Shown one piece after another: positions 1-64,000 of a stretch of DNA of 64,000 bases (within the stretch, counting starts at the first letter, position 1; every line of letters starts with the position of its first letter). The notes beneath the pieces were generated by a model, which was given only the letters and a program-made list of their open reading frames with translations, had not been told where the DNA came from and ran no database searches. Origin of the DNA: Bacteroidia bacterium (GTDB lineage Bacteria; Bacteroidota; Bacteroidia; Chitinophagales; JAUHXS01); the NCBI GenBank assembly GCA_030426955.1, contig JAUHXS010000001.1, forward strand, positions 208,661 to 272,660, given 5' to 3'. The position numbers and the translations under genes were made by a program.

Positions 1-1995
1 GGGACAGGCTTTACAACTGAGTTTTCAATCGGTCGTGGATTGGATGAAAGTGATCAGCACTTCTATGGTCTGATTGATGAAGTTCGTATGTGGGATGTTG
101 TTCGTACGCCACTTGAAATACAAACTGCAATGGATATGCCATTATCTGGGAGCGAACCAGGATTAGTCAGTTATTGGAATTTTGATGAAGGGGAAGAACA
201 AACTGTATATGATTATAGTGATAATAACAATAATATAGGTTTCTTAGGAATAGACAATACAACAGAAGCTATTGATCCTACCTGGAGTACAGAGGGACAG
301 GCTTGTGGATCTAAATTGGGCAACTTCACTGCCAACTTAGTAGATTACAACAATTACTACCCCTTCGGAATGCTCTTCCCTTGCCAACAACCTCCCGCCC
401 AACAAATGTTAGCGACATTTGAAGACAGTAGACAACAACAAGAGTCTACAGATTTTTATGAAAGCTACGATAGTGTGAAGCGTATTACCATGAGTGCTAT
501 GGACCATACTAGACGTAATGACAACTTAGATAGTGCTATTGCTTCTAGCAAAGTCTTAGAACTCAACAAAGACGAGGCAGGTGCAAAAGGGTTAATGAAA
601 AGATTGTCTTTAGTACCAGAGGACAGTATTGTCATGGAAGTATATGCAAAATACCTCCCTAACGAGTCAAAAAGTACTGAAGAAGAAATAGGGCTACCAC
701 TTATCCCATTGATTAGTACATTGACGAATGTTATTCCGACAGAGTTTGGTATATTGCGTAATACGATAATACCACCTCTAGTGAACCTACCATTGCCTAA
801 CTTAGTGCGTAAAAAAGACAAGTATAAGCCTACCGCTAGTTTAAAGTATCGTTGGTATAACTTGGATAGTGTGGTGGTTGATTCTGGAGAAGTGAAAGTA
901 ACGAACGTAGCTTTGGATAACGGGAAGCCTAAGCGAAGAAGTAAATCCGAAAGGAGATTAAGGCGTAAAGGAATACAAACGAACACACCTCAAGAAGAGA
1001 GTCACGAATACTTGGTATTAACTAGAGGAATTGAGGATAGTGGGTATATAGAGGTATTTTTAGAGAATGCTAGTGAGGATAATTATAAAGTGTATTTTGA
1101 TGATATGGCTATTACGGTCATGTCAGCGCAGGAGGAGAGTGAGGAGTGCAAATACCCTTATGCTTACAATGGTAAACGTATGGATAACGAACCTTATGGG
1201 AGTGATGGTACGTTGTATGATTATGGGTTTAGGATTTATGACCCTAGAGTAGCTAGGTTTTTGAGTGTTGATCCGCTGTTTAAGGGGTTCCCCTGGAATA
1301 GTCCTTACTCATATGCTGAAGATGGTCCAATATTAAATATAGACCTAGATGGTTTGGAAAAAGTAGATGCCAAAGTAAAAAGACGAAATCAAGTCACAAA
1401 TGTCCAGTTAAAAGTTATTTTTGACACTGAGGGCAGACCTTTTGATTTAAAAGAATCAAGTGAACTATTTAAAGTAAGAGAAAAGATAAATGACCGAGAT
1501 GAAAAACTTTTGTACTCAAATGATCTTGAAAAGATAGATGTAAACTTCTTTGTGCGAAAGAAGATTAGGCAATTATCAGATAAACTACTTAAAACCGAGG
1601 TAAATACGATGGGGAATAATGCTATTCGAGAAGCTAAAACAGATGTTCTTTTCTTAGAAGGTAGTGTCACTAAAACTTTTAAAGGTGGAATTTCTAGAAT
1701 ACCTCAAGAACAAGCTGAAATAATCTTTGAGCGAGAGTCTTCTGACCTATCCAGTAGTTTAGATGATGGGCGCAGTCGCACGGTAATTTATTTTGATGTT
1801 AATTTGTCGGGAGACTTCACAAAATTAAGTGATGAAAATGTTAGAGAAACTCTTAAAGAAAGCTTTGGAGATTTAGTTGACAAGGACGCCAAAATTAATA
1901 TTTCCCGAGGCAATCCCGCAGCTTTATCCGAGGATGATTTTGAGATAAAGGCGACACAAGTTGTGGTTTCAGGAGGGCTAAAAGACAAAAAATAG
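1..1995 (+). CDS. RHS repeat-associated core protein with LamG segment and C-terminal tip (5' end outside window)
   Basis: The reading frame is open from base 1, so this is the 3' part of a larger gene. The first ~70 residues read as the end of a LamG/concanavalin-like domain (GLIDEVRMWDVVRTPLEI). Then comes a Bacteroidota RHS linker (YPFGMLFPCQQPPAQQM), a conserved stretch of ~300 residues, and the RHS core ending in YDYGFRIYDPRVARFLSVDP near 1200-1275. After the core (about 1345 onward) the sequence is a charged ~220-residue tip with no family I recognise. In RHS proteins this position carries the toxic effector, which is released inside a shell formed by the RHS repeats. The next gene, 17 bp downstream, is the natural immunity candidate. 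The core is clear; the toxin role of the tip is inferred from position only. Confidence 0.85.
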   Translation, partial: GTGFTTEFSIGRGLDESDQHFYGLIDEVRMWDVVRTPLEIQTAMDMPLSGSEPGLVSYWNFDEGEEQTVYDYSDNNNNIGFLGIDNTTEAIDPTWSTEGQACGSKLGNFTANLVDYNNYYPFGMLFPCQQPPAQQMLATFEDSRQQQESTDFYESYDSVKRITMSAMDHTRRNDNLDSAIASSKVLELNKDEAGAKGLMKRLSLVPEDSIVMEVYAKYLPNESKSTEEEIGLPLIPLISTLTNVIPTEFGILRNTIIPPLVNLPLPNLVRKKDKYKPTASLKYRWYNLDSVVVDSGEVKVTNVALDNGKPKRRSKSERRLRRKGIQTNTPQEESHEYLVLTRGIEDSGYIEVFLENASEDNYKVYFDDMAITVMSAQEESEECKYPYAYNGKRMDNEPYGSDGTLYDYGFRIYDPRVARFLSVDPLFKGFPWNSPYSYAEDGPILNIDLDGLEKVDAKVKRRNQVTNVQLKVIFDTEGRPFDLKESSELFKVREKINDRDEKLLYSNDLEKIDVNFFVRKKIRQLSDKLLKTEVNTMGNNAIREAKTDVLFLEGSVTKTFKGGISRIPQEQAEIIFERESSDLSSSLDDGRSRTVIYFDVNLSGDFTKLSDENVRETLKESFGDLVDKDAKINISRGNPAALSEDDFEIKATQVVVSGGLKDKK

Positions 1996-2012
1996 GAATA
2001 AATAAGAAAGTT

Positions 2013-2351
2013 ATGATTGAAATTAACAAATCCATAAAAAGAAGTATTATCGGCATTTGTCTTGCGTGTTGTATTTTCACACATTGTAACGGTCAAGATA
2101 ATTCATCAAGAAAAGAACTAGAAGCTAGGGAGAATGAAATAGAAACTTTGATCGAGTTTCCTATATTATCAGAATTAGGATTAGATGATGCAAAATTACT
2201 TATTGAGGTTAATTATCTAACATTGGATACTGTCATATTCATGAATGATAAAAAAGGTTATGTTAAAGCCATTATAAATGGCAAGGAAGTTTCAGCAAGT
2301 GAAAAGGTTAAATTTGGTTCGGTAGTAACTTTATACTACGGTAGAGATTAG
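2013..2351 (+). CDS. Small exported protein, putative immunity protein of the first RHS tip
   Basis: A 112-residue protein that starts 17 bp after the RHS stop. The N terminus is a signal peptide with a hydrophobic run and a Cys (SIIGICLACCIFTHCNGQ), possibly lipid-anchored. The rest is acidic and of no family I know. Its place directly behind an RHS tip is the usual place of an immunity gene, which would put protection in the periplasm or at the membrane. The stop codon TAG at 2349-2351 lies inside the start of the next RHS repeat copy, so the 3' end of this gene has been joined to RHS DNA; the original C terminus may have been slightly different. Function is inferred from context only. Confidence 0.6.
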   Translation: MIEINKSIKRSIIGICLACCIFTHCNGQDNSSRKELEARENEIETLIEFPILSELGLDDAKLLIEVNYLTLDTVIFMNDKKGYVKAIINGKEVSASEKVKFGSVVTLYYGRD

Positions 2352-2407
2352 TAAATGTTATCCCAACAGAATTTGGTATCTTAAAGAATACTATTATACC
2401 ACCACTA

Positions 2408-3622
2408 GTGAACTTACCACTACCTAATATCAACAACAATAAAAACAAGCACCGACCGATTGCTGCTTTAAAATACAGGTTGTATGATATAGATAGTGTA
2501 GTTATTGACTCTGGAGAAGTGGCGGTCACTAGAGCTGCTGCGGATGATGGTAAGCCGAAGCGTAGACTTGGCAAATACAAACGAAGAAAACACACTCCTG
2601 CTTCTAACACACGCAAACACAATACTCAATCTGAGGAAACCCATGAGTATTTGACACTATCGCAAGGTATTGATGATACTGGCTTTATTGAAGTTTACTT
2701 AGAAAACACTTCTGAAGAAGCGGTTAAAGTGTATTTTGATGATTACCAGATTACCGTGATGAGTGCGCAAGAAGAGGAAGAGGATTGTTCTTATAGGTAT
2801 GCGTTTAATGGCATGGAGAAGGATGATGAGGTGTATGGTAGTGAGGGGACGAGTTATACAACTCACTTTAGGAATTATGACCCACGTGTGGGTAGGTGGT
2901 GGAGCACAGATCCAGAAGAGCGTAAATATGCTGGCTGGAGTCCCTATGTATTCTCACTAAATAATCCTGTTAACAGAATTGACCCTAATGGTGATGATCC
3001 TCCGACATTAAAAGAGGTAATTGATCGTGGTAAAAAGTCCAAAACTTTTGTTAAGTTACTAATGGCTAATGACATCACAGACATTAATTATAAAAGTGTT
3101 ATTAAAGTATCAGATAAGTCAACAACGGCTTCAATAAGTGGTAGGATTAAATTACGAATTACAGACGAGGAAACTTCAGTTCTCTCTCTTACACATGAGC
3201 TTACAAATAGAGGAAACCTTGACAAAGTTGATAAGGCTTTAGATGATGTAAGATCAGGAGCAATCACACCAGATCAATTTGCTGAGACTTGGATAAGTTT
3301 AGAACTTGAAGGAATAGTCAATAAAATAATGGTGGCGGCAGAACTTGATATCAAAACAGATAATTTTACTGTGAACTTTTATAAAAAGAGACTTCAAGAT
3401 GAAAAAATAACAGAAGAAGCCCTTAGAAGTGCAGTCCTCAACAATAATAAAAATAAAGTTAAAATTAAAAGTACAGGTGAGTTTGCAATCGAGGCTTACA
3501 GAGCATTAGGTCAAAAAGAACGAGATAAACAGATTGCTAAAGAGAAAGGGACTGCATCTGATGAGGAGCTTAAGGGTAAACCTGTTGATCAAAAAAATGT
3601 TGATGACAGAGAATTGGAATGA
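2408..3622 (+). CDS. Orphan RHS core fragment with its own C-terminal tip (no proper start)
   Basis: RHS homology begins abruptly at 2345, in a frame open to 3622 but with a stop just upstream; the only usable start is an internal GTG at 2408. The core (THEYLTLSQGIDDTGFIEVY, then RYAFNGMEKDDEVYGSEGTSY and YDPRVGRWWSTDP) is nearly identical at the DNA level to the copy at 6373-7971. After the core motif the tip (about 2985-3622, ~210 residues) is unrelated to the other tips. It contains THELTN near 3190, which resembles half of a metallopeptidase HExxH motif but lacks the second His. This looks like a displaced toxin cassette kept behind the main RHS gene. It may not be expressed on its own. 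Confidence 0.75.
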   Translation: MNLPLPNINNNKNKHRPIAALKYRLYDIDSVVIDSGEVAVTRAAADDGKPKRRLGKYKRRKHTPASNTRKHNTQSEETHEYLTLSQGIDDTGFIEVYLENTSEEAVKVYFDDYQITVMSAQEEEEDCSYRYAFNGMEKDDEVYGSEGTSYTTHFRNYDPRVGRWWSTDPEERKYAGWSPYVFSLNNPVNRIDPNGDDPPTLKEVIDRGKKSKTFVKLLMANDITDINYKSVIKVSDKSTTASISGRIKLRITDEETSVLSLTHELTNRGNLDKVDKALDDVRSGAITPDQFAETWISLELEGIVNKIMVAAELDIKTDNFTVNFYKKRLQDEKITEEALRSAVLNNNKNKVKIKSTGEFAIEAYRALGQKERDKQIAKEKGTASDEELKGKPVDQKNVDDRELE

Positions 3623-3645
3623 TTTTTGTATGAAATATTAATGAC

Positions 3646-4074
3646 ATGAAATATATATTAACCTTTACATTTTTATTTACAATCGGCAACTTTGTCTTCG
3701 GTCAAGACATTCAAGGCGATATCTCGTGGCTTAACAATGATGATTTAGAATATGATATGTTACTGAAAGCTGCTTCAATAGATGATTCTCTTAAGGAAAT
3801 GACTCCATCTATGTTCTTTGTTGAATTGGAATTAACTGAGGAGCAATTGTCAGTAGTAAAATCAATAAGCAATAATAAATGGCTTGATCTATTAACCAAT
3901 GAATCAACGGATTTTGCAGCTAATCTTACACTTCATTATTTATTTGAAAAAGATGCTATATCTCTATATCGAATAAAACGAGAAGATTGGCTAATTGCGG
4001 AGAAAGAAAAAGATATTGATTATTGGAAGAATTATCTTCAAAATATAGAAAAACAAAAAATCAAAGAAGAGTAA
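3646..4074 (+). CDS. Exported small protein, putative immunity protein for the second tip
   Basis: A 142-residue protein with a clear cleavable signal peptide (MKYILTFTFLFTIGNFVFGQ) and an acidic, helical mature part rich in Asp, Glu, Leu and Lys. It starts 23 bp after the orphan RHS tip and has the same gene order as the first cassette, so an immunity role in the periplasm is the simplest reading. I recognise no domain. A C-rich stretch (4081-4092) follows its stop, as it does behind the other immunity candidates of the island. Confidence 0.55.
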   Translation: MKYILTFTFLFTIGNFVFGQDIQGDISWLNNDDLEYDMLLKAASIDDSLKEMTPSMFFVELELTEEQLSVVKSISNNKWLDLLTNESTDFAANLTLHYLFEKDAISLYRIKREDWLIAEKEKDIDYWKNYLQNIEKQKIKEE

Positions 4075-4100
4075 AGTAAACCACCCCACCCGAAACATAG

Positions 4101-4298
4101 ATGAGTAAAATAACAAAGTGGCATTTATTTTGGCTAAAATTTCAAGAGTTTATACCTAGCTTTCCGATACGGATAATTATCCTCCTAATTCTTGCTTTTG
4201 TTATTTTTTCAGCGGTTAGAATAGGATTTAAGTTAGTTACCTATGATAACTTACCAGTTGAACCTCCAGGTTGGGAACCTGGTTATGGGAGAAAATAA
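4101..4298 (+). CDS. Small single-pass membrane protein of the second cassette
   Basis: A 65-residue protein with an aromatic, basic N terminus (SKITKWHLFWLKF), one transmembrane helix (RIIILLILAFVIFSAVRIGF) and a short Pro/Gly-rich tail. It lies 26 bp after the putative immunity gene and ends the cassette. A 39-residue peptide with a C-terminal helix holds the same place in the next cassette (8415-8534), so a small membrane protein may be a regular last member. No function is known to me. Confidence 0.5.
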   Translation: MSKITKWHLFWLKFQEFIPSFPIRIIILLILAFVIFSAVRIGFKLVTYDNLPVEPPGWEPGYGRK

Positions 4299-4334
4299 CT
4301 GATGCTTTCACCAACAAATGAATAGCAAAAACTG

Positions 4335-4511
4335 CTACATACTATACGGTTTAAACTTTTTCTTTGGCTCAACCATATCCAATAACTTGTTGGTTAACTT
4401 AGCTAGAACTTGATTTTGTTGTTCTAACAATTCAATCTTATCTGTGAGTCTCTCAATATATTCTAGCTGAACATAATTAGTTTCCAAAATCTGCTTTCGT
4501 GTTCGGTACAT
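4335..4511 (-). CDS. 58-residue coiled-coil small ORF, copy A
   Basis: An ORF of 58 codons plus stop, just below a 60-residue cutoff. The product begins MYRTRKQI and has a long amphipathic helix (IERLTDKIELLEQQNQVLAK) and a basic end (EPKKKFKPY). A second copy at 13557-13733 differs at only 4 of 58 residues, while several codons differ silently, which suggests that the protein is under selection. The DNA similarity runs only from about 4309 to 4521 and stops just before the ATG, so a compact unit has been copied. In both places it lies tail-to-tail behind the last gene of an RHS cassette. The sequence suggests a coiled-coil oligomer or adaptor; function unknown. Confidence 0.55.
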   Translation of the reverse strand: MYRTRKQILETNYVQLEYIERLTDKIELLEQQNQVLAKLTNKLLDMVEPKKKFKPYSM

Positions 4512-4682
4512 GACATAAACTCTAAGCTTACAGCACTAGAATTATCAGAGAAGTTTGTAGATAGTGATATTATGTCTAAACCAACCATGTACAAACATCT
4601 CAATGAATTATTGCAAGACGGCTGTATTGATAAATTGAATAAGGGAGTGTGGTGTATCGTAGATAATAGTAGCAGTATTTAA
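4512..4682 (+). pseudogene. Remnant of a winged-helix-like protein (C-terminal end)
   Basis: An open frame of ~56 codons (ALELSEKFVDSDIMSKPTMY, then KHLNELLQDGCIDKL and GVWCIV) that looks like a winged-helix DNA-binding segment: helix, recognition helix (KPTMYKHLNELLQDG) and wing. It has no good start, except an internal ATG at 4572, and it abuts copy A of the 58-residue ORF. It is probably the 3' end of a regulator or plasmid gene cut by recombination. The fold assignment is by eye and weak. Confidence 0.35.
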
Positions 4683-4713
4683 TATTTATAATATTAATAA
4701 ATAATAAACTATA

Positions 4714-4793
4714 AGAACTTAACTAACTACTTTAACTTAATAATATAATTATACTACTATTTATATTATAGTATTACTAGTTAGTTAAGTTCT
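4714..4793. repeat. 80-bp nested inverted repeat
   Basis: Perfect 16-bp arms, AGAACTTAACTAACTA at 4714-4729 and its complement at 4778-4793, enclose an AT-only loop that itself holds a 9-bp inverted repeat (4740-4748 with 4761-4769). It lies between the winged-helix remnant and the 3' end of the serine recombinase remnant. It could be a two-way terminator, a cruciform, or an old recombination site. It is not followed by a clean T-run on either strand. Confidence 0.6.
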
Positions 4794-4817
4794 ACTATTT
4801 AAATAAACTTGAGTCTA

Positions 4818-5174
4818 CTAATTAATACTGCTCTTGCTATTATGCTTCAATAGACGTTTCCTTTCTTCCTTAAGAATATAGTTCTTAGAAGACCGTTTCT
4901 TTCTGTCTTTACTGCCATGAGGTCTTCCAAGTTTCTTTCCCTGTGATTTAGCCCTAGCCAATCCTTCAAGTGTCCTTTGACGAATAATTTCTCTTTCAAA
5001 TTCAGCAATAGAACCAAGGATATTAAACTGTAATCTACCAACAGGTGTAGAAAAATCAATATTATCTTTCAAAGCTATAAATGCTATATTTTTATTGACC
5101 AGTTCATTTATTTCCAGTATAAGCTCCGTCAAGCTTCGTTTAACAATATGACTGCAACGATCAACAGAAAATAT
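4818..5174 (-). pseudogene. Serine recombinase (resolvase/invertase family), 5'-truncated
   Basis: The readable frame covers the C-terminal half of a resolvase: a remnant of the DRxSR region (VDRCSHIVKRSLTEL), the long E helix (FNILGSIAEFEREIIRQRTL) and the start of the DNA-binding tail (GLARAKSQGKKLGRPHGS). The N-terminal part with the catalytic Ser is missing; a TAG stands at 5175-5177, and the upstream DNA does not give a clear resolvase N terminus. The later helix-turn-helix is also degenerate (poly-Lys/Ser end). It cannot be an active recombinase. It marks a former mobile element in the island. Confidence 0.75.
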
Positions 5175-5296
5175 CTATCAAACAAACCTTCGTTTATTTG
5201 ATGCCACTAAATCGTCAAGACCAATTCACTATTGATAGGTATTTCAATAACTAGTTTTTATAGGAGGATTATTTGATTGGAGTAGAGAGGTAAATC

Positions 5297-5548
5297 TCAC
5301 TCGTAGATATCCTTTCGGTGTCCTGCGGATATGATATATACTTTCAGTACTTTATCATCAATGTCATAGATAATTCTATAATTACCTTGACGTATTCGAT
5401 AACCCGATCTTTTTACAAGTTTTTTATATCCAATCGGACGAGGATTGTCAGCCAAGCCAAGAATGGCTTTTTTAAGACGTGAATAATGAGGTTCAGATAC
5501 TTTTTTGAGTTGCTTTTGAGCTTTTCGCTCAATAAGGACCTTATACAT
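5297..5548 (-). CDS. RelE/ParE-type toxin of a type II toxin-antitoxin pair
   Basis: An 83-residue basic protein of typical RelE length. It starts MYKVLIERKAQKQLKK, has NPRPIGYKKL in the middle and ends YRIRQGNYRIIYDIDDKVLK then VYIISAGHRKDIY; the conserved Arg/Tyr residues of the RelE fold are in place (R in GYRIRQGNYRI, HRKDIY end). RelE enzymes cut mRNA on the ribosome; some relatives act on gyrase instead. Its ATG overlaps the last base of the antitoxin gene, so the two are translationally coupled and co-transcribed on the minus strand, antitoxin first. It looks intact, unlike many neighbours, and could help stabilise the island. Confidence 0.85.
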   Translation of the reverse strand: MYKVLIERKAQKQLKKVSEPHYSRLKKAILGLADNPRPIGYKKLVKRSGYRIRQGNYRIIYDIDDKVLKVYIISAGHRKDIYE

Positions 5549-5748
5549 TATTTATTTTTGCGTTCAGCTTCAATTTCAGCAAAAGCTTGTTCCGCATCAA
5601 TAAATTCTTGTTTAGCATTTTTTGCCTTGTCATAGGCTTTTTCACACTTCAATTCCTCTAAGTCTTCAATAAGCTTAGCATAATCCTTAATTGGAAGCAA
5701 AACGGCTACTTTCTTGCCGTGGTCGTCTGTTACAAATTGTTTCCTCAT
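5548..5748 (-). CDS. RelB/Phd-type antitoxin
   Basis: A 66-residue acidic protein with an N-terminal DNA-binding part (MRKQFVTDDHGKKVAVLLPI, then KDYAKLIEDLEEL), typical of Phd/YefM-like or RelB antitoxins in Bacteroidota, and a charged helical C terminus that would wrap the toxin. It is first in the pair; its stop overlaps the toxin start by one base. By family knowledge it should repress its own promoter, which would lie between 5749 and about 5800, with the toxin as co-repressor. Confidence 0.8.
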   Translation of the reverse strand: MRKQFVTDDHGKKVAVLLPIKDYAKLIEDLEELKCEKAYDKAKNAKQEFIDAEQAFAEIEAERKNK

Positions 5749-6360
5749 AACACTTATTATAACGTAAAAATACTAAAAAAGTTTCACAAAGTATTGAATT
5801 TATTGAACGTTGGACAATTGTAAAATCCTTAGGAATGTTACCGTAAAAAGACAATTGCTAAAGAAAAACTATACAAACACATTTTTTCATTGATAAATGA
5901 TGTTCACGTTGATCGAAAGTTCAATATTGGAATATCAACAGGTTTAAGAAGTAGTTATTCTAACAGATGGAAATATCCTTATACTCATTTTAATCACAGA
6001 CCAAGGGATTACGAAATAAACAAGGGATATAAGAAGACAAAATAAAAAAACGCTCAGGATTTCTTGCTACATATCTCCCAAGTAGGAACTTAGGACTTCA
6101 CAAAAAATGAGAGCGTCTATGCAAATGTACAATCTTATAACGAAATAAACATACTTTTTGTTTCAAAAAATAAATCTTTCCATTTATAACAACTCAATGA
6201 GTTACTTAAGTAAAAATATGGATTGACAATAAAGAACTAATTAAATATCTTTGTAATATAGTTCTTTGACGTATTGTTAAAACACCTCAAAACCATTGCG
6301 ATTTTAGAATTATCAGTTACGTTAGAACCCACATAGTTTGCAGGTATTAAGAATTCCTAA
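5749..6360. other. Gene-poor stretch with a start-less open frame and short hairpins
   Basis: The first ~50 bp should hold the promoter of the RelBE pair. From 5833 to 6045 (plus strand) a frame of 70 codons is open (ECYRKKTIAKEKLYKH to GYKKTK) but has no start codon in frame and follows a TAG; it looks like the 3' end of a lost gene, perhaps another tip. From 6050 to 6116 an ACGCTC/GAGCGT pair encloses a smaller AAGT-AGGA-ACTT hairpin, which could be a small RNA or an element end. The rest is AT-rich, with a promoter-like site at 6222-6253. Confidence 0.45.
6222..6276 (+). promoter_or_regulatory. Bacteroidota-type promoter followed by a boxA-like leader
   Basis: ATTG at 6222-6225 and TATCTTTG at 6246-6253 fit the Bacteroidota -33/-7 pattern (TTTG, ~20 bp, TAnnTTTG). 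Eight bases later comes GTTCTTTGACGTATTG (6261-6276), which resembles, from memory, the boxA-like leader in front of Bacteroidota rRNA operons. A 14/16 match lies at 8598-8613. The site is 97 bp upstream of the orphan RHS frame at 6373, so that cassette may be transcribed by itself. Confidence 0.5.
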
Positions 6361-6372
6361 TCTTCCTTTGGT

Positions 6373-7971
6373 ATGCTCTTTCCTTGCCAGCAACCTCCCG
6401 CTCAACAAATGTTAGCGACTTTCGAGGACAGCAGAGAAGACATAGAATCCACTACTTTCTACGAAAGCTACGACAGCATCAACAGAATTACGATGTCTGC
6501 GATGAATCATACCGACTCTGCAGGTTCTATTAAAGTGCTAGAACTGGAAAAAGATGAGGCAGGTGCTCAAGGGATGCGTAAACTCGTTCCTGTACTCCCT
6601 GAAGACAGCGTGATTATGGAAGTTTATGCAAAGTACCTCCCAGTAGTAGAAAGAGGAGTAACTGAAGATGTAGGTCTTCCATTGATACCATTGATTAATA
6701 CCTTAGTAAATGTTATCCCAACAGAATTTGGTATCTTAAAGAATACGATTATTCCACCACTAGTGAACTTACCACTACCGAATATCAATAACGATAAAAA
6801 CAAGTACCGACCGATTGCTGCTTTAAAATACAGGTTGTATGACTTAGATAGTGTGGTTGTAGACTCAGGAGAAGTCGCTGTTACTAGAGCTGCTGCGGAT
6901 GATGGTAAGCCGAAGCGTAGAAAGAAAAAGCCCACCTCCGCCAAGGCTTCGGCGGGCGAGGAGGAAACCCATGAATACTTGACTCTATCGCAAGGTATTG
7001 ATGATACAGGCTTTATTGAAGTGTACTTAGAAAACACTTCTGAAGAAGCGGTTAAGGTGTATTTTGATGATTACCAGATTACCGTGATGAGTGCGCAAGA
7101 AGAGGAAGAGGATTGTTCTTATCGGTATGCTTTTAATGGTATGGAGAAGGATGATGAGGTGTATGGTAGTGAGGGGACGAGTTATGACTTTGGTGCGAGG
7201 ATGTATGATCCGAGGGTTGGAAGGTTCTTTAGTGTCGATCCAAGATGGAAGGAATTTCCAGAATTTAGTCCTTTTGCGTATGCTTTGAATAACCCAGTTA
7301 GATTCATGGACAAGGATGGATTTGGTCCTGGCGATGGAGTTAGAAGACTGTATATTACTGAAATTCAAATAAGGAATAGCAATAGCGGTGATGTAAAAAC
7401 AAAGTATCTCGCTAAGTGGTACTATCAGAATGTTACTCCTGAGCAAGCCCAATCATATAAGAGGAAATCTGCAAACGGGTGGTTTGAAGTAACACAAAAC
7501 ATGTACGAAATTCAGCAGAGAAACCCCAATGCATTTACTTACAGCGTAAGAGGTGCGGACACTCCTGAAAAGCCTATTGATATTTCTGCGTTACATAGGG
7601 AGGGAATCACTCCTTCTGAATCAAAAGGTATCCTTGAAGTAAGGGCAAGTTCAATTGCTGAGCCTCAAAAGTTATACGTTGGCTATTACGATGAAGATTA
7701 TAATTTTATTGATTTCGGAGTAGTTGACTTAGTTGTATCCGATGAAGAGGTTGAATACGAATTTGAGTTTGAATTGCCTGATGATGTTAAGACAATGTAT
7801 GTTTTATACGAAGGTGAACGTAATATCGCAACAACTGACATTCCTGACGTGGTAAGAGGTGAAGCTACATTAGAAATTGGAGCACACACACCAGCACAAA
7901 AGGGCGATAGAGCACCTGATAACATAGAGCTTTTTGGAAAAGAGCAACCTGTTGAGGGTGTTGATTTTTAA
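6373..7971 (+). CDS. Orphan RHS core fragment with a third C-terminal tip
   Basis: RHS homology starts at about 6364, right after an in-frame TAA; the first Met is that of the linker motif MLFPCQQPPAQQ. The core ends with FGARMYDPRVGRFFSVDP at about 7190-7245. The tip (7320-7971, ~215 residues) has a strongly acidic middle (SDEEVEYEFEFELPDD) and is unlike the other tips. Compared with the copy at 2408, the variable linker has been replaced by PTSAKASAGE, which is encoded by a GC-rich palindrome (6937-6956). This is probably a displaced toxin cassette without export parts. A promoter and leader sit upstream (6222-6276). Toxin activity is not shown by any recognised domain. Confidence 0.75.
   Translation: MLFPCQQPPAQQMLATFEDSREDIESTTFYESYDSINRITMSAMNHTDSAGSIKVLELEKDEAGAQGMRKLVPVLPEDSVIMEVYAKYLPVVERGVTEDVGLPLIPLINTLVNVIPTEFGILKNTIIPPLVNLPLPNINNDKNKYRPIAALKYRLYDLDSVVVDSGEVAVTRAAADDGKPKRRKKKPTSAKASAGEEETHEYLTLSQGIDDTGFIEVYLENTSEEAVKVYFDDYQITVMSAQEEEEDCSYRYAFNGMEKDDEVYGSEGTSYDFGARMYDPRVGRFFSVDPRWKEFPEFSPFAYALNNPVRFMDKDGFGPGDGVRRLYITEIQIRNSNSGDVKTKYLAKWYYQNVTPEQAQSYKRKSANGWFEVTQNMYEIQQRNPNAFTYSVRGADTPEKPIDISALHREGITPSESKGILEVRASSIAEPQKLYVGYYDEDYNFIDFGVVDLVVSDEEVEYEFEFELPDDVKTMYVLYEGERNIATTDIPDVVRGEATLEIGAHTPAQKGDRAPDNIELFGKEQPVEGVDF
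6937..6956. repeat. GC-rich palindrome inserted in frame in an RHS gene
   Basis: CCGCC-AAGGCTT-CGGCGG forms a strong hairpin in otherwise AT-rich DNA and encodes SAKASAG within the RHS linker. The other RHS copies of the window have different, unrelated linkers here. SAKASAG-type peptides from palindromic repeats occur in many genomes (from memory), so this is likely a REP-like element that landed in a tolerant site and kept the frame. Confidence 0.6.
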
Positions 7972-8016
7972 TTTGGCACGATTATTGAATTAATTTAAGT
8001 AATATTAACTGTTGAG

Positions 8017-8406
8017 ATGAAAAAAATAGCATTTGTACTTATAATGATAGCTAATGTTGGGTTTGCGAAAGACAACCAGCAGGTAGTTTTAGGCGATAGC
8101 ATTTTTAATAACAGCTTTACAAATAACTATGATATTAAAAGTTCAGCAATAGATGGGAACTGGATTGTCTTTTATGATATGGACAAGACAGATACAGCTT
8201 TAACATGTGTAATTCAAGATGGTAAATATCACGGTTTAGTTAAAAAATGGGATAAGAGTTCAAGAGTTGTTTCTGAGATTTTTTATCTCAATGGAGAGAA
8301 ACACGGATTATCTAAAGAATACATGTATGGTGATGGACAAAAATATGAGAATGTTCAAGAGTTTGACAAAGGAAAGTTGAATAATATTTTAAAGATGGAA
8401 TGGTAG
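8017..8406 (+). CDS. YwqK-like (MORN variant repeat) exported protein, putative immunity protein
   Basis: A 129-residue protein with a signal peptide (MKKIAFVLIMIANVGFA) and, in its second half, MORN-variant repeats (DGKYHGLVKKWDKSSRVVSE, then NGEKHGLSKEYMYGDG), the pattern of proteins annotated as YwqK-family antitoxins. In Bacillus, YwqK is the immunity partner of the LXG toxin YwqJ, and relatives are common next to polymorphic toxins. Here it stands 45 bp behind the third RHS tip, which fits that role. A C-rich stretch follows at 8418-8436. The repeat family is clear; the immunity role is inferred from family and place. Confidence 0.7.
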   Translation: MKKIAFVLIMIANVGFAKDNQQVVLGDSIFNNSFTNNYDIKSSAIDGNWIVFYDMDKTDTALTCVIQDGKYHGLVKKWDKSSRVVSEIFYLNGEKHGLSKEYMYGDGQKYENVQEFDKGKLNNILKMEW

Positions 8407-8414
8407 TTCCATTT

Positions 8415-8534
8415 ATGACCACCCGCACCCACAAAGATATAAAGAGATCACAGTTTCAATTCAAGGGGTTTGTAGTTCTTTCTGTAGGTTTTCTACCACC
8501 TCTTATACTTTTGATTTATTTAGTTACTAATTAA
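8415..8534 (+). CDS. 39-residue membrane peptide of the third cassette
   Basis: ATG at 8415, stop at 8532-8534. The product has a basic, polar start (MTTRTHKDIKRSQFQFK) and a hydrophobic helix (VVLSVGFLPPLILLIYLV). It follows the YwqK-like gene by 8 bp and matches in position the 65-residue membrane protein at 4101-4298. It is short, so coding is not certain; the same position in two cassettes is the main support. Confidence 0.4.
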   Translation: MTTRTHKDIKRSQFQFKGFVVLSVGFLPPLILLIYLVTN

Positions 8535-8597
8535 GTCCTGTACCAACTTATCACCTGAGTGATAAGGGCAACTTAAAAGATTGATCGTCAATCTTTA

Positions 8598-8737
8598 GTT
8601 CTTTGATATATTGATCAGTAATAACCTTAAAAGAGACAGAAAGTTTATTAGGGCTTCTAAAAACTCATTGTAGCAGGCGTTTTAAATCCCCTTATGTATC
8701 AAATTATCACTTAGAAAGTTTTTATATGATATATTTG
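8598..8737 (+). promoter_or_regulatory. Second boxA-like motif and -7 element before the IS1-type transposase
   Basis: GTTCTTTGATATATTG (8598-8613) matches the leader motif at 6261-6276 in 14 of 16 bases. Further down, TATATTTG at 8730-8737 fits the TAnnTTTG -7 element, 29 bp before the transposase start; no clear -33 TTTG is seen at the right distance. I found no terminal inverted repeats that would define the IS ends. Confidence 0.35.
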
Positions 8738-8766
8738 TCGGTTTTTATAAAATTAAAGATGAACGG

Positions 8767-9438
8767 ATGTATTGTAAATACTGTAACTCAAGTTGCATAA
8801 AAAAAGGCAGACAAAGCAATGGAAAACAGAAGTATTACTGTAAGGTTTGCAACACTTATCAACAAGATACATATAGCTCAAAAATTTATACAACAGATAT
8901 AAATCCTATGATAAAATTGTTGAATAATATAGGAGTAGGTGTAAGAAAAATGGCATCTGCATTAGGTGTATCACCGACAACTATATTGAGAAGGCTAAAT
9001 GAAATATCAAAAAATATAGAATATCCCAATTTTTTAGAAACCAATCAAAGTTATGAAGTCGATGAAATGCGTATAGTAATAGGTAGAAAAGCAAGAAAAG
9101 GAGAAGAGAATCATTATTGGCTGGTGTATGCTATCAACAAAGCCAGTAAACAGGTAGTTGCATATTCAATAGGCAGACGAACAAATGAGGTAATTAATAA
9201 AGTTATTAAGAAATTACTGGCTACGAAACCTAAACATATTTATACAGATGGGCTAGGTCAATACAAAAGTTTAATACCTAAATCAATTCATGTAGTCAAT
9301 AAGTATTTAATCAATACCATAGAACGTATGCATTTGACCTTACGTATGGATTTAAAGCGTTTGTCAAAATATAGTATTTGCTACTCAAGAAGAATGGAGA
9401 TGTTAGATGCTAGTTTAAGAATTTATTTTTGGGGATAG
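8767..9438 (+). CDS. IS1-family transposase
   Basis: A 223-residue protein. The N terminus is an InsA-type zinc finger (CKYCNSSCIKKGRQSNGKQK, then YYCKVCNTY), followed by a helix-turn-helix (IGVGVRKMASALGVSPTTIL) and a DDE catalytic part with Asp in YEVDEM, Asp in YTDGLG and the IERMHLTLRMDLKRL helix with the Glu. In classical IS1, InsA and InsB are joined by a -1 frameshift; here both are one continuous frame, as in many Bacteroidota relatives. It looks full length and could be active. The IS borders were not found by eye, so only the gene is annotated. Confidence 0.85.
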   Translation: MYCKYCNSSCIKKGRQSNGKQKYYCKVCNTYQQDTYSSKIYTTDINPMIKLLNNIGVGVRKMASALGVSPTTILRRLNEISKNIEYPNFLETNQSYEVDEMRIVIGRKARKGEENHYWLVYAINKASKQVVAYSIGRRTNEVINKVIKKLLATKPKHIYTDGLGQYKSLIPKSIHVVNKYLINTIERMHLTLRMDLKRLSKYSICYSRRMEMLDASLRIYFWG

Positions 9439-9479
9439 AATGAAACAATTTAAAGTGTAAAAACGTTAAATTAGTATGA

Positions 9480-9713
9480 ATGCCAACAGTATTTACCATA
9501 AATGGATTTAGGTTTTATTTTTATAGCAATGAAAATGATGAACCGATACATATTCATATCTCTAAAGGAGAAGGAAATGCAAAATACTGGATTGAGCCTT
9601 TACTAGAGGAGTATAGTTATGGGTTTACTAATAAGCAAAGAAGGGAAATAAATAAAATCATTTCTGAAAACATACAAACAATTAAAAAAGCATGGGATGA
9701 ACACTTCAGATAA
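9480..9713 (+). CDS. DUF4160 domain protein
   Basis: A 77-residue protein with the DUF4160 pattern: MPTVFTINGFRFYFYSNE, then EPIHIHISKGEGNAKYWI and an Ile/Lys-rich C-terminal helix. The conserved HIH and Lys/Trp residues are present. DUF4160 genes are usually followed by a DUF2442 gene, as here, with a 17-bp overlap; the two are often listed as a putative toxin-antitoxin pair, but I know of no firm biochemical role. The gene begins 41 bp after the IS1-type transposase. Confidence 0.75.
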   Translation: MPTVFTINGFRFYFYSNENDEPIHIHISKGEGNAKYWIEPLLEEYSYGFTNKQRREINKIISENIQTIKKAWDEHFR

Positions 9714-10050
9714 AGTATCTAATAAGAAAGCACGTGATCCTTTTGACCAGCTTATTTTTGAAGATAGACTGAGAGCTAAACAGCTTTTAATTGATAAAGA
9801 GTTAGATATGCTTGCAATTATCTTCAATAATGGTAAAATAATTAAACTGAAAATATCGGATTATCCAAAACTGTTCAAAGCTAAAAAGCAACAATTGGCT
9901 AATTGGAAGCTCATTGGAGGTGGTGTAGGAATAAGATGGCAAGATCTTGATGAGGATTTGTCTATAAAAGGTTTTATCAAAACAGCTGCATTAAATAATA
10001 CATTACGTAATTTAAGAAGTAAAGGAAGTGATGAAAAGATAGTTGCCTAG
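9697..10050 (+). CDS. DUF2442 domain protein, partner of the DUF4160 protein
   Basis: A 117-residue protein. Residues ~35-105 follow the DUF2442 pattern (IIFNNGKIIKLKISDYPKLF, then GGGVGIRWQDLDEDLSIKGF). Its start lies inside the 3' end of the DUF4160 gene, showing one transcript and coupled translation. The N-terminal ~35 residues are charged and helical. It may bind the small DUF4160 protein or DNA; this is a guess from the constant pairing. RHS-related DNA begins 14 bp after its stop. Confidence 0.75.
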   Translation: MNTSDKVSNKKARDPFDQLIFEDRLRAKQLLIDKELDMLAIIFNNGKIIKLKISDYPKLFKAKKQQLANWKLIGGGVGIRWQDLDEDLSIKGFIKTAALNNTLRNLRSKGSDEKIVA

Positions 10051-10063
10051 ATAAATTTTTACT

Positions 10064-10286
10064 CTTATCGCAAGGCATTGATGATACGGGCTTTATTGAA
10101 GTGTACTTAGAAAACACTTCTGAAGAAGCGGTTAAGGTGTATTTTGATGATTATCAGATTACCGTGATGAGTGCGCAAGAAGAGGAAGAGGATTGTTCTT
10201 ATAGGTATGCGTTTAATGGTATGGAGAAGGATGATGAGGGTTATCAGAGGAGAAGCATTATTACTGAATTTAGAGGAAGATATTGA
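10064..10286 (+). pseudogene. RHS core scrap fused to a copy of fic gene DNA
   Basis: Bases 10064-10238 repeat the RHS core (SQGIDDTGFIEVYLENTSEE to YAFNGMEKDDE) nearly base for base as in the copies at 2650 and 6980. At 10240 the sequence switches to a 59-bp exact copy of bases 11684-11742 of the fic gene, in another frame, which ends the ORF at 10286. It has no start and cannot be functional. It records two joinings: RHS to fic DNA, then fic DNA to a C-run and a REP element. Confidence 0.8.
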
Positions 10287-10298
10287 ATTGGATGTTAA
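10240..10298. repeat. 59-bp exact duplicate of part of the fic gene
   Basis: Identical over 59 bases to 11684-11742, in the same orientation and 1444 bp upstream. It is flanked by RHS DNA on the left and by a run of seven C (10299-10305) on the right. The true gene copy is at 11591-12175. Confidence 0.85.
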
Positions 10299-10333
10299 CC
10301 CCCCCTCTGTTCCAAGCATATAGAATTCTGTTT

Positions 10334-10410
10334 CAAGCGTCCGCTTGGAACAATAGTGCTTATAAGTTTAGAGTAAGTGATCAGATTATTCAATCACAAG
10401 CGGACGCTTG
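10334..10410. mobile_element. REPIN/MITE-like deletion derivative of the tyrosine transposase element
   Basis: Two hairpins in inverted orientation, CAAGCGTCCGCTTG at 10334-10347 and CAAGCGGACGCTTG at 10397-10410, enclose 49 bp. The left inner part has GCTTATAAGTTTAGAG (10358-10373), identical to codons 4-9 of the transposase gene at 10989-11004; the right inner part ends like the DNA behind that gene. It is therefore the full element with its middle deleted, which could be moved in trans by the transposase. Confidence 0.7.
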
Positions 10411-10484
10411 CGATATAGAGAAGGGAGTTAAAGATGCGTGGATATTACTTAAAACAAAAAAACAAATCGATAAATCTAGAAAAG

Positions 10485-10910
10485 GTGATACGACTGAAGC
10501 ACAATAATCTGGCGATATGCCTCCTGTCCAGTAGTTATATTTTGTCAATGTCCATTTTAGGATGTATGACGAAGAAGACTCCAGATATTAAAGGGAAATG
10601 GTTTATAGAAAATGTAGTTCAATTAAAAAGTAATAAAAAAGTCTCTGGAGGAGTTATAGAGTGTCCATACATGAAGTTTAGCGAAAATCAAGAATTTACG
10701 CTTGAGAATGGCATTCTTAATGCTGTACCCTCTTATTGGGAAATTCATGATATTGATAGCATAATAATATATTCGGACAAAACTAAAAGTAAAGTCAATA
10801 ATCGATTTGTGATAAATCAATATGAAAATGGCAATAAAATGTTATTAAGGTTAATTATTGATGGGAAAGAAGAGATAGAATATTCATTAAATAAAAAGTG
10901 CAAAGAGTAA
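10485..10910 (+). CDS. Lipoprotein, putative immunity protein of the fourth cassette
   Basis: The frame is open from an ATG at 10434, but a GTG at 10485 gives an ideal lipoprotein signal: basic start (VIRLKHNN), hydrophobic core and lipobox SILGC. I prefer this start. The mature part (~118 residues) begins with DIKGKWFIENV and consists of predicted beta strands, like small lipocalin-type lipoproteins. It follows a degraded RHS cassette and is itself followed by a C-run (10917-10925), as are other immunity candidates. If an immunity protein, it has outlived its toxin. Function not recognised. Confidence 0.55.
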   Translation: MIRLKHNNLAICLLSSSYILSMSILGCMTKKTPDIKGKWFIENVVQLKSNKKVSGGVIECPYMKFSENQEFTLENGILNAVPSYWEIHDIDSIIIYSDKTKSKVNNRFVINQYENGNKMLLRLIIDGKEEIEYSLNKKCKE

Positions 10911-10932
10911 TAAATACCCCCCCCCTCTGTTT

Positions 10933-10946
10933 CAAGCGTCCGCTTG
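10933..10946. repeat. REP hairpin upstream of the tyrosine transposase
   Basis: CAAGCG-TC-CGCTTG, a 6-bp stem with a 2-base loop, 33 bp before the transposase ATG and preceded by CCCCCTCTGTTT. Its inverted partner lies behind the gene (11536-11549). Confidence 0.8.
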
Positions 10947-10979
10947 GAACAATAGTATAGAAATATTTATCTTTAATAC

Positions 10980-11528
10980 ATGAGTAGGGCTTATAAGTTT
11001 AGAGACCAAAACAAACCTCACTTTGTTAGTTTCGCAGTAGTTAATTGGATTGACTTATTTACTCGAAAAGAATATTGTTATACAATTTTGGAAAGCTTGG
11101 AATTTTGTCAAAAGACAAAAGGGTTAATTATTCATGCCTGGACAATACAACCAAGTCATATTCACTTAATAATTGGGACAAAGGACAAGCCTATGCAAGA
11201 AATAATGAGAGATTTTAAAAGTTATACTTCTAGGGAATTGAAAGAACAAATTATAAATCATCCGACGGAAAGTAGAAAAGAATGGTTAATATGGATGTTT
11301 GAGCGTGCAGGTAAAAAGAACGGCAATAATAAAAACTGGCAGTTATGGCAACAACATAATCAGCCGATCGAACTATGGGATAACTATATGATTGACAATA
11401 AGCTAACCTACCTGCATGATAATCCAGTGGAGGCGGAAATAGTTGTAATGCCAGAAGATTATAAATGGAGTAGTGCAATTGATTATACTGGATCAAAAGG
11501 TTTATTAAATGTTGAATTATTACATTAA
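10980..11528 (+). CDS. REP-associated tyrosine transposase (RAYT, IS200-like Y1 family)
   Basis: A 182-residue protein with the Y1/HUH motif SHIHLIIG (His-Ile-His, metal binding), a preceding beta strand (LIIHAWTIQP), the helix MQEIMRDFKSYTSRELKE, and the catalytic Tyr region NKLTYLHDNPVEA followed by PEDYKWSSA. Enzymes of this type cut single-stranded REP hairpins. Here the gene is flanked by two such hairpins in inverted orientation, and a short deletion derivative lies 570 bp upstream, so enzyme, sites and a moved product are all in one place. The gene appears intact. The N-terminal codons are shared with the derivative. Confidence 0.9.
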   Translation: MSRAYKFRDQNKPHFVSFAVVNWIDLFTRKEYCYTILESLEFCQKTKGLIIHAWTIQPSHIHLIIGTKDKPMQEIMRDFKSYTSRELKEQIINHPTESRKEWLIWMFERAGKKNGNNKNWQLWQQHNQPIELWDNYMIDNKLTYLHDNPVEAEIVVMPEDYKWSSAIDYTGSKGLLNVELLH

Positions 11529-11535
11529 TAAATCA

Positions 11536-11549
11536 CAAGCGGACGCTTG
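11536..11549. repeat. REP hairpin downstream of the tyrosine transposase
   Basis: CAAGCG-GA-CGCTTG, the reverse complement of the upstream hairpin, 8 bp after the transposase stop. The following bases CGATAGAAGTG recur at 12606-12616. Confidence 0.8.
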
Positions 11550-11590
11550 CGATAGAAGTGTTTATGATTTAATAATGTTAGCTTTATAGT

Positions 11591-12175
11591 GTGAGTGACT
11601 CAACAGATTATACGCCTTCAGTAGATGATAATTTACTCGGTTTAACCAACCAATCCGATATAGATATAGAAGAAGCAAGAGGAGTTATCAGAGGAGAAGC
11701 ATTATTACTGAATTTAGAGGAAGATATTGAATTGGATGTTAAACTAATATTAGAGTTGCATAGAACCGTTTTTGGTCATCTATATGATTGGGCTGGAAAG
11801 TGGAGAAATAGCATTGTTACTGTTGGAAAACATACTCCACCAAGTCCAGATAGAATAGCGAATCTAATGTATCAATTTGCGGATGAATTAAAATATAAAC
11901 TCTCACAAGTAAGGAATGAGGACGATATATTAGAAGTGCTTTGTTATTGTCATCATAAAATGGTTCATATCCATCCTTTCAATAATGGCAATGGAAGAAC
12001 AGCTAGGCTACTAACTAACCTAGTTGCTTTCAAAAATGGGTACAATGAGATAAACATCTACCACAGGACTGGTAAGCAGCGACATATCTACATAAATGCT
12101 ATTAGGGAAGCAGATAACAACAATTTTGACTTATTAAGAGAGATTGTAAAAGCGGAACTGAAACCCTTTAGTTAA
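11591..12175 (+). CDS. Fic/DOC family protein (mobile mystery protein B-like)
   Basis: A 194-residue protein read from a GTG start. The Fic core is present: VHIHPFNNGNGRTARLLTN carries the HPFx(D/N)GNGRxxR active-site loop with the catalytic His. An upstream helix set (ELHRTVFGHLYDWAGKWR) is typical of the group that includes mobile mystery protein B. Fic enzymes transfer AMP or similar groups to target proteins. I see no clear (S/T)xxxE(G/N) inhibitory motif inside the protein, so it may need a separate inhibitor; a small convergent gene (12168-12329) has such a motif. A 59-bp piece of this gene is repeated at 10240-10298. Confidence 0.88.
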   Translation: MSDSTDYTPSVDDNLLGLTNQSDIDIEEARGVIRGEALLLNLEEDIELDVKLILELHRTVFGHLYDWAGKWRNSIVTVGKHTPPSPDRIANLMYQFADELKYKLSQVRNEDDILEVLCYCHHKMVHIHPFNNGNGRTARLLTNLVAFKNGYNEINIYHRTGKQRHIYINAIREADNNNFDLLREIVKAELKPFS

Positions 12176-12329
12176 TAGACAAAGCCATCTCAGCTAACAC
12201 CATTTTTTTAATCTTAGCTTTAGATAAACCTTGATTTTCTAGGTGCATAGTATCATATACAGACTTTGTAATCATATTGATTACAAAGTCTGTATTTTGA
12301 AGTTGTAAATACTTTTGTCGAAAGGTCAT
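12168..12329 (-). CDS. 53-residue protein convergent to fic, with a Fic-inhibitor-like motif
   Basis: The frame allows an earlier start at 12380, but a -7 element (TATATTTG, minus strand, 12337-12344) lies just upstream of the ATG at 12329, so transcription would begin at or beside this ATG. The product (MTFRQKYLQLQ to AEMALSIN) is helical and contains TMHLEN, which fits the (S/T)xxxE(G/N) motif by which Fic antitoxins block the active site. It overlaps the fic 3' end by 8 bp, tail to tail, rather than preceding it as class I antitoxins normally do. It contains a 39-bp perfect palindrome. The motif is short and could occur by chance. Confidence 0.45.
   Translation of the reverse strand: MTFRQKYLQLQNTDFVINMITKSVYDTMHLENQGLSKAKIKKMVLAEMALSIN
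12257..12295. repeat. 39-bp perfect inverted repeat inside the small convergent gene
   Basis: Arms of 18 bp (ATACAGACTTTGTAATCA and its complement) around a 3-base centre TAT. It could be a hairpin that ends transcription coming from fic, or an operator. No T-run follows on the plus strand. Confidence 0.7.
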
Positions 12330-12336
12330 AACACTA

Positions 12337-12434
12337 CAAATATACGAAAAATGTACATTTAGGTTACATTTATAATACAAATATAGTACGATTACTATAC
12401 AATTATAATACGTTTAAAATACAATTATAGTATA
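12337..12434 (-). promoter_or_regulatory. -7 element and iterated AT repeats upstream of the small convergent gene
   Basis: CAAATATA at 12337-12344 is TATATTTG on the minus strand, with its predicted start point next to the ATG at 12329. Upstream, related units occur three times at intervals of 20-30 bp: TAATACAAATATAGTAC near 12371, ATACAATTATAATAC near 12399 and ATACAATTATAGTAT near 12419. Such spacing is typical of operators for a multimeric repressor. No -33 TTTG is visible at the usual distance. Confidence 0.4.
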
Positions 12435-12484
12435 CTTTTTGGATGATTTTTGAATATCGGAATGAGACTAAACAAAACCCGTCT

Positions 12485-12595
12485 AATCAATCTACTTAGG
12501 TAATAATACGTATTGCCTAGCAACCTTTATAACTGTATTTTTGTATGCCAGCTATGCTACACAGTAATTCAAATTATACCTCTAATGTTTACCCC
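12485..12595 (+). pseudogene. RHS linker scrap, cut by a REP-element remnant
   Basis: This stretch is ~85% identical to 13894-14003 and encodes the RHS linker PAMLHSNSNYTSNVYP. At 12596, where FGMLFPCQQ should follow, the sequence changes to CGGACGCTTGCGATAGAAGTG (21 bases, cut here into REP half and flank), identical to the right end of the tyrosine transposase element (11540-11560). An ORF starting at 12545 therefore runs from RHS linker through REP DNA into a tip. Confidence 0.65.
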
Positions 12596-12925
12596 CGGAC
12601 GCTTGCGATAGAAGTGGGCTTTGAAAATGATGTTTTAACAGGTCCTGCAAGGAGTAATAATCCGCAATTTAGCCAAGCTCATTTTGAAACCATAGCTAAG
12701 AATTTTCTTACTAAAGCATACAGTGATGTCAGTTTAGCAACATTGAATGAAGCAACAAGAGCCAAAGAGCAAGGGGCAAACCTAAGTACAATCTTTAACG
12801 AATCTGTCGTCCCAGCAAAAACCTTTAGTTCACAGGTAACAATCATAATTGACTTTCAAACTATTGAGAGTAAACCACTAAATCTTAGTGATGAAAAGCC
12901 TAAAGGATTTAGAGCAACTTTTTAA
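12545..12925 (+). CDS. RHS-linker/REP/tip fusion ORF, fifth displaced tip
   Basis: A 126-residue frame. The first ~17 residues are RHS linker, the next ~7 (PRTLAIEV) are read from a REP-element remnant, and the rest (GFENDVLTGPARSNNPQFSQ onwards, ~100 residues) resembles none of the other tips and no family I know. The Met at 12545 is an internal RHS residue, so expression is doubtful. The lipoprotein gene behind it fits a tip/immunity pair. The REP joining suggests that transposition or REP-mediated recombination removed the RHS core. Confidence 0.45.
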   Translation: MPAMLHSNSNYTSNVYPRTLAIEVGFENDVLTGPARSNNPQFSQAHFETIAKNFLTKAYSDVSLATLNEATRAKEQGANLSTIFNESVVPAKTFSSQVTIIIDFQTIESKPLNLSDEKPKGFRATF

Positions 12926-12934
12926 ATTAGCATA

Positions 12935-13528
12935 ATGAAATTAGCTATATACTCATCATGTGTATTAATGCTCTTAGTTGCCTGTAGCCCTTTTAGCTTA
13001 AGAAGAAGCTGTAAAGTGAGACACTGCGAAGGGTATTTAGTTTTAGCTAATGATTTAAGGAATGGCAACCGATTGATGAATCCTAAGACCAAAGAGTATG
13101 ATTTTGCAACTGGACATCAAAATACTTTTCTTCTTTTTCCTAAATCGACAGAATTTTCTGATAGTGTTTTAAAGGTAAAAACACAAAAGGCATTGATATT
13201 TTATATTGACAAAGAAGATGAAAAGGAGTACAGGGAAAATTGTACACTATTATACTCTGGAAAGAACAAAATCTCAGGTAATAATTATGCTATTACGATG
13301 CTTCCAATAAAGGCATTGGTGCTTAAGAGAGGCAAAAAGGATCTTCAAGATTACGAGAAAATTAACATGGAGTTTCTTCTCAGATTCCCAAATAATGAAG
13401 TACCACTAGATATAAATAGAATGTACAGAATAGTTGATATTGACTGGGATTGGGTTTATGAAAACTATTCTAATAAAACGAAATCAACTGACCTAGATCT
13501 GGAAATATTAGAAAATATTAGCTGGTAA
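12935..13528 (+). CDS. Lipoprotein, putative immunity protein of the fifth cassette
   Basis: A 197-residue protein with a lipoprotein signal peptide (MKLAIYSSCVLMLLVACSPF; lipobox LVAC, Cys 17). The mature part is of mixed charge with many aromatic residues and ends ENISW; no domain recognised. It begins 9 bp behind the displaced tip and is followed at once by a C-rich stretch (13529-13540) and then by copy B of the 58-residue ORF on the other strand. Membrane anchoring in the periplasm would suit an immunity protein against an envelope-acting or incoming toxin. Confidence 0.6.
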   Translation: MKLAIYSSCVLMLLVACSPFSLRRSCKVRHCEGYLVLANDLRNGNRLMNPKTKEYDFATGHQNTFLLFPKSTEFSDSVLKVKTQKALIFYIDKEDEKEYRENCTLLYSGKNKISGNNYAITMLPIKALVLKRGKKDLQDYEKINMEFLLRFPNNEVPLDINRMYRIVDIDWDWVYENYSNKTKSTDLDLEILENISW

Positions 13529-13556
13529 CCCCACCCACAAATGAATAGCAAAACAG

Positions 13557-13733
13557 CTATTTACCATACGGTTTAAACTTTTTCTTTGGCTCAACCATAT
13601 CCAATAGCTTATTGGTCAACTTAGCTAGAACTTGATTTTGTTGTTCTAACAATTCAATCTTATCTGTTAGTCTCTCAATATATTCTAGCTGAATATAATT
13701 TGTTTCCTCAATCTGCTTTCGTGTTCGGTACAT
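13557..13733 (-). CDS. 58-residue coiled-coil small ORF, copy B
   Basis: Second copy of the ORF at 4335-4511, 54 of 58 residues identical (changes at positions 9, 14, 57 and 58). The similarity between the two DNA regions covers about 13541-13741 and ends ~8 bp upstream of the ATG. As in copy A, the gene lies tail-to-tail behind the last gene of an RHS cassette. The differing bases in the middle of the gene are mostly silent (for example CTC/CTA, TTA/TTG, AAC/AAT, TTA/CTA), which favours a translated product. Confidence 0.55.
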   Translation of the reverse strand: MYRTRKQIEETNYIQLEYIERLTDKIELLEQQNQVLAKLTNKLLDMVEPKKKFKPYGK

Positions 13734-13893
13734 GACACAAACTTCAAAACAATATTGCTGTTATCAACCAACGCAATACTAGTGAAATCTATACCCCTAT
13801 TAGTTTTAAACGATTTTAAAGCGGTAATTCTTTCTTCACTCCATGCTACTGATAGTGTATATTTGATACAAAAGCTAATATTCATGCTTGCTT

Positions 13894-14220
13894 TAAGCAG
13901 TTTACTTAAGTATTTATACGTATTGACCAGCAACCTTTATAACTATATTTTTGTATACCAGCTATGCTATACAGTAATTCAAATTACACCTCTAATGTTT
14001 ACCCCTTCGGCATGTTATTCCCTTGCCAACAACCTCCCGCCCAACAAATGTTAGCCCTAAGAAGCGACAAAAAGGACATGAAGAAGAAACCCATGAATAC
14101 TTGACGTTATCTCAAGGTGTAGAAGATAGTGGCTACATAGAAGTATTCTTAGAAAATACCTCTGATAAGAATGTAAAAGTGTATTTTGATGATTACCCCA
14201 AAATCTGTCGCAAGGATTAG
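13894..14220 (+). pseudogene. RHS scrap with internal deletion
   Basis: Linker (SNSNYTSNVYPFGMLFPCQQ) at 13960-14050 joins, after GCCCTAAGAAGCG, to the late core (EEETHEYLTLSQGVEDSGYI to KVYFDDY) in another frame; ~550 bp present in intact copies are missing. The core then breaks off at 14200 and runs into unrelated DNA with a stop at 14218-14220. It is the last RHS trace and marks the right edge of the island. The upstream part 13742-13890 holds nothing I recognise. Confidence 0.75.
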
Positions 14221-14267
14221 TGCACTTGTCCGTCGTAACGGAGTGAAAGAGGAATGGTCCTTGTAAC

Positions 14268-14317
14268 AAACAAAGTTTGGTTATATTTAGGGTATCACAA
14301 ATTATCAAACTTTGTTT
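14268..14317. repeat. Inverted repeat at the 3' end of the lptD homologue
   Basis: AAACAAAGTTTG (14268-14279) and its exact complement (14306-14317) with a 26-base loop. The right arm overlaps the stop codon of the minus-strand gene. It may help end its transcript, although no T-run follows on that strand. Confidence 0.45.
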
Positions 14318-16910
14318 AGTTATCAAACCAATCTCTCTTTCTAGTCAGCTTTAAATCCTGTAAAACAGAAGACTTAGGCTTAATGGTGAAATTATAGCTT
14401 TGTAAAGCGCCAAATGGAATAATATTAAAACTCATCTCCCAACAATGTAAGTCTCTATATATACCAATATTGGTAGCTGTGATTTGCTTGTCAGTAAAGT
14501 CATAGCCACTTTGCACACTGATTTTCCATTTTGGAGTAATAGAGAAGTTCGTTCCTATAGTAATGTTGTTAGTAATAATCTGGGTATCTACACCACCTAT
14601 AAATGTATTGTTTATTCTTAGTTTATAGCCTAGATTCAAGTCCCAAGGAATGTTAAAGTCAATATATTCATCTGGGTATTGGTTGACCAATGATGTCGCT
14701 TCCTCTACATTCTCATTTACGGTTCTTGGATTAGATTTTAGACTTGTGTTAACCGCTAAATCTGTGCTGGTCACTCTAAAAAGTTTCTTTCTGTCTTCCC
14801 ACATAGAAGTGTTGATTCTTGTTCCAGTGCCACCAGCATTTACTACGGTAACATAGGGGTCCAGGTTTTGTGTCAGGTTGATGTTGATTTTGTTAAATAG
14901 TTTGGTGGTTGCTCTTAGCACAATGGGAGACCAGTTTAAAGAGTCAGCAATGACATTGTAGCTTGTATTTAGGTTAAACTGATCTAGAATTGAAATTTTC
15001 TTCAAGTTGTCATCACTTAGGGTGTCCTTTTTAGAGAATATCTTTGCGGTTAAGTTATTGTTTAATGAAAAGTCAATACCTCCAAACTCTCTTTGATTTG
15101 GACTCCCCACAATACCGCCCTCAAACCTAGAATAGGTGGTGGTACTTCCTAGACTATCTGTTTGAACGGTCTCAAAGTATCCCCATTTGGGATCTGTAAA
15201 GTCGATATCATATCTTGCTGCTAATGTAGGTGTTAAAACATGCCTGATGGCGCGCACCTTGCCTCTTTTGAAAGCGACCATGCCATAAAGATTGGTACTC
15301 AAGTTCGTACTCAGGCCTCTGATATCTCTAGATGACTTTAATCCCTGAATATCATTAGTGACAACCGATTGAGTAGTCGTATCATAAATCTTCTCAATAG
15401 TTTTAAAATAAGTGTACTCATTAAAACTAAGGTTTGGAAGTATTCCTAGGTTGAAATAGTTGAATAGCTTATAAGATCCAAAGTTCATGGTAACGGAGTT
15501 TTTGAAGCCTGTTTGAAACTCCTGAATAATATTGGGGTCTTCAAATAGTAGTGAATCATAGGTTGATAGTCGATTTTTCTCTTCCATCCTGTAGTTTACA
15601 CCTACTTTTTCGTACCATTTTTTATCTCCGACTTGTATTTTCCTTTTAAAAGGATAAACCGTTCGCATCACCAATGCAGCGTCGGGAAGAGTTAGGTTGA
15701 GTACGCCCGTTTGTAGGTTTTGATTATGTCTGAAGTTGACATTAGCACTAAAAGGCGTTCCTGCAAAAGTCTTCCTGTAATTGATACCCGAGCTTAACTC
15801 GTTGTTTAAGTACTGATTCTGAGAGTAAGAGTTGCTTCTGGCAAAACCACGTGTTTGGATATCCACATTCATATCAAAGCCTGCATTAGGCCACCTTTTA
15901 TCATCTACTCTGAAATCTGATTTGATTTTAAAGTTTGGAGTCTCGCTGTAATTTGGAGACTCAGGAATCCCGACTTTGTTCACGGTATATCTTAAAGTCG
16001 TAGAGCCATCGTATTTATAACGTTTCACATACCTTGCTGTTCCTCCAAGTCCCCAGCTGCCTCTTGAATAGATATCGCCTCGAAGCTGTAAATCAAATCG
16101 ATCGCTAATGCCAAAATAATAACCCCCATCTCTCAGGTAGTAACCTTGTCCAGTGGAGAACCCATAAGTAGGGAAGAGGATGCCTGAAGCTTGCTTTTTG
16201 TTTATCGGAAAGATACCAAAAGGGATCGCTAAAGGGGTTGGTACTTTTTCAATCTCCATGATAGAAGGTCCTGCAACAATTTGTTTATCTGGTATTACTT
16301 TTAATTTGCTAATACGCATATAAAAGTGTGGGTCTTCGAGGTTGCAGGTTGTGTATTTCGCATTTTTGATAAACATTTCATCCTTTTCATTCTTCTTCAC
16401 TTCTTCGCCATGAACATAACCCCCGCCTTCCTCTGTAAGTATTTTATATATTTTTCCCTTCTTTGAGTCATAGTTATAAACCATGCGTTCCGCATTATAT
16501 GTTTTTCCTGCTTCTACAAAAACAGGAGTACCCTTGAGACTTCCATTAGAGTCTAGCGTACCCTCTGCGGTAATAAGCTTTTTACCCCAGTCGAATACGA
16601 TGTAGTCTGCGTCCAAACTAATATCACCATAAAGAACCTTTGCATTACCATAAAGAAAAGCTTTGTTTTGGGTAATATCAAAGTTGATAGAATCTTCTGC
16701 CTCATAGTCTACATCATGTTCCAAAGGATCTTTGGCAACAGGTATTGCTAACGAATCTATGAGAGATAATGATGAATCTTTAATAGCTGAAGTGTCTGTT
16801 ACTACTTGACTGGAAAGGCTGTCAAATTGGAGTGTATCCACCTGTCCAAAAGTGACTAGTGAACATAATAGCAATGATGTGCAAAACGTTATATGGAAAT
16901 TAACAGTCAA
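14316..16910 (-). CDS. lptD: LptD homologue (LPS assembly outer-membrane protein)
   Basis: An 864-residue protein. After a signal peptide (FCTSLLLCSLVTFGQ) comes an OstA-type beta-jellyroll (residues ~60-200: YEAEDSINFDITQNKAFLYG, then DISLDADYIVFDW and the GKTYNAERMVYN segment), then a long barrel region. In LptD the jellyroll takes LPS from LptA and the barrel inserts it in the outer leaflet. A TGA stands two codons before the first usable codon, and there is no early ATG, so the start is the TTG at 16910 or a nearby one. It is divergent from the amidase gene; other LPS-export-like genes follow there. The LPS role in this lineage is by family; the distant C terminus is typical of Bacteroidota. 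Confidence 0.85.
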   Translation of the reverse strand: MTVNFHITFCTSLLLCSLVTFGQVDTLQFDSLSSQVVTDTSAIKDSSLSLIDSLAIPVAKDPLEHDVDYEAEDSINFDITQNKAFLYGNAKVLYGDISLDADYIVFDWGKKLITAEGTLDSNGSLKGTPVFVEAGKTYNAERMVYNYDSKKGKIYKILTEEGGGYVHGEEVKKNEKDEMFIKNAKYTTCNLEDPHFYMRISKLKVIPDKQIVAGPSIMEIEKVPTPLAIPFGIFPINKKQASGILFPTYGFSTGQGYYLRDGGYYFGISDRFDLQLRGDIYSRGSWGLGGTARYVKRYKYDGSTTLRYTVNKVGIPESPNYSETPNFKIKSDFRVDDKRWPNAGFDMNVDIQTRGFARSNSYSQNQYLNNELSSGINYRKTFAGTPFSANVNFRHNQNLQTGVLNLTLPDAALVMRTVYPFKRKIQVGDKKWYEKVGVNYRMEEKNRLSTYDSLLFEDPNIIQEFQTGFKNSVTMNFGSYKLFNYFNLGILPNLSFNEYTYFKTIEKIYDTTTQSVVTNDIQGLKSSRDIRGLSTNLSTNLYGMVAFKRGKVRAIRHVLTPTLAARYDIDFTDPKWGYFETVQTDSLGSTTTYSRFEGGIVGSPNQREFGGIDFSLNNNLTAKIFSKKDTLSDDNLKKISILDQFNLNTSYNVIADSLNWSPIVLRATTKLFNKININLTQNLDPYVTVVNAGGTGTRINTSMWEDRKKLFRVTSTDLAVNTSLKSNPRTVNENVEEATSLVNQYPDEYIDFNIPWDLNLGYKLRINNTFIGGVDTQIITNNITIGTNFSITPKWKISVQSGYDFTDKQITATNIGIYRDLHCWEMSFNIIPFGALQSYNFTIKPKSSVLQDLKLTRKRDWFDN

Positions 16911-16925
16911 AGATCAGTATTGTAT

Positions 16926-16933
16926 TATCTTTG
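16926..16933 (+). promoter_or_regulatory. -7 element of the amidase gene
   Basis: TATCTTTG fits TAnnTTTG exactly and lies 24 bp before the ATG at 16958. The TTG inside it (16931) opens the same frame but is part of the promoter, which decides against that codon as start. No TTTG is seen 19-20 bp upstream. Confidence 0.5.
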
Positions 16934-16957
16934 CGAGTAATTAGTGGTATAAAATTG

Positions 16958-18190
16958 ATGCTCAAAACTAAGGAAACTCTTCAAAATAGTGGAATAAAAT
17001 ATTCACTGCCTATATTACTAATCGCATTTTTACTCCTGATATTGTTTGCACCAGTAGCTTTTTCAGATGATGCCGAAAAATTTGTCGTTGTAATTGATGC
17101 TGGTCATGGTGGCTCAGATCCTGGAGCATTGGGTTCATTTTCAAAGGAAAAAGATGTAGCATTAGCTATTGCACTGAAGCTTGGTGGTTATATTGAAGAG
17201 CTTCTGCCTGATGTGCAGGTTATTTATACAAGAAAAGGAGATAGTTATCCAACGCTGGATGAACGGGCATCAATTGCTAATAAAAACAACGCAGACTTAT
17301 TTCTCTCCATTCATTTGAATGCTAATAACTCCAGTAGCCCATATGGTACAGAAACTTACGTGATGGGGCTTCATGTAACAGAAAGTAATTTGAAGGTAGC
17401 CCAAAGAGAAAATGCGGTGATCTTAAAGGAAGACAACTATACTGAGAATTATGATGGGTTTAATCCTAATTCTCCTGAAGCTTATATCTTGTTTTCACTT
17501 TATCAAAATACCTATTTGGATCAAAGTATTTCATTTGCTTCAAAGATTCAGGACCAATTTGAAAAAAGGGTCGGGCGAAAGAATAGGGGGGTGCATCAAG
17601 CTGGATTTCTGGTTTTGTACAAAACAACAATGCCCAGCGTTTTAATTGAAACGGGATTTATTACGAATAAGGCGGAGGAAAAGTTTCTAAACTCAGAGCA
17701 AGGGCAGGACTACATGGCTTCTGCAATATATAGAGCATTCAGAGGTTATAAAGAAGAAGTTACGGCAAGAAGATTGTTGGAAGAGTCTAAAGATGAAAAA
17801 CCAGAAGAAGAACAACAGCAAATTGATCCGATAAAGGAAGAGGGTCGTGAAATAGAGCAATCTTCTACTCAAGAAACTACAGCGGAAAAAGTAGCAGAAA
17901 AAACAGAAGATAATGGAAAAAAAGTAGCATTTAGAATACAGATAGCTATTGTAACGAAGCCTCTTGATGAAAATAATCCGAAGTTATTACCTATTAAAAA
18001 TCAATTGATAGTAGAAGATTATCAGGATAAATACTTAAAGTGTATGGTCGGTGACTTTTACAGTTTGGAAGAGGCAATTGAAAAACAACATTTTTTACAA
18101 GGTATCGGTTTCGAAGGTGCATTTGTTGTGGCATACTACAATAAGGAGCGTATTTCATTGAAAAAAGCAAAGGAGTTAATAAAGAATTAA
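16958..18190 (+). CDS. N-acetylmuramoyl-L-alanine amidase (Amidase_3) with SPOR-like C terminus
   Basis: Cell-wall amidase that splits the bond between MurNAc and the stem peptide. An N-terminal membrane anchor or signal (ILLIAFLLLILFAPVAFS) leads to the catalytic domain: VVIDAGHGGSDPGA (zinc His), Glu in SKEKDVAL, LFLSIHLNAN (second zinc His) and VLIETGFITNKAEE (catalytic Glu). A Glu/Lys-rich linker of ~60 residues follows, then a C-terminal domain (FRIQIAIV to GDFYSLEEAIEKQHFLQGIG) like SPOR peptidoglycan-binding domains. Such proteins usually work in daughter-cell separation. The ATG at 16958 is preferred to TTG 16931. The MlaD gene follows after 70 bp. Confidence 0.92.
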   Translation: MLKTKETLQNSGIKYSLPILLIAFLLLILFAPVAFSDDAEKFVVVIDAGHGGSDPGALGSFSKEKDVALAIALKLGGYIEELLPDVQVIYTRKGDSYPTLDERASIANKNNADLFLSIHLNANNSSSPYGTETYVMGLHVTESNLKVAQRENAVILKEDNYTENYDGFNPNSPEAYILFSLYQNTYLDQSISFASKIQDQFEKRVGRKNRGVHQAGFLVLYKTTMPSVLIETGFITNKAEEKFLNSEQGQDYMASAIYRAFRGYKEEVTARRLLEESKDEKPEEEQQQIDPIKEEGREIEQSSTQETTAEKVAEKTEDNGKKVAFRIQIAIVTKPLDENNPKLLPIKNQLIVEDYQDKYLKCMVGDFYSLEEAIEKQHFLQGIGFEGAFVVAYYNKERISLKKAKELIKN

Positions 18191-18233
18191 AGACATAAAT
18201 CGGTTTATTTTAAGTTTATTCACTTTAATAAGC

Positions 18234-18241
18234 TATTTTTG
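18234..18241 (+). promoter_or_regulatory. -7 element upstream of the MlaD gene
   Basis: TATTTTTG matches TAnnTTTG and ends 19 bp before the TTG start of the MCE protein, so this gene may have its own promoter as well as read-through from the amidase gene. Confidence 0.4.
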
Positions 18242-18260
18242 AAACATAAGAAAATCTGTT

Positions 18261-19250
18261 TTGGCATTAAAAATATCAAATGAAACTAAAGTAGGGGCAC
18301 TTGTTGCAATAGCAATTACCATTTTAATACTAGGCTACAACTTTTTAAAAGGTAAAGACCTGTTTAGTAAAGAAGTTGTTTTATATGCCAAATATGAATC
18401 TATTGATGGTTTGCAAAACTCAAATGCCATTACTATAAAGGGAATGAAAGTGGGGCGTATTACGAATATGAAGCTCCAAGATAATGGGAAAGACGGTATA
18501 TTGGTTCGTTTTATTGTAAATGGAGATGTGAAAATTCCGAAAAACTCAAAAGCAGTTGTTGTAAGTGCAGATATATTAGGAACCAAGGCAATAGAATTAA
18601 AACTTGGAGATTCAAGAGAGTTGGTCGGAGATAATGATACACTTGCGTCTAGACAGGAAGAAAGCTTGTCAGATCAAGTTACCTCGCAAATACTGCCAGT
18701 TAAAGTAAAAGCAGAAAGTTTACTAGCATCAATGGATACGGTAATGATAATAGTCCAATCCATTTTTAACCCTGAAACGAGAACAAGCATACAGCGAGGT
18801 GTTTTTGACATGAAAGAAACACTACATAATATAAATAAGCTATCTAATAGAATGGATATAATGGTTGAAAAAAAGCTTTCCGTTATTATGACCAACTTAT
18901 CATCAATTACTTCAAACTTTGTTATACTAAATGATTCAATAGTTAAAATGACAAATAATGCAACAGCTATTACATCTGCCATTGCTCAATCTGACTTGAC
19001 CGATGCCATTAATAGTGCAGAAAAGAGTTTAATTCAGATGGGCAAAGTGATGGAAAAGATTGAAAAAGGTGAAGGGTCTTTGGGGCTTTTGGTCAATGAT
19101 GATGAACTTTATATTAATCTCGTTAAGTCCACTGCTGAACTTGACTCCTTGCTCGTTGAATTTCAGGAAAATCCTAGGAAATACCTTGCCCCACTGGGAT
19201 ATAAGAAGAAAAAGGTGGAGAAAAAAGAGGCGAAGGAAGCTAGCAATTAA
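18261..19250 (+). CDS. MlaD/MCE family protein
   Basis: A 329-residue protein with an N-terminal membrane anchor (VGALVAIAITILILGYNFLK), an MCE domain (residues ~38-120: LYAKYESIDGLQNSNAITIK, GMKVGRITNM, KAVVVSADILGTKAIELKLG) and a long helical tail. MCE rings in the periplasm carry phospholipids between inner and outer membrane, with an MlaE/MlaF ABC transporter as partner; no such transporter gene is in the window. The start is a TTG; no in-frame ATG is found near the anchor. The next gene, 23 bp on, is an OstA-like protein, so lipid and LPS transport genes sit together. Confidence 0.9.
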   Translation: MALKISNETKVGALVAIAITILILGYNFLKGKDLFSKEVVLYAKYESIDGLQNSNAITIKGMKVGRITNMKLQDNGKDGILVRFIVNGDVKIPKNSKAVVVSADILGTKAIELKLGDSRELVGDNDTLASRQEESLSDQVTSQILPVKVKAESLLASMDTVMIIVQSIFNPETRTSIQRGVFDMKETLHNINKLSNRMDIMVEKKLSVIMTNLSSITSNFVILNDSIVKMTNNATAITSAIAQSDLTDAINSAEKSLIQMGKVMEKIEKGEGSLGLLVNDDELYINLVKSTAELDSLLVEFQENPRKYLAPLGYKKKKVEKKEAKEASN

Positions 19251-19273
19251 CATTCACGTATCTTTCATCGTTA

Positions 19274-20827
19274 ATGAAAAACTGCCTCAAGGTGTTTAAT
19301 CTCAAACTTTGTTTTGTTGTTACTATCATCTTTTTATTACAAGGCAATATTTACGCTCAGAAAAAAGTCAAAATCCTAAATGCAGATAGGTTTAGACTAG
19401 ATAAATTAGGGGAAGTCAAAATCAAAAAACTTATTGGCAATGTAAAGCTTCAACAGAAAGATGTAATCATGAATTGTGATAGTGCGTACATCTTTCCTGA
19501 TAATAGTATTGATGCCTTCGGAAAAATACATATTGAACAGGGGGATAGTGTAGATATGTATGCAAAAGCATTACATTTTGATAACGAAACGAAAGATGCG
19601 GAGATATCTGGAGGCGTGACATTGATTTCCAGTAGGATGACGCTGAAAACGCCAACAATGTATTACAATGTTAGAGATAAAGTGGCCCGATATTATTCGG
19701 GTGCTAAAATTAAAGAGGGAAACAATGACTTGACGAGTCAAATTGGCTACTATTATCCCGATATAGAAATAGCTTATTTTCGGAAAAATGTTGTATTGAT
19801 TAACCCGGACTATACCTTAAAAAGCGATACACTTAAATATGATATTAAAAATGGGATATCTTATTTCTTTGATTCTACCACCATTGTGAGTGATAGCAGT
19901 ACCATCTTTTGCAACTCAGGATTTTACAATTCCAAATCAGGAGTTTCTATTCTGAGAAATAGGGCTATAATTATTAATCAAGAACAAGTATTGACGGCAG
20001 ATAGTATCTGGTATGACCAGAAAAACGGAGAAGGGAAGGGATATTACAACGTTGAAAGTGAAGACACATCGGCTAAAACCATAATCAATAGTGAATATTT
20101 TTATTTTAATGAAAAGAATAATACTGCACTAGCTACTATACAGGCATACTTTACATACATCACTAATGATGATTCCTTATTCTTATCGGCTGATACCTTA
20201 TTTGCCTATGAGAGTAATGATTCTGTAAAGAAAGGGAATATCCTATTAGCTTATCATCGTGTTAAAATTTACAAAGAAGACTTACAAGGTGTCTGTGATT
20301 CTTTGGTTTATAGAGAGTCTGATTCCCTCATTACGATGTATAAGGAGCCTATTATTTGGTCAGATAGTAGCCAAATGACTGCGGATTCTGTGACGATGGA
20401 ATTGAAAAATAAAGAGCTACATAAAATTAACTTAAAGAAAAAAGCTTTTATGGTCAATCGTACTCATCCTGTTTTATATAATCAAATAAAAGGAAAGAAC
20501 ATTTATGGCTTTTTTAAAGAGGGTGACCTTAGAAAGCTTCTGGTGGAAGGGAACGGAGAAAGTATTTATTATGCTAAAAATGATTCAGGGCAATATATTG
20601 GTGTAAACAAGTCAGTTTGTAGTAAAATGTGGATATATATGAAGGAGCAAGAAGTTGATCGTATCACATTTCTAACTAAACCTGATGCGATATTTCACCC
20701 AATTGCTGAGATTAACCCCGATGACTTTGTTCTAAAGGGTTTTGTATGGCATGAGGGACTAAGGCCAAAAAGTAAAGAGGAGATCACACAACGCTACCTT
20801 AATAAGGTTACGGAGCCATTGGAGTAG
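19274..20827 (+). CDS. OstA-like (LptA-type) periplasmic LPS transport protein
   Basis: A 517-residue protein with a signal peptide (CFVVTIIFLLQGNIYAQ) and an OstA domain (residues ~30-190: NADRFRLDKLGEVKIKKLIG, NVKLQQKDVIMNCDSAYIF, NETKDAEISGGVTLISS) followed by more jellyroll-like repeats (DSLFLSADTLFAYES, SSQMTADSVTMELKNKELHK). It is far longer than the ~180-residue LptA of Proteobacteria; long OstA proteins are usual in Bacteroidota. It probably forms part of the bridge that carries LPS to the LptD homologue coded on the other side of the amidase. Its 3' end overlaps the convergent gene by 34 bp. Confidence 0.88.
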   Translation: MKNCLKVFNLKLCFVVTIIFLLQGNIYAQKKVKILNADRFRLDKLGEVKIKKLIGNVKLQQKDVIMNCDSAYIFPDNSIDAFGKIHIEQGDSVDMYAKALHFDNETKDAEISGGVTLISSRMTLKTPTMYYNVRDKVARYYSGAKIKEGNNDLTSQIGYYYPDIEIAYFRKNVVLINPDYTLKSDTLKYDIKNGISYFFDSTTIVSDSSTIFCNSGFYNSKSGVSILRNRAIIINQEQVLTADSIWYDQKNGEGKGYYNVESEDTSAKTIINSEYFYFNEKNNTALATIQAYFTYITNDDSLFLSADTLFAYESNDSVKKGNILLAYHRVKIYKEDLQGVCDSLVYRESDSLITMYKEPIIWSDSSQMTADSVTMELKNKELHKINLKKKAFMVNRTHPVLYNQIKGKNIYGFFKEGDLRKLLVEGNGESIYYAKNDSGQYIGVNKSVCSKMWIYMKEQEVDRITFLTKPDAIFHPIAEINPDDFVLKGFVWHEGLRPKSKEEITQRYLNKVTEPLE

Positions 20828-23226
20828 AAAACATCTTTATAACTTACAGAGTAGATGTAATTGCCGTATTGCAGTGGAGTAGATCGATAAGTTCCATCCC
20901 ACTTTTCATCTGAACTTGTAGACTCAAAAAGTAATGTACCATATCTGTTGTAAATACGTAATAAGAAATCTTCTGATAACGTTCTATTTGTGTTGATACC
21001 AAATAGATCATTAATGCCATCTCCGTTTGGCGAGAAAGCGTTTAATATATAAATGGTGTCTTGTTCCTTTGTTATTTCACAACTCACTGCATTTACCTCA
21101 AAGCTATCTCTTTTGTGACATTGTTCCATTGATGAAATTGCCAGCCAATATATTCCAGGTGATTTTATCAGTAAAATTGAATCGGTCGTTGAATCAGACC
21201 ACAAGTAGTCCACTTGATGAACATTGGCAAAGACTATTACGGAGTCTTCCTCACAAATTTCAATATCATTTGATAGGGCAGGAGTATCAAATATGGTAAT
21301 TGCAGCAATCCTTGAAGATAAATTATTGCTTAAATCACAATCTACGGTAGTGTCAAAAGTAAACGTATTGTCATTTGCAGAATAGCTAATTGAAGTAAAT
21401 AAATTGTAATTACTGTTTTTAGTTATTGTGAAATCAAAGCTGTAGCACGTATCTGGCTTTACCGAACTAGGGATGCTATCAACGAATAAGAGCCTATTTT
21501 GAACAGAGTCATAAAGATTGAGATTTGTTGTGTAGCAAAATAGTGGACCATTATTACAAACAGATAAGCGAATAAAGCCCGAACAGCTATCAATTGAATC
21601 AATAGCTACAGAAAAATCATTGAGCTCCTTGTAGCATTTGCTTTGATAGTTTTCATCTAACAAGTTTGATTGAATTGAAAATCCATTTAAGTTATCCTGA
21701 GGTGTATTACTATGACTTTGAATTTTTTTAGGTATGGATAGGTCGTCATTGATATTTGTATTATGATACATATATTGATTCCAAATGCTTCTAGAAGAAG
21801 CCCAGTTGTCATCAGGAGCTTTATAGCTTAAGATGTAAGAATAATCTCCTGTTCCTTTAGCACAACCACATAAAATATTTGCACTACCATTATTATCTAT
21901 ATCAGCAATTAACGGATATTCACTTGCAGTTCCAGATAAGCAACCAACGGAGTCATAAGTTTGACCTGTTAAACCGTTGAATATTTTGAGTGTTGCCTGA
22001 TCTCTTACTAAAACTTCTAATTCCCCATCGCAATTGAAGTCAAACAGACTGGATGATGCACACCCTGAAAAGTCTTGCTTGTTTCTTCGCCAGATAATAG
22101 TACTAAAGTCAGAGTCAAATAAAGTAATCCACCATCTATTTGTTACTAGAAATTCTAAAGTATCATCATGATCAAAGTCAGCTGAAGATAAAAAGCAACC
22201 AGGGTCGGGAGGAGGCAAGCTAGCAAAGCCCGAACTGGCAAACTGATTGCCAGACCTAGGGTTCCAAGCTAAAAGACCATAAGTTTTTATCGGGTTTCCT
22301 TGAAGAATGATGTCTAAAGAATTGTCTCCATCATAATCAGCAACATTTATTAATGCTGGAAAGCCTGTGATAGAATTTCGTAAGGTCATGCTTGAAGTTC
22401 CTCCATTTATAGTAACACTATATACCTCTGATCCCGACATTATTTCTAAGCCATCACAATCAGGACAATAGCTATCTGGTAAGACATCTGCTGCTAGCAC
22501 TGAACCGTATGAAGGTATATTTATATCACTACCTTTTGCCAATAGGTTACCGTTGGTCGCATCATAAATCCTTAATGCATAATATATTTCGCTGGTTCCA
22601 TCTCCATTGAAATCTGCAAGTCCTATTGTTGCGTCATAGGGTATTGAGTCTGAAGTTACCCATTTTAGTAATCCATCATTTTCATAACACAAGAGATGTT
22701 TTTTGTTACTATTAGTTGGATCAATAGCTTCAATGATTAATTCTCCAAGACCGTCATTGTCTATATCACCTAGTGCAAGAAATTCTCCGTTAGATAAATT
22801 GGCTATATAAGGACGAATATTTAAGGTAGTTTTGATCTGACCTGTTTTACCGTCCAATATGACAATTAAAGAATCTGCCTCACCTGTTGTTGAAAATCCT
22901 TTTGCTACAATTTCGGGTATTTTATTACCATCAATATCTCCTGCAACAAAAGAGCTATTGGCAATTATGTACTCTAAATTAGGGGATCTCCAAAGTGTAT
23001 CGATTAGAATATCGGTTCCTGGTAAATCAACTCTGCAAACAGGATCACTATAACTCGGTGAAATAAAAAATTGCTTTTCTAGGCAAATAGAAGATTCAAT
23101 ACATTCAAAATCATAACAGTCTATTAATCCATCCCCATCGTCATCAATGCCATTGTTACATATTTCTTGGGCAGACAAACCCTTAATTAGTATTAAGGTT
23201 AAGAAAATGCTTGAACTAAGCTTCAT
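20794..23226 (-). CDS. Secreted FG-GAP/VCBS repeat protein with gliding-motility-type C terminus (T9SS type B)
   Basis: An 810-residue exported protein (signal MKLSSSIFLTLILIKGLSAQ). An Asp-rich calcium-type segment follows at once (CNNGIDDDGDGLIDCYDFEC), then FG-GAP/VCBS beta-propeller blades (GDIDGNKIPEIVAKG, GDIDNDGLGELIIEA, ADFNGDGTSEIYYAL, ADFDHDDTLEFLV), a CARDB-like part, and the CHU_C sorting domain (FSPNGDGINDLFGINTNR to WDGTYRSTPLQYGNYIYSVS). The last directs export by the type IX secretion system. Likely a cell-surface or secreted adhesin; ligand unknown. Lone gene, convergent to the OstA-like gene. Confidence 0.88.
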   Translation of the reverse strand: MKLSSSIFLTLILIKGLSAQEICNNGIDDDGDGLIDCYDFECIESSICLEKQFFISPSYSDPVCRVDLPGTDILIDTLWRSPNLEYIIANSSFVAGDIDGNKIPEIVAKGFSTTGEADSLIVILDGKTGQIKTTLNIRPYIANLSNGEFLALGDIDNDGLGELIIEAIDPTNSNKKHLLCYENDGLLKWVTSDSIPYDATIGLADFNGDGTSEIYYALRIYDATNGNLLAKGSDINIPSYGSVLAADVLPDSYCPDCDGLEIMSGSEVYSVTINGGTSSMTLRNSITGFPALINVADYDGDNSLDIILQGNPIKTYGLLAWNPRSGNQFASSGFASLPPPDPGCFLSSADFDHDDTLEFLVTNRWWITLFDSDFSTIIWRRNKQDFSGCASSSLFDFNCDGELEVLVRDQATLKIFNGLTGQTYDSVGCLSGTASEYPLIADIDNNGSANILCGCAKGTGDYSYILSYKAPDDNWASSRSIWNQYMYHNTNINDDLSIPKKIQSHSNTPQDNLNGFSIQSNLLDENYQSKCYKELNDFSVAIDSIDSCSGFIRLSVCNNGPLFCYTTNLNLYDSVQNRLLFVDSIPSSVKPDTCYSFDFTITKNSNYNLFTSISYSANDNTFTFDTTVDCDLSNNLSSRIAAITIFDTPALSNDIEICEEDSVIVFANVHQVDYLWSDSTTDSILLIKSPGIYWLAISSMEQCHKRDSFEVNAVSCEITKEQDTIYILNAFSPNGDGINDLFGINTNRTLSEDFLLRIYNRYGTLLFESTSSDEKWDGTYRSTPLQYGNYIYSVSYKDVFYSNGSVTLLR

Positions 23227-23410
23227 ATGTTTGAAATAGAAGTATTTGATATAAAAAGATGATCTAGCAAGATAGCACTAAGAAAATTGGAGTAAAAAAC
23301 TTATTTTACAATAAGAAATGTCTCAAACAAGGACATTTTAGCTGTAAATGTAATACAGTCAGATTTTTATTGTGCCTAAAATGATAAGTTGTAAGCAAGG
23401 TCAGGAAAAT

Positions 23411-24199
23411 TTAATACCTTATTGTGAAATGCTCTTTTGTCTGTTCTTTTCTAAAAAATACTAAGCCCATTCTGAATAAGTCTATACTTACCGTAACCCT
23501 CGGATGATTGATTATTTCTTTCCAGACCTTTTCCATTTGCTTTGACCAATGGATGTCATCAAAGACAAAAACAGAGTCGTTATTGACCTTGTCTAAGCAG
23601 ATTTCGAAATAGTTTAAAGTGCTTTCATACTGATGGTTTCCATCAAAAAAAATCATGTCTAGAGATGGTATGCTCTTCACTACTTGCTTGAGCACTTGAT
23701 CGAAGTTACCTGTGATCAGGTTGACATTACTGACTCCTAAATTTGAAAAATTATTTTGAGCTTTATTGGTGATGTTTTCACATCCCTCAATAGTTGTGAT
23801 CTGACTTTCGGGAATTCCTTTTGAAAGGTATGTAGTTCCTAAACCAAGATTTGTGCCAAGTTCCAATATATTATTTGGTTTAAAGTATCGAGTCAACCGG
23901 AACAAAAGCTGACCATACTTTTTACTGACTGAAGAGTGCTTTACGATAGCGCTGATTTTTCTACGATTGTTATTCTTAGTCTTTGATCCCGCACCTAAGT
24001 CATTTATGGTAATATATTCGTTACTTTTTAATAGCTTATTTCTAAGGTTGTCTATCTGTTTGTAAGCTTCGAAATATGTTTTGTCATATATACAGTCTTC
24101 CAGTAGTTTATATACAAAAGGAGAGTGTGTTCCATGTTTGGTTTTTGATTGAATTAAGTAAGTTATGTAGGTCTTTAAAGTTGTAAATTTATCTATCAC
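23411..24199 (-). CDS. Class I SAM-dependent methyltransferase
   Basis: A 262-residue protein. The SAM-binding motif I is NILELGTNLGLGTTYL, followed by TTIEGCENITNKAQNNF (acidic motif II), the GNFDQVLKQVV segment and the LDMIFFDGNHQYESTLNYFE motif, an arrangement like that of Methyltransf_24/O-methyltransferase-type enzymes. The N terminus (HGTHSPFVYKLLEDCIYD) is a common start in Bacteroidota members of this group. Substrate unknown. It is divergent from the isoaspartyl peptidase gene 27 bp away. Confidence 0.82.
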   Translation of the reverse strand: MIDKFTTLKTYITYLIQSKTKHGTHSPFVYKLLEDCIYDKTYFEAYKQIDNLRNKLLKSNEYITINDLGAGSKTKNNNRRKISAIVKHSSVSKKYGQLLFRLTRYFKPNNILELGTNLGLGTTYLSKGIPESQITTIEGCENITNKAQNNFSNLGVSNVNLITGNFDQVLKQVVKSIPSLDMIFFDGNHQYESTLNYFEICLDKVNNDSVFVFDDIHWSKQMEKVWKEIINHPRVTVSIDLFRMGLVFFRKEQTKEHFTIRY

Positions 24200-24226
24200 A
24201 ATTTAAATATACACAACATCATTAAA

Positions 24227-25171
24227 ATGAAAGTATTTGGTTTAGCAATACATGGAGGTGCAGGCAATATTCAAAAGGAATATATGACACCTGAATTGGA
24301 AAGGGCCTATGAAGAAAAGCTTTCGGAGGCTTTAGAAGTTGGTTATAAGCTCTTGGCATCTGGCGCACCATCTTTAAATGTTGCTGAAGAGACAATTAAA
24401 GTGTTAGAAGATAGCCCGCTTTTTAACGCAGGCAAGGGGTCTGTTTTTAATCATCAGGGTAAAATTGAAATGGATGCAGCGATTATGAATGGTGAAAACC
24501 TGACTGCAGGAGCTGTAGCAGGCGTTAAAAATATTAAAAATCCGATTACACTGGCTCGTAAAGTATTAGACATTTCTGACCATGTTTTTTTAATAGGAGA
24601 GGGAGCAGAGCAATTTGCTAAAGACAACAGTATCGATTTTGAAGATGATCGATATTTTTTTGATCATAAGCGTTGGGAGCAGTTTCAAAAAATTAGAGAT
24701 ACAGAGGCAACTCAGCTAGATCATTCACAATCAAATGTTGATATACTTGAGAACAATAAGTTTGGAACTGTAGGAGCTGTAGCCCTAGATCAACAAGGTA
24801 ATTTAGCAAGTGGTTCTTCTACGGGAGGTGTTACCAATAAAAAACATGGTAGGGTTGGAGACTCTCCTGTGATCGGAAGTGGCTTGTACGCCAATCATCA
24901 ATGTGCGGTTTCATCTACGGGGCATGGCGAGTATTTTCTTAGGAATGTAGTAGCTTATGATATTGTAAAGTCTATTGAGTTAAGTTCGTTGAGTTTGAAA
25001 GAGGTGTGTGAAAACACTATCAATAAAAAGTTAGCGGATATTGGAGGGTTAGGAGGAGTTATTGCTATCGACAAAAATGGGCTAGTTGCAATGCCATTTA
25101 ATACACCTGGAATGTACAGAGCCTTTAAAACCTCAAATGAGGAAGGATGTGTAAGAATGTATGATTATTAG
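24227..25171 (+). CDS. iaaA: Isoaspartyl peptidase / type 2 L-asparaginase
   Basis: A 314-residue Ntn-hydrolase that removes isoaspartyl residues from peptides and hydrolyses asparagine. The start LAIHGGAGNI is diagnostic; NAGKGSVFNHQGKIEMDAAI and GAVAGVKNIKNPITLAR follow. Self-cleavage before Thr 181 in NNKFGTVGAVALD would expose the nucleophile; STGGVTNKKHGRVGDSPVIG and STGHGEYFLRN complete the site. No signal peptide, so cytoplasmic. It ends directly against the convergent ilvE gene with no spacer, so the two 3' ends must share terminating signals. Confidence 0.93.
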   Translation: MKVFGLAIHGGAGNIQKEYMTPELERAYEEKLSEALEVGYKLLASGAPSLNVAEETIKVLEDSPLFNAGKGSVFNHQGKIEMDAAIMNGENLTAGAVAGVKNIKNPITLARKVLDISDHVFLIGEGAEQFAKDNSIDFEDDRYFFDHKRWEQFQKIRDTEATQLDHSQSNVDILENNKFGTVGAVALDQQGNLASGSSTGGVTNKKHGRVGDSPVIGSGLYANHQCAVSSTGHGEYFLRNVVAYDIVKSIELSSLSLKEVCENTINKKLADIGGLGGVIAIDKNGLVAMPFNTPGMYRAFKTSNEEGCVRMYDY

Positions 25172-26251
25172 TTAGACTACTTCTGTGTCTACCTTAACCT
25201 TTTTGACCCATCCAAAGGGATCCTCTGTTTTCGAAGTTTTAATGGCCTCTAATTCAGACTTTACCTTGTATATAATGGAATCTTGAGAAAGCTCAGGTAA
25301 ATCTAAGTCTTCCCCTTTGTAGTTATAAGTGGCAACAGGAGCTATCGTTGCTGCAGTTCCAGTTCCAAAAGAACCTTCTAGTTTGCCTTCACGATATGCG
25401 GTAACAATTTCGTCTATTGTTAGCTCTCTTTCTTCTACTTTAGCGCCTAAGTGTTTTAGCAATTGAATAACAGAGTCTCTTGTGATACCATCTAACAGTG
25501 AGTCATTGACCTTTGGTGTTACGATTGTGTCATCCATAATGAAGAATATGTTCATCGTACCAATTTCCTGAACATACTTAAAATCTCTGCCGTCTAACCA
25601 AAGTACCTGGTCATATCCCTGCTCTCTAGCCTCTTTCATAGGAAGGAATGTAGCAGCATAGTTTCCTGCTGCTTTTGCAAATCCTGTACCTCCAGAAAAT
25701 GCTCTGACATATTTATCTGCTACCTTTACTCTTACAGGCTTGGAATAATACGCGCCTGCAGGAGAGGTGATGATCATAAACCTAAAGTTCTGAGTTGGCT
25801 TGATCCCTATATAATCATCAGTAGCAAACATGAATGGTCTTACATATAAGGAACAATGTTCTTTTGTTGGAATCCATGCGTGATCTAGTTCTATTAATTT
25901 ATTTAAACCCTCCATGAAAATCTCTTTTGGAAGATCCGGCATTGCCATTCTTCTGGCAGAGATATTTAATCTTTCTTGATTTCTTTCAGGTCTGAAAAGC
26001 TGCGGTGTGCCATCTGGAGCTTTATAGGCCTTCATTCCCTCAAATATAGATTGACCGTAATGAATAAAAGTTGTTGCAGGACTTAACGATATATCGCCAT
26101 AAGGCACGATTCTACAATCTCTCCAATCGCCATCATAATAATCTGCAATGAACATATGATCTCCATAACTATGTCCAAATAAAAGATTATCAAAATCTAC
26201 TTCATGGACACGAGAATAAGAAACCTTTTCAATACTAATGGGATAATTCAT
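25172..26251 (-). CDS. ilvE: Branched-chain amino acid aminotransferase
   Basis: A 359-residue class IV PLP enzyme that makes and breaks down Leu, Ile and Val. The PLP lysine is Lys 193 in FSGGTGFAKAAGNYAATFLP; other family marks are FIHYGQSIFEGMKAYKAPDG, RPERNQERLNISARRM, EIGTMNIFFIMDD and LEGSFGTGTAATIAPV. Length and motifs are those of the larger bacterial/eukaryotic-type IlvE. Single gene on the minus strand. Confidence 0.95.
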   Translation of the reverse strand: MNYPISIEKVSYSRVHEVDFDNLLFGHSYGDHMFIADYYDGDWRDCRIVPYGDISLSPATTFIHYGQSIFEGMKAYKAPDGTPQLFRPERNQERLNISARRMAMPDLPKEIFMEGLNKLIELDHAWIPTKEHCSLYVRPFMFATDDYIGIKPTQNFRFMIITSPAGAYYSKPVRVKVADKYVRAFSGGTGFAKAAGNYAATFLPMKEAREQGYDQVLWLDGRDFKYVQEIGTMNIFFIMDDTIVTPKVNDSLLDGITRDSVIQLLKHLGAKVEERELTIDEIVTAYREGKLEGSFGTGTAATIAPVATYNYKGEDLDLPELSQDSIIYKVKSELEAIKTSKTEDPFGWVKKVKVDTEVV

Positions 26252-26360
26252 ATTGCTCTATATTTTTGGTAAATTTAACGAAAATTTGTCACTTTTTTGA
26301 TGAAAATATTTTTTGTAACCGTTGGCGTGCTTGTATTCTACTGATTTTCACTACTGTTAA

Positions 26361-26825
26361 ATGAACAAAAAAATAATATCAGAGATTTTAGGTGATTCTG
26401 TTTATCAAGTTAAGAGTCCTTTAGTATCTGAAGAAAGCTTTTTATTGGAACAACAAGGGGATAATGATTTGCTTGTGTTGCTTGATAGTGAATTGACATC
26501 AGATTTGAGGGAATTTTTAAGTAAAATTCTATCTGCAGTGCATTACGATATTACAAATACGACTCTAACTAACGTGAATGATTTACCCAATAAAAGGTTT
26601 ACATATCTGGAGCAAAACATTCGTTTTAAGAAAGTAATATGCTTTGGCATAAGCCCTGAAGCTATCAACCTAAATATAAATTCGATAAAATATAGACCTC
26701 TGGCCATCGGAGATAAAACACTACTGTTTAGCGAATCTTTATTTAAAGTTCAAGAAGATAAAGAAAAGAAAGCTAAGCTTTGGAATGCACTACAAGCGTT
26801 ATTTATGGTAAAAAAAGAAATGTAA
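26361..26825 (+). CDS. Conserved-type protein upstream of rdgB, function not recognised
   Basis: A 154-residue soluble acidic protein without signal or membrane segments. It has an alpha/beta look (DLLVLLDSELTSDLREFLSK, RFKKVICFGISPEAINLNIN), reminiscent of the single-domain fold of DNA polymerase III psi or uracil-DNA glycosylase-like proteins, but I cannot assign it. Its stop is one base from the rdgB start, so the two genes are surely co-transcribed, which hints at nucleotide or replication-linked work. Confidence 0.6.
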   Translation: MNKKIISEILGDSVYQVKSPLVSEESFLLEQQGDNDLLVLLDSELTSDLREFLSKILSAVHYDITNTTLTNVNDLPNKRFTYLEQNIRFKKVICFGISPEAINLNINSIKYRPLAIGDKTLLFSESLFKVQEDKEKKAKLWNALQALFMVKKEM

Positions 26826-26826
26826 G

Positions 26827-27414
26827 ATGAAGCTAGTATTTGCGACTAACAATCCTAATAAATTGAAAGAAGCCAAAAGCTTGCTATCAAATAAGCTAGA
26901 GATACTTAGCCTTAAGGATATTGGTTGCGAAGAAGAACTGCCTGAAACGCATGATACATTAGAGGAGAATGCTTTTGAAAAAGCAAACTATGTTTATACT
27001 AACTATAGCGTAAACTGTTTTTCAGAGGACACCGGATTAGAGATAGACGCATTAAATGGAGCGCCTGGCGTTTATTCAGCTAGATATGCTGGTGAGCATG
27101 GCAATGCTGAAGCGAATATGGATCTAGTATTAAAAAATATGAAAGACGTTGAGAATAGAGCAGCAAGGTTTCGAACGATTATTTCTTTAATTATAGATGG
27201 CAAAAAATATCAGTTTGAAGGAATTGTAACTGGAGAAATTTTGAAAGAAAGGGTTGGGGCTGATGGGTTTGGTTATGATCCAATATTTAGACCTAATGGT
27301 TATGAAACTTCTTTTGCTGAAATGCCTTTGGAGCAAAAGAGTTCAATAAGTCATAGAGGAGAGGCTATTAGAAAACTAGTAAGCTTTTTAATGTCAAGTT
27401 CAGTCAATTATTAG
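26827..27414 (+). CDS. rdgB: Non-canonical purine NTP pyrophosphatase (RdgB/HAM1)
   Basis: A 195-residue enzyme that clears dITP, XTP and similar nucleotides before they enter DNA. Family marks: LVFATNNPNKLKEAKSLL at the start, SEDTGLEIDALNGAPGVYSA (catalytic Asp), DGFGYDPIFRPNGYETSFAE and SHRGEAIRKL at the end. Length is typical. It is second in a two-gene unit and its 3' end overlaps that of the convergent ubiA-type gene by 4 bp. Confidence 0.95.
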   Translation: MKLVFATNNPNKLKEAKSLLSNKLEILSLKDIGCEEELPETHDTLEENAFEKANYVYTNYSVNCFSEDTGLEIDALNGAPGVYSARYAGEHGNAEANMDLVLKNMKDVENRAARFRTIISLIIDGKKYQFEGIVTGEILKERVGADGFGYDPIFRPNGYETSFAEMPLEQKSSISHRGEAIRKLVSFLMSSSVNY

Positions 27415-28400
27415 CCCTTAATTTCTAATAAGTAGTAAAAATACCCCATCGATGCAATACCCAGGAAGAGAATGGCTTTCATGACTTTACTGAGCTGCTC
27501 ATAATCTTGCTTTTCTTTTGCTTGAAAAAGATTCCAAAGCATAAAGAGAATTGGCAGTTGTATGGTTGCTAAAATGTACATCCACATTTCATAAGGCTCT
27601 TTTACGATCCTCAATGTTTGTACGTAAATCGTACCAGCTAGTACAATTAAACTCAGTATATAGATAATTATTTTCGACTTACCTATTCCCAAGACGATGG
27701 GAAGTGTTTTTGCATTATAGGCTCGATCTCCCTTTACATCTTCAATATCTTTAATAATTTCTCTTACTAAGGATACAAAAAATGCGAATAAGGTATAGGC
27801 TATCGTCATAGATAATAATCCACTCACGGCATAAAGATCACTAGCTGTCTTTCCTTTAAAAATGATAGATTCAAAAAGAGTAACTGTGACAATTACCATT
27901 GCTGATAAACCAGCTATTACAAGATTGCCTATGATAAATTGCTTTTTGTAAGAATTAGCATAAAACCAAAGCATCCCAGCAATAACAACATGAATAAAGC
28001 CTAGTTTGATATTCCCAGCCGTCCAGGCTAAATAAAAACCGATAATAATAGCTATTGTATTTAGGATAAGGTGAAGGTTGAAAGCATATTTTTCTTTGAT
28101 TTTATTGCCAATAATAACTTTATCAGGTTTGTTTATTTTATCAATTCCTACATCATAGTAGTCGTTTATGATATAACCTGCCGAGGCAATTAAAACAGTG
28201 GATAAGCTAAGTAAGAAAAAATGAATGTGATCAAGAGTAGAATACTTTCCATAAATATTTAATATAGGGATAAAAACTAGGTAATGAAGCAGATATTGTG
28301 TTGCTAATATTATTGCAAGATTAATTGGTCGAATCAGATTAAATATGGAGGATAATACATCCCCTCTTCCTTTTAGGGGATAGGGCTGGTTGCTTTTCAT
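27411..28400 (-). CDS. UbiA-family prenyltransferase (geranylgeranylglycerol-phosphate GGT-like)
   Basis: A 329-residue membrane protein with about eight hydrophobic helices. The first Asp motif is NDYYDVGIDKINKPDKVIIG and the second DIEDVKGDRAYNAKTLPIVL; both bind the prenyl diphosphate via magnesium. Such Bacteroidota proteins are commonly annotated as geranylgeranylglycerol-phosphate geranylgeranyltransferase; the true acceptor here is not evident. It is third in a minus-strand run after sucC and the tsaC-type gene (12-bp spacer). Confidence 0.85.
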   Translation of the reverse strand: MKSNQPYPLKGRGDVLSSIFNLIRPINLAIILATQYLLHYLVFIPILNIYGKYSTLDHIHFFLLSLSTVLIASAGYIINDYYDVGIDKINKPDKVIIGNKIKEKYAFNLHLILNTIAIIIGFYLAWTAGNIKLGFIHVVIAGMLWFYANSYKKQFIIGNLVIAGLSAMVIVTVTLFESIIFKGKTASDLYAVSGLLSMTIAYTLFAFFVSLVREIIKDIEDVKGDRAYNAKTLPIVLGIGKSKIIIYILSLIVLAGTIYVQTLRIVKEPYEMWMYILATIQLPILFMLWNLFQAKEKQDYEQLSKVMKAILFLGIASMGYFYYLLEIKG

Positions 28401-28412
28401 CTTTAATTAAGA

Positions 28413-29033
28413 TTAAATAAATTCATTTATATCACCTTTCCCTTCACGAATAACCTCTAAGTTATCGTTTTCAAAACTAATAATGGAAGAAGCTTGATTA
28501 TCTCCATATCCACCATCAATAACTAGATCCACTAATTTACCATACTGTTGAAAAATCTCATTTGGGTCTGTCATGTACTCTAAAACCTCATCGTCGTGAT
28601 GCAATGAAGTCGATAAGATAGGGTGGTTAAGCTCCCTTACAATCGATCTTGCTATTTCATTGTTAGGAATTCTTATGCCTACTGACTTTTTCTTGGTTTT
28701 TAAAAGCTTCGGAACATTATTATTCGCCTTTAAAATAAAAGTAAAAGGACCAGGAAGCGCTTTGCGCATTACTTTATAAGCAGGGGTTGGCAGGTTTAGT
28801 GTATATTCCGAAATATGGCTTAAATCATTACAAATAAAAGATAGATTAGCTTTCTCTGGCTTAATACCTTTTATTTGACAAACTCTTGCAATGGCCTTGG
28901 GTTTTGATATGTCACAACCCAAAGCATATACAGTATCCGTAGGGTAAATAATGACACCACCACTTTTAAGACACTCTACAACCTGATTGATCTTTCTCCT
29001 TTCAGGATTGTCAGGATGTATGCTTAAGAACAT
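28413..29033 (-). CDS. tsaC: L-threonylcarbamoyladenylate synthase (YrdC/Sua5 family)
   Basis: A 206-residue YrdC-domain protein that makes threonylcarbamoyl-AMP for the t6A modification of tRNA. Motifs: GGVIIYPTDTVYALGCDISK, IKGIKPEKANLSFICNDLSH, PGPFTFILKANNNVPKL and VGIRIPNNEIARSIVREL. It lacks the extra Sua5 domain. It lies between sucC (16 bp) and the prenyltransferase gene on the minus strand. Confidence 0.9.
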   Translation of the reverse strand: MFLSIHPDNPERRKINQVVECLKSGGVIIYPTDTVYALGCDISKPKAIARVCQIKGIKPEKANLSFICNDLSHISEYTLNLPTPAYKVMRKALPGPFTFILKANNNVPKLLKTKKKSVGIRIPNNEIARSIVRELNHPILSTSLHHDDEVLEYMTDPNEIFQQYGKLVDLVIDGGYGDNQASSIISFENDNLEVIREGKGDINEFI

Positions 29034-29049
29034 ATTAAGTGAACTAATT

Positions 29050-30243
29050 TTACTTCAACACATCATTCACAGCATCTGCTGCTTCTTGAAGTAAGATGAC
29101 GGAAGTAACTCTTAATCCAGATTCGTCGATCAACTTCTTTGCCTCTTCTGCATTAGTACCTTGAAGTCTAACAATAATAGGTACATTTACCTCTCCGATA
29201 TTTTTGTAAGCATCTACAACTCCTTGAGCTACACGATCACAACGTACAATTCCTCCAAAGATGTTGACCAATATAGCTTTGACCGCAGGATCTTGCAAGA
29301 TAATTCTAAATCCAGCTTCAACAGTTTCTGCATTTGCCTTTCCACCAACATCAAGGAAGTTAGCAGGTGAGCCTCCCGCTAACTTGATGATATCCATAGT
29401 TGCCATTGCTAAACCTGCTCCGTTTACCATGCAACCTACATTCCCATCTAGCTTAATGAAATTAAGACCATATTTACTTGCTTCAACTTCCGTTGGATCT
29501 TCTTCCGTTTCATCTCTTAGCTCAGCATAATCTTTATGGCGATATAACGCATTATCATCTAGCGTCACTTTTGCATCTACTGCAATGATCTTGTCATCGG
29601 AAGTCTTTAAAACAGGGTTAATCTCTACTAAAGAAGCATCAATCGATACAAATGTATTGTAAAGCTTAGTGATAAACTTGGTCATATTCTTAAATGCATC
29701 TCCTGAAAGCCCTAAGTTGAAAGCGATCTTTCTAGCCTGAAATGGCATAAGCCCTCCAGTTTTAGGATCAATCCACTCCTTATGTACAAGGTGTGGGGTC
29801 TCTTCTGCAACTGCTTCTATGTCCATTCCCCCTTCAGTGGAGTATATAATTACGTTACACTTTTTCTCTCTATCCATTAAAATACTAACATAAAACTCTT
29901 TTGGTTCGGAAGCTCCAGGATAGTAAACGTCTTGTGCAACTAAAATTTTATTTACTTTCTTTCCTTTAGCACCTGTTTGAGGGGTAATTAACTGCATTCC
30001 AAGTATCTCATTTCCAATTTGTACCGCTTCTTCTTGGGACTTTGCTAATTTTACACCTCCACCTTTACCACGTCCACCTGCGTGAATCTGTGCTTTGACA
30101 ACATACCACTCAGTTCCTGTTTCTGCATTGAGCTTTTCTGTTGTAGCTTTGATATCATTAGCGTTGTCAATAGCGATGCCTTCTTGTATATCTACGCCAA
30201 AGCTTTTTAAAATAGCTTTACTCTGGTATTCGTGTAAATTCAT
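29050..30243 (-). CDS. sucC: Succinyl-CoA synthetase (ADP-forming) beta subunit
   Basis: A 397-residue TCA-cycle subunit with an ATP-grasp domain: [20 protein letters not shown] at the start, [19 protein letters not shown] (nucleotide loop), [20 protein letters not shown] (metal binding) and [37 protein letters not shown] in the ligase part. Length is typical. The alpha subunit gene is not adjacent, so the two subunits are coded apart, as often in Bacteroidota. Confidence 0.95.
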
Positions 30244-30465
30244 ATTATATATGTTAAAATGTTTCTATTAGATATACCTATTCTTATTAGGTTTATTTAA
30301 ATGTAAAGCCATTTAGAATAGGTTATACCGCCGCAAAATTCTCAAACTAAAGTGCGAGCGGTATAAAATTAAGACTTTGTATCGTGAATACAAATTAAGC
30401 TGTCCATTTATTCTGAATAATATCAATACATGAATAAAATCATAATTATCGGTATCTTTACTTTA

Positions 30466-31116
30466 ATGATTGTTGCAAAAGATGTATTTAAATCCTATGG
30501 AGATTTAGAAGTACTAAAGGGTGTTAGTTTAACAGTAGGACAGGGGGAGTTGGTCTCAATAGTTGGCTCTTCGGGAGCAGGAAAAAGCACGTTGCTTCAA
30601 ATTTTAGGCACTTTAGATACAGCAGATAAAGGAGAAATTGTAATTAATAATCAACGGCTTCAAACTTTAAAAAACAAAGAATTATCTAGGTTTCGGAATA
30701 AAGAGATTGGCTTTATTTTTCAGTTTCATCATTTGCTTCCTGAGTTTACTGCTTTAGAAAATGTTTGTATTCCTGGGCACATAGCCGAAAGAGATGAGCA
30801 AGATGTTATCGAAAGTGGAGAAAAGCTATTGGTTAGGCTAGGATTAAAAGACCGACTAGTTCACAAGCCAAACGAACTATCAGGTGGAGAACAACAAAGG
30901 GTAGCTGTAGCAAGAGCTTTGATTAACAGACCCGCAGTTATATTTGCTGATGAGCCATCTGGCAACTTGGACTCGAAAAACTCAAAAGAGTTACATCAAC
31001 TTTTTTTTGAACTCAAAAATGAATTTAATCAGACTTTTATTATAGTGACGCATAATAATGATCTAGCCGATCTTTCTGATAAAAAACTGGTAATGAGGGA
31101 TGGGGTAATCGTTTAG
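30466..31116 (+). CDS. lolD: ABC transporter ATP-binding protein, LolD-type
   Basis: Walker A is [10 protein letters not shown], signature [15 protein letters not shown], Walker [16 protein letters not shown] and the switch His is in IIVTHNNDL; the Q-loop is [18 protein letters not shown]. This is the LolD/MacB type that drives FtsX-like permeases, for example in moving lipoproteins to the outer membrane. A frame extends upstream to an ATG at 30430, but the added residues ([11 protein letters not shown]) are hydrophobic and foreign to the family, and TATCTTTA at 30454-30461 looks like a -7 element; I therefore take ATG 30466. No permease is adjacent; a LolC-like one lies at 55222-56448. Confidence 0.88.
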
Positions 31117-31446
31117 AGTTACGCTAGATGCTCAGTAGCTCTGCAAGGAGGGTAGTAAAATGTCTATTGTAACACCTGCTGGACAACCATTACAAGTCTC
31201 TAACCATATTTAATATTATTGGTTATTGCTATACCATTTGTTGAAATAGTTGCCTACATTGATGTTATATGTACAAGAATAATTCATTATACATGTATCC
31301 TTATATGTTTTTGATAGCGTAAAAAGTGTATTTTTTTACATTTAGATTAGATGAACTTTAGGAATATTTTGTTTGTTTTTTCAAATAGTTTGACAATTTA
31401 TGCAAATAAATGACAAGAAATATGTCATTTTCCCGTTATAAGAGTG

Positions 31447-31454
31447 TAAATTTG
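31447..31454 (+). promoter_or_regulatory. -7 element of a candidate small RNA
   Basis: TAAATTTG matches TAnnTTTG in a 455-bp gap without protein genes. Transcription would start near 31460, just ahead of the hairpin series described next. No clear -33 TTTG. Confidence 0.4.
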
Positions 31455-31459
31455 TTTCA

Positions 31460-31578
31460 TAAGGAACTAAACTAGACAACTTCTAGTTAAAAAATTAAGG
31501 TTGTCTTATTACCATAACCCGCTTCATGCGGCGGTTGCTATTCAGTTAGCACGGGTATAAGAGAACCTTTCTTATTTT
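31460..31578 (+). ncRNA. Candidate structured small RNA next to the DUF3800 gene
   Basis: Three paired regions follow one another. First, AGACAACTT (31474-31482) pairs with AA-GTTGTCT (31497-31506, one bulged G). Second, ACCCG (31517-31521) pairs with CGGGT (31552-31556), enclosing a TGCTA/TAGCA hairpin (31536-31540, 31547-31551) and a competing CCGC/GCGG hairpin (31519-31522, 31528-31531). Third, ATAAGAGA (31557-31564) pairs with TTTCTTAT (31568-31575), followed by TTTT, like a weak terminator; one pair is G-U, possible only on the plus strand. The 3' end overlaps the stop codon of the convergent DUF3800 gene. From memory, several structured RNA motifs near DUF3800 genes have been reported by computation. 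Confidence 0.5.
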
Positions 31579-32369
31579 GGCTTATCTACATTAAAAGGAC
31601 TAGCAACATCCAATGAGAATGGATTATCCTTCCAATAGAAATTTCCTAGCTTTTCTTCTTCAAAACGCTTTCTATCAAAAGGATCTATGATGAGATTGTA
31701 TTTATGCTGTAAAGCTTTGAAGTATCTTTCTTCTTTAAAAATGATATATCTCTGTAATGCCCACAGTAAATAATCCACAATACTTAACTCTGGATACATA
31801 CTGCTTTTAACTATATCACTTTTGTAAGATAGTTCAACCTTATCATCTTGTGCAACTGAGTCTATTGCTTTTATAATGGCTTGATTAAAGCGTTCCATTG
31901 TTGAACTCTTTCTCTGTGCTAGATAAAGATTGTATTGAATATCAGCTTTGCTTAGCCTTCTGGTTAGCAGTAGCTTTAATAGTTCAAAGTAGAATGCTGT
32001 TGGGTCACTGTTATGCCGTTTCTTGAATCTACCTAAATGTTTTCTGCCGATGATAACGTGTACCTGAAAACCTTTTAATCTTCTTAGATATTCAAAGAAC
32101 TTTGCTCTTATCTCTGAGTGGTCATTTTTTGCGTGTAAATACCAATCAGGTTGACTTACGGAATAAATGCTTTTATATAGAGGGTCTGCTAATATCTTCT
32201 TCTGAAAGCCAACTACCTGTTCTCTAAGTAATACTCTATTGTTAGTAGAAACCATGCCGATTAGTAGTAGAGGAGAGTACCCATCTGTACCTACTAGACT
32301 CTTTCCTCTCTTACCTAAGAAGGTTGGACTACCAGATTCGTCAATGAATATATACTTATGCTTCTTCAT
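31572..32369 (-). CDS. DUF3800 domain protein
   Basis: A 265-residue soluble protein. The start HKYIFIDESGSPTFLG has the DESG mark of DUF3800, and near the C terminus LSIVDYLLWALQRYIIFKEE fits the family's conserved 'LQxADxxxxAxxR'-type helix. The family is thought to have an RNase H-like fold with acidic active-site residues; no reaction is established that I know of. DUF3800 genes are often found in mobile and defence-related settings. Here the gene stands alone, with its own -7 element (32395-32402), and points at the candidate structured RNA at 31460-31578. Confidence 0.82.
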   Translation of the reverse strand: MKKHKYIFIDESGSPTFLGKRGKSLVGTDGYSPLLLIGMVSTNNRVLLREQVVGFQKKILADPLYKSIYSVSQPDWYLHAKNDHSEIRAKFFEYLRRLKGFQVHVIIGRKHLGRFKKRHNSDPTAFYFELLKLLLTRRLSKADIQYNLYLAQRKSSTMERFNQAIIKAIDSVAQDDKVELSYKSDIVKSSMYPELSIVDYLLWALQRYIIFKEERYFKALQHKYNLIIDPFDRKRFEEEKLGNFYWKDNPFSLDVASPFNVDKPK

Positions 32370-32394
32370 GGGTTAAGGTAATGTTAACCGATTA

Positions 32395-32422
32395 CAAACA
32401 TACAAATCTATTTTTTTACAAA
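32395..32422 (-). promoter_or_regulatory. Promoter-like site of the DUF3800 gene
   Basis: On the minus strand TATGTTTG (32395-32402) fits the -7 element and TTTG (32419-32422) the -33 element, although the 16-bp spacing is shorter than the usual 19-20. The ATG is 26 bp downstream. Confidence 0.45.
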
Positions 32423-32513
32423 AAGAGGAGTGATATGGGGTAAGGTAAAAAAGTTTCTTATACCACAATCATTGCACTTGAAACGTTATTTCCCTTTTTG
32501 CTTTTCCCACTTT

Positions 32514-32575
32514 ATAGTTGATAAACTTTTGCAAAATCGATAATAGTAAATATTACAGAACTTTTTATCAACTAT
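32514..32575. repeat. Inverted repeat between the DUF3800 gene and the secreted-protein pair
   Basis: Arms ATAGTTGATAAA (32514-32525) and its complement (32564-32575) with a 38-base loop; followed by TTTTTGG on the plus strand. It lies 85 bp beyond the 3' end of the secreted-protein gene and could help to end transcription. The rest of 32370-32660 is AT-rich and shows nothing else. Confidence 0.4.
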
Positions 32576-32660
32576 TTTTGGCCATCAAACCTTAAAAAAC
32601 AAAACAATTATGTGATGACCAAGTACTTAAGTTTCTTTCGGATATGCCTTGCTAAATAGC

Positions 32661-34610
32661 TTAATTAATCGTAATCAGCTGTTTTCGTTCGATATAACCA
32701 TCAATGCTAATTGATATCAAATAGCTGCCACTAGGCAATTGCAATGCTTTACTATCTAATTGATTATAATGTTTCCCTTTTAGTTGTTTTTCATCAACCA
32801 GAATGGAGATGCGTTTACCTTCAATGCTTAAAAGTTCTAATAAAACAGAAGCATTTTGTTTCAATTCATAATCAACCTTAGTTATTCCATCAGAGGGATT
32901 AGGATAAATATGAAGATTAGGTTTACTTGCGAATCCAATAATTTGGATGCCAGTAGCATCCTCAAAATGAATATAGTCAGAGTCGACAGTTACTTTTACC
33001 AAAGTTTCATCAGCAACACCACCCGAAATATTTATACCATAATTAGTATCTATTGGCACTCCAGGAATATTGACATAAATACCATATTCACCATCGTTCA
33101 GGCCATTGAACTGAAAATACCCGTCTTGGTCGGTTTGATCACTCCCTATAGATGGCGTTGAGGTTGATTTGTCAATTAAAGAGACATCTAAGCCATTTAA
33201 AGGGTCACCTGGTCCTTGCACTTTCCCAACTCCTTCTCCCTTTACAACTCTTCCCACTATTTTTCCTGTTCCAGACGGAACAGACGTTACGTTATTAACA
33301 ATAATATCTTCTGTTATTCCATTAGAGCCTACATTTGCAATTATTGCAGGTGCTTTTTGCCAATTAACGTGCCCTCCATTATAGGTTGGAGTACTATTCG
33401 GATATAGCCCAATATCAGGCAAAACCAATATATTATATGCTGTATTAGGTATTATAGAAGGGAAAGAGTAGCTTCCATCTTCATCGATAAATGCTTGTGC
33501 TGCTACTGGGAATTGTCCTGGATCAGGATTTCTTTTTATTAATTGAACTGTACCTGTTTTTACGGTATCATCAGTAGAACCTAGAAGTACATATCCAGAC
33601 AATGGAATACTTTCTAGCGTAATGGTATTTGATGCATTAGATAACGAATTTACACTAGCATTACCACCATCTGCGATAGATAGAATAAAAACTTTATACG
33701 GGATATTGCTTTGAATAGGGGCACCATTTTTATCAGGCGTGTTGGCCGATAGTATGGTACTTATATTAGAGCCAGTTTTAGGTATCGGAGTAGAATAGCC
33801 AGATAAGCTTGCAATATTTGCAAGGCTATCATTAAAGGTAGCAGATTCTGACTCTTTCACAATGATAGCATCATATCTGGCGATCAAAGATTCATCACTA
33901 GCTTTATTGAATGATACTTTAATATCGCCCGCATTACCTAAGTCATTAATGTCTTCAGCAATAATGCCACCACTAACGGATCCTGCGGGAACTACCCCTG
34001 TTATAATAGACTTTCCAGGTGTGGATTCATAGGCATAGTCTTTTACCACAACGGTTCCTACAGTACTATCTATAGAAAGTCTTGCCCAACCGTAAAAAAC
34101 GTTTACACCCACTTTAAATCTCAGTCCTAAATATTTATCCGTTGTATTTACCCATTGGCCATTAGTATTTATGTTAAAAGTTGTTGATGAAGAGAAACGA
34201 CGATTTCTTTGAGCCATTTTAAAAGTGGCTGTAGGGCTAAATTGAGAATTCCAGTTTGAGTTCAAACTCCCTAATACTTGATTTTTTTCATGTGCAATGG
34301 GAAAATAAAACCCTTCTCCTCCTGTAGCAGATATTGAGTTGGTGTTTAAGCCATAAACATAGGCATATCTTCTAGTACTAGAACTGACGCTAAGGTAAGT
34401 CACATCGTATAGGCGGCCATCAATTCTAAAGTCATCTGTGCCATCATTATTAATATCCAACAATAGAGTATCACTATCAATTACAGACAATGTCGAATCA
34501 GGGTCTATATTGGTATAGATAATATCTGCATTAGCTAATTGAGACGATGCTAAGATTCCCCCTGCAACTTTAGAATAGGAGAGTAGCTTGTTTTTTAATT
34601 TAGATTCCAT
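32661..34610 (-). CDS. Secreted multi-domain protein with T9SS type A sorting tail, paralogue 2
   Basis: A 649-residue protein. The N terminus (KLLSYSKVAGGILASSQLAN then ADIIYTNIDPDSTL) leads to a beta-rich domain with KYLGLRFKVGVNVFYGWARL and VKDYAYESTPGKSI. Later parts include fibronectin-like strands, a SdrD/CNA-B-like module (DVSLIDKSTSTPS, DQDGYFQFNGLNDGEYGIYV) and a C-terminal sorting tail (LHIYPNPSDGITKVDYEL to SGSYLISISIDGYIERKQLI). It shares its whole layout with the gene 7 bp upstream, from which it arose by tandem duplication; the two are one transcript. Likely exported to the cell surface; role unknown. Confidence 0.82.
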   Translation of the reverse strand: MESKLKNKLLSYSKVAGGILASSQLANADIIYTNIDPDSTLSVIDSDTLLLDINNDGTDDFRIDGRLYDVTYLSVSSSTRRYAYVYGLNTNSISATGGEGFYFPIAHEKNQVLGSLNSNWNSQFSPTATFKMAQRNRRFSSSTTFNINTNGQWVNTTDKYLGLRFKVGVNVFYGWARLSIDSTVGTVVVKDYAYESTPGKSIITGVVPAGSVSGGIIAEDINDLGNAGDIKVSFNKASDESLIARYDAIIVKESESATFNDSLANIASLSGYSTPIPKTGSNISTILSANTPDKNGAPIQSNIPYKVFILSIADGGNASVNSLSNASNTITLESIPLSGYVLLGSTDDTVKTGTVQLIKRNPDPGQFPVAAQAFIDEDGSYSFPSIIPNTAYNILVLPDIGLYPNSTPTYNGGHVNWQKAPAIIANVGSNGITEDIIVNNVTSVPSGTGKIVGRVVKGEGVGKVQGPGDPLNGLDVSLIDKSTSTPSIGSDQTDQDGYFQFNGLNDGEYGIYVNIPGVPIDTNYGINISGGVADETLVKVTVDSDYIHFEDATGIQIIGFASKPNLHIYPNPSDGITKVDYELKQNASVLLELLSIEGKRISILVDEKQLKGKHYNQLDSKALQLPSGSYLISISIDGYIERKQLITIN

Positions 34611-34617
34611 TGGTACG

Positions 34618-36552
34618 TTAGTTTATCTTAATTAGTTGCTTTCTTTCAACTAAACCATTAATATTAATCACAATAAAATAATTACCTGAAGGCATATTGT
34701 ACCTAGTGGCGTCGATATTTACTGTATGTTGACCTTTTGCTTGTCTTTCATCTATTAAGATCGCAATCTGTCTTCCTTCAATATCTTTCAATTCTAACTT
34801 TACATCAGCATTTTGCTTGAGCTCATAGCTAATGTCGGCTCTACTTGAGATCGGATTGGGATAGATGGCTAAACTAGGATGATCTTTCGCTCCGTATACC
34901 TTAATTCCCGTTGCATCTTCAAAAGAAATATAGTTTGAATCAACCGTTACTTTTACCAATCCTTGACTAGATTGTCCAGCAGAAACATTTACAGTATAGT
35001 TTGTATCAATAGGTATTCCTGGGATATTGACATAAATGCTGTATTCTCCATCGTCTAAGCCTGAAAAGTTAAACATACCATTTTGATTAGATTCTTGTCC
35101 ACCTAATGCAGGGCTAGAAGTAGATTTATCTATTAGCGAGACATCGAGACCGTTTAATGGATCTCCTGGACCTTGTACTTTTCCAAACCCCTCACCTCTG
35201 ACAATTCGTCCACTAATCGTACCTGCGCCTGATGGAGCGGATACTACGTTGTTAACGATAATGTCTTCTGTCAGACCACTCGAGCCCACACTAGCAGTTA
35301 TCGTTGGTGCCTTTTGCCAATTAGCAACATTGCCATTATAGGTTTGATTACTATTGGGGTATATGCCCTCATCTGCAATAGCTAACAAGAAATATTCTAC
35401 ATTGGGTAATACTGATGGGAAAGTATAACTACCATCCTCATTGATAAACGATTGACCAACTATCGGAAATTGTCCTAGATCAGGATTTTTTCTAATTAGT
35501 TGTACGATACCAACTTTAACCGTATCACTGGTGGAACCTAAGAATACCGTTCCTGTCAATGGAATACTTTGAAGTGTGACGCTATTAGATTGGCTAGAAA
35601 GGTTGTTAATAGTTGTATTGGCACCGTTTGCTACGGTCAATACAAAGGCTCTGTAGGCCACACCTACCTGAATTGGGTCGCCATTCTTATCTACGGTATT
35701 CGCAGAAAGTGTGATGTCAATGTTTGATCCAGTTTTAGGCACGAATTCGGCATGTCCTAAAAGGCTTGCACTATTAGCGGCTTGTAAGTCGAAGCCACTT
35801 GCTTCAGTAGCCTTGACAAGAAAAACATCATACCTAGCAATGACACTTTCATCAGCTAGTTTATTAAAACGTATTCTTATGTCACTAGCATTCCCATTAT
35901 CTCCAACATCAGATAGAACAATACTACTGCCACTTACGGCTTCAGCTTGTCTTGCTCCAGCTTCAATTGACTTTCCAGGGATAGATTCATATGCGTAGTC
36001 TTTTACAGTAAGCGTTTTCATACTGTCATCTACGCTTAGTCGTATCCAGCCATATAGACTGTCCAAGCCGACTTTTAATCGAATTCCTAGATATTTATTT
36101 GTCTCACCTGGCCAATTGCCATTAACTATTTTGTTTGTAGAAAAGCCCATGTAATCTCGATAGGTGTAACTACCAAGGTTGCCAAACTCTGAAAAAGAAT
36201 CCACCCAGTATCTACTGCCAGTTGCTTGATAAGATACTGGTTCACCTTTTGCCATTACTGCTGGCCCTGGTCCTGAGCTAGCTACTAAAGAAGCGCTATT
36301 TAGACCTCTTGCTTTTGCAAATCGCTTGTAATAAAATGAAATAGAAGAGCTTGCAGTGGTCATAAAGTCAATCCTGAAGTCAGGCGTACTATTATTGTCT
36401 ATGTCAATGATAATAAAATCCTGATCCATTGACAAGGTACTATCTGGATCGATATTGGTGTAGATAATATCTGCATTGGCAACAGAACCCGTTAGTGTTC
36501 CGCCTGCTAAAAGTGCATATGAGCGGAGTTTATTTTTGATGTCTTTATTCAT
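34618..36552 (-). CDS. Secreted multi-domain protein with T9SS type A sorting tail, paralogue 1
   Basis: A 644-residue protein with the same order of parts as its neighbour: start with RSYALLAGGTLTGSVANADI, beta domain with KYLGIRLKVGLDSLYGWIRL and VKDYAYESIPGKSI, middle domains, a CNA-B-like module (LNGLDVSLIDKSTSSPA, NQNGMFNFSGLDDGEYSIYV) and tail LAIYPNPISSRADISYEL. Identity to the neighbour is highest in the DIIYTNIDPDSTLS segment, the PGDPLNGLDVSLIDKS segment and the tail; the middle has diverged. It is first in the pair. The DIIYTNIDPDSTL opening is the kind seen in secreted Bacteroidota proteins that carry a read-out of numbers or dates only by chance; function unknown. Confidence 0.82.
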   Translation of the reverse strand: MNKDIKNKLRSYALLAGGTLTGSVANADIIYTNIDPDSTLSMDQDFIIIDIDNNSTPDFRIDFMTTASSSISFYYKRFAKARGLNSASLVASSGPGPAVMAKGEPVSYQATGSRYWVDSFSEFGNLGSYTYRDYMGFSTNKIVNGNWPGETNKYLGIRLKVGLDSLYGWIRLSVDDSMKTLTVKDYAYESIPGKSIEAGARQAEAVSGSSIVLSDVGDNGNASDIRIRFNKLADESVIARYDVFLVKATEASGFDLQAANSASLLGHAEFVPKTGSNIDITLSANTVDKNGDPIQVGVAYRAFVLTVANGANTTINNLSSQSNSVTLQSIPLTGTVFLGSTSDTVKVGIVQLIRKNPDLGQFPIVGQSFINEDGSYTFPSVLPNVEYFLLAIADEGIYPNSNQTYNGNVANWQKAPTITASVGSSGLTEDIIVNNVVSAPSGAGTISGRIVRGEGFGKVQGPGDPLNGLDVSLIDKSTSSPALGGQESNQNGMFNFSGLDDGEYSIYVNIPGIPIDTNYTVNVSAGQSSQGLVKVTVDSNYISFEDATGIKVYGAKDHPSLAIYPNPISSRADISYELKQNADVKLELKDIEGRQIAILIDERQAKGQHTVNIDATRYNMPSGNYFIVININGLVERKQLIKIN

Positions 36553-36629
36553 TGGTATGAATTTTAGTTAAAGTTACTACATAATGCATATTACAGCAAA
36601 AATAAATATTAACATTTTTGATATATTTT

Positions 36630-37691
36630 CTACCATAGTTTGAGCTGGGATGTATTGTTATTTCGTATAAAAGATTTTGTGTTTAAAACGGGCATGGACT
36701 TACCTTTGAAGTATCTATTTTTATTGATTTTAAATAACTTGTTGATGCTTTCTGAAATATTGCCTTCTCCGCGCATTCTACGCTTAAACCTGCTATTGCT
36801 TAACTGTCCTCCGTGACAATCTCTAATTTGACTTAGCACTTTTTCTGCTCTATCAGGATAGTTTTTGCGTGTCCAATCGATAAATATATTGCCGATTTCA
36901 CCGTTTAGTCTAACAAGTGTATAGGCTATAGAGCTTGCACCGTGCTCTGATGACAATCTGATAATCTTAGGTATTTCTTCACTATTTAGTGCGGGTATGA
37001 TAGGGGCTAGCATCACGTTTACAGGAATTCCGTCACTGCTTAATTTCTCTACTATCTTTAATCTTTTTATCCCAGACACAGTTCTTGGTTCTAATTGTCG
37101 TCGCAATTCTTCGTTTAAGCTAGTGATTGAGATATTGACATGAAGTAAATTTTGGCTTGCTAACTCTTTTAATATGTCTAAATCTCTCAGAATAAGGGCA
37201 TTTTTAGTAATAATCCCTACAGGGTGTTTGTATTTAAGTAGTGTTTGAAGTATAGCTCTGGTAATCTCTAACTTCTTCTCAATCGGTTGATAGCAATCGG
37301 TATTGCCAGACAACATGATAGGATGTACTTTCCAATTTTTATTTTTGAATTGTTTCTCTAATAATTCAGGAGCATTTTCTTTGATAATGATTTTTGTTTC
37401 AAAGTCCAATCCGGCGCTATAGCCCCAGTATTCATGAGTATTTCTGGCATAGCAATAAATACACCCATGTTCACATCCTTGATATGGGTTCATAGAATAA
37501 AACATACCAATATCAGGGCTTGTAACTTTGTTAACTATTTTCTTAGCAGACTCGTAAAAGTATTGAGTTTTGCTATTTTGTGTTTCATAGTCATCAATCC
37601 CCTCATCGTGCTCTTTGACTACTTCATTGGACAGGTACTTATTCTTTGTATTTATTTGAGCACCTCTACCTTTTAAGTATTCATCCGACAT
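36630..37691 (-). CDS. PA0069-family radical SAM protein
   Basis: A 353-residue protein. The cluster motif is MNPYQGCEHGCIYCYARNTH with Cys 73, Cys 77 and Cys 80 (CxxxCxxC) and an aromatic residue before the last Cys. GLDFETKIIIKENAPELLEK and HPIMLSGNTDCYQPIEKKLE follow, as in spore photoproduct lyase-like proteins of the PA0069 group. It binds a 4Fe-4S cluster and SAM; the substrate is unknown, and a nucleic-acid or repair role is only suggested by the relatives. Single gene. Confidence 0.88.
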   Translation of the reverse strand: MSDEYLKGRGAQINTKNKYLSNEVVKEHDEGIDDYETQNSKTQYFYESAKKIVNKVTSPDIGMFYSMNPYQGCEHGCIYCYARNTHEYWGYSAGLDFETKIIIKENAPELLEKQFKNKNWKVHPIMLSGNTDCYQPIEKKLEITRAILQTLLKYKHPVGIITKNALILRDLDILKELASQNLLHVNISITSLNEELRRQLEPRTVSGIKRLKIVEKLSSDGIPVNVMLAPIIPALNSEEIPKIIRLSSEHGASSIAYTLVRLNGEIGNIFIDWTRKNYPDRAEKVLSQIRDCHGGQLSNSRFKRRMRGEGNISESINKLFKINKNRYFKGKSMPVLNTKSFIRNNNTSQLKLW

Positions 37692-37852
37692 TTATTGAAG
37701 GTAGAAATATGAAACTTTAAATTTGAGAAAAGACGAGTTTTGCTAAATATTTTAGACGTTTTTTATAGGGACTAGGAATCAGCTGCGAGGGACTAGTTTA
37801 AACGTATTTCCTTCTCTAAATCACTGTCCAAACTAGCCTTAAGATTTTCAAA

Positions 37853-39133
37853 TCAAACGACCTCCGCAACTACAAAACTACTCCCGCCGATAAAGATTAA
37901 ATCCGTTTCTTTTGCACAATTCCTAGATGCCTCAAGTGCTTCTTTAACAGTTTTGTATGCATTTCCATATAAACTAAAACTTGATGATTTTGTTTTTAAT
38001 TCTATAACATCTAGTCCTCTTGGAATATTAGGTTGACAAAAATAATAAGTTGCATTCTTCGGAAATAGAGATAACATTCCTGATATATCTTTATCTTTTA
38101 CCATACCAAGAACAATATGTAATTTATCATATTCTATATCTTTTATTTGCGCTATAGTTTCCTTGATCCCATCTTCGTTATGCCCAGCATCAGCAATAGT
38201 AAGGGGCTCTTTTGACAATACTTGGCAGCGCCCAAGAAGCTTTGTATTTGACTTAACATGGTTAAGTCCTAAACTGATAGCATCATCAGAAATCTTGATC
38301 CCTATATCTTTCAGTACTTCAATTGCCTTTAATGAGGTGGATATATTCTTAATTTGGTAGCTTCCTAGCAAATCTGTTACATACTCTTTATCATCTATTA
38401 TGAAAACTTGTTGCTCCTGTATGATAGACTGAGATATGTTTTTGATTGAGCTAGAATCTGCCCAATACAATGGAGACTTTTGATCTTTTGCTTTATTTTG
38501 AAAAACTTCTTGTGTTTCTTGTTTCTGTTCTCTAATGACAACAGGAATATTAGGCTTGATGATTCCTGCCTTTTCGGCAGCAATTTCTTGTAAAGTATTA
38601 CCCAAAAGATCTTGATGATCTAATCCGATATTAGTAATGACAGATAGGATAGGGGTTATAACATTAGTAGAATCTAGCCTACCACCTAATCCTGTTTCAA
38701 TAATGGCATAATCTACTTTTTGATTTGCGAAATAGTCAAAAGCCAAGGCAACTGTGATCTCAAAAAAAGATGGCTTGATTTGCCCAAAGTCACTTTTATA
38801 TTTTTCAACAAACTCAATTACATACTTCTCTGAGATATACGATCCATTTATTTTAATTCGCTCTCTGTAATCTTTATAATGTGGTGAAGTATACAAACCC
38901 ACCTTATATCCCTGAGATTGTAATATGGAAGCTAATATATGTGCCGTCGACCCTTTACCATTGGTGCCCGCAATGTGTATTGACTGGAGCTTTTTATGCG
39001 GATTGCCCAGGAGCCGACAAAGTTGAATAGTGTTATTAAGATCCTTTTTAAATGCTGACTTCCCGTCACGCTGGTACATGGGCAATTGACTGTATAGATA
39101 ATCAACTGTTGCAGCGTATTGACCTGAAACCAT
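37853..39133 (-). CDS. folC: Bifunctional folylpolyglutamate synthase / dihydrofolate synthase
   Basis: A 426-residue Mur-ligase-type enzyme adding glutamate to folates. P-loop: HIAGTNGKGSTAHILASILQ; then YTSPHYKDYRERIKINGSYI (folate loop), DYAIIETGLGGRLDSTNVI, SVITNIGLDHQDLLGNTLQE, GRCQVLSKEPLTIADAGHNE and LHIVLGMVKDKD. It follows the tonB-type gene by 5 bp and thus is the last gene of the exbB-exbD-tonB transcript, a common order in this phylum. Confidence 0.93.
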   Translation of the reverse strand: MVSGQYAATVDYLYSQLPMYQRDGKSAFKKDLNNTIQLCRLLGNPHKKLQSIHIAGTNGKGSTAHILASILQSQGYKVGLYTSPHYKDYRERIKINGSYISEKYVIEFVEKYKSDFGQIKPSFFEITVALAFDYFANQKVDYAIIETGLGGRLDSTNVITPILSVITNIGLDHQDLLGNTLQEIAAEKAGIIKPNIPVVIREQKQETQEVFQNKAKDQKSPLYWADSSSIKNISQSIIQEQQVFIIDDKEYVTDLLGSYQIKNISTSLKAIEVLKDIGIKISDDAISLGLNHVKSNTKLLGRCQVLSKEPLTIADAGHNEDGIKETIAQIKDIEYDKLHIVLGMVKDKDISGMLSLFPKNATYYFCQPNIPRGLDVIELKTKSSSFSLYGNAYKTVKEALEASRNCAKETDLIFIGGSSFVVAEVV

Positions 39134-39138
39134 TTTAA

Positions 39139-39963
39139 TTATTTCACCTTGAAAGTAAAGGTAATCGTACCATATTGCTCCTCTTTGGCGTATTGAGAGT
39201 GATTAAACTTTGCCTTGCCAGCGGCTTCCTCCGCGATCTTGACTAAGTGAGGATCATTGGTTGTGGAACCTTTGAGTTGGTATTTTGCAAATAAGACTTT
39301 ACCGTATCTGTCAACCTTAATTCTAACAACCACTTTTCCAGTAGCTTGAGAGTTGTCCTCAATGGGTGGCTTTAGTATCATAGACCTTCCAGATAGATCA
39401 AAGCCAATCCCCTCATTGCCTAACCCCACAAGACCATCTTTACTTAAGTCACCATCTAGTTTGCCCTTATCTCCCTTTGCTTCATCCTTGCCTTCACTAG
39501 TACTGTTGTTGAGTTTATCTTTATTAAAAAGAAGGCTTTCATCAACTGTAGGCTTTTTTTCTTCAGGTTGCTCTTTTACCTCTTCTACGGGTGTTTCTTT
39601 AACTTCTTCTTTGATTTCTTCCACAATCTCTTCGGTTGGGTTTTCTTGTTGTTCTAGAGAGGGGGCATCTTCTAACTCTTGCTCCACAATTTCTTCTTCA
39701 ACAACAGGTTCTGTATTTTCTATAGTTTCTTCTGTAGGTTGTTCTTGTGATTCCGAAGTGATTTCTTCTATTTGCTCAGGTTGTTCTTCTCCAGAACCAA
39801 CCTCAGAATTGCCGAAACTAATCATAACGCCTTCTTCGGGAGGTGGAGGGTAGGGCGCAGTCAATCCTAAAATAATGAATAGCAACAATAGCAATCCGTG
39901 AATTAGTATCGTCGCTACCAACCCTTTACGTCGATCTCCATTATTTTGACTAAAAAATTCCAA
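39139..39963 (-). CDS. TonB-type energy transducer
   Basis: A 274-residue protein: short cytoplasmic start, one membrane helix (GLVATILIHGLLLLLFIILG), a long Glu/Pro/Val-rich spacer (residues ~55-150) that would cross the periplasm, and a C-terminal TonB-like domain (GKVVVRIKVDRYGKVLFAKY to EEQYGTITFTFKVK). With ExbB and ExbD, coded just upstream, it would feed proton motive force to outer-membrane receptors. The spacing to exbD is 29 bp. Confidence 0.88.
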   Translation of the reverse strand: MEFFSQNNGDRRKGLVATILIHGLLLLLFIILGLTAPYPPPPEEGVMISFGNSEVGSGEEQPEQIEEITSESQEQPTEETIENTEPVVEEEIVEQELEDAPSLEQQENPTEEIVEEIKEEVKETPVEEVKEQPEEKKPTVDESLLFNKDKLNNSTSEGKDEAKGDKGKLDGDLSKDGLVGLGNEGIGFDLSGRSMILKPPIEDNSQATGKVVVRIKVDRYGKVLFAKYQLKGSTTNDPHLVKIAEEAAGKAKFNHSQYAKEEQYGTITFTFKVK

Positions 39964-39992
39964 ACTATAAACTTTCTAACTTTAAACTGAAG

Positions 39993-40388
39993 TTACTTCT
40001 TAGGACTAGTAGCCAAGACCATTTTAACTTTTAAATCGTTGGCAATATTCATAATGTCCACTACATTTTCTACTGGAACAGATTTTTCAGCATTCAAAAT
40101 AACTGTTGGGTCTTGTTCTCCCTGTAGTTTTTGTCGAAGCATTGGCATGATCTCATCACGAGATACCTTCTGCTTGTTGATATAATAGTCTAAGTTCTGA
40201 TCAATAGAAACAGAGATAGTTTGTTTGGCTAAAGTTTGACTATTAGACTTGGGCAATAACAGCTTTAACGCATTAGGACTTACTAAGGTTGACGTCAACA
40301 TGAAAAATATTAACAATAAGAAGATGATGTCCGTCAAAGACGACATACTAAACTCCGCACTAATTTTATTTCGGCTTCTTAAACTCAT
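39993..40388 (-). CDS. exbD: ExbD/TolR-family biopolymer transporter
   Basis: A 131-residue protein with one N-terminal membrane helix carrying the key Asp (SSLTDIIFLLLIFFMLTSTL) and a small periplasmic domain (PTVILNAEKSVPVENVVDIM). It forms the proton channel with ExbB. Its ATG overlaps the exbB stop by 4 bp, so the two are translationally coupled. Confidence 0.9.
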   Translation of the reverse strand: MSLRSRNKISAEFSMSSLTDIIFLLLIFFMLTSTLVSPNALKLLLPKSNSQTLAKQTISVSIDQNLDYYINKQKVSRDEIMPMLRQKLQGEQDPTVILNAEKSVPVENVVDIMNIANDLKVKMVLATSPKK

Positions 40389-41074
40389 TTGGAAGGTTCT
40401 TGAAGTAAGTCAATAAATTCTACAGTTACTGCTTCCATCTTGTTAATAACCTTGTCAACCATGGCTACCAAATAGTTGTAAGCGATGTAAGCAATAATAC
40501 CAACGGCAAGCCCAGCGGCTGTAGTAACCATTGCTTCGTAAATACCACCTGCTAATAAAGATGGATCGATATTGTTGCCTGCTTTGGACATATTAAAGAA
40601 AGCATTGATCATACCAGTTACTGTTCCCAGAAAGCCAATCATAGGTGCTGCACCAGATATGGTCGCTAGTGTTGCCAGGTTTTTTTCTAGTTTATATACT
40701 TCTAGCTTTCCTACATTTTCAATTGAGACATCAATATCTCTTAATGGCTTACCAATTCTCATCACACCTTTTTCAATCATTCTAGCAACAGGAGAATCGG
40801 TGTTTTTGCATAGTGATTTGGCTGCTTCGATATTGCCAGTAACAACATAATCTTTGATATTATCCATGAAGTGTTTATCAACGTTACTTGCTTTTCTAAT
40901 GGTAAGATATCTTTCTACAAATATGTATATTGCTACCAAGGATAATACTACAATAGGAATGACCAATAAACCTCCTTTGCTAAGGAGTGCTAGAATATTG
41001 GTTTTTTCTTCCATCATCAATCCATCAGGACCAGAGCCTATAGTGTCTATTGTCTGTAAGAATAATGTAATCAT
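40385..41074 (-). CDS. exbB: MotA/TolQ/ExbB proton channel family protein
   Basis: A 229-residue protein with three membrane helices: near residues 33-53 (LLVIPIVVLSLVAIYIFVER), about 135-155 (APMIGFLGTVTGMINAFFNM) and about 170-200 (AMVTTAAGLAVGIIAYIAYN). The GTVxGM and TTAAGL motifs are those of ExbB/TolQ channels. First gene of the exbB-exbD-tonB-folC run; a -7 element lies upstream at 41124-41131. Confidence 0.9.
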   Translation of the reverse strand: MITLFLQTIDTIGSGPDGLMMEEKTNILALLSKGGLLVIPIVVLSLVAIYIFVERYLTIRKASNVDKHFMDNIKDYVVTGNIEAAKSLCKNTDSPVARMIEKGVMRIGKPLRDIDVSIENVGKLEVYKLEKNLATLATISGAAPMIGFLGTVTGMINAFFNMSKAGNNIDPSLLAGGIYEAMVTTAAGLAVGIIAYIAYNYLVAMVDKVINKMEAVTVEFIDLLQEPSK

Positions 41075-41123
41075 ATAGTTATAACGTTTGAGTTATTGTT
41101 TTATTACTAGAATATTTTGCTAC

Positions 41124-41131
41124 CAAATATA
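41124..41131 (-). promoter_or_regulatory. -7 element upstream of exbB
   Basis: TATATTTG on the minus strand, 50 bp before the exbB start; no clear TTTG 19-20 bp further up. The remaining gap to 41389 is very AT-rich and shows no gene. Confidence 0.4.
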
Positions 41132-41389
41132 ATGTTTAAACCACGGTATTTTTTGATAAGAAATAAACACAATATGATTTATTGTTCATTTTATACAACA
41201 TATAGATGCATACAAAATGAGCATTCCATAGAAATAGAATAAAAACATTTTAAACAAGGAGATATATGCCTCATAGTCAATTTTTTAAAATGGATACATT
41301 TCAGATAAAAACTAATATTCATCACAAAGAGTGTTTGGTAGAATTAAAAAACAGGCTTATCTTTTAGCTAAAATAACAACAACCTAATC

Positions 41390-43243
41390 ATGAGCCGTTT
41401 CACATTCACTACTGTTTTCATATTGTCTTTTTTAACTCATTATTGCTTTGGACAATACTGGGTTAGCACATTTGCAGGAGGTAGTGACACGTCTGGATTA
41501 ATTGATGGGGCAGATAGTGTAGCTAGATTTAAAGGCCCCTGGGGCTTAGATTCTGATGATGAAAATAATATTTACGTTGTCGAGAATGAGAACCATGCAG
41601 TTAGAAAGATTGACAGATATGGGAATGTTACTACAATTGCTGGAACAGGCTTTCAAGGTTATGCTAATGGTTCAGGTAATGTTGCTGAGTTTTCACAACC
41701 TTATGGCGTTTGCTATGTTAATGATAATGAAATATATGTCACAGATGCTAATAATAATCGAATTAGAAAGATTGATTCCAATGGCACTGTAACAGCATAT
41801 ACAGGTAGCGCTTATGGAGGAGCCGTCCCAACAGCTCCCATACCTAAAATAGGAGCCGTTGATAGCGCTAAGTTCTTTGAATTGTCAGCAATTTGCTACC
41901 ATGAAGGTAGTAGCTCTCTATTTATTGCCGATATTAATAACTTTTGCATTTTTCGGATAGATTTGAACAATGACTCTGCCTACTTATATGCAGGATACCC
42001 TCAATATTGGCCTCCTTTATCAGGAACAATGGGATATAAAGATGGAGAAGCTGATTCTGCTAGGTTTGGAGAAATAAATGGCTTGGCGGTTGATCAAGCT
42101 GGAGTATTATATGTTGCTGATGCGAGCAATCATTGTATAAGAAAGGTAAGTGTTGATCGTATGGTAACAACTATCGCTGGTCAAGGAACAGTATCTGGAT
42201 ATATAGATTCAAATGGGACAAATGCTAGGTTTAATGATCCTCGGCAGATGACTTTTGATCATGAAGGTAATTTATATGTTTATGATTGGGGAAATGGTGC
42301 AATTAGAAAAATAACGACAAATAGTGGTGCTGACTATGATGTTACGACCGTGTATCAAAACAACGTTTATGGTTACAAAGATGGAGTGAGCACATCAGCT
42401 GTAATACCAGCTATTGAAGGCATTACTATTGATGGAGCAGGCAATTTGTATGTAACAAGTTTTTTTGCGCCAACAACAGATACAATGTATAATACCATTA
42501 GAAAGTTAAGCATTCATTCGTTCGGAGATACCATTTGTTATGAAGATACCGCTAGCGTTGTAATGACTGGAGGGAATACCTACAAATGGTATGATAGCGA
42601 AACAGGAGGCAATTTGTTACATACAGGTACCACTTACGACCCTCAGTTACAGCAAACCACAACATTCTATGTGGCGAATGAAGCAGAGTATGAAGATATT
42701 ATCAGGACACCAGTTACAGTATATGTCGGTGCATCTATTAGCTTTGGGGATACTGTATATATAGATACGCCCAACGTCACAAGCGTTACTTTAGATGCTA
42801 GAAACCCTGGAGCAGATTACCTGTGGCAGCCTTCTGGAGCAACGTCTCAAACGATAGAAATATCACAAGAAGGTAATTATACGGTAGTTGTTATTGATAC
42901 CAATGATTGTGTTGCAAATCACGACTTTGTGGTACTATTTGGGTCAGGAGGAGCTACGTCGATTTCTACAATAAGTAAATCTCATTTAACATCTAAGGTC
43001 TCTCCAATTCCTTTTAAAAGCGAGTTGAATCTATCAATTACACTTAAGGAAAAATCAGATTTGGATATTAAGGTTTTTGATATTAATTCAAAAGAAATAT
43101 ATGCAGTGGAATATCCAAGCCTATCAAAAGGTCAAGCTAATATTACGTTAGGTGAAATGGAAAGCTTTTCTAGCGGAATGTATTATCTGATGATTACCGA
43201 CCATAAGGATAATGTGTCTGTACGCAAACTGATGAAGTACTAG
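41390..43243 (+). CDS. Secreted NHL-repeat protein with T9SS type A sorting tail
   Basis: A 617-residue protein with a signal peptide (FILSFLTHYCFGQYW). Residues ~25-390 are NHL beta-propeller repeats of the form GPWGLDSDDENNIYVVENEN / HAVRKIDRYGNVTTIAGTG, repeated about six times. An Ig-like part follows (DTICYEDTASVVMTGGNTYK), then a T9SS type A tail (SKVSPIPFKSELNLSITLKE to GMYYLMITDHKDNVSVRKLM). Likely an exported surface protein; partner unknown. First of three exported proteins in a row, the next starting 4 bp on. Confidence 0.87.
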   Translation: MSRFTFTTVFILSFLTHYCFGQYWVSTFAGGSDTSGLIDGADSVARFKGPWGLDSDDENNIYVVENENHAVRKIDRYGNVTTIAGTGFQGYANGSGNVAEFSQPYGVCYVNDNEIYVTDANNNRIRKIDSNGTVTAYTGSAYGGAVPTAPIPKIGAVDSAKFFELSAICYHEGSSSLFIADINNFCIFRIDLNNDSAYLYAGYPQYWPPLSGTMGYKDGEADSARFGEINGLAVDQAGVLYVADASNHCIRKVSVDRMVTTIAGQGTVSGYIDSNGTNARFNDPRQMTFDHEGNLYVYDWGNGAIRKITTNSGADYDVTTVYQNNVYGYKDGVSTSAVIPAIEGITIDGAGNLYVTSFFAPTTDTMYNTIRKLSIHSFGDTICYEDTASVVMTGGNTYKWYDSETGGNLLHTGTTYDPQLQQTTTFYVANEAEYEDIIRTPVTVYVGASISFGDTVYIDTPNVTSVTLDARNPGADYLWQPSGATSQTIEISQEGNYTVVVIDTNDCVANHDFVVLFGSGGATSISTISKSHLTSKVSPIPFKSELNLSITLKEKSDLDIKVFDINSKEIYAVEYPSLSKGQANITLGEMESFSSGMYYLMITDHKDNVSVRKLMKY

Positions 43244-43247
43244 ATGC

Positions 43248-45104
43248 ATGAATGCTTTACTGTATTCTTTTCTATTTGTTTTTTGTATGGTTAGCTCCTC
43301 GTCTTATTCTCAGAATCAAGCAAATGTTTGGTATTTTGGAACCAATGCTGGAATAGACTTTAATAGCGGCAGTCCGATTGCTATTGCTAATGGGGATTTA
43401 GTATCTCGAGAAGGCAGCTCTATCATATGTAACCCCAATGGAAATATAAAGTACTATTCCAATGGAGAGTTTGTCTGGGATAGTTCACATGATACCTTAC
43501 CAAATAGTAAAGATACACTTAATGGATGCTCCAGTAGCAGTCAATCGTCAATCATGGTGAGACACCCTGATCCTGATAGTAGTCATTTGATCTTTTTGTT
43601 TACTGTTGATTGTAATGAAAATTTTTTACAGAATGGATTGAGTTATTCTGTTATTGATACGTCGCTTCCAGGTAACGGCACATTAGCTAATCCATTAGGT
43701 GATATCGTTCCTTCTAGAAAAAATATCTTGCTTTTTTCTGGAGCGAATGAAAAAGTAACTGCTATCAAGCACGCTAATGGTTGTGATTATTGGGTGATCG
43801 GTCACATTACAGACTCGTTTTATGTGTATCCATTAACTTCATCTGGACTAGGAATGCCAATAATTCAAAAGGTCGGGACAGCTTATAATGGGTCTGGAAT
43901 TGGATTTTCAGGTACTGGGCAACTAGTTGCTTCTCCAAATGGCAGATTACTAGCTGGAGCTGTTTATGAATCTAACCTTGTAGAATTATATGATTTTGAC
44001 AATTCAACTGGATCTGTAAGCAACCCGCGACCAACCTATATGCCTAATCAGGCTTATGGTGTCTCATTTTCATCTGACAATACAAAGTTGTATGCTTCTT
44101 CAGGTACACGAGTTTTTCAATTTGATTTAGGTAAAGCAGAATGTGATAGTGTAAACTGGGATTTTTATAGAGCTCAAATTGGCAATTCTTCAAGCTCTTT
44201 ATATGCAATGAAGTTAGGGCCTGATAACAAAATATACATATCAAAAAGTGCAACCTCACTAGCAACTATTGGTAGTCCAAATAATATCGGCGTTGAATCA
44301 GAATTTGTAGACAATGGCTTTGATATGGCAGGAAATATGAGTGAGTTAGGTATTGCTGAGTTTCCATTGGACTTTATTTATCCGCCTAAGGTAAGTTTCA
44401 ATATTTGCGAAGAGTGTTTTGCTGATTCTTTTAAGTTGATTAATACTTCTGGACTAGGTACTTTATACAATTGGGATTTTGGCGATGGCAGTACTTCCAC
44501 TTTAATGAGCCCTAAGCATAAGTATGACAATGGAGGCGATTATACAATTAAAATAATGACTTCCGCATTTTGCGGAAGCGATTCATTCTTGCAAATGGTA
44601 AGTGTTGATGATGGCATTAACCATTTGGATGATAGTATTCTCGTATGTCCTGATTCTGGAATTATTTATGAACTAGATGTTAATTTTGGAGATGCTGTAT
44701 GGTCATCTGGTGATTCATCTCTATTCGTTTTTTTGCAAGACACAGGAACTTATTTTATAACTTATACCGATACACACGGATGTATTACAAATGGCAATGT
44801 AACTCTGGAGTATGATGTTTGTGATTATGACCTTTATCTACCCAATGCCATTACTCTGTTTAGTACCCAGAATACTTTATTTAGACTACCACAAAAGAAT
44901 ATTGACAACCTTGATTTTTCAAGTATATCTATCTATGACAAAACTGGCAAATTGCTTTTTGAAAGCAATGATAAACGGTTCGTATGGGATGGTACGTATT
45001 TAAATAAAAGGGTTTCTAAAGGAGTATATATTTATCATTTATACTTAAATTCGGCAGATGGAACTTACACTAATCAACTAGGCAATGTTACGGTTCTCTA
45101 TTAA
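43248..45104 (+). CDS. Secreted PKD-domain protein with gliding-motility-type C terminus (T9SS type B)
   Basis: A 618-residue protein: signal peptide (LYSFLFVFCMVSSSSYSQ), an N-terminal propeller-like region beginning NVWYFGTNAGIDFNSGSPIA, a PKD domain (LYNWDFGDGSTSTLMSPKHK YDNGGDY), an Ig-like part and the CHU_C sorting domain (KNIDNLDFSSISIYDKTGKL, FVWDGTYLNKRVSKGVYIYH). Its opening fits the common Bacteroidota 'WYFG..AGLDF' group. Paralogous to the next gene, which starts inside its last 20 bases. Confidence 0.85.
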   Translation: MNALLYSFLFVFCMVSSSSYSQNQANVWYFGTNAGIDFNSGSPIAIANGDLVSREGSSIICNPNGNIKYYSNGEFVWDSSHDTLPNSKDTLNGCSSSSQSSIMVRHPDPDSSHLIFLFTVDCNENFLQNGLSYSVIDTSLPGNGTLANPLGDIVPSRKNILLFSGANEKVTAIKHANGCDYWVIGHITDSFYVYPLTSSGLGMPIIQKVGTAYNGSGIGFSGTGQLVASPNGRLLAGAVYESNLVELYDFDNSTGSVSNPRPTYMPNQAYGVSFSSDNTKLYASSGTRVFQFDLGKAECDSVNWDFYRAQIGNSSSSLYAMKLGPDNKIYISKSATSLATIGSPNNIGVESEFVDNGFDMAGNMSELGIAEFPLDFIYPPKVSFNICEECFADSFKLINTSGLGTLYNWDFGDGSTSTLMSPKHKYDNGGDYTIKIMTSAFCGSDSFLQMVSVDDGINHLDDSILVCPDSGIIYELDVNFGDAVWSSGDSSLFVFLQDTGTYFITYTDTHGCITNGNVTLEYDVCDYDLYLPNAITLFSTQNTLFRLPQKNIDNLDFSSISIYDKTGKLLFESNDKRFVWDGTYLNKRVSKGVYIYHLYLNSADGTYTNQLGNVTVLY

Positions 45105-47004
45105 AGTATTGGTGTTCTTTTTACTCATGTCTAGCTTGATTTATGCTCAAAAACAAGCTACGCATTGGTACTTAGGTGATAGTATAGGTTTGCATTTTGT
45201 CAATAATGTGGCAACACCCTTTATTGCTACTGATCCTAATAGGACTTTTGTAAATGAAGGAGGCGCTTCTATCTCAGATAGCAATGGAGATTTGCTTTTT
45301 TATACTAATAACGTTTTCATTTGGAATAGAAACCACGAAGTTATGGTTAACGGCGATAGTCTTTGGGGAAACTACTCTTCAACACAAGGAGCATTAATTA
45401 TACCACAACCTGGAAATGATTCTATATATTACGTCTTTATTGCAGGAACTAGAACAGACTTTTCTCCATTATCACATTCGATTCCATATAACAATGGCTT
45501 GACTTATTCTGTCGTCAACATGAATAAACAGGGAGGATTAGGAGAAGTTGTTATAAAGAATAATATTCTGATTATTAATAATTCAGAGAAAATTACAGCA
45601 GTAGAGACTTGCGACAAAAATGGTGTTTGGATTGTAACACATACGGATATTGGTGACACTTTTTATACTTATAAATTGACGAGCACTGGACTTGAAGCTC
45701 CGATTAAGACAAATATCGGGTACGTATATAATTATGATAATACCGTACTGCCTAATATCGGACAAATGATGTTTTCGCCAAATGGTAAATATCTAGCAAT
45801 AGTGCATAAGCAGTTTATTGGTATAGAGGCATTAGAATTGTATAAATTTGATCGATCAACGGGAATTATGTCTGACCTGATTACAATAGACACTGTACAA
45901 GATCCATATGGAACTTGTTTTTCGCCCAATAGCTCCAAGGTTTACTGTACTAACTATGACTTCTCTTCTGGAACTTCCAGAATACTTCAATTTAACTTGT
46001 CGGTTTGGGATGTGGATTCTATTATTGCATCAAAGGCAGAAGCGTCGGTTGGCGTTAGCGAAGGAGGGTTGACTTTAGGTATAGATGGTAGGTTGTATCA
46101 AATGTCTGGTCAATTTGGGAGCACCATGATTGTGTTAGAAAATCCCAATGACAATACTAATGACATTAATGTTGAGTTTTTAAGCTTAATTAGATCGACC
46201 GGACTCGGAGCTCCTAATTTTATCCAAAGCTATTTTCAAGATACACTAAAAGCCGATTTCGATGCTAATGAGGTTTGTTTTGGAGACACTACTTTATTTA
46301 CAAATTTATCCCTACACAATTATCCTGATGATGATGTTACTTGGTCTTGGAATTTTGGCGATCCAGTAAGTGGCAATGAAAATAATTCAGTTTTAAAAAA
46401 TCCTAGCCATTTATTTTCTAATGATGGAGACTTCTCTGTTCAACTAATTATCAACCAGCCTTGCCTAGAGCCAGATACCATAGTTAAACTAGTAACGGTA
46501 AAGTCAGCACCTTATGAAAATATATTTGAAGATACCATTTATATAGAAGAAGGAGACAGTGCTTACTTGAATGCGGAAAACTTCGGTAGTAGTATATTTT
46601 GGTCAACTGGAAGCAATGACACAGCTATATTTGTCTCAGAGGAAGGTCAATATAACTTACTGATCCTGCATTCCTCTTTATGTCGTTTTAAAGACTCTGT
46701 ATATGTCAAGATTTTAGATAGTATTATTGAGGAAGAACTTTATATTCCTAATGTTTTTAGTCCTAATGGAGATGGCCAAAATGATTACTTAAAATTGTTT
46801 GGAGGACCTTTTGACCAGTTTTTGTTTAGGGTTTATGATAATAAAGGAAAAATGCTTTTTGAAACGAATGATCATAATATATATTGGGATGGCTCTTTTA
46901 ATGGTCAAAATGTGCCTGCTGCGGTATATACATATTATCTAGATGCTACTACGCTTTCAGGTGAAAGATTGCAGAAAAGAGGTAATATTTCCTTGTTAGA
47001 ATGA
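45085..47004 (+). CDS. Secreted PKD-domain protein with gliding-motility-type C terminus, paralogue
   Basis: A 639-residue protein with the same order of parts as its neighbour: signal peptide (VLVFFLLMSSLIYAQ), HWYLGDSIGLHFVNN opening, FSPNGKYLAIVHKQF repeats, PKD (WSWNFGDPVSGNENNSVLKN), and CHU_C (IPNVFSPNGDGQNDYLKLFG to WDGSFNGQNVPAAVYTYYLD). Its start overlaps the previous gene by 20 bp. The pair is a tandem duplicate; both should be exported by the type IX system. Ligand unknown. Confidence 0.85.
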   Translation: MLRFSIKVLVFFLLMSSLIYAQKQATHWYLGDSIGLHFVNNVATPFIATDPNRTFVNEGGASISDSNGDLLFYTNNVFIWNRNHEVMVNGDSLWGNYSSTQGALIIPQPGNDSIYYVFIAGTRTDFSPLSHSIPYNNGLTYSVVNMNKQGGLGEVVIKNNILIINNSEKITAVETCDKNGVWIVTHTDIGDTFYTYKLTSTGLEAPIKTNIGYVYNYDNTVLPNIGQMMFSPNGKYLAIVHKQFIGIEALELYKFDRSTGIMSDLITIDTVQDPYGTCFSPNSSKVYCTNYDFSSGTSRILQFNLSVWDVDSIIASKAEASVGVSEGGLTLGIDGRLYQMSGQFGSTMIVLENPNDNTNDINVEFLSLIRSTGLGAPNFIQSYFQDTLKADFDANEVCFGDTTLFTNLSLHNYPDDDVTWSWNFGDPVSGNENNSVLKNPSHLFSNDGDFSVQLIINQPCLEPDTIVKLVTVKSAPYENIFEDTIYIEEGDSAYLNAENFGSSIFWSTGSNDTAIFVSEEGQYNLLILHSSLCRFKDSVYVKILDSIIEEELYIPNVFSPNGDGQNDYLKLFGGPFDQFLFRVYDNKGKMLFETNDHNIYWDGSFNGQNVPAAVYTYYLDATTLSGERLQKRGNISLLE

Positions 47005-47166
47005 TTGTGCTATATCAGAAACTTGAAATAGGAAGTAGGTGCTTATAGTTTATATCTTTTTATACTTCTGATTTCAGCTTTCTAGCCGCTCTGTTGGGTT
47101 ATCAACACCACCTGTTTAATTATCCACAATGCCCATTTGCAGCCTAATTCTTGGGTTCATTTTAGC

Positions 47167-47174
47167 TATCTTTG
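47167..47174 (+). promoter_or_regulatory. -7 element of gyrA
   Basis: TATCTTTG, an exact TAnnTTTG match, 31 bp before the gyrA ATG. A TTTG occurs at 47136-47139, too far for the usual spacing. Confidence 0.5.
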
Positions 47175-47205
47175 AATACCAAAAAATATCAAATTCTAAT
47201 CGACT

Positions 47206-49800
47206 ATGAGTACGGAATCAGGAGAAAGAATAATACCGATTAATATAGAGGAGGAAATGAAGACAGCCTACATCGATTATTCGATGTCGGTAATCGTGGC
47301 AAGGGCTATTCCAGATGTGAGAGATGGACTTAAGCCCGTTCACAGAAGAGTACTTTATGGCATGGATGGTTTGGGACTAGCTAGCAATAAACCGTATAAG
47401 AAGTCTGCGAGAATAGTAGGTGAGGTGCTCGGTAAATATCACCCACATGGAGATACTTCTGTATATGATGCTATGGTGAGAATGGCACAAGAGTGGTCAT
47501 TAAGATATCCCTTAGTAGAAGGTCAAGGGAACTTTGGTTCTGTGGATGGTGATAGTCCAGCAGCAATGAGATATACAGAGGCACGCTTTGCAAAAACTGC
47601 TGAAGAAATTTTAACTGATATTGAAAAAGATACTGTTGACTTTAGCCTCAACTTCGATGATACGCTTAAAGAGCCAACTGTTCTTCCTTCTCGCATTCCT
47701 AATTTGTTAGTAAATGGAGCTTCTGGTATTGCAGTAGGAATGGCGACCAACATGTTGCCACATAACCTTTCTGAGGCAATTGATGGCATCATAGCTTATG
47801 TGGATAATAATGATATTACTGTAGAAGAATTAATGCAGCATATCAAAGCACCAGACTTTCCTACAGGAGGCACTATTTATGGATATACTGGTATTAAAGA
47901 AGCTTTTGAAACAGGTAGGGGGAAAATTGTTGTAAGGGGTAAAGCCGAAATCGAGACAACTAGTACAGGTAAAGAGCAAATCATAGTTTCTGAAATTCCT
48001 TTTCAGGTAAACAAGTCTCATCTATTGATCAAAACAGCTGAGTTAATTAATGACAAGAAAATTGAGGGTATATCTGATTTGCGGGATGAGTCTGATAAAA
48101 GAGGCTTGAGAATTGTTTACGACCTTAAGCGAGACGCCAATGCCAATGTTGTTTTAAATCAGCTATACCGATATACACAACTCCAAACATCTTATGGTGT
48201 TAACAATATCGCTTTAGTAAATGGCAGACCTAAATTGCTCAATCTTAAAGATTTGATTTCCAACTTTGTTGACTTTAGGCATGAGGTTGTTGTAAGAAGA
48301 ACAAAGTATGAATTAGCACAAGCTGAAAAGAGAGCGCATATTCTAGAAGGCTTATTAGTTGCGTTAGACCATCTTGATGAGGTAATTGCCTTGATTAGAG
48401 CATCAAAAACGCCAGAGGACGCAAAGAATGGCTTGATGAAGACCTTTGATTTAAGTGAAGAGCAATCCAAGGCTATATTGGATATGCGTCTTCAAAAGCT
48501 TACTGGTCTTGAAAGAGAAAAAATCAAAGCAGAGTATGAAGAGTTATTAAAGTTAATCGCTCACTTAAAAGAAATTCTCGAAAACGAAGATATGAGAATG
48601 GATATCATTAAGGAGGAGATGACTGAAATTAAGGAGAAGTATGGAGATGAGCGTAGAACAGATATCATTCATGCAGAAAATGAGTTCAACATTGAAGATA
48701 TTATTCCCGATGAGCCTGTCGTGATTACTATTTCACACTTAGGTTACATGAAGCGAACTCAATTGGCAGAGTATAGAACGCAAAGTAGGGGAGGAAGAGG
48801 TTCTAGAGGTGGTAGTACAAGGGATGAAGATTTTATTGAGCATATTATGGTAGCCACCACGCATAATTATATGCTCATCTTTACAGAACAAGGAAGATGT
48901 TTCTGGCTCAAAGTACACCAAATACCAGAAGGCACAAAAACAAGTAAGGGGCGTGCTGTTCAGAACTTAATCAGTATACCACCAGATGATAATATCAAAG
49001 CTTTTATCAATATTAAAGACTTAAAAGACGAGGAGTTTATTAATAACAACTACATCGTTTTCTGTACCAAAGGAGGTGTAATTAAAAAGACAGCGGTAGA
49101 AGCATTCTCTAGGCCAAGACAAAATGGTATTAACGCCATATCCTTCAAAGATGGAGACAGCTTGCTAGAAGTGAAACTAACGAATGGTCAAAATGATATT
49201 TTACTTGGTGTAAAATCAGGATTTGCCATACGTTTCCCTGAAGAGAAAGTTAGGTCAATGGGGCGTTCTGCAGCAGGAGTAACAGGTATTAGAATGAAAA
49301 CCAAAGGAGATGAGGTCGTAGGTATGGTTTGTGTTGACCCTAAAGACGAAGCCAATACAATCTTGGTGGTTTCCGAAAAAGGATACGGAAAAAGAACCGA
49401 TCTAGAAGACTATAGAGTTACCAATAGGGGAGGAAAGGGAGTGAAGACCATCAACGTGACAGATAAAACAGGAAGTCTTATTACCTTAAAGTCGGTAACA
49501 GATGGGAATGACTTAATGATCATCAATAAATCAGGTATTACCATTCGTATGTCAGTAGATGATTTAAGGGTCATGGGAAGAGCAACACAAGGTGTTCGTT
49601 TGATCAAACTAAATGATAATGATGAAATTGCTGCTGTTACCAAAATCGAAGAGGTAGAGGTTGAAGAAGATGATGATAACACAGATGCAGCAGTAACTGA
49701 TAACGGTAGCTCTGAAGAACCCAAAGCTTCAAATGAAGATACAGATGATACTGCTACTGACGATAATGAGGAAGAAAAGTCAGAAAGTAACGAGGAGTAG
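47206..49800 (+). CDS. gyrA: DNA gyrase subunit A
   Basis: An 864-residue type IIA topoisomerase subunit. The catalytic Tyr is Tyr 123 in [10 protein letters not shown]; the quinolone-determining region reads [18 protein letters not shown], with Thr 84 at the place of E. coli Ser 83 and Asp 88 for Asp 87. The C-terminal propeller carries the GyrA box as NRGGKGVKT, together with [10 protein letters not shown]. The last ~45 residues are a very acidic tail ([15 protein letters not shown] and on), which in some gyrases tunes wrapping. Single gene with a -7 element upstream; the box confirms gyrase rather than topoisomerase IV. Confidence 0.95.
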
Positions 49801-49933
49801 AATAGACCACATACTTTAACTGATGACTATTCACTAGTGGCTAGTCACTAAAGAAAAAGTTAAAGAATGTTAAACATTAGCAAACCGTTCTTCAAATTGA
49901 TATTTTAGCGTTCCAAATATTAAAACAACACAA

Positions 49934-52768
49934 ATGAAAAAGTTAATCCTCCTTTTGCTTACCATCAGTGCTTCTTTGTACTCAATTGCCCAAGGAAAAG
50001 CCAAGTTAATTGAAAAGGTTGAAGCAGAACCAGGTTCGGTAGATATATCTTATGAAAAATGGGAGCTAAGCAACGGTATGACCATCTTTATTCATGAAGA
50101 TCATTCAGATCCTATCGCAGAATTATCAATTACTTATAAAGTAGGCTCCAATAGAGAAAAACCTGGAATGACTGGGTTTGCTCACTTGTTTGAGCATATG
50201 TTATTTGAAGGTTCTGTGCATATTAAAGACGGAGATCATGGTAAGATAGTTCAGGAAATTGGAGGCAGAAGCAATGCTAATACGACATCTGATCGAACAT
50301 ATTACCATCAGACTTTCCCTTCCGCCAACTTAGAAACAATCATGTGGCTAGAGTCTGATAGAATGGGATACTATCTAGATTCTATTACAAAGGAAAAATT
50401 TGAAACACAAAGAGCTGCCGTTAAAAATGAGAAAGAGCAAAGAGTTAATAACCAACCCTATGTTTTACCAATTTGGGAAACACTTCCTTTCCATCTATAT
50501 CCTCAAGGACACCCATATAGCTGGTCGGTAATTGGTTATACAGATGACTTAGATAGAGTACAGTATACTCATTTGAAAGATTTTTACATCAGATGGTATG
50601 GGCCTAATAACGCAACGATGGTAATTGCTGGAGATGTGGACCCTAAGCAAGTGATCAGCTTAATAGAAAAATATTTTTCAGACATAAACCCTGGGCCTCC
50701 TGTTCAAAAATTAAAACCACAAGTGCCTATTCTACCTACAGATAAATATATCACAGCTACTGATAATATTTATTTGCCAATGACTTATATGACATATCCT
50801 GCGCCCGAAAATTATGATAGAGATGAACCAGCAATGGATTTATTGACAGCAATGATAGGTCAAGGAAGAAACTCTGTTTTGTATCAAAACCTTGTTAAGA
50901 AGCAAATTGCAGTGCAAGCAAACGCGCAATATCAGGCAAGAGAATTAGCTGGAGAATTTTCAATAGTTGCAATTACATCCCCACAATATACTTTCAATGA
51001 AATTGAAGATATCATTAGGAAGTCTATAGAAGAATTTGGCAAAACAGGAATTACTCAAGAAGCATTAGACAGAGTAAAAGCAAGAACTATATCTGGATTA
51101 GTAGGAGCAGTCTCTAGTGTATCTTCAAAAGCCTCTTTCTTATCTACTTGGGATCGACTAGTTGGTAGAACGTATAATATGTCTGATGAGATAGCAAGAT
51201 ATGAGAAAGTCACTAAAGAGGATATTATAAGAGTCTTTAATAAATATATCAATGGTAAGAAAGCAGCTATTATGAACGTATCTGCTAACCCACCAGGTGA
51301 AGAAGAGAAGAAAAATGAAAGCTTAAACCCTTATGCCAATATTAAGCTTGAAGACAAACCAATACTATTGAAAGAAGGCATGGGAGAGTGGCAGTTTCAA
51401 CCTGCAAAAGAAACTTTTGATAGAAGCCAGAGACCAGAGTTAAAGCCAGCAAAAGCAGCTAAGGTGCCTGAATATTACGAAGCAAAACTTTCGAATGGTA
51501 TTTCAATTATTGGTACTAAATCAGATGAGATTCCTAAAGTATCCATACTGATCAATGTTGGAGGTGGAAGCATTATGGAATCTGATCCTAAAAAGACGGG
51601 AATATCAGATCTTACGGCCGAGATGATGAATGAGGGAACTAAAAATTATACAGCAGAGCAAATTGATGCAGAACTAGATAAAATAGGAAGTAGTATTCGG
51701 TTTTCTTCAGGTACATATAATGATCAGGTTTTTGTACAGTGTATGGATGATAAAGTGGACAGAACGATGGAGCTGTTGGAGGAAATGTTGTTTAGACCTA
51801 GATTTGATGAAGAGAGCTTCAAAAGAATTCACAAGCAGAACTTACAAAGTCTAAATCAAGCGAAGAAAACGTCAGGATACCTTGGTGCTTATGCCTATAA
51901 TCAAGTATTATATGGCGAAACACCTTTGGGAACAACAATGACTTTAAAAACAGCAAGGAAGATATCTTTGGATGATGTAAAGGAATTTTATAAAAACCAT
52001 TATAGCCCATCACTTGCAAGTGTAGTAGTAGTGGGGAATACAACTAAAGAAGCTATTTTGCCAAAATTGAATTTTTTGACAACATGGGAGGGGAAGAAAG
52101 CAACAGAAGCTAAACTGGCGGCAGAGGACTTGCCTGAGATTGAAGAAACGACTATATATGTTATCCATAAGCAAAAGTCGCCTCAATCAATGCTCTATAT
52201 GGGCTACAGATCTTTGCCTTATGATGCATTAGGAGAACAGTATAAAACTGTAATTATGAATTATCCATTAGCAGGTTCTTTTAATGGCAGAGTAAATCAA
52301 AACCTAAGAGAAGATAAAGGCTATACTTACGGTATATATGGTTTTTTTAATGGGCATAAACTAATGGGAGAGTATTCCATTTCTGGTAGTATAGATGATG
52401 TTAATACAGCAAATGCAATCAAAGAGGTTATGAAAGAGTTAAAGCAATTCAAAACTTCTGGAATCACTGAGGATGAACTGAGCTTTACGCAAAAGTCTAT
52501 CCTGCAAAGTGACGCCCTAAATTATGAAACCCCAATACAAAAGGCACGATTTTTGCAGAGAATACTAGAAAATGACCTAGAAAAGGGTTATCGTGAAAAA
52601 CAAAAGGCGATCATTGCAAACATGACCAAGGCTGAAATAGATGCCTTAGCAAAAAAGCATATCAAGCCCGAAGAAATGGCAATAGTTATTGTTGGAAATA
52701 AATATCGCTTGAAGGATGAATTAGAAGCATTAGGATATGGCAAAATAAAAGAAATAACCATAGATTAG
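49934..52768 (+). CDS. M16 family zinc metalloprotease, two-domain form
   Basis: A 944-residue protein with a signal peptide (LILLLLTISASLYSIAQG). The first M16 domain has the inverted zinc motif HLFEH (His 84, Glu 87, His 88) and a distal Glu near residue 166 (VKNEKEQR). The second half (residues ~500-930) repeats the fold without HxxEH and should be the inactive partner that closes the peptide chamber. A periplasmic or outer-membrane location is likely. It is followed after 33 bp by a TPR protein on the same strand. Confidence 0.92.
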   Translation: MKKLILLLLTISASLYSIAQGKAKLIEKVEAEPGSVDISYEKWELSNGMTIFIHEDHSDPIAELSITYKVGSNREKPGMTGFAHLFEHMLFEGSVHIKDGDHGKIVQEIGGRSNANTTSDRTYYHQTFPSANLETIMWLESDRMGYYLDSITKEKFETQRAAVKNEKEQRVNNQPYVLPIWETLPFHLYPQGHPYSWSVIGYTDDLDRVQYTHLKDFYIRWYGPNNATMVIAGDVDPKQVISLIEKYFSDINPGPPVQKLKPQVPILPTDKYITATDNIYLPMTYMTYPAPENYDRDEPAMDLLTAMIGQGRNSVLYQNLVKKQIAVQANAQYQARELAGEFSIVAITSPQYTFNEIEDIIRKSIEEFGKTGITQEALDRVKARTISGLVGAVSSVSSKASFLSTWDRLVGRTYNMSDEIARYEKVTKEDIIRVFNKYINGKKAAIMNVSANPPGEEEKKNESLNPYANIKLEDKPILLKEGMGEWQFQPAKETFDRSQRPELKPAKAAKVPEYYEAKLSNGISIIGTKSDEIPKVSILINVGGGSIMESDPKKTGISDLTAEMMNEGTKNYTAEQIDAELDKIGSSIRFSSGTYNDQVFVQCMDDKVDRTMELLEEMLFRPRFDEESFKRIHKQNLQSLNQAKKTSGYLGAYAYNQVLYGETPLGTTMTLKTARKISLDDVKEFYKNHYSPSLASVVVVGNTTKEAILPKLNFLTTWEGKKATEAKLAAEDLPEIEETTIYVIHKQKSPQSMLYMGYRSLPYDALGEQYKTVIMNYPLAGSFNGRVNQNLREDKGYTYGIYGFFNGHKLMGEYSISGSIDDVNTANAIKEVMKELKQFKTSGITEDELSFTQKSILQSDALNYETPIQKARFLQRILENDLEKGYREKQKAIIANMTKAEIDALAKKHIKPEEMAIVIVGNKYRLKDELEALGYGKIKEITID

Positions 52769-52801
52769 TGCTTCGATTTTAAGATTAAAAGATTTAAGAT
52801 T

Positions 52802-54001
52802 ATGAAGATTTTTTTCAAATATTCAATCACTCTAGTTGTTTTGTTATCATGTTTTGAACTTCAAGTTTTTGGACAAAACTTCAATGTGCAAAGTGCAGCA
52901 AACTATATAAGGTACAAAGAGATTGATAAAGCAAAAGAAGCTATAGACAAAGCTGCTGCCCATGAAAGTACTTCAAGCGATCCTAAAATGTATATGTATC
53001 GCTCAAGGGTTTATTATCAAATAGCGGCAAATCCTAAGTGGCAGAGTCTTGATGCGAATGCTATCAAAGTATCAGGAGAAAGTATTATAAAAACCTTTGA
53101 GCTAGATGTAAAAAAGCGCTATATAAAAGATGTTAAACCTTTGATGGGGGGCGCTGCTACTGGTATATACAATCTTGGAGTAGATGCCGAACAAAAGAGT
53201 GATTACGTTAAAGCAAAAGACTATTATCAAATCATTTTTGATCTAATGAAATATGATGAGGATAAAAATATAGCTAGAAATAATATTACAGAGGAATTAC
53301 TTCATGAACGTTTTTATTCTATCGCTGCCTCGACCAAAGACTATTCTGAGGCTAAAAAGCAACTTCAAATTTTGATGGATAAAAACTACAATGAGCCTAA
53401 GATTTATGCATGGATGAGTAACATACTTGTAGAGGAGAAAGACTTGGATGGCGCTATTGAGTCGATTAATAAAGGCCGGGCTATTTATGATGATAACAAG
53501 GACTTATTAAACCAAGAAATTTATCTGTATAACCTAGCTGGTAAATCAGAAGAATTGATAAAAAAACTTGGAGATGCAATAGCTGCTGATGATCAAAATG
53601 AGTTATATTATTATAATAGAGGAACATTGTATTATCAGGCGAAAGATTATAAAAAAGCAAAAGAAGACTTATCTAAATCCATTGAACTGAAACCTGACTA
53701 TTATGACGCACTAATCAACTTAAGTGCTATATACGGCGATCAAGCTAATGAAAAAATTGAGCAAATGAATAAGCTAAGTATGAGCCAGCAAAAAGAATAT
53801 GATAAGCTCAAGGCAGAAAAAGATGAATTGTTTAAACAAGCTGCAAAGTATTTACAACAAGCCGTAGATGCACCAAACGAAGATCCTCAATTTATCGCTA
53901 CATTGAAAACACTTAGAGAAATTTACGTCAAAGTCGGTGATTATGCCAATGCTAAAATCATCAAAGGAAAGATTGATGAAGAGCAGTCTAAGGCTCAATA
54001 A
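52802..54001 (+). CDS. Exported tetratricopeptide repeat protein
   Basis: A 399-residue protein with a signal peptide (ITLVVLLSCFELQVFGQ) and TPR units, clearest at NELYYYNRGTLYYQAKDYKKAKEDLSKSIE (residues ~265-295) and DYYDALINLSAIYGDQA. The helical rods suggest a scaffold role in the periplasm. Co-directional with the M16 gene and probably in one transcript with it. Confidence 0.8.
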   Translation: MKIFFKYSITLVVLLSCFELQVFGQNFNVQSAANYIRYKEIDKAKEAIDKAAAHESTSSDPKMYMYRSRVYYQIAANPKWQSLDANAIKVSGESIIKTFELDVKKRYIKDVKPLMGGAATGIYNLGVDAEQKSDYVKAKDYYQIIFDLMKYDEDKNIARNNITEELLHERFYSIAASTKDYSEAKKQLQILMDKNYNEPKIYAWMSNILVEEKDLDGAIESINKGRAIYDDNKDLLNQEIYLYNLAGKSEELIKKLGDAIAADDQNELYYYNRGTLYYQAKDYKKAKEDLSKSIELKPDYYDALINLSAIYGDQANEKIEQMNKLSMSQQKEYDKLKAEKDELFKQAAKYLQQAVDAPNEDPQFIATLKTLREIYVKVGDYANAKIIKGKIDEEQSKAQ

Positions 54002-54121
54002 TTATTCAATCGCTTATTACATAGAAACTAGAAAATCAAGTTATTGATTCATATTATCAATAATATAAATTGTCCTATAATTAATATTATGTTAAATAGA
54101 AGTTTCGACTTGAATTTAATA

Positions 54122-55210
54122 CTATAATAGATACTGTCCTATTTCTTTAACGATTATGTTACCTGCATTACCATTTCCATAAAGTTTTTGACTAAAGTCA
54201 ATTGACTTATTAGACATTAAAGTATACCTTTCACATATAGAGTTGATTTCTGCATCAGACAAAATATTATATCCAGCATTAATAAGTTCAACCCACTCAG
54301 TTTGATCTCTTATTGTAATGCACGGTTTTTCAAAAAAACTGGCTTCTTTTTGTAGTCCACCACTATCTGTCATTACTAAGGAACAATTTTTTAATAGTTC
54401 TATCATGTCAAAATAACCTACAGGTGGAATAGTACCAAAGCTTGGACTTATATGTAGAGCCTTAAGTTTATGCGCTGTACGTGGATGAAGCGGCATAATG
54501 ACACGTTTATTGTTTTGATGGATTTTTTCTAAAGCAGATATAATATGTTTTAACTTATTTTCATCGTCAGTATTTTCTTGCCTATGAATGGTACATAATA
54601 TAAAATCATTAGCCTTTAAGTCATTGGTATCAATAATATCTGACTTCTGTTTAGACATCTTGGCGTAAAATATAGCTGCATCGTTCATAACATCTCCAAC
54701 ATTATAAACTTTCGCTTCTATATTATCAAAGCCTTCGTTTTTTAGATTAGCGATCGCATTATCTGTAGGGCAAAATAAAATATCTGATATCCGATCTGTA
54801 ACAATTCTATTAATCTCTTCAGGCATTTTATTATTGAATGACCTCAGCCCTGCTTCAACATGGGCAATTGGAATATGTAGTTTTTTTGCAGCTATTGCTC
54901 CCGCCAAAGTTGAGTTTGTATCGCCATAAACTAAGACAATATCGGGTTTTTGCTCAAGCATTGACTGCTCTAGTCCTTCTAGCATTCTACCTGTCATGGC
55001 ACCATGCCCTACTCCATTGACATCTAAATTTTTATCGGGTTTAGGAATACTCATTTCTTCAAAAAATATATCCGACATATTAGCATCAAAGTGCTGTCCA
55101 GTATGTACTATATATTCTTCTAATAAATTAGACTTTTTTATTTCTCTACTTACTACAGCCGCTTTTACAAATTGTGGCCTCGCTCCTATTACTGTTAATA
55201 CTTTCTTCAT
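54122..55210 (-). CDS. wecB: UDP-N-acetylglucosamine 2-epimerase (non-hydrolysing)
   Basis: A 362-residue enzyme that makes UDP-ManNAc for surface polysaccharides. Motifs: VLTVIGARPQFVKAAVVSRE at the start, VHTGQHFDANMSDIFFEEM, VYGDTNSTLAGAIAAKKLHI, IAHVEAGLRSFNNKMPEEIN RIVTD, and TDSGGLQKEASFFEKPCI near the C terminus. It starts 11 bp after the end of the upstream permease gene, so the two are likely co-transcribed, although their functions differ. Confidence 0.93.
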   Translation of the reverse strand: MKKVLTVIGARPQFVKAAVVSREIKKSNLLEEYIVHTGQHFDANMSDIFFEEMSIPKPDKNLDVNGVGHGAMTGRMLEGLEQSMLEQKPDIVLVYGDTNSTLAGAIAAKKLHIPIAHVEAGLRSFNNKMPEEINRIVTDRISDILFCPTDNAIANLKNEGFDNIEAKVYNVGDVMNDAAIFYAKMSKQKSDIIDTNDLKANDFILCTIHRQENTDDENKLKHIISALEKIHQNNKRVIMPLHPRTAHKLKALHISPSFGTIPPVGYFDMIELLKNCSLVMTDSGGLQKEASFFEKPCITIRDQTEWVELINAGYNILSDAEINSICERYTLMSNKSIDFSQKLYGNGNAGNIIVKEIGQYLL

Positions 55211-55221
55211 ACTGATCTATG

Positions 55222-56448
55222 TTATGAAAATCTAATAGCCTTTACAGGGCTAATTCTTACTACTAGATATGATGGAATAATTAATATTAATAAATTTAAG
55301 ATAATGGCAGCTAAGTTTATATATAAAATACTCGATATACTTAAGTCGATTGGAACAACAGAAAGATAATACGATTCCTCTGGAAGGCTTACTATAGAAA
55401 AATATTTCTGAATAAAACAGAGTCCTAACCCTACTAAATTTCCAATACCTAGTCCCACTATGATTATGTAAAAGGCATTGTAAAGAAATATTTTTCTAAT
55501 AAACCAGTTGGATGCACCAAGTGCTTTCAGTATGCCAACCATATTAGTTCTCTCTAAGATCAAGATTAGTAAGACCGTTATTAAATTTATGGCAGCAACG
55601 ATTGTCATTAATATCAATATCAATTGTTGATTTACATTTTGTAGTTCAAGCCAATCAAAAATATTAGGATTGATTTCTTTTATTGTTTTAGCGTCTAGTG
55701 CAAGGTCTAAAATATGATTATACACAAAATCTGATGCTTTATCTAAGTAGTTAATATCATGAATAAATAATTCGAATCCTCCTGCCTGATTGGGTGACCA
55801 GTTATTAAGCTTTTGAATGTGCTTAATGTCTATTATCGCAAAAACCTGATCATATTCTTCTATTCCTGTATTATAAATACCTGTAATTTTAAACTTTCTA
55901 GCTCTTGGAGGTTCTTGGATAAAATAAACTAAAAAATCATCTCCAGTAGATAGTTTTAGCCTTTTTGCCGTAGCTTTTGAAATCAAAACATTATTGGAAA
56001 GCTTGTTATTATCAATTAGAAAGGAAGTTCCCTCCACTAGGCTTTTTTCAAAAAACTGCCAATCAAAATCTGCACCTATACCCTTCAATACAATACCTTC
56101 AATCTGATCATTCACCTTAGCAATGGCAGGCTTAGTGGCATATATTTGAATATGGTCTATTTCGGGAAAAGTATCTATATGAGGGTAAAAATTTTGTTTG
56201 ATATTCACGGGGTCATTTTCATAGGACTGACCATAGTTGAAATCAAAATTCATAATTTGAATGTGTCCCCAAAAGCCAAAAACTTTTTCACTGATTTGCT
56301 GTTGAAAGCCCAATATAATGGCCGAAGATATAATCATGACAGCAATGCTCAACGCAGTAGCCGTAACAGCAAGCCTTATAATAAACTTAGAAAACCCTTT
56401 CTTTTTAGAGCTTGATAATCGTCTTGCTATAAAATGTTCTGTATTCAA
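55222..56448 (-). CDS. FtsX-like ABC transporter permease, LolC/LolE type
   Basis: A 408-residue protein: N-terminal membrane helix (LAVTATALSIAVMIISSAII), a large periplasmic domain of ~210 residues, and three C-terminal helices (QLILILMTIVAAINLITVLL, and two more to LNLLILIIPSYLVV). VGILKALGASNWFIRKIFLY is the conserved cytoplasmic coupling segment. This shape is that of LolC/LolE, which pass lipoproteins to the outer-membrane route. The LolD-type ATPase at 30466-31116 could be the partner, though far away. Confidence 0.85.
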   Translation of the reverse strand: MNTEHFIARRLSSSKKKGFSKFIIRLAVTATALSIAVMIISSAIILGFQQQISEKVFGFWGHIQIMNFDFNYGQSYENDPVNIKQNFYPHIDTFPEIDHIQIYATKPAIAKVNDQIEGIVLKGIGADFDWQFFEKSLVEGTSFLIDNNKLSNNVLISKATAKRLKLSTGDDFLVYFIQEPPRARKFKITGIYNTGIEEYDQVFAIIDIKHIQKLNNWSPNQAGGFELFIHDINYLDKASDFVYNHILDLALDAKTIKEINPNIFDWLELQNVNQQLILILMTIVAAINLITVLLILILERTNMVGILKALGASNWFIRKIFLYNAFYIIIVGLGIGNLVGLGLCFIQKYFSIVSLPEESYYLSVVPIDLSISSILYINLAAIILNLLILIIPSYLVVRISPVKAIRFS

Positions 56449-56547
56449 GTAGTAGTTTATTATCTGTATTTTGCTAAAGTAATTATTTTAACACACATCT
56501 CACTTGTGATTGACTTCAAATATCTACATCATAATAAATAAAAAGTT

Positions 56548-56555
56548 TAGCTTTG
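56548..56555 (+). promoter_or_regulatory. -7 element of the DUF1343 gene
   Basis: TAGCTTTG matches TAnnTTTG. The TTG within it (56553) opens the frame, but being part of the promoter it is unlikely to be the start; the ATG at 56559 would then give an almost leaderless message. Confidence 0.45.
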
Positions 56556-56558
56556 TCT

Positions 56559-57767
56559 ATGCTTCAACATCAAGTATTCATACTAATAATATCCCACATA
56601 ATTTTATCTTTTAATTCTTGTAGTAGCAACACATTACCAGATCTTGAAAATAAAATAACAACAGGGGCTGCTCAAATCGATCTTTATATAGAAAATTTAA
56701 AAGGGAAAAATGTAGCTATCATTGCAAACCAGACGTCGGTTGTGCATAAAACCCATTTAGTTGATACATTGCAATCACTTGGAATAAATATTGTAAAAGT
56801 TTTTAGTCCTGAACATGGATTTAGGGGAAAAGCAGGAGCAGGAGAGAAAGTTGATGATAGTAGAGATGAAAAAACTGGAATCGCACTTATATCCTTATAT
56901 GGCAGTCATCGAAAACCTACTAAAGATGACTTACAGGGAGTTGATATAGTAGTTTTTGACATACAAGATGTAGGCACTAGATTTTATACTTACATTTCAA
57001 CGATGAGTTATGCCATGGAAGCATGTGCCGAAAATAATGTTTCCTTTATGGTTCTAGATAGACCAAATCCTAATGGGTTTTATGTAGATGGACCAATATT
57101 AGAGCCTGATGTAAAATCATTCGTAGGACTACATCCTATTCCAATTGTTCATGGAATGACTGTTGCTGAATATGCATTAATGGTAAATTCAGAAAAGTGG
57201 TTACAAGGAGGTGTTCAATGCCAATTGGAAGTAGTAAAATGCAAAAATTATACACACGATAGTCTTTACATTTTGCCCATTAAACCCTCTCCTAACCTAC
57301 CTAATAGCACTGCAATATATTTATACCCCTCACTTTGTTTGTTTGAAGGGACTATCGTTAGTATAGGAAGAGGTACAGACCTACCCTTTCAAGTGTTTGG
57401 GCATCCCAATCTTCCCTCCAATTTGTCATTTGAATTCACACCTGAAAGTATTGAAGGGGCAAAGATGCCAAAACATTGGGGGGCAAAATGTTTTGGGTAT
57501 GACTTGTCTAACTTGGCTCCTGAAACTTTTACGAGCAATAGGAGAATAAATCTTCAATGGCTAATTGATACTTACAATAGCTTAAAAAATGATAGTACGG
57601 ATTTTTTTACAGGTTACTTTGATAAGTTATCAGGAAACCACTCCCTTAAACAAAATATTATAGATGGATGGACAGAAGTTCAAATCAGAAGTGAATGGAT
57701 AAATAAGCTTGAAAGGTTTAAAAAAATTCGAGAAAAATATCTATTATACCCAGATTTTCAAGAATAA
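56559..57767 (+). CDS. DUF1343 / NamZ-type exo-beta-N-acetylmuramidase
   Basis: A ~402-residue protein with a signal sequence or lipoprotein signal (FILIISHIILSFNSCSS). The conserved N-terminal half has IANQTSVVHKTHLVDTLQSL, VFSPEHGFRGKAGAGEKVDD, DIVVFDIQDVGTRFYTYIST and MVLDRPNPNGFYVDGPILEP; SIGRGTDLPFQVFGHPNLP lies later. Members such as Bacillus NamZ remove terminal MurNAc from peptidoglycan fragments, so cell-wall recycling is likely. Start chosen at ATG 56559 because TTG 56553 lies within the -7 element. Confidence 0.88.
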   Translation: MLQHQVFILIISHIILSFNSCSSNTLPDLENKITTGAAQIDLYIENLKGKNVAIIANQTSVVHKTHLVDTLQSLGINIVKVFSPEHGFRGKAGAGEKVDDSRDEKTGIALISLYGSHRKPTKDDLQGVDIVVFDIQDVGTRFYTYISTMSYAMEACAENNVSFMVLDRPNPNGFYVDGPILEPDVKSFVGLHPIPIVHGMTVAEYALMVNSEKWLQGGVQCQLEVVKCKNYTHDSLYILPIKPSPNLPNSTAIYLYPSLCLFEGTIVSIGRGTDLPFQVFGHPNLPSNLSFEFTPESIEGAKMPKHWGAKCFGYDLSNLAPETFTSNRRINLQWLIDTYNSLKNDSTDFFTGYFDKLSGNHSLKQNIIDGWTEVQIRSEWINKLERFKKIREKYLLYPDFQE

Positions 57768-57791
57768 ACGAGGGCTGTATATTAATATTTG

Positions 57792-57799
57792 TATATTTG
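57792..57799 (+). promoter_or_regulatory. -7 element of the PD40-OmpA gene
   Basis: TATATTTG, 20 bp before the ATG at 57820, matching TAnnTTTG. No TTTG at the usual -33 distance. Confidence 0.45.
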
Positions 57800-57819
57800 T
57801 AAGACAAACCTAGGTGTAG

Positions 57820-60042
57820 ATGAAAAAAATAGCAGGATTACTTCTTAGTATTTTATTTGCGATCACAGCTGGATACACTAAAGACAATACATTAGATGAT
57901 GCTAGAAGTTTCTTTGATGCAGAAAACTATAAAGCTGCTTTACCCCTTTATTTAGAATTATATAAAGAAGATAGTACTGATATAGAGTTTAATTTATCTA
58001 TTGGCATCTGCTATTTAAACGCTTCATTTCATCGTGCAAAGTCTTTGGCTTATCTTGAAGATGCTGCTTTTACTCCAGATTCAGTTCCAGAAGCCTATTA
58101 TTATTTGGGTCGTGCATATCACATTGCAAATGACTTCACAGCAGCAAGAGAGGCATACATAACTTTTGAGCGATTAATTGGAGAAAAAGGTAATGAAGAA
58201 TTGTTAAAAGAGATAGATAGAGAAATTGAAACTTTAGAAAATGCGATCCACTTCTTTAATAATAAAGGAAGCGAAAAAGTTGTAAACCTTGGGAACACTA
58301 TCAATAGTAAATATTCAGAATATTCACCATTGATATCTGAAGATCAAAAAACTATTATTTTCACCTATGTCGGTGAAGGCTGTAAAGGAGGCAAAAGAAA
58401 CTATTATGGACAGGTTGACTCCAATGGCTTTTATATGGAAGACATATATATAAGCACTTTAAATGATAATACATGGTCTAAGCCTCAAAGCATTGGTGAC
58501 GAAATAAATACGGAGCTACCAGAAGCCACTACAGGATTAACCCCTGATGGCAAAACGCTATTTTTCTACAAGAGTGATAGCAAAAGTCCAGATGATATAT
58601 GGATGAGTACTTTTGATGGCAGTTCATGGAGTACACCAGAACAACTACCTAGTCCGATAAATACAAAGTATTTTGAAGCCCATGCCTGTATTTCAAATGA
58701 TGGAAACACAATATACTTCTCAAGCGATCGCCCTGGTGGCTTTGGAGGCAAGGATATATACGTTTCACAAAAGAAAGATGATGGTGGTTGGACAAATCCT
58801 AAAAACTTAGGCAAAAGTATTAATACTCAATACGACGAAGAAGGACCATTTATGCACTCCCCTACCAATACTTTATACTTTTCTTCCTATGGACATAATA
58901 GTATGGGAGGACTTGATATATTTAAGTCTAAAGGAAAAAACGGCGTATTTGAAAAGGCAGAAAACATGGGATTCCCAGTTAATACAACAGATGATGACCC
59001 CTATTTTGTGCTTTCTCAAGATGGAGAAATTGGATATTTATCTTCAGAAAGAGTAAGGCATTGTTATGGACAACAAGACTTGTACAAAGTTTACATGAAT
59101 AAAATCCATAAAGAAGACACGGCACAAATTGCAATTTTAAAAGGCAAAATAAGTATAGATGGAGCACCTATAGAGGCTACTATTACTATAAAAGATAATG
59201 TAACATCAGAAATTATCGCAACAATAAAGTCTAATCCTAAAACTGGTAAATATGTGGTTTCATTACCTAGCGGTAAAACATATGAGCTTATAGCAAAACC
59301 TCAAGGCAAGGAGGAGCAGTCCAAAACAATCAATCTAGAGAGTAAAAAAGGTTTTAATCTAGTAACGTCTAACTTTGAATTTGGAGAAAAGAAAGAGGAA
59401 GGAGAACTGTCTATTGTAAAAGGAAATGTTTTAATTGAGAATAAGCCAGGTAAAGCAGACATAACTGTTGTCGACGAAGAAACCTCAAAAATGATCGCGA
59501 AAGAAACATCTGATGAAACTGATGGGAGCTATGTATTATCATTGTTCTCAGGAAATAGTTATAAAATAACAGCCGAAGCTAAAGGATACGAAAAGACAGA
59601 AAAGATAATAGACATAGCGAATGACGATAATTTCAATTTACACGTTTTAAATTTTTCTTTCAATAAAAACAAAAATAAGCCTTCTGTATCAGAACAATTG
59701 GGCGTTGTCGTCTTCTTTGATTTTGATGCTTCTGATTTGGAATATGACAATGAAAAAGGTAAGAGAAGACTAGATGATTTAATACAAAAAATAAAAACAT
59801 TAGATCAATTTTCCATTGAACTATTTGGTCACACAGATTCTAAAGGTAATGCAGCTTATAACAAAACACTTTCTGAAAACAGAATAAAGGCTGTTCGAGA
59901 ATATATGCTTGCAAACGGTGTTGATGAAGCTAATATTTTAAAATCTGTTGGATACGGCTCCAGTGTACCCAAAGCTAATAATGATACAGAAGCAGGAAGA
60001 GCTTTAAATAGACGCGTAGAGGTTAAGATCATTAAGGAGTAG
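57820..60042 (+). CDS. OmpA-family protein with TPR, PD40 propeller and carboxypeptidase-regulatory-like modules
   Basis: A 740-residue protein: signal peptide (KIAGLLLSILFAITAGYT), TPR units (residues ~25-140), PD40/WD40-like blades (SEYSPLISEDQKTIIFTYVG, ATTGLTPDGKTLFFYKSDSK, HACISNDGNTIYFSSDRPGG), two regulatory-like beta modules (~430-610) and a C-terminal OmpA domain (GVVVFFDFDASDLEYDNEKG to ALNRRVEVKIIKE) that binds peptidoglycan. The layout matches PorE/SprE-type OmpA proteins tied to the type IX secretion system or gliding in this phylum, but it is a large family and a precise role cannot be given. Confidence 0.88.
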   Translation: MKKIAGLLLSILFAITAGYTKDNTLDDARSFFDAENYKAALPLYLELYKEDSTDIEFNLSIGICYLNASFHRAKSLAYLEDAAFTPDSVPEAYYYLGRAYHIANDFTAAREAYITFERLIGEKGNEELLKEIDREIETLENAIHFFNNKGSEKVVNLGNTINSKYSEYSPLISEDQKTIIFTYVGEGCKGGKRNYYGQVDSNGFYMEDIYISTLNDNTWSKPQSIGDEINTELPEATTGLTPDGKTLFFYKSDSKSPDDIWMSTFDGSSWSTPEQLPSPINTKYFEAHACISNDGNTIYFSSDRPGGFGGKDIYVSQKKDDGGWTNPKNLGKSINTQYDEEGPFMHSPTNTLYFSSYGHNSMGGLDIFKSKGKNGVFEKAENMGFPVNTTDDDPYFVLSQDGEIGYLSSERVRHCYGQQDLYKVYMNKIHKEDTAQIAILKGKISIDGAPIEATITIKDNVTSEIIATIKSNPKTGKYVVSLPSGKTYELIAKPQGKEEQSKTINLESKKGFNLVTSNFEFGEKKEEGELSIVKGNVLIENKPGKADITVVDEETSKMIAKETSDETDGSYVLSLFSGNSYKITAEAKGYEKTEKIIDIANDDNFNLHVLNFSFNKNKNKPSVSEQLGVVVFFDFDASDLEYDNEKGKRRLDDLIQKIKTLDQFSIELFGHTDSKGNAAYNKTLSENRIKAVREYMLANGVDEANILKSVGYGSSVPKANNDTEAGRALNRRVEVKIIKE

Positions 60043-60101
60043 CTTTGGGTTTGGTTATACACACTTTTCGATATACTTACTATATTAATTAATACCTTCT
60101 G

Positions 60102-61709
60102 ATGAATAAAAAATCATTTCAGATAGTGTTACCAGTTATTTTAGGATTGGTATTAGCATTGGGAATGCAAATTGGTATTAAGTTCAGCAAAGTAGGAACA
60201 GGCACAAAATCAGTTATCTCTAGAATAGCAACTCCAAGTAAAGAGACGAATATTGATGACATTATTCAATTCATAAATAATAGGTACCTAGATACAGTTA
60301 ACAACTCTCAGCTAAGAGAGGTCGCTATCCAATCAATATTTGATAACCTTGATCCTTTCTCTGCGTATATACCTCCCAGAGACTTAAAAACAGTAAATGA
60401 ATCTTTAGAAGGAAAATTCGAAGGCATTGGAATAGAGTTTTATATTGTCAATGATACGATTACTGTTGTTACTCCTATTTCGGGTGGGCCATCAGAAGCA
60501 CTAGGCATATTGTCAGGTGATAAAATCATTAAGATTGATTCTATAAATGTTGCAGGTATAAATATTACGAATCAAGATGTCATTGATAAACTAAGAGGCG
60601 AAAAAGGAACAGAAGTAAATGTAGAAATACAACGTAATGGGAACTCTAGTTTGATAAGCTTTGATATTATTAGGGATAAAATTCCTATTTATAGTGTCGA
60701 CATCTCTTATATGGTAGATGACTCTACAGGTTATTTAAAGATCAATCGGTTTAGTTCATCAACATATGAAGAGTTTAGAAAAGGTATGCAAAGTCTTATT
60801 CAATCAGGGATGAAGCAACTAATTTTAGACTTAAGACAAAATCCAGGTGGGTTCCTGACTGCAGCAACAATGATAGCTGATGACTTTATTTCAGGAGACA
60901 ATTTAATTGTATATACCGAAGGGCTAAATGCTAAAAGAAATGACTTCTACGCGGGCAAAACATCTTTATTTGAAGAAGGCAAGTTGATTGTTATGATAGA
61001 TGAGGGATCGGCATCTGCTAGTGAAATTGTATCAGGTGCAATCCAAGACTGGGATAGAGGTTTAATTGTAGGACATAACTCTTTTGGAAAAGGACTCGTC
61101 CAAGAGCAATACCCTCTTAAAGATGGCTCCGCGTTGAGGCTTACTGTTGCAAAATATTATACCCCATCAGGCAGATGTATTCAACGTCCTTTTAAAGAAA
61201 ATTCAAAAGGCATAAAGTATCATGACGGATACTCTTCTATCGATAGTTCGATATATCAAGACACATTCTATACATCTAAAGGAAAAGAAGTTTTTGCTTC
61301 TGGAGGTATAGTGCCAAATATTACCCTAAAACGAGATAGTACCCCTGCAAACGACTTTTTAGTTTCAGTTCTTATAAAAGGGGTTATCCCACAGTTTATT
61401 TATGGATATTATGCCAATCATAAAGAAAAACTCATGTTCAGTTCTTTCAAAGAATATAAAGATCAGTTTTTCATTTCTGATGATTTATTTAATGAGTTTG
61501 TTCAATTCGCTGAAGAAAAGGGCGTTAAGGACTTCCCTTCTGATATAATAGCTAAAAGCAAAAAGAAAATCAAGACGAGGTTAAAAGCTTATATTGCAAA
61601 GCAAATGTGGCAAAGTGAAGGGTTTTATCCAATTATACATGAGATAGATGATGATTTTCAACAAACTTATCAAATCTTATCAAGCTATACAGATAAGCCT
61701 GTCAACTAG
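60102..61709 (+). CDS. S41-family C-terminal processing peptidase
   Basis: A 535-residue protein: membrane anchor (IVLPVILGLVLALGMQIG), N-terminal helical part, PDZ domain (FEGIGIEFYIVNDTITVVTP, SGDKIIKIDSINVAG; residues ~105-185) and the S41 protease core with the Ser in GSASASE (303-307) and Lys 330 in SFGKGLVQ, the Ser-Lys pair of CtpA/Prc. The C-terminal ~100 residues are helical. It would trim the C-terminal ends of periplasmic proteins. Its 3' end overlaps the convergent TPR gene by 4 bp. Confidence 0.93.
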   Translation: MNKKSFQIVLPVILGLVLALGMQIGIKFSKVGTGTKSVISRIATPSKETNIDDIIQFINNRYLDTVNNSQLREVAIQSIFDNLDPFSAYIPPRDLKTVNESLEGKFEGIGIEFYIVNDTITVVTPISGGPSEALGILSGDKIIKIDSINVAGINITNQDVIDKLRGEKGTEVNVEIQRNGNSSLISFDIIRDKIPIYSVDISYMVDDSTGYLKINRFSSSTYEEFRKGMQSLIQSGMKQLILDLRQNPGGFLTAATMIADDFISGDNLIVYTEGLNAKRNDFYAGKTSLFEEGKLIVMIDEGSASASEIVSGAIQDWDRGLIVGHNSFGKGLVQEQYPLKDGSALRLTVAKYYTPSGRCIQRPFKENSKGIKYHDGYSSIDSSIYQDTFYTSKGKEVFASGGIVPNITLKRDSTPANDFLVSVLIKGVIPQFIYGYYANHKEKLMFSSFKEYKDQFFISDDLFNEFVQFAEEKGVKDFPSDIIAKSKKKIKTRLKAYIAKQMWQSEGFYPIIHEIDDDFQQTYQILSSYTDKPVN

Positions 61710-62665
61710 TCTTTTAAGACCTTCTTGTTTCTCTTTTTATGACAATATACCTCAAGTTCTCGTATCGCTTTTAGGTTTCCAAGGTCTGCAGATCGATTAA
61801 AGTCATGACAAGCAGCACCAAAGTCTTTCAATGAAAGTTGAATAAAGCCTCTCACATAATAGTACTTGTCTACATATGCGTTGAAATTAATCGCATCATT
61901 AAGCTCTTTTAATGCTATTGAATCTTGTTTTAGGTAATGGTGTGCATACCCTTTCCAGTAGTGATAATATGAATTTAAGCCATCAATATCTATTGCTTTG
62001 TCTGTTTCAGATATCGCATCTGCATACTGCTCCATATCAAAATAAACCAAGGCCTTTTCTAAATATTTTTCAGCATTGTCAGTATTTCCATCAATAGATA
62101 GTTGCATATACTTCAATGCCTGCTCATAATTTTGTGTCTTGTAATAACTTTGCCCTAACCGTTCATATGCATCTTGAAAACCCGGTATGTATTCTATACA
62201 TTTTTCAAAATATTCAATGGCTTTATCATATCTATCTTGTGTTTGGTAGCTTTTTGCTAAATAATAATAAGCAATAGGATTTGCCTTTTCCATTCTAATA
62301 CTTTGAAAAAGGGAGTTCTCTGCTAAATTATATAGCTCAAGCTCCATTTGCAACTTACCTATTTGCATTGCAACAAGATAATCATCAGGTTTAGCAATTG
62401 CTAAATCATAAAATAGATTTAATGCTGCTTCGTTATCTCCTAAAAGCATATAAAGCTTAGCTAGCTCCATCTTTGTATTAACAGAACTTGTATCTAGTAT
62501 CAAAGCCTGATTGAGCATATCGCTTGCCTCAACATATCGCTCTCGTATAATCAAAACGTCTGCTCTTCTTATTCTTTCTTCAACTGAAATATCTTGAGCC
62601 ACTATAGAAGGCATCGCTGTGAATAATAAAAAAGCACTAATGCAAAATACTTTCAGTTCATTCAT
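61706..62665 (-). CDS. Exported tetratricopeptide repeat protein
   Basis: A 319-residue protein with a signal peptide (VFCISAFLLFTAMPSIVAQ) and seven or more TPR units (for example AIAYYYLAKSYQTQDRYDKAIEYFEKC-type motifs at residues ~140-165, and NYEQALKYMQLSIDGNTDN). Probably a periplasmic scaffold. It lies 41 bp behind the barrel-protein gene on the minus strand and is likely read from the same promoter. Confidence 0.8.
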   Translation of the reverse strand: MNELKVFCISAFLLFTAMPSIVAQDISVEERIRRADVLIIRERYVEASDMLNQALILDTSSVNTKMELAKLYMLLGDNEAALNLFYDLAIAKPDDYLVAMQIGKLQMELELYNLAENSLFQSIRMEKANPIAYYYLAKSYQTQDRYDKAIEYFEKCIEYIPGFQDAYERLGQSYYKTQNYEQALKYMQLSIDGNTDNAEKYLEKALVYFDMEQYADAISETDKAIDIDGLNSYYHYWKGYAHHYLKQDSIALKELNDAINFNAYVDKYYYVRGFIQLSLKDFGAACHDFNRSADLGNLKAIRELEVYCHKKRNKKVLKD

Positions 62666-62706
62666 GATTTAAATACTAAAAAATTAATGAAATTTAATTT
62701 CTAATC

Positions 62707-63330
62707 TTATTGGTTAAGATCTATTCCGAAGCTAATAACAAAGTCAATGCTTCTGTTTTTAAGGCCTCCAGTATGTATTAAGGATGGCGCATTATCATCA
62801 GCTACCTTAGCTAGTCCAAGAGTATAGCTCAGATCAAAATTAACCCAACTATGTTCTGAAGCGTGATAATTAAAGCCTGTTCCTAATCTCATACCATAAT
62901 TCAATGTACGAAAATCTTGCGTAACATATCCTACACCTGTTTGAAGTGCCTCAATCATAAGGCCTACCACTGGTCCAATATTTGCCTTGGGGTGCAAATG
63001 GGTTCTCTTATCACCATAGTAGTAATTAAATAATATAGGTACTTCTAAATAGTTTAGTCTTAAATCTAGGTCTATATCATCTTTAACGTATTTACTTCCA
63101 CGCTCAGCATAAAGCAAATCGGCATTAAATCCTAGATGATCTGTAATACAATATTGGATGAATCCGCCTCCTGTAAACCCAGTAATATACTTAGCGTTAG
63201 CTATCGATGGAACCTTACTAATATTAAATCCTAGTTTTGGCCCAGCAGTGAAAGTATGGGCCAGCTGGCTAAAACCTTTGTGTGCCAATAGTAACGAAAG
63301 TAAAATTAAGAGAAAAATTCTTTGCTTCAA
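62707..63330 (-). CDS. Outer-membrane beta-barrel protein (PorT-like)
   Basis: A 207-residue protein with a signal peptide (IFLLILLSLLLAHKGFSQ) and an eight-strand-type barrel pattern: FTAGPKLGFNISKVPS, TGFTGGGFIQYCITDHLGFN, DLLYAERGSKYV, LRLNYLEVPILFNYYYG and a C-terminal strand SIDFVISFGIDLNQ. The LNYLEVPILFNYYYG segment is typical of the OMP_b-brl_2/PorT group. It has the best promoter of the window, 34 bp upstream. Confidence 0.85.
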   Translation of the reverse strand: MKQRIFLLILLSLLLAHKGFSQLAHTFTAGPKLGFNISKVPSIANAKYITGFTGGGFIQYCITDHLGFNADLLYAERGSKYVKDDIDLDLRLNYLEVPILFNYYYGDKRTHLHPKANIGPVVGLMIEALQTGVGYVTQDFRTLNYGMRLGTGFNYHASEHSWVNFDLSYTLGLAKVADDNAPSLIHTGGLKNRSIDFVISFGIDLNQ

Positions 63331-63363
63331 GTTCTTCTTTTACGATAAGCTTCCCAAACTTAA

Positions 63364-63394
63364 CAAATTTACATCATATGTGCCAACTTACAAA
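63364..63394 (-). promoter_or_regulatory. Full Bacteroidota promoter of the barrel-protein gene
   Basis: On the minus strand TTTG (63391-63394), 19 bp, then TAAATTTG (63364-63371): an exact match to TTTG-N19-TAnnTTTG. It supports both the phylum assignment and the start at 63330. Confidence 0.75.
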
Positions 63395-63401
63395 GAACTT
63401 A

Positions 63402-64000
63402 TTAACCTAAAGCAACATCTAATACCATCATAACAATAAAACCAATGACTAGTCCCATTGTAGAAAAGTCTGTATACTTATCTCTCTGAGCTTCTGGAAC
63501 AACTTCTTCAATCACAACATAAATCATGGCACCAGCAGCAAAAGCAAGTGCATAAGGTAAAATAGGCTGAATAGAAAGAACGGCTATGGCTCCTAAAACA
63601 CCAGCAATTGGCTCTACTATGGCAGATAACTGTCCATACCAAAAACATTTGAGTTGGCTAACCCCTTGTCTTCTCAAGGGCATTGCAACTGCAATCCCTT
63701 CTGGAAAATTTTGTATTCCAATACCTATTGCCAAAGTTATGGCACCCGTTAAATTAGCTCCTGGTAAATCATAAGCTACAGCCCCAAACAACACCCCTAC
63801 TGCTAAACCTTCAGGTATATTATGCAGTGTAATAGCCAAAATAAGCAATGTCGTTCTTTGCCAGTTGGTTTCAATCCCTTCACTTTCTGACATTTTATAA
63901 TTGATATGTAGATGCGGTAATACCTTGTCTAAACCATAAATAAATAATGCTCCAGATAAAAAACCAATGCTTGATGGTATCCAGCCAGGAGTCCCCATCT
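63402..64000 (-). CDS. ZIP-family metal transporter (5' end outside window)
   Basis: The frame runs to the edge of the window; the Met near 63998 is probably internal, as ZIP proteins have ~250-270 residues and an N-terminal helix pair is missing. Visible are the paired metal-binding helices TLHNIPEGLAVGVLFGAVAY and IGIQNFPEGIAVAMPLRRQG with the HNIPEG/NFPEG motifs, and further helices to IGFIVMMVLDVALG. It would carry zinc or other divalent metals into the cytoplasm. Confidence 0.88.
   Translation of the reverse strand, partial: MGTPGWIPSSIGFLSGALFIYGLDKVLPHLHINYKMSESEGIETNWQRTTLLILAITLHNIPEGLAVGVLFGAVAYDLPGANLTGAITLAIGIGIQNFPEGIAVAMPLRRQGVSQLKCFWYGQLSAIVEPIAGVLGAIAVLSIQPILPYALAFAAGAMIYVVIEEVVPEAQRDKYTDFSTMGLVIGFIVMMVLDVALG

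Follow-up and report, generated by a model that had tools for sequence, protein, structure and literature searches.

The window, a stretch of 64,000 nucleotides from a Bacteroidia bacterium, encodes a DUF3800 protein on the minus strand (31572-32369; 265 codons) that scores 24.4 bits against the PF12686 profile of Pfam, for which the curated cut-off is 21. The stop codon of this gene borders a 455-bp gap (31117-31571) that follows a LolD-type ABC gene, in agreement with the gap length given by an earlier reading made from the sequence only. Housekeeping genes surround both. Two adjacent look-alike paralogous secreted proteins of 649 and 644 aa, the first of which has a Por_Secre_tail sorting domain, are encoded at 32661-36552.

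The core of a structured RNA (31497-31583) was identified on the plus strand, convergent to the DUF3800 gene. A -7 promoter element of the Bacteroidota type, TAAATTTG, is found at 31447-31454, as the sequence-only reading had claimed, and the whole transcript probably extends from 31460 to 31583, judging by this element for its start and by a U-rich stretch for its end. An extra 5' hairpin (AACTAG..CTAGTT, 31466-31490) that is absent from most relatives precedes the core. The stems that had been named earlier are all present: the closing stem P1 (31497-31569), which is made up of P1a (31497-31502/31564-31569) and P1b (31504-31509/31557-31562); the hairpin P2, CCGC-UUCAU-GCGG (31519-31531), with CCGC at 31519-31522 and GCGG at 31528-31531; and the hairpin P3 (31536-31551), with UGCUA/UAGCA arms at 31536-31540/31547-31551 and a conserved ACGG after it. 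In most relatives that carry the same class of RNA (type A, see below), P3 reads UGCCA-GUAU-UGGCACGG. The U-rich 3' end TTTCTTATTTT (31568-31578) comes after P1a and overlaps the DUF3800 stop codon (31572-31574).

The plus strand of 31497-31574 has a folding energy of -28.2 kcal/mol, compared to -15.5 kcal/mol for shuffled sequences (z -4.31; 1 of 200 shuffles was equally good); for the minus strand, z is -3.06. The proposal of a plus-strand structured RNA that is partnered with DUF3800 is upheld. A competing hairpin (ACCCG/CGGGT), also put forward from the sequence, can be drawn, yet its pairing is not conserved in the relatives and a function for it is unsupported. We rejected this alternative pairing because the relatives keep P1b, P2 and P3, which together make a three-way junction.

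The DUF3800 protein is confidently predicted, from an AlphaFold2 model with a pLDDT of 93.7, to have an RNase-HII-like fold of the RNase H superfamily, in line with the nuclease-like fold suspected at the outset. The best solved structural match of the model is RNase HII (E 1.6e-6; Z 11.2, 3.7 A over 174 residues); Argonaute PIWI domains come next, with Z of about 8. The relation to RNase HII is undetectable by a sequence search of the PDB, which gave nothing significant. Residues D10, E11, H79 and D199 are invariant; the first strand carries D10-E11 within a DE(A/S)G motif, at the place where RNase HII has DEAG. The two share the fold and the DE-A-G motif, but the GRG motif carried by RNase HII is absent in DUF3800, which is an accessory gene with a partner RNA. 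We infer from the model that the DUF3800 protein probably catalyses nuclease cleavage.

Relatives of the protein were gathered from whole genomes, GTDB contigs and viral contigs. No DUF3800 relative was found in plasmids, in phages or by a single-sequence scan of genome contigs, and an alignment-based scan of contigs recovered relatives where the single-sequence scan gave none. The intact close relatives belong to Bacteroidota, Verrucomicrobiota, Chlorobiota, Chloroflexota, Cyanobacteriota and other phyla. A convergent RNA follows the DUF3800 stop codon in all 87 of the 87 intact close relatives used for the protein tree, the RNA of a few divergent type C relatives having been recognised by eye, and no intact DUF3800 gene of the window's clade without the RNA was found among the relatives examined. 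These RNAs have a common design, with the closing stem P1, the hairpins P2 and P3 and often a recognisable promoter, and they fall into three sequence classes. Type A (GGUUGCCAGUAUUGGCACGG) is the class of the window's RNA, type B (UGAA...CGRC-UYCAN-GYCG...UUAG) is the commonest, and type C is found in Chloroflexota, Cyanobacteriota, Deinococcota and other hosts. Nearly all loci have a single copy of the RNA. Second copies are seen only in the viral contig L100, where two tandem type-A copies follow the DUF3800 gene (4747-4928), in L084 (1041-1144) and perhaps in L081.

The sequence-only reading had staked its case on covariation among homologous gaps; strong covariation was found there for types A and B, and the case therefore stands. 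Changes on both sides occur in 15 of the 20 type-B pairs, 93.2% of the cells are paired (75.5% when shuffled and at most 51% when slid), and the covariation score is 0.557, compared to 0.234 for shuffled and at most 0.148 for slid alignments. Type-B P2 is 99.4% paired with both sides changing. For type A, RNAalifold run on a MAFFT alignment recovers P3 only, because P1 is misaligned there, so P1 was tested instead by parsing each RNA and swapping the arms. P1b forms 6.74 of 7 pairs with the cognate arms and 5.41 with swapped arms, a score that none of 1000 permutations reaches; type-A P2 is weaker on its own (46 of 2000 permutations). The type-A covariance model R2, which was built from the relatives without the window, matches 31503-31571 (38.2 bits, E 3.3e-7) as the sole significant match in the 3.4-Mb genome, the next match having an E of 1.5. 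The type-B model R1 matches 31488-31594 with an E of 0.027, its only match in the window, and detects 25 RNAs in 22 of 395 genomes of the window's phylum. A direct DNA similarity search for the RNA in 41 relatives gave chance matches only.

The sequence TANNTTTG piles up just upstream of P1, at 29-40 bases (type B) or 59-69 bases (type A) before the anchor. It is present within the tested range in 40 of 90 loci, mostly those of Bacteroidota, and elsewhere occurs about 0-3 times per 20-base bin. Sigma-70-like TTGACA/TATAAT boxes are visible by eye at the corresponding place in several other phyla. In the window, ~43 bases separate the -7 element from P1 downstream of it, more than in the relatives, and the 5' end of the RNA is therefore longer. 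With predicted promoter elements of its own, the RNA looks like a separate gene.

RNA classes A and C each coincide with one clade of the protein tree that has full support; on this tree the class changes only twice, the minimum. Two loci (L029 and L030) each contain two tandem DUF3800 genes, one of clade A and one of clade B, and each gene is followed by an RNA of its own class. The gene and its cognate RNA almost certainly constitute one cassette. Its spread is patchy and the clades hold mixed host phyla, which means that the gene-RNA pair moves as a unit; comparison of the loci shows transfer of the whole cassette between phyla, partly in defence operons.

In the Chlorobium group, some RNA copies are located beside DUF3800 remnants and others without any DUF3800. 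Several of the remnants in Chlorobium relatives are cut off at the same point, which may go back to a single event. The orphan RNAs in this group (L145, L146, L147, L148 and L152) are type-B-like with the P2 loop changed to GGCCUCUGGCC; they have no DUF3800 nearby, and several share flanks. Among 13 more distant DUF3800 genes that were sampled, several are without such an RNA; the fold is thus able to work on its own, which counts against the antitoxin scheme set out below. The more distant DUF3800 genes of L119, L121 and L122, which are partly broken, are faced by a fourth type of RNA, UUCCGC..CUGAUAACA..hairpin..GGAUAGUCAG..GCGG, with a similar three-way-junction plan. Just past the stop codon of two other distant DUF3800 genes (L158 and L162), there is a possible convergent motif, TAATCCARTT...YTGGAGGTGGA, with a hairpin and a terminator, apparently a separate RNA class.

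A defence context, as anticipated from the window, was found in the relatives. Of the families among the 104 nearest neighbours, N-6 methylases (12) and HsdS domains (8) rank first, and 4 neighbours have type ISP domains. Type I restriction-modification (RM) genes adjoin the cassette in 24 of 88 loci, and RM genes are present on both sides in 13; gene orders such as hsdR-hsdM-[cassette]-hsdS include examples confirmed with Pfam. An empty site is seen in a related operon, G058 (HsdM 70% identical), where hsdS directly follows hsdM. The L002 cassette has a copy of the hsdM/hsdS junction on either side, as a 26-base direct repeat. Direct repeats closely bracket the cassette in 5 of 82 loci, compared to 1 of 116 control genes, which is suggestive only, and we do not take them as proof of mobility. 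These repeats (L002, L062, L069, L078 and L098) are 26-277 bp long and 77-96% identical; those at L002, L062 and L069 are apparently duplicated pieces of the adjacent gene.

The best reading of these data is a nuclease with a dedicated controlling RNA. In the mechanism that we propose, a two-part cassette consists of the DUF3800 nuclease with its RNase H fold and of a convergent three-way-junction RNA, ~80-120 nt long and transcribed on its own; the RNA would bind DUF3800 directly and keep the nuclease inactive, like RNA antitoxins. Phage infection or a disabled restriction system would stop the supply of the RNA or displace it, and the freed nuclease would then cut RNA, RNA-DNA hybrids or DNA, so that growth would stop. 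We give this whole scheme of an RNA-restrained DUF3800 nuclease, released upon phage infection or failed restriction, an even chance of being right. The holding role of the RNA, taken by itself, is likewise balanced between right and wrong. It is favoured because the RNA always accompanies the intact protein in this clade and is sometimes kept without it, because the setting is defensive, and because there is a precedent in AbiF and its RNA RCd22, another protein-linked candidate motif, which was later recognised as a type III-like antitoxin (PMC12373285). Against it, the RNAs beside dead DUF3800 genes could reflect recent decay, and the RNA is convergent and rarely repeated, unlike those of known type III systems. 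The position of the window's cassette among housekeeping genes also speaks against the scheme. A 'defence or toxin-RNA system', as the sequence-only reading had put it, is what we can best infer for the pair. More tentatively, and somewhat short of even, DUF3800 with its RNase-HII fold, under the control of its convergent three-way-junction RNA, may be an immune cassette not described so far that has been repeatedly inserted in type I RM operons as a back-up and is unleashed when restriction fails.

The main rival to the antitoxin role is that of a cofactor: the RNA would be an activating cofactor or a guide, serving as scaffold, and DUF3800 an immune nuclease that depends on RNA, in loose analogy to OMEGA/TnpB or Argonaute. 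The predicted RNase H/PIWI-like fold and the one-to-one association of RNA and protein with matching classes fit this role, as does the occurrence of DUF3800, an RNase H fold nuclease, as an accessory in some type V-A2 and VI-F CRISPR loci (PMC10910872, PMC12669027). RAGATH-18, another orphan motif, proved to be a TnpB guide RNA (PMC11061315). We nevertheless consider the cofactor role rather unlikely. No variable, unpaired spacer-like segment is seen at either end of the type A and B alignments, which speaks against a programmable guide, although a short or hidden guide could escape this comparison and the 5' end is longer in the window. In most relatives the promoter element directly adjoins P1, and pairing or conservation continues up to the end of the RNA. 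Besides, Chlorobium relatives keep the RNA without an intact DUF3800.

Better odds than these are enjoyed by the antitoxin role and worse ones by the proposal that the RNA acts on expression, which we regard as improbable. Here the convergent transcript or a bidirectional terminator would limit DUF3800 mRNA or the downstream RM genes and no protein would be bound. Convergent 3' ends at or overlapping the DUF3800 stop codon, and RNA promoters that face the transcription of RM operons, speak for it, but a terminator or antisense overlap needs P1 only, which leaves the conserved P2, P3 and junction sequences, as well as the match of RNA class to protein, unexplained. It is very improbable that the cassette is mainly selfish, with the RNA forming the terminus of a mobile unit: the patchy spread, the empty site and the excess of bracketing repeats agree with it, but the unit has no transposase or recombinase, most loci have no duplication at the cassette, and the RNA comes with a promoter and with compensatory changes.

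As a general kind, structured RNAs close to DUF3800 genes are already on record in Rfam. Membership of the window's RNA in one of these motifs, an early suggestion, was not borne out: at gathering and at permissive thresholds alike, neither the window nor any of the tested type A, B or C RNAs is matched by an Rfam model, DUF3800-I to -XI included. As a positive control, RF03075 (DUF3800-VIII) was recognised in a more distant DUF3800 locus (L166). A search of 61 genomes with RF02969 (DUF3800-I) gave nothing, its controls being silent too. Like the Rfam motifs, the RNAs described here are small, structured and found next to DUF3800 genes. In L166, DUF3800-VIII shares the convergent position immediately after the DUF3800 stop codon, the closing stem, a strand with GAA and one of the UAG type. 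What sets the window's class apart is its two hairpins and a conserved sequence of its own. In the literature that was examined, we found no earlier description of the class-for-class pairing, the lodging in restriction operons or the tandem cognate pairs. So far, DUF3800-linked RNAs have been listed as motifs of no known function; here the RNA is tied, as cognate partner, to one DUF3800 clade. Through its further ties to an RNase-H-type fold and to RM operons across several phyla, what was an orphan motif becomes a candidate toxin-RNA or RNA-nuclease immune module that lends itself to direct tests, and the covariance models, together with the tandem cognate pairs, are ready-made material for specificity tests.

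Several known systems resemble this cassette in part. The window protein scores 60 bits against the PADLOC model DUF3800_VII, the retron type VII effector, a model that all 62 members match. Unlike retron type VII, however, the RNA is a three-way junction with no sign of msr-msd, and the ten neighbour proteins at 24.2-39.1 kb belong to other Pfam families, with no reverse transcriptase among them. As with the anticodon nucleases PrrC and RloC, an extra nuclease gene is carried with hsd genes, suggesting a possible back-up for failed restriction. The protein family is unrelated, and PrrC, whose regulator is a type I RM protein (PMC3874168), is held by RM proteins and has no partner RNA. In known type III toxin-antitoxin systems the antitoxin RNA is upstream in the operon and usually in tandem repeats, whereas the DUF3800 RNA is convergent and nearly always single-copy. 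AbiF is a Cas13-related Abi_2 protein with its RNA upstream on the same strand, in contrast to the RNase H fold of DUF3800 and its convergent RNA, but in that system, too, a toxic Abi protein in a defence setting is accompanied by a structured cognate RNA that was first listed as an orphan motif.
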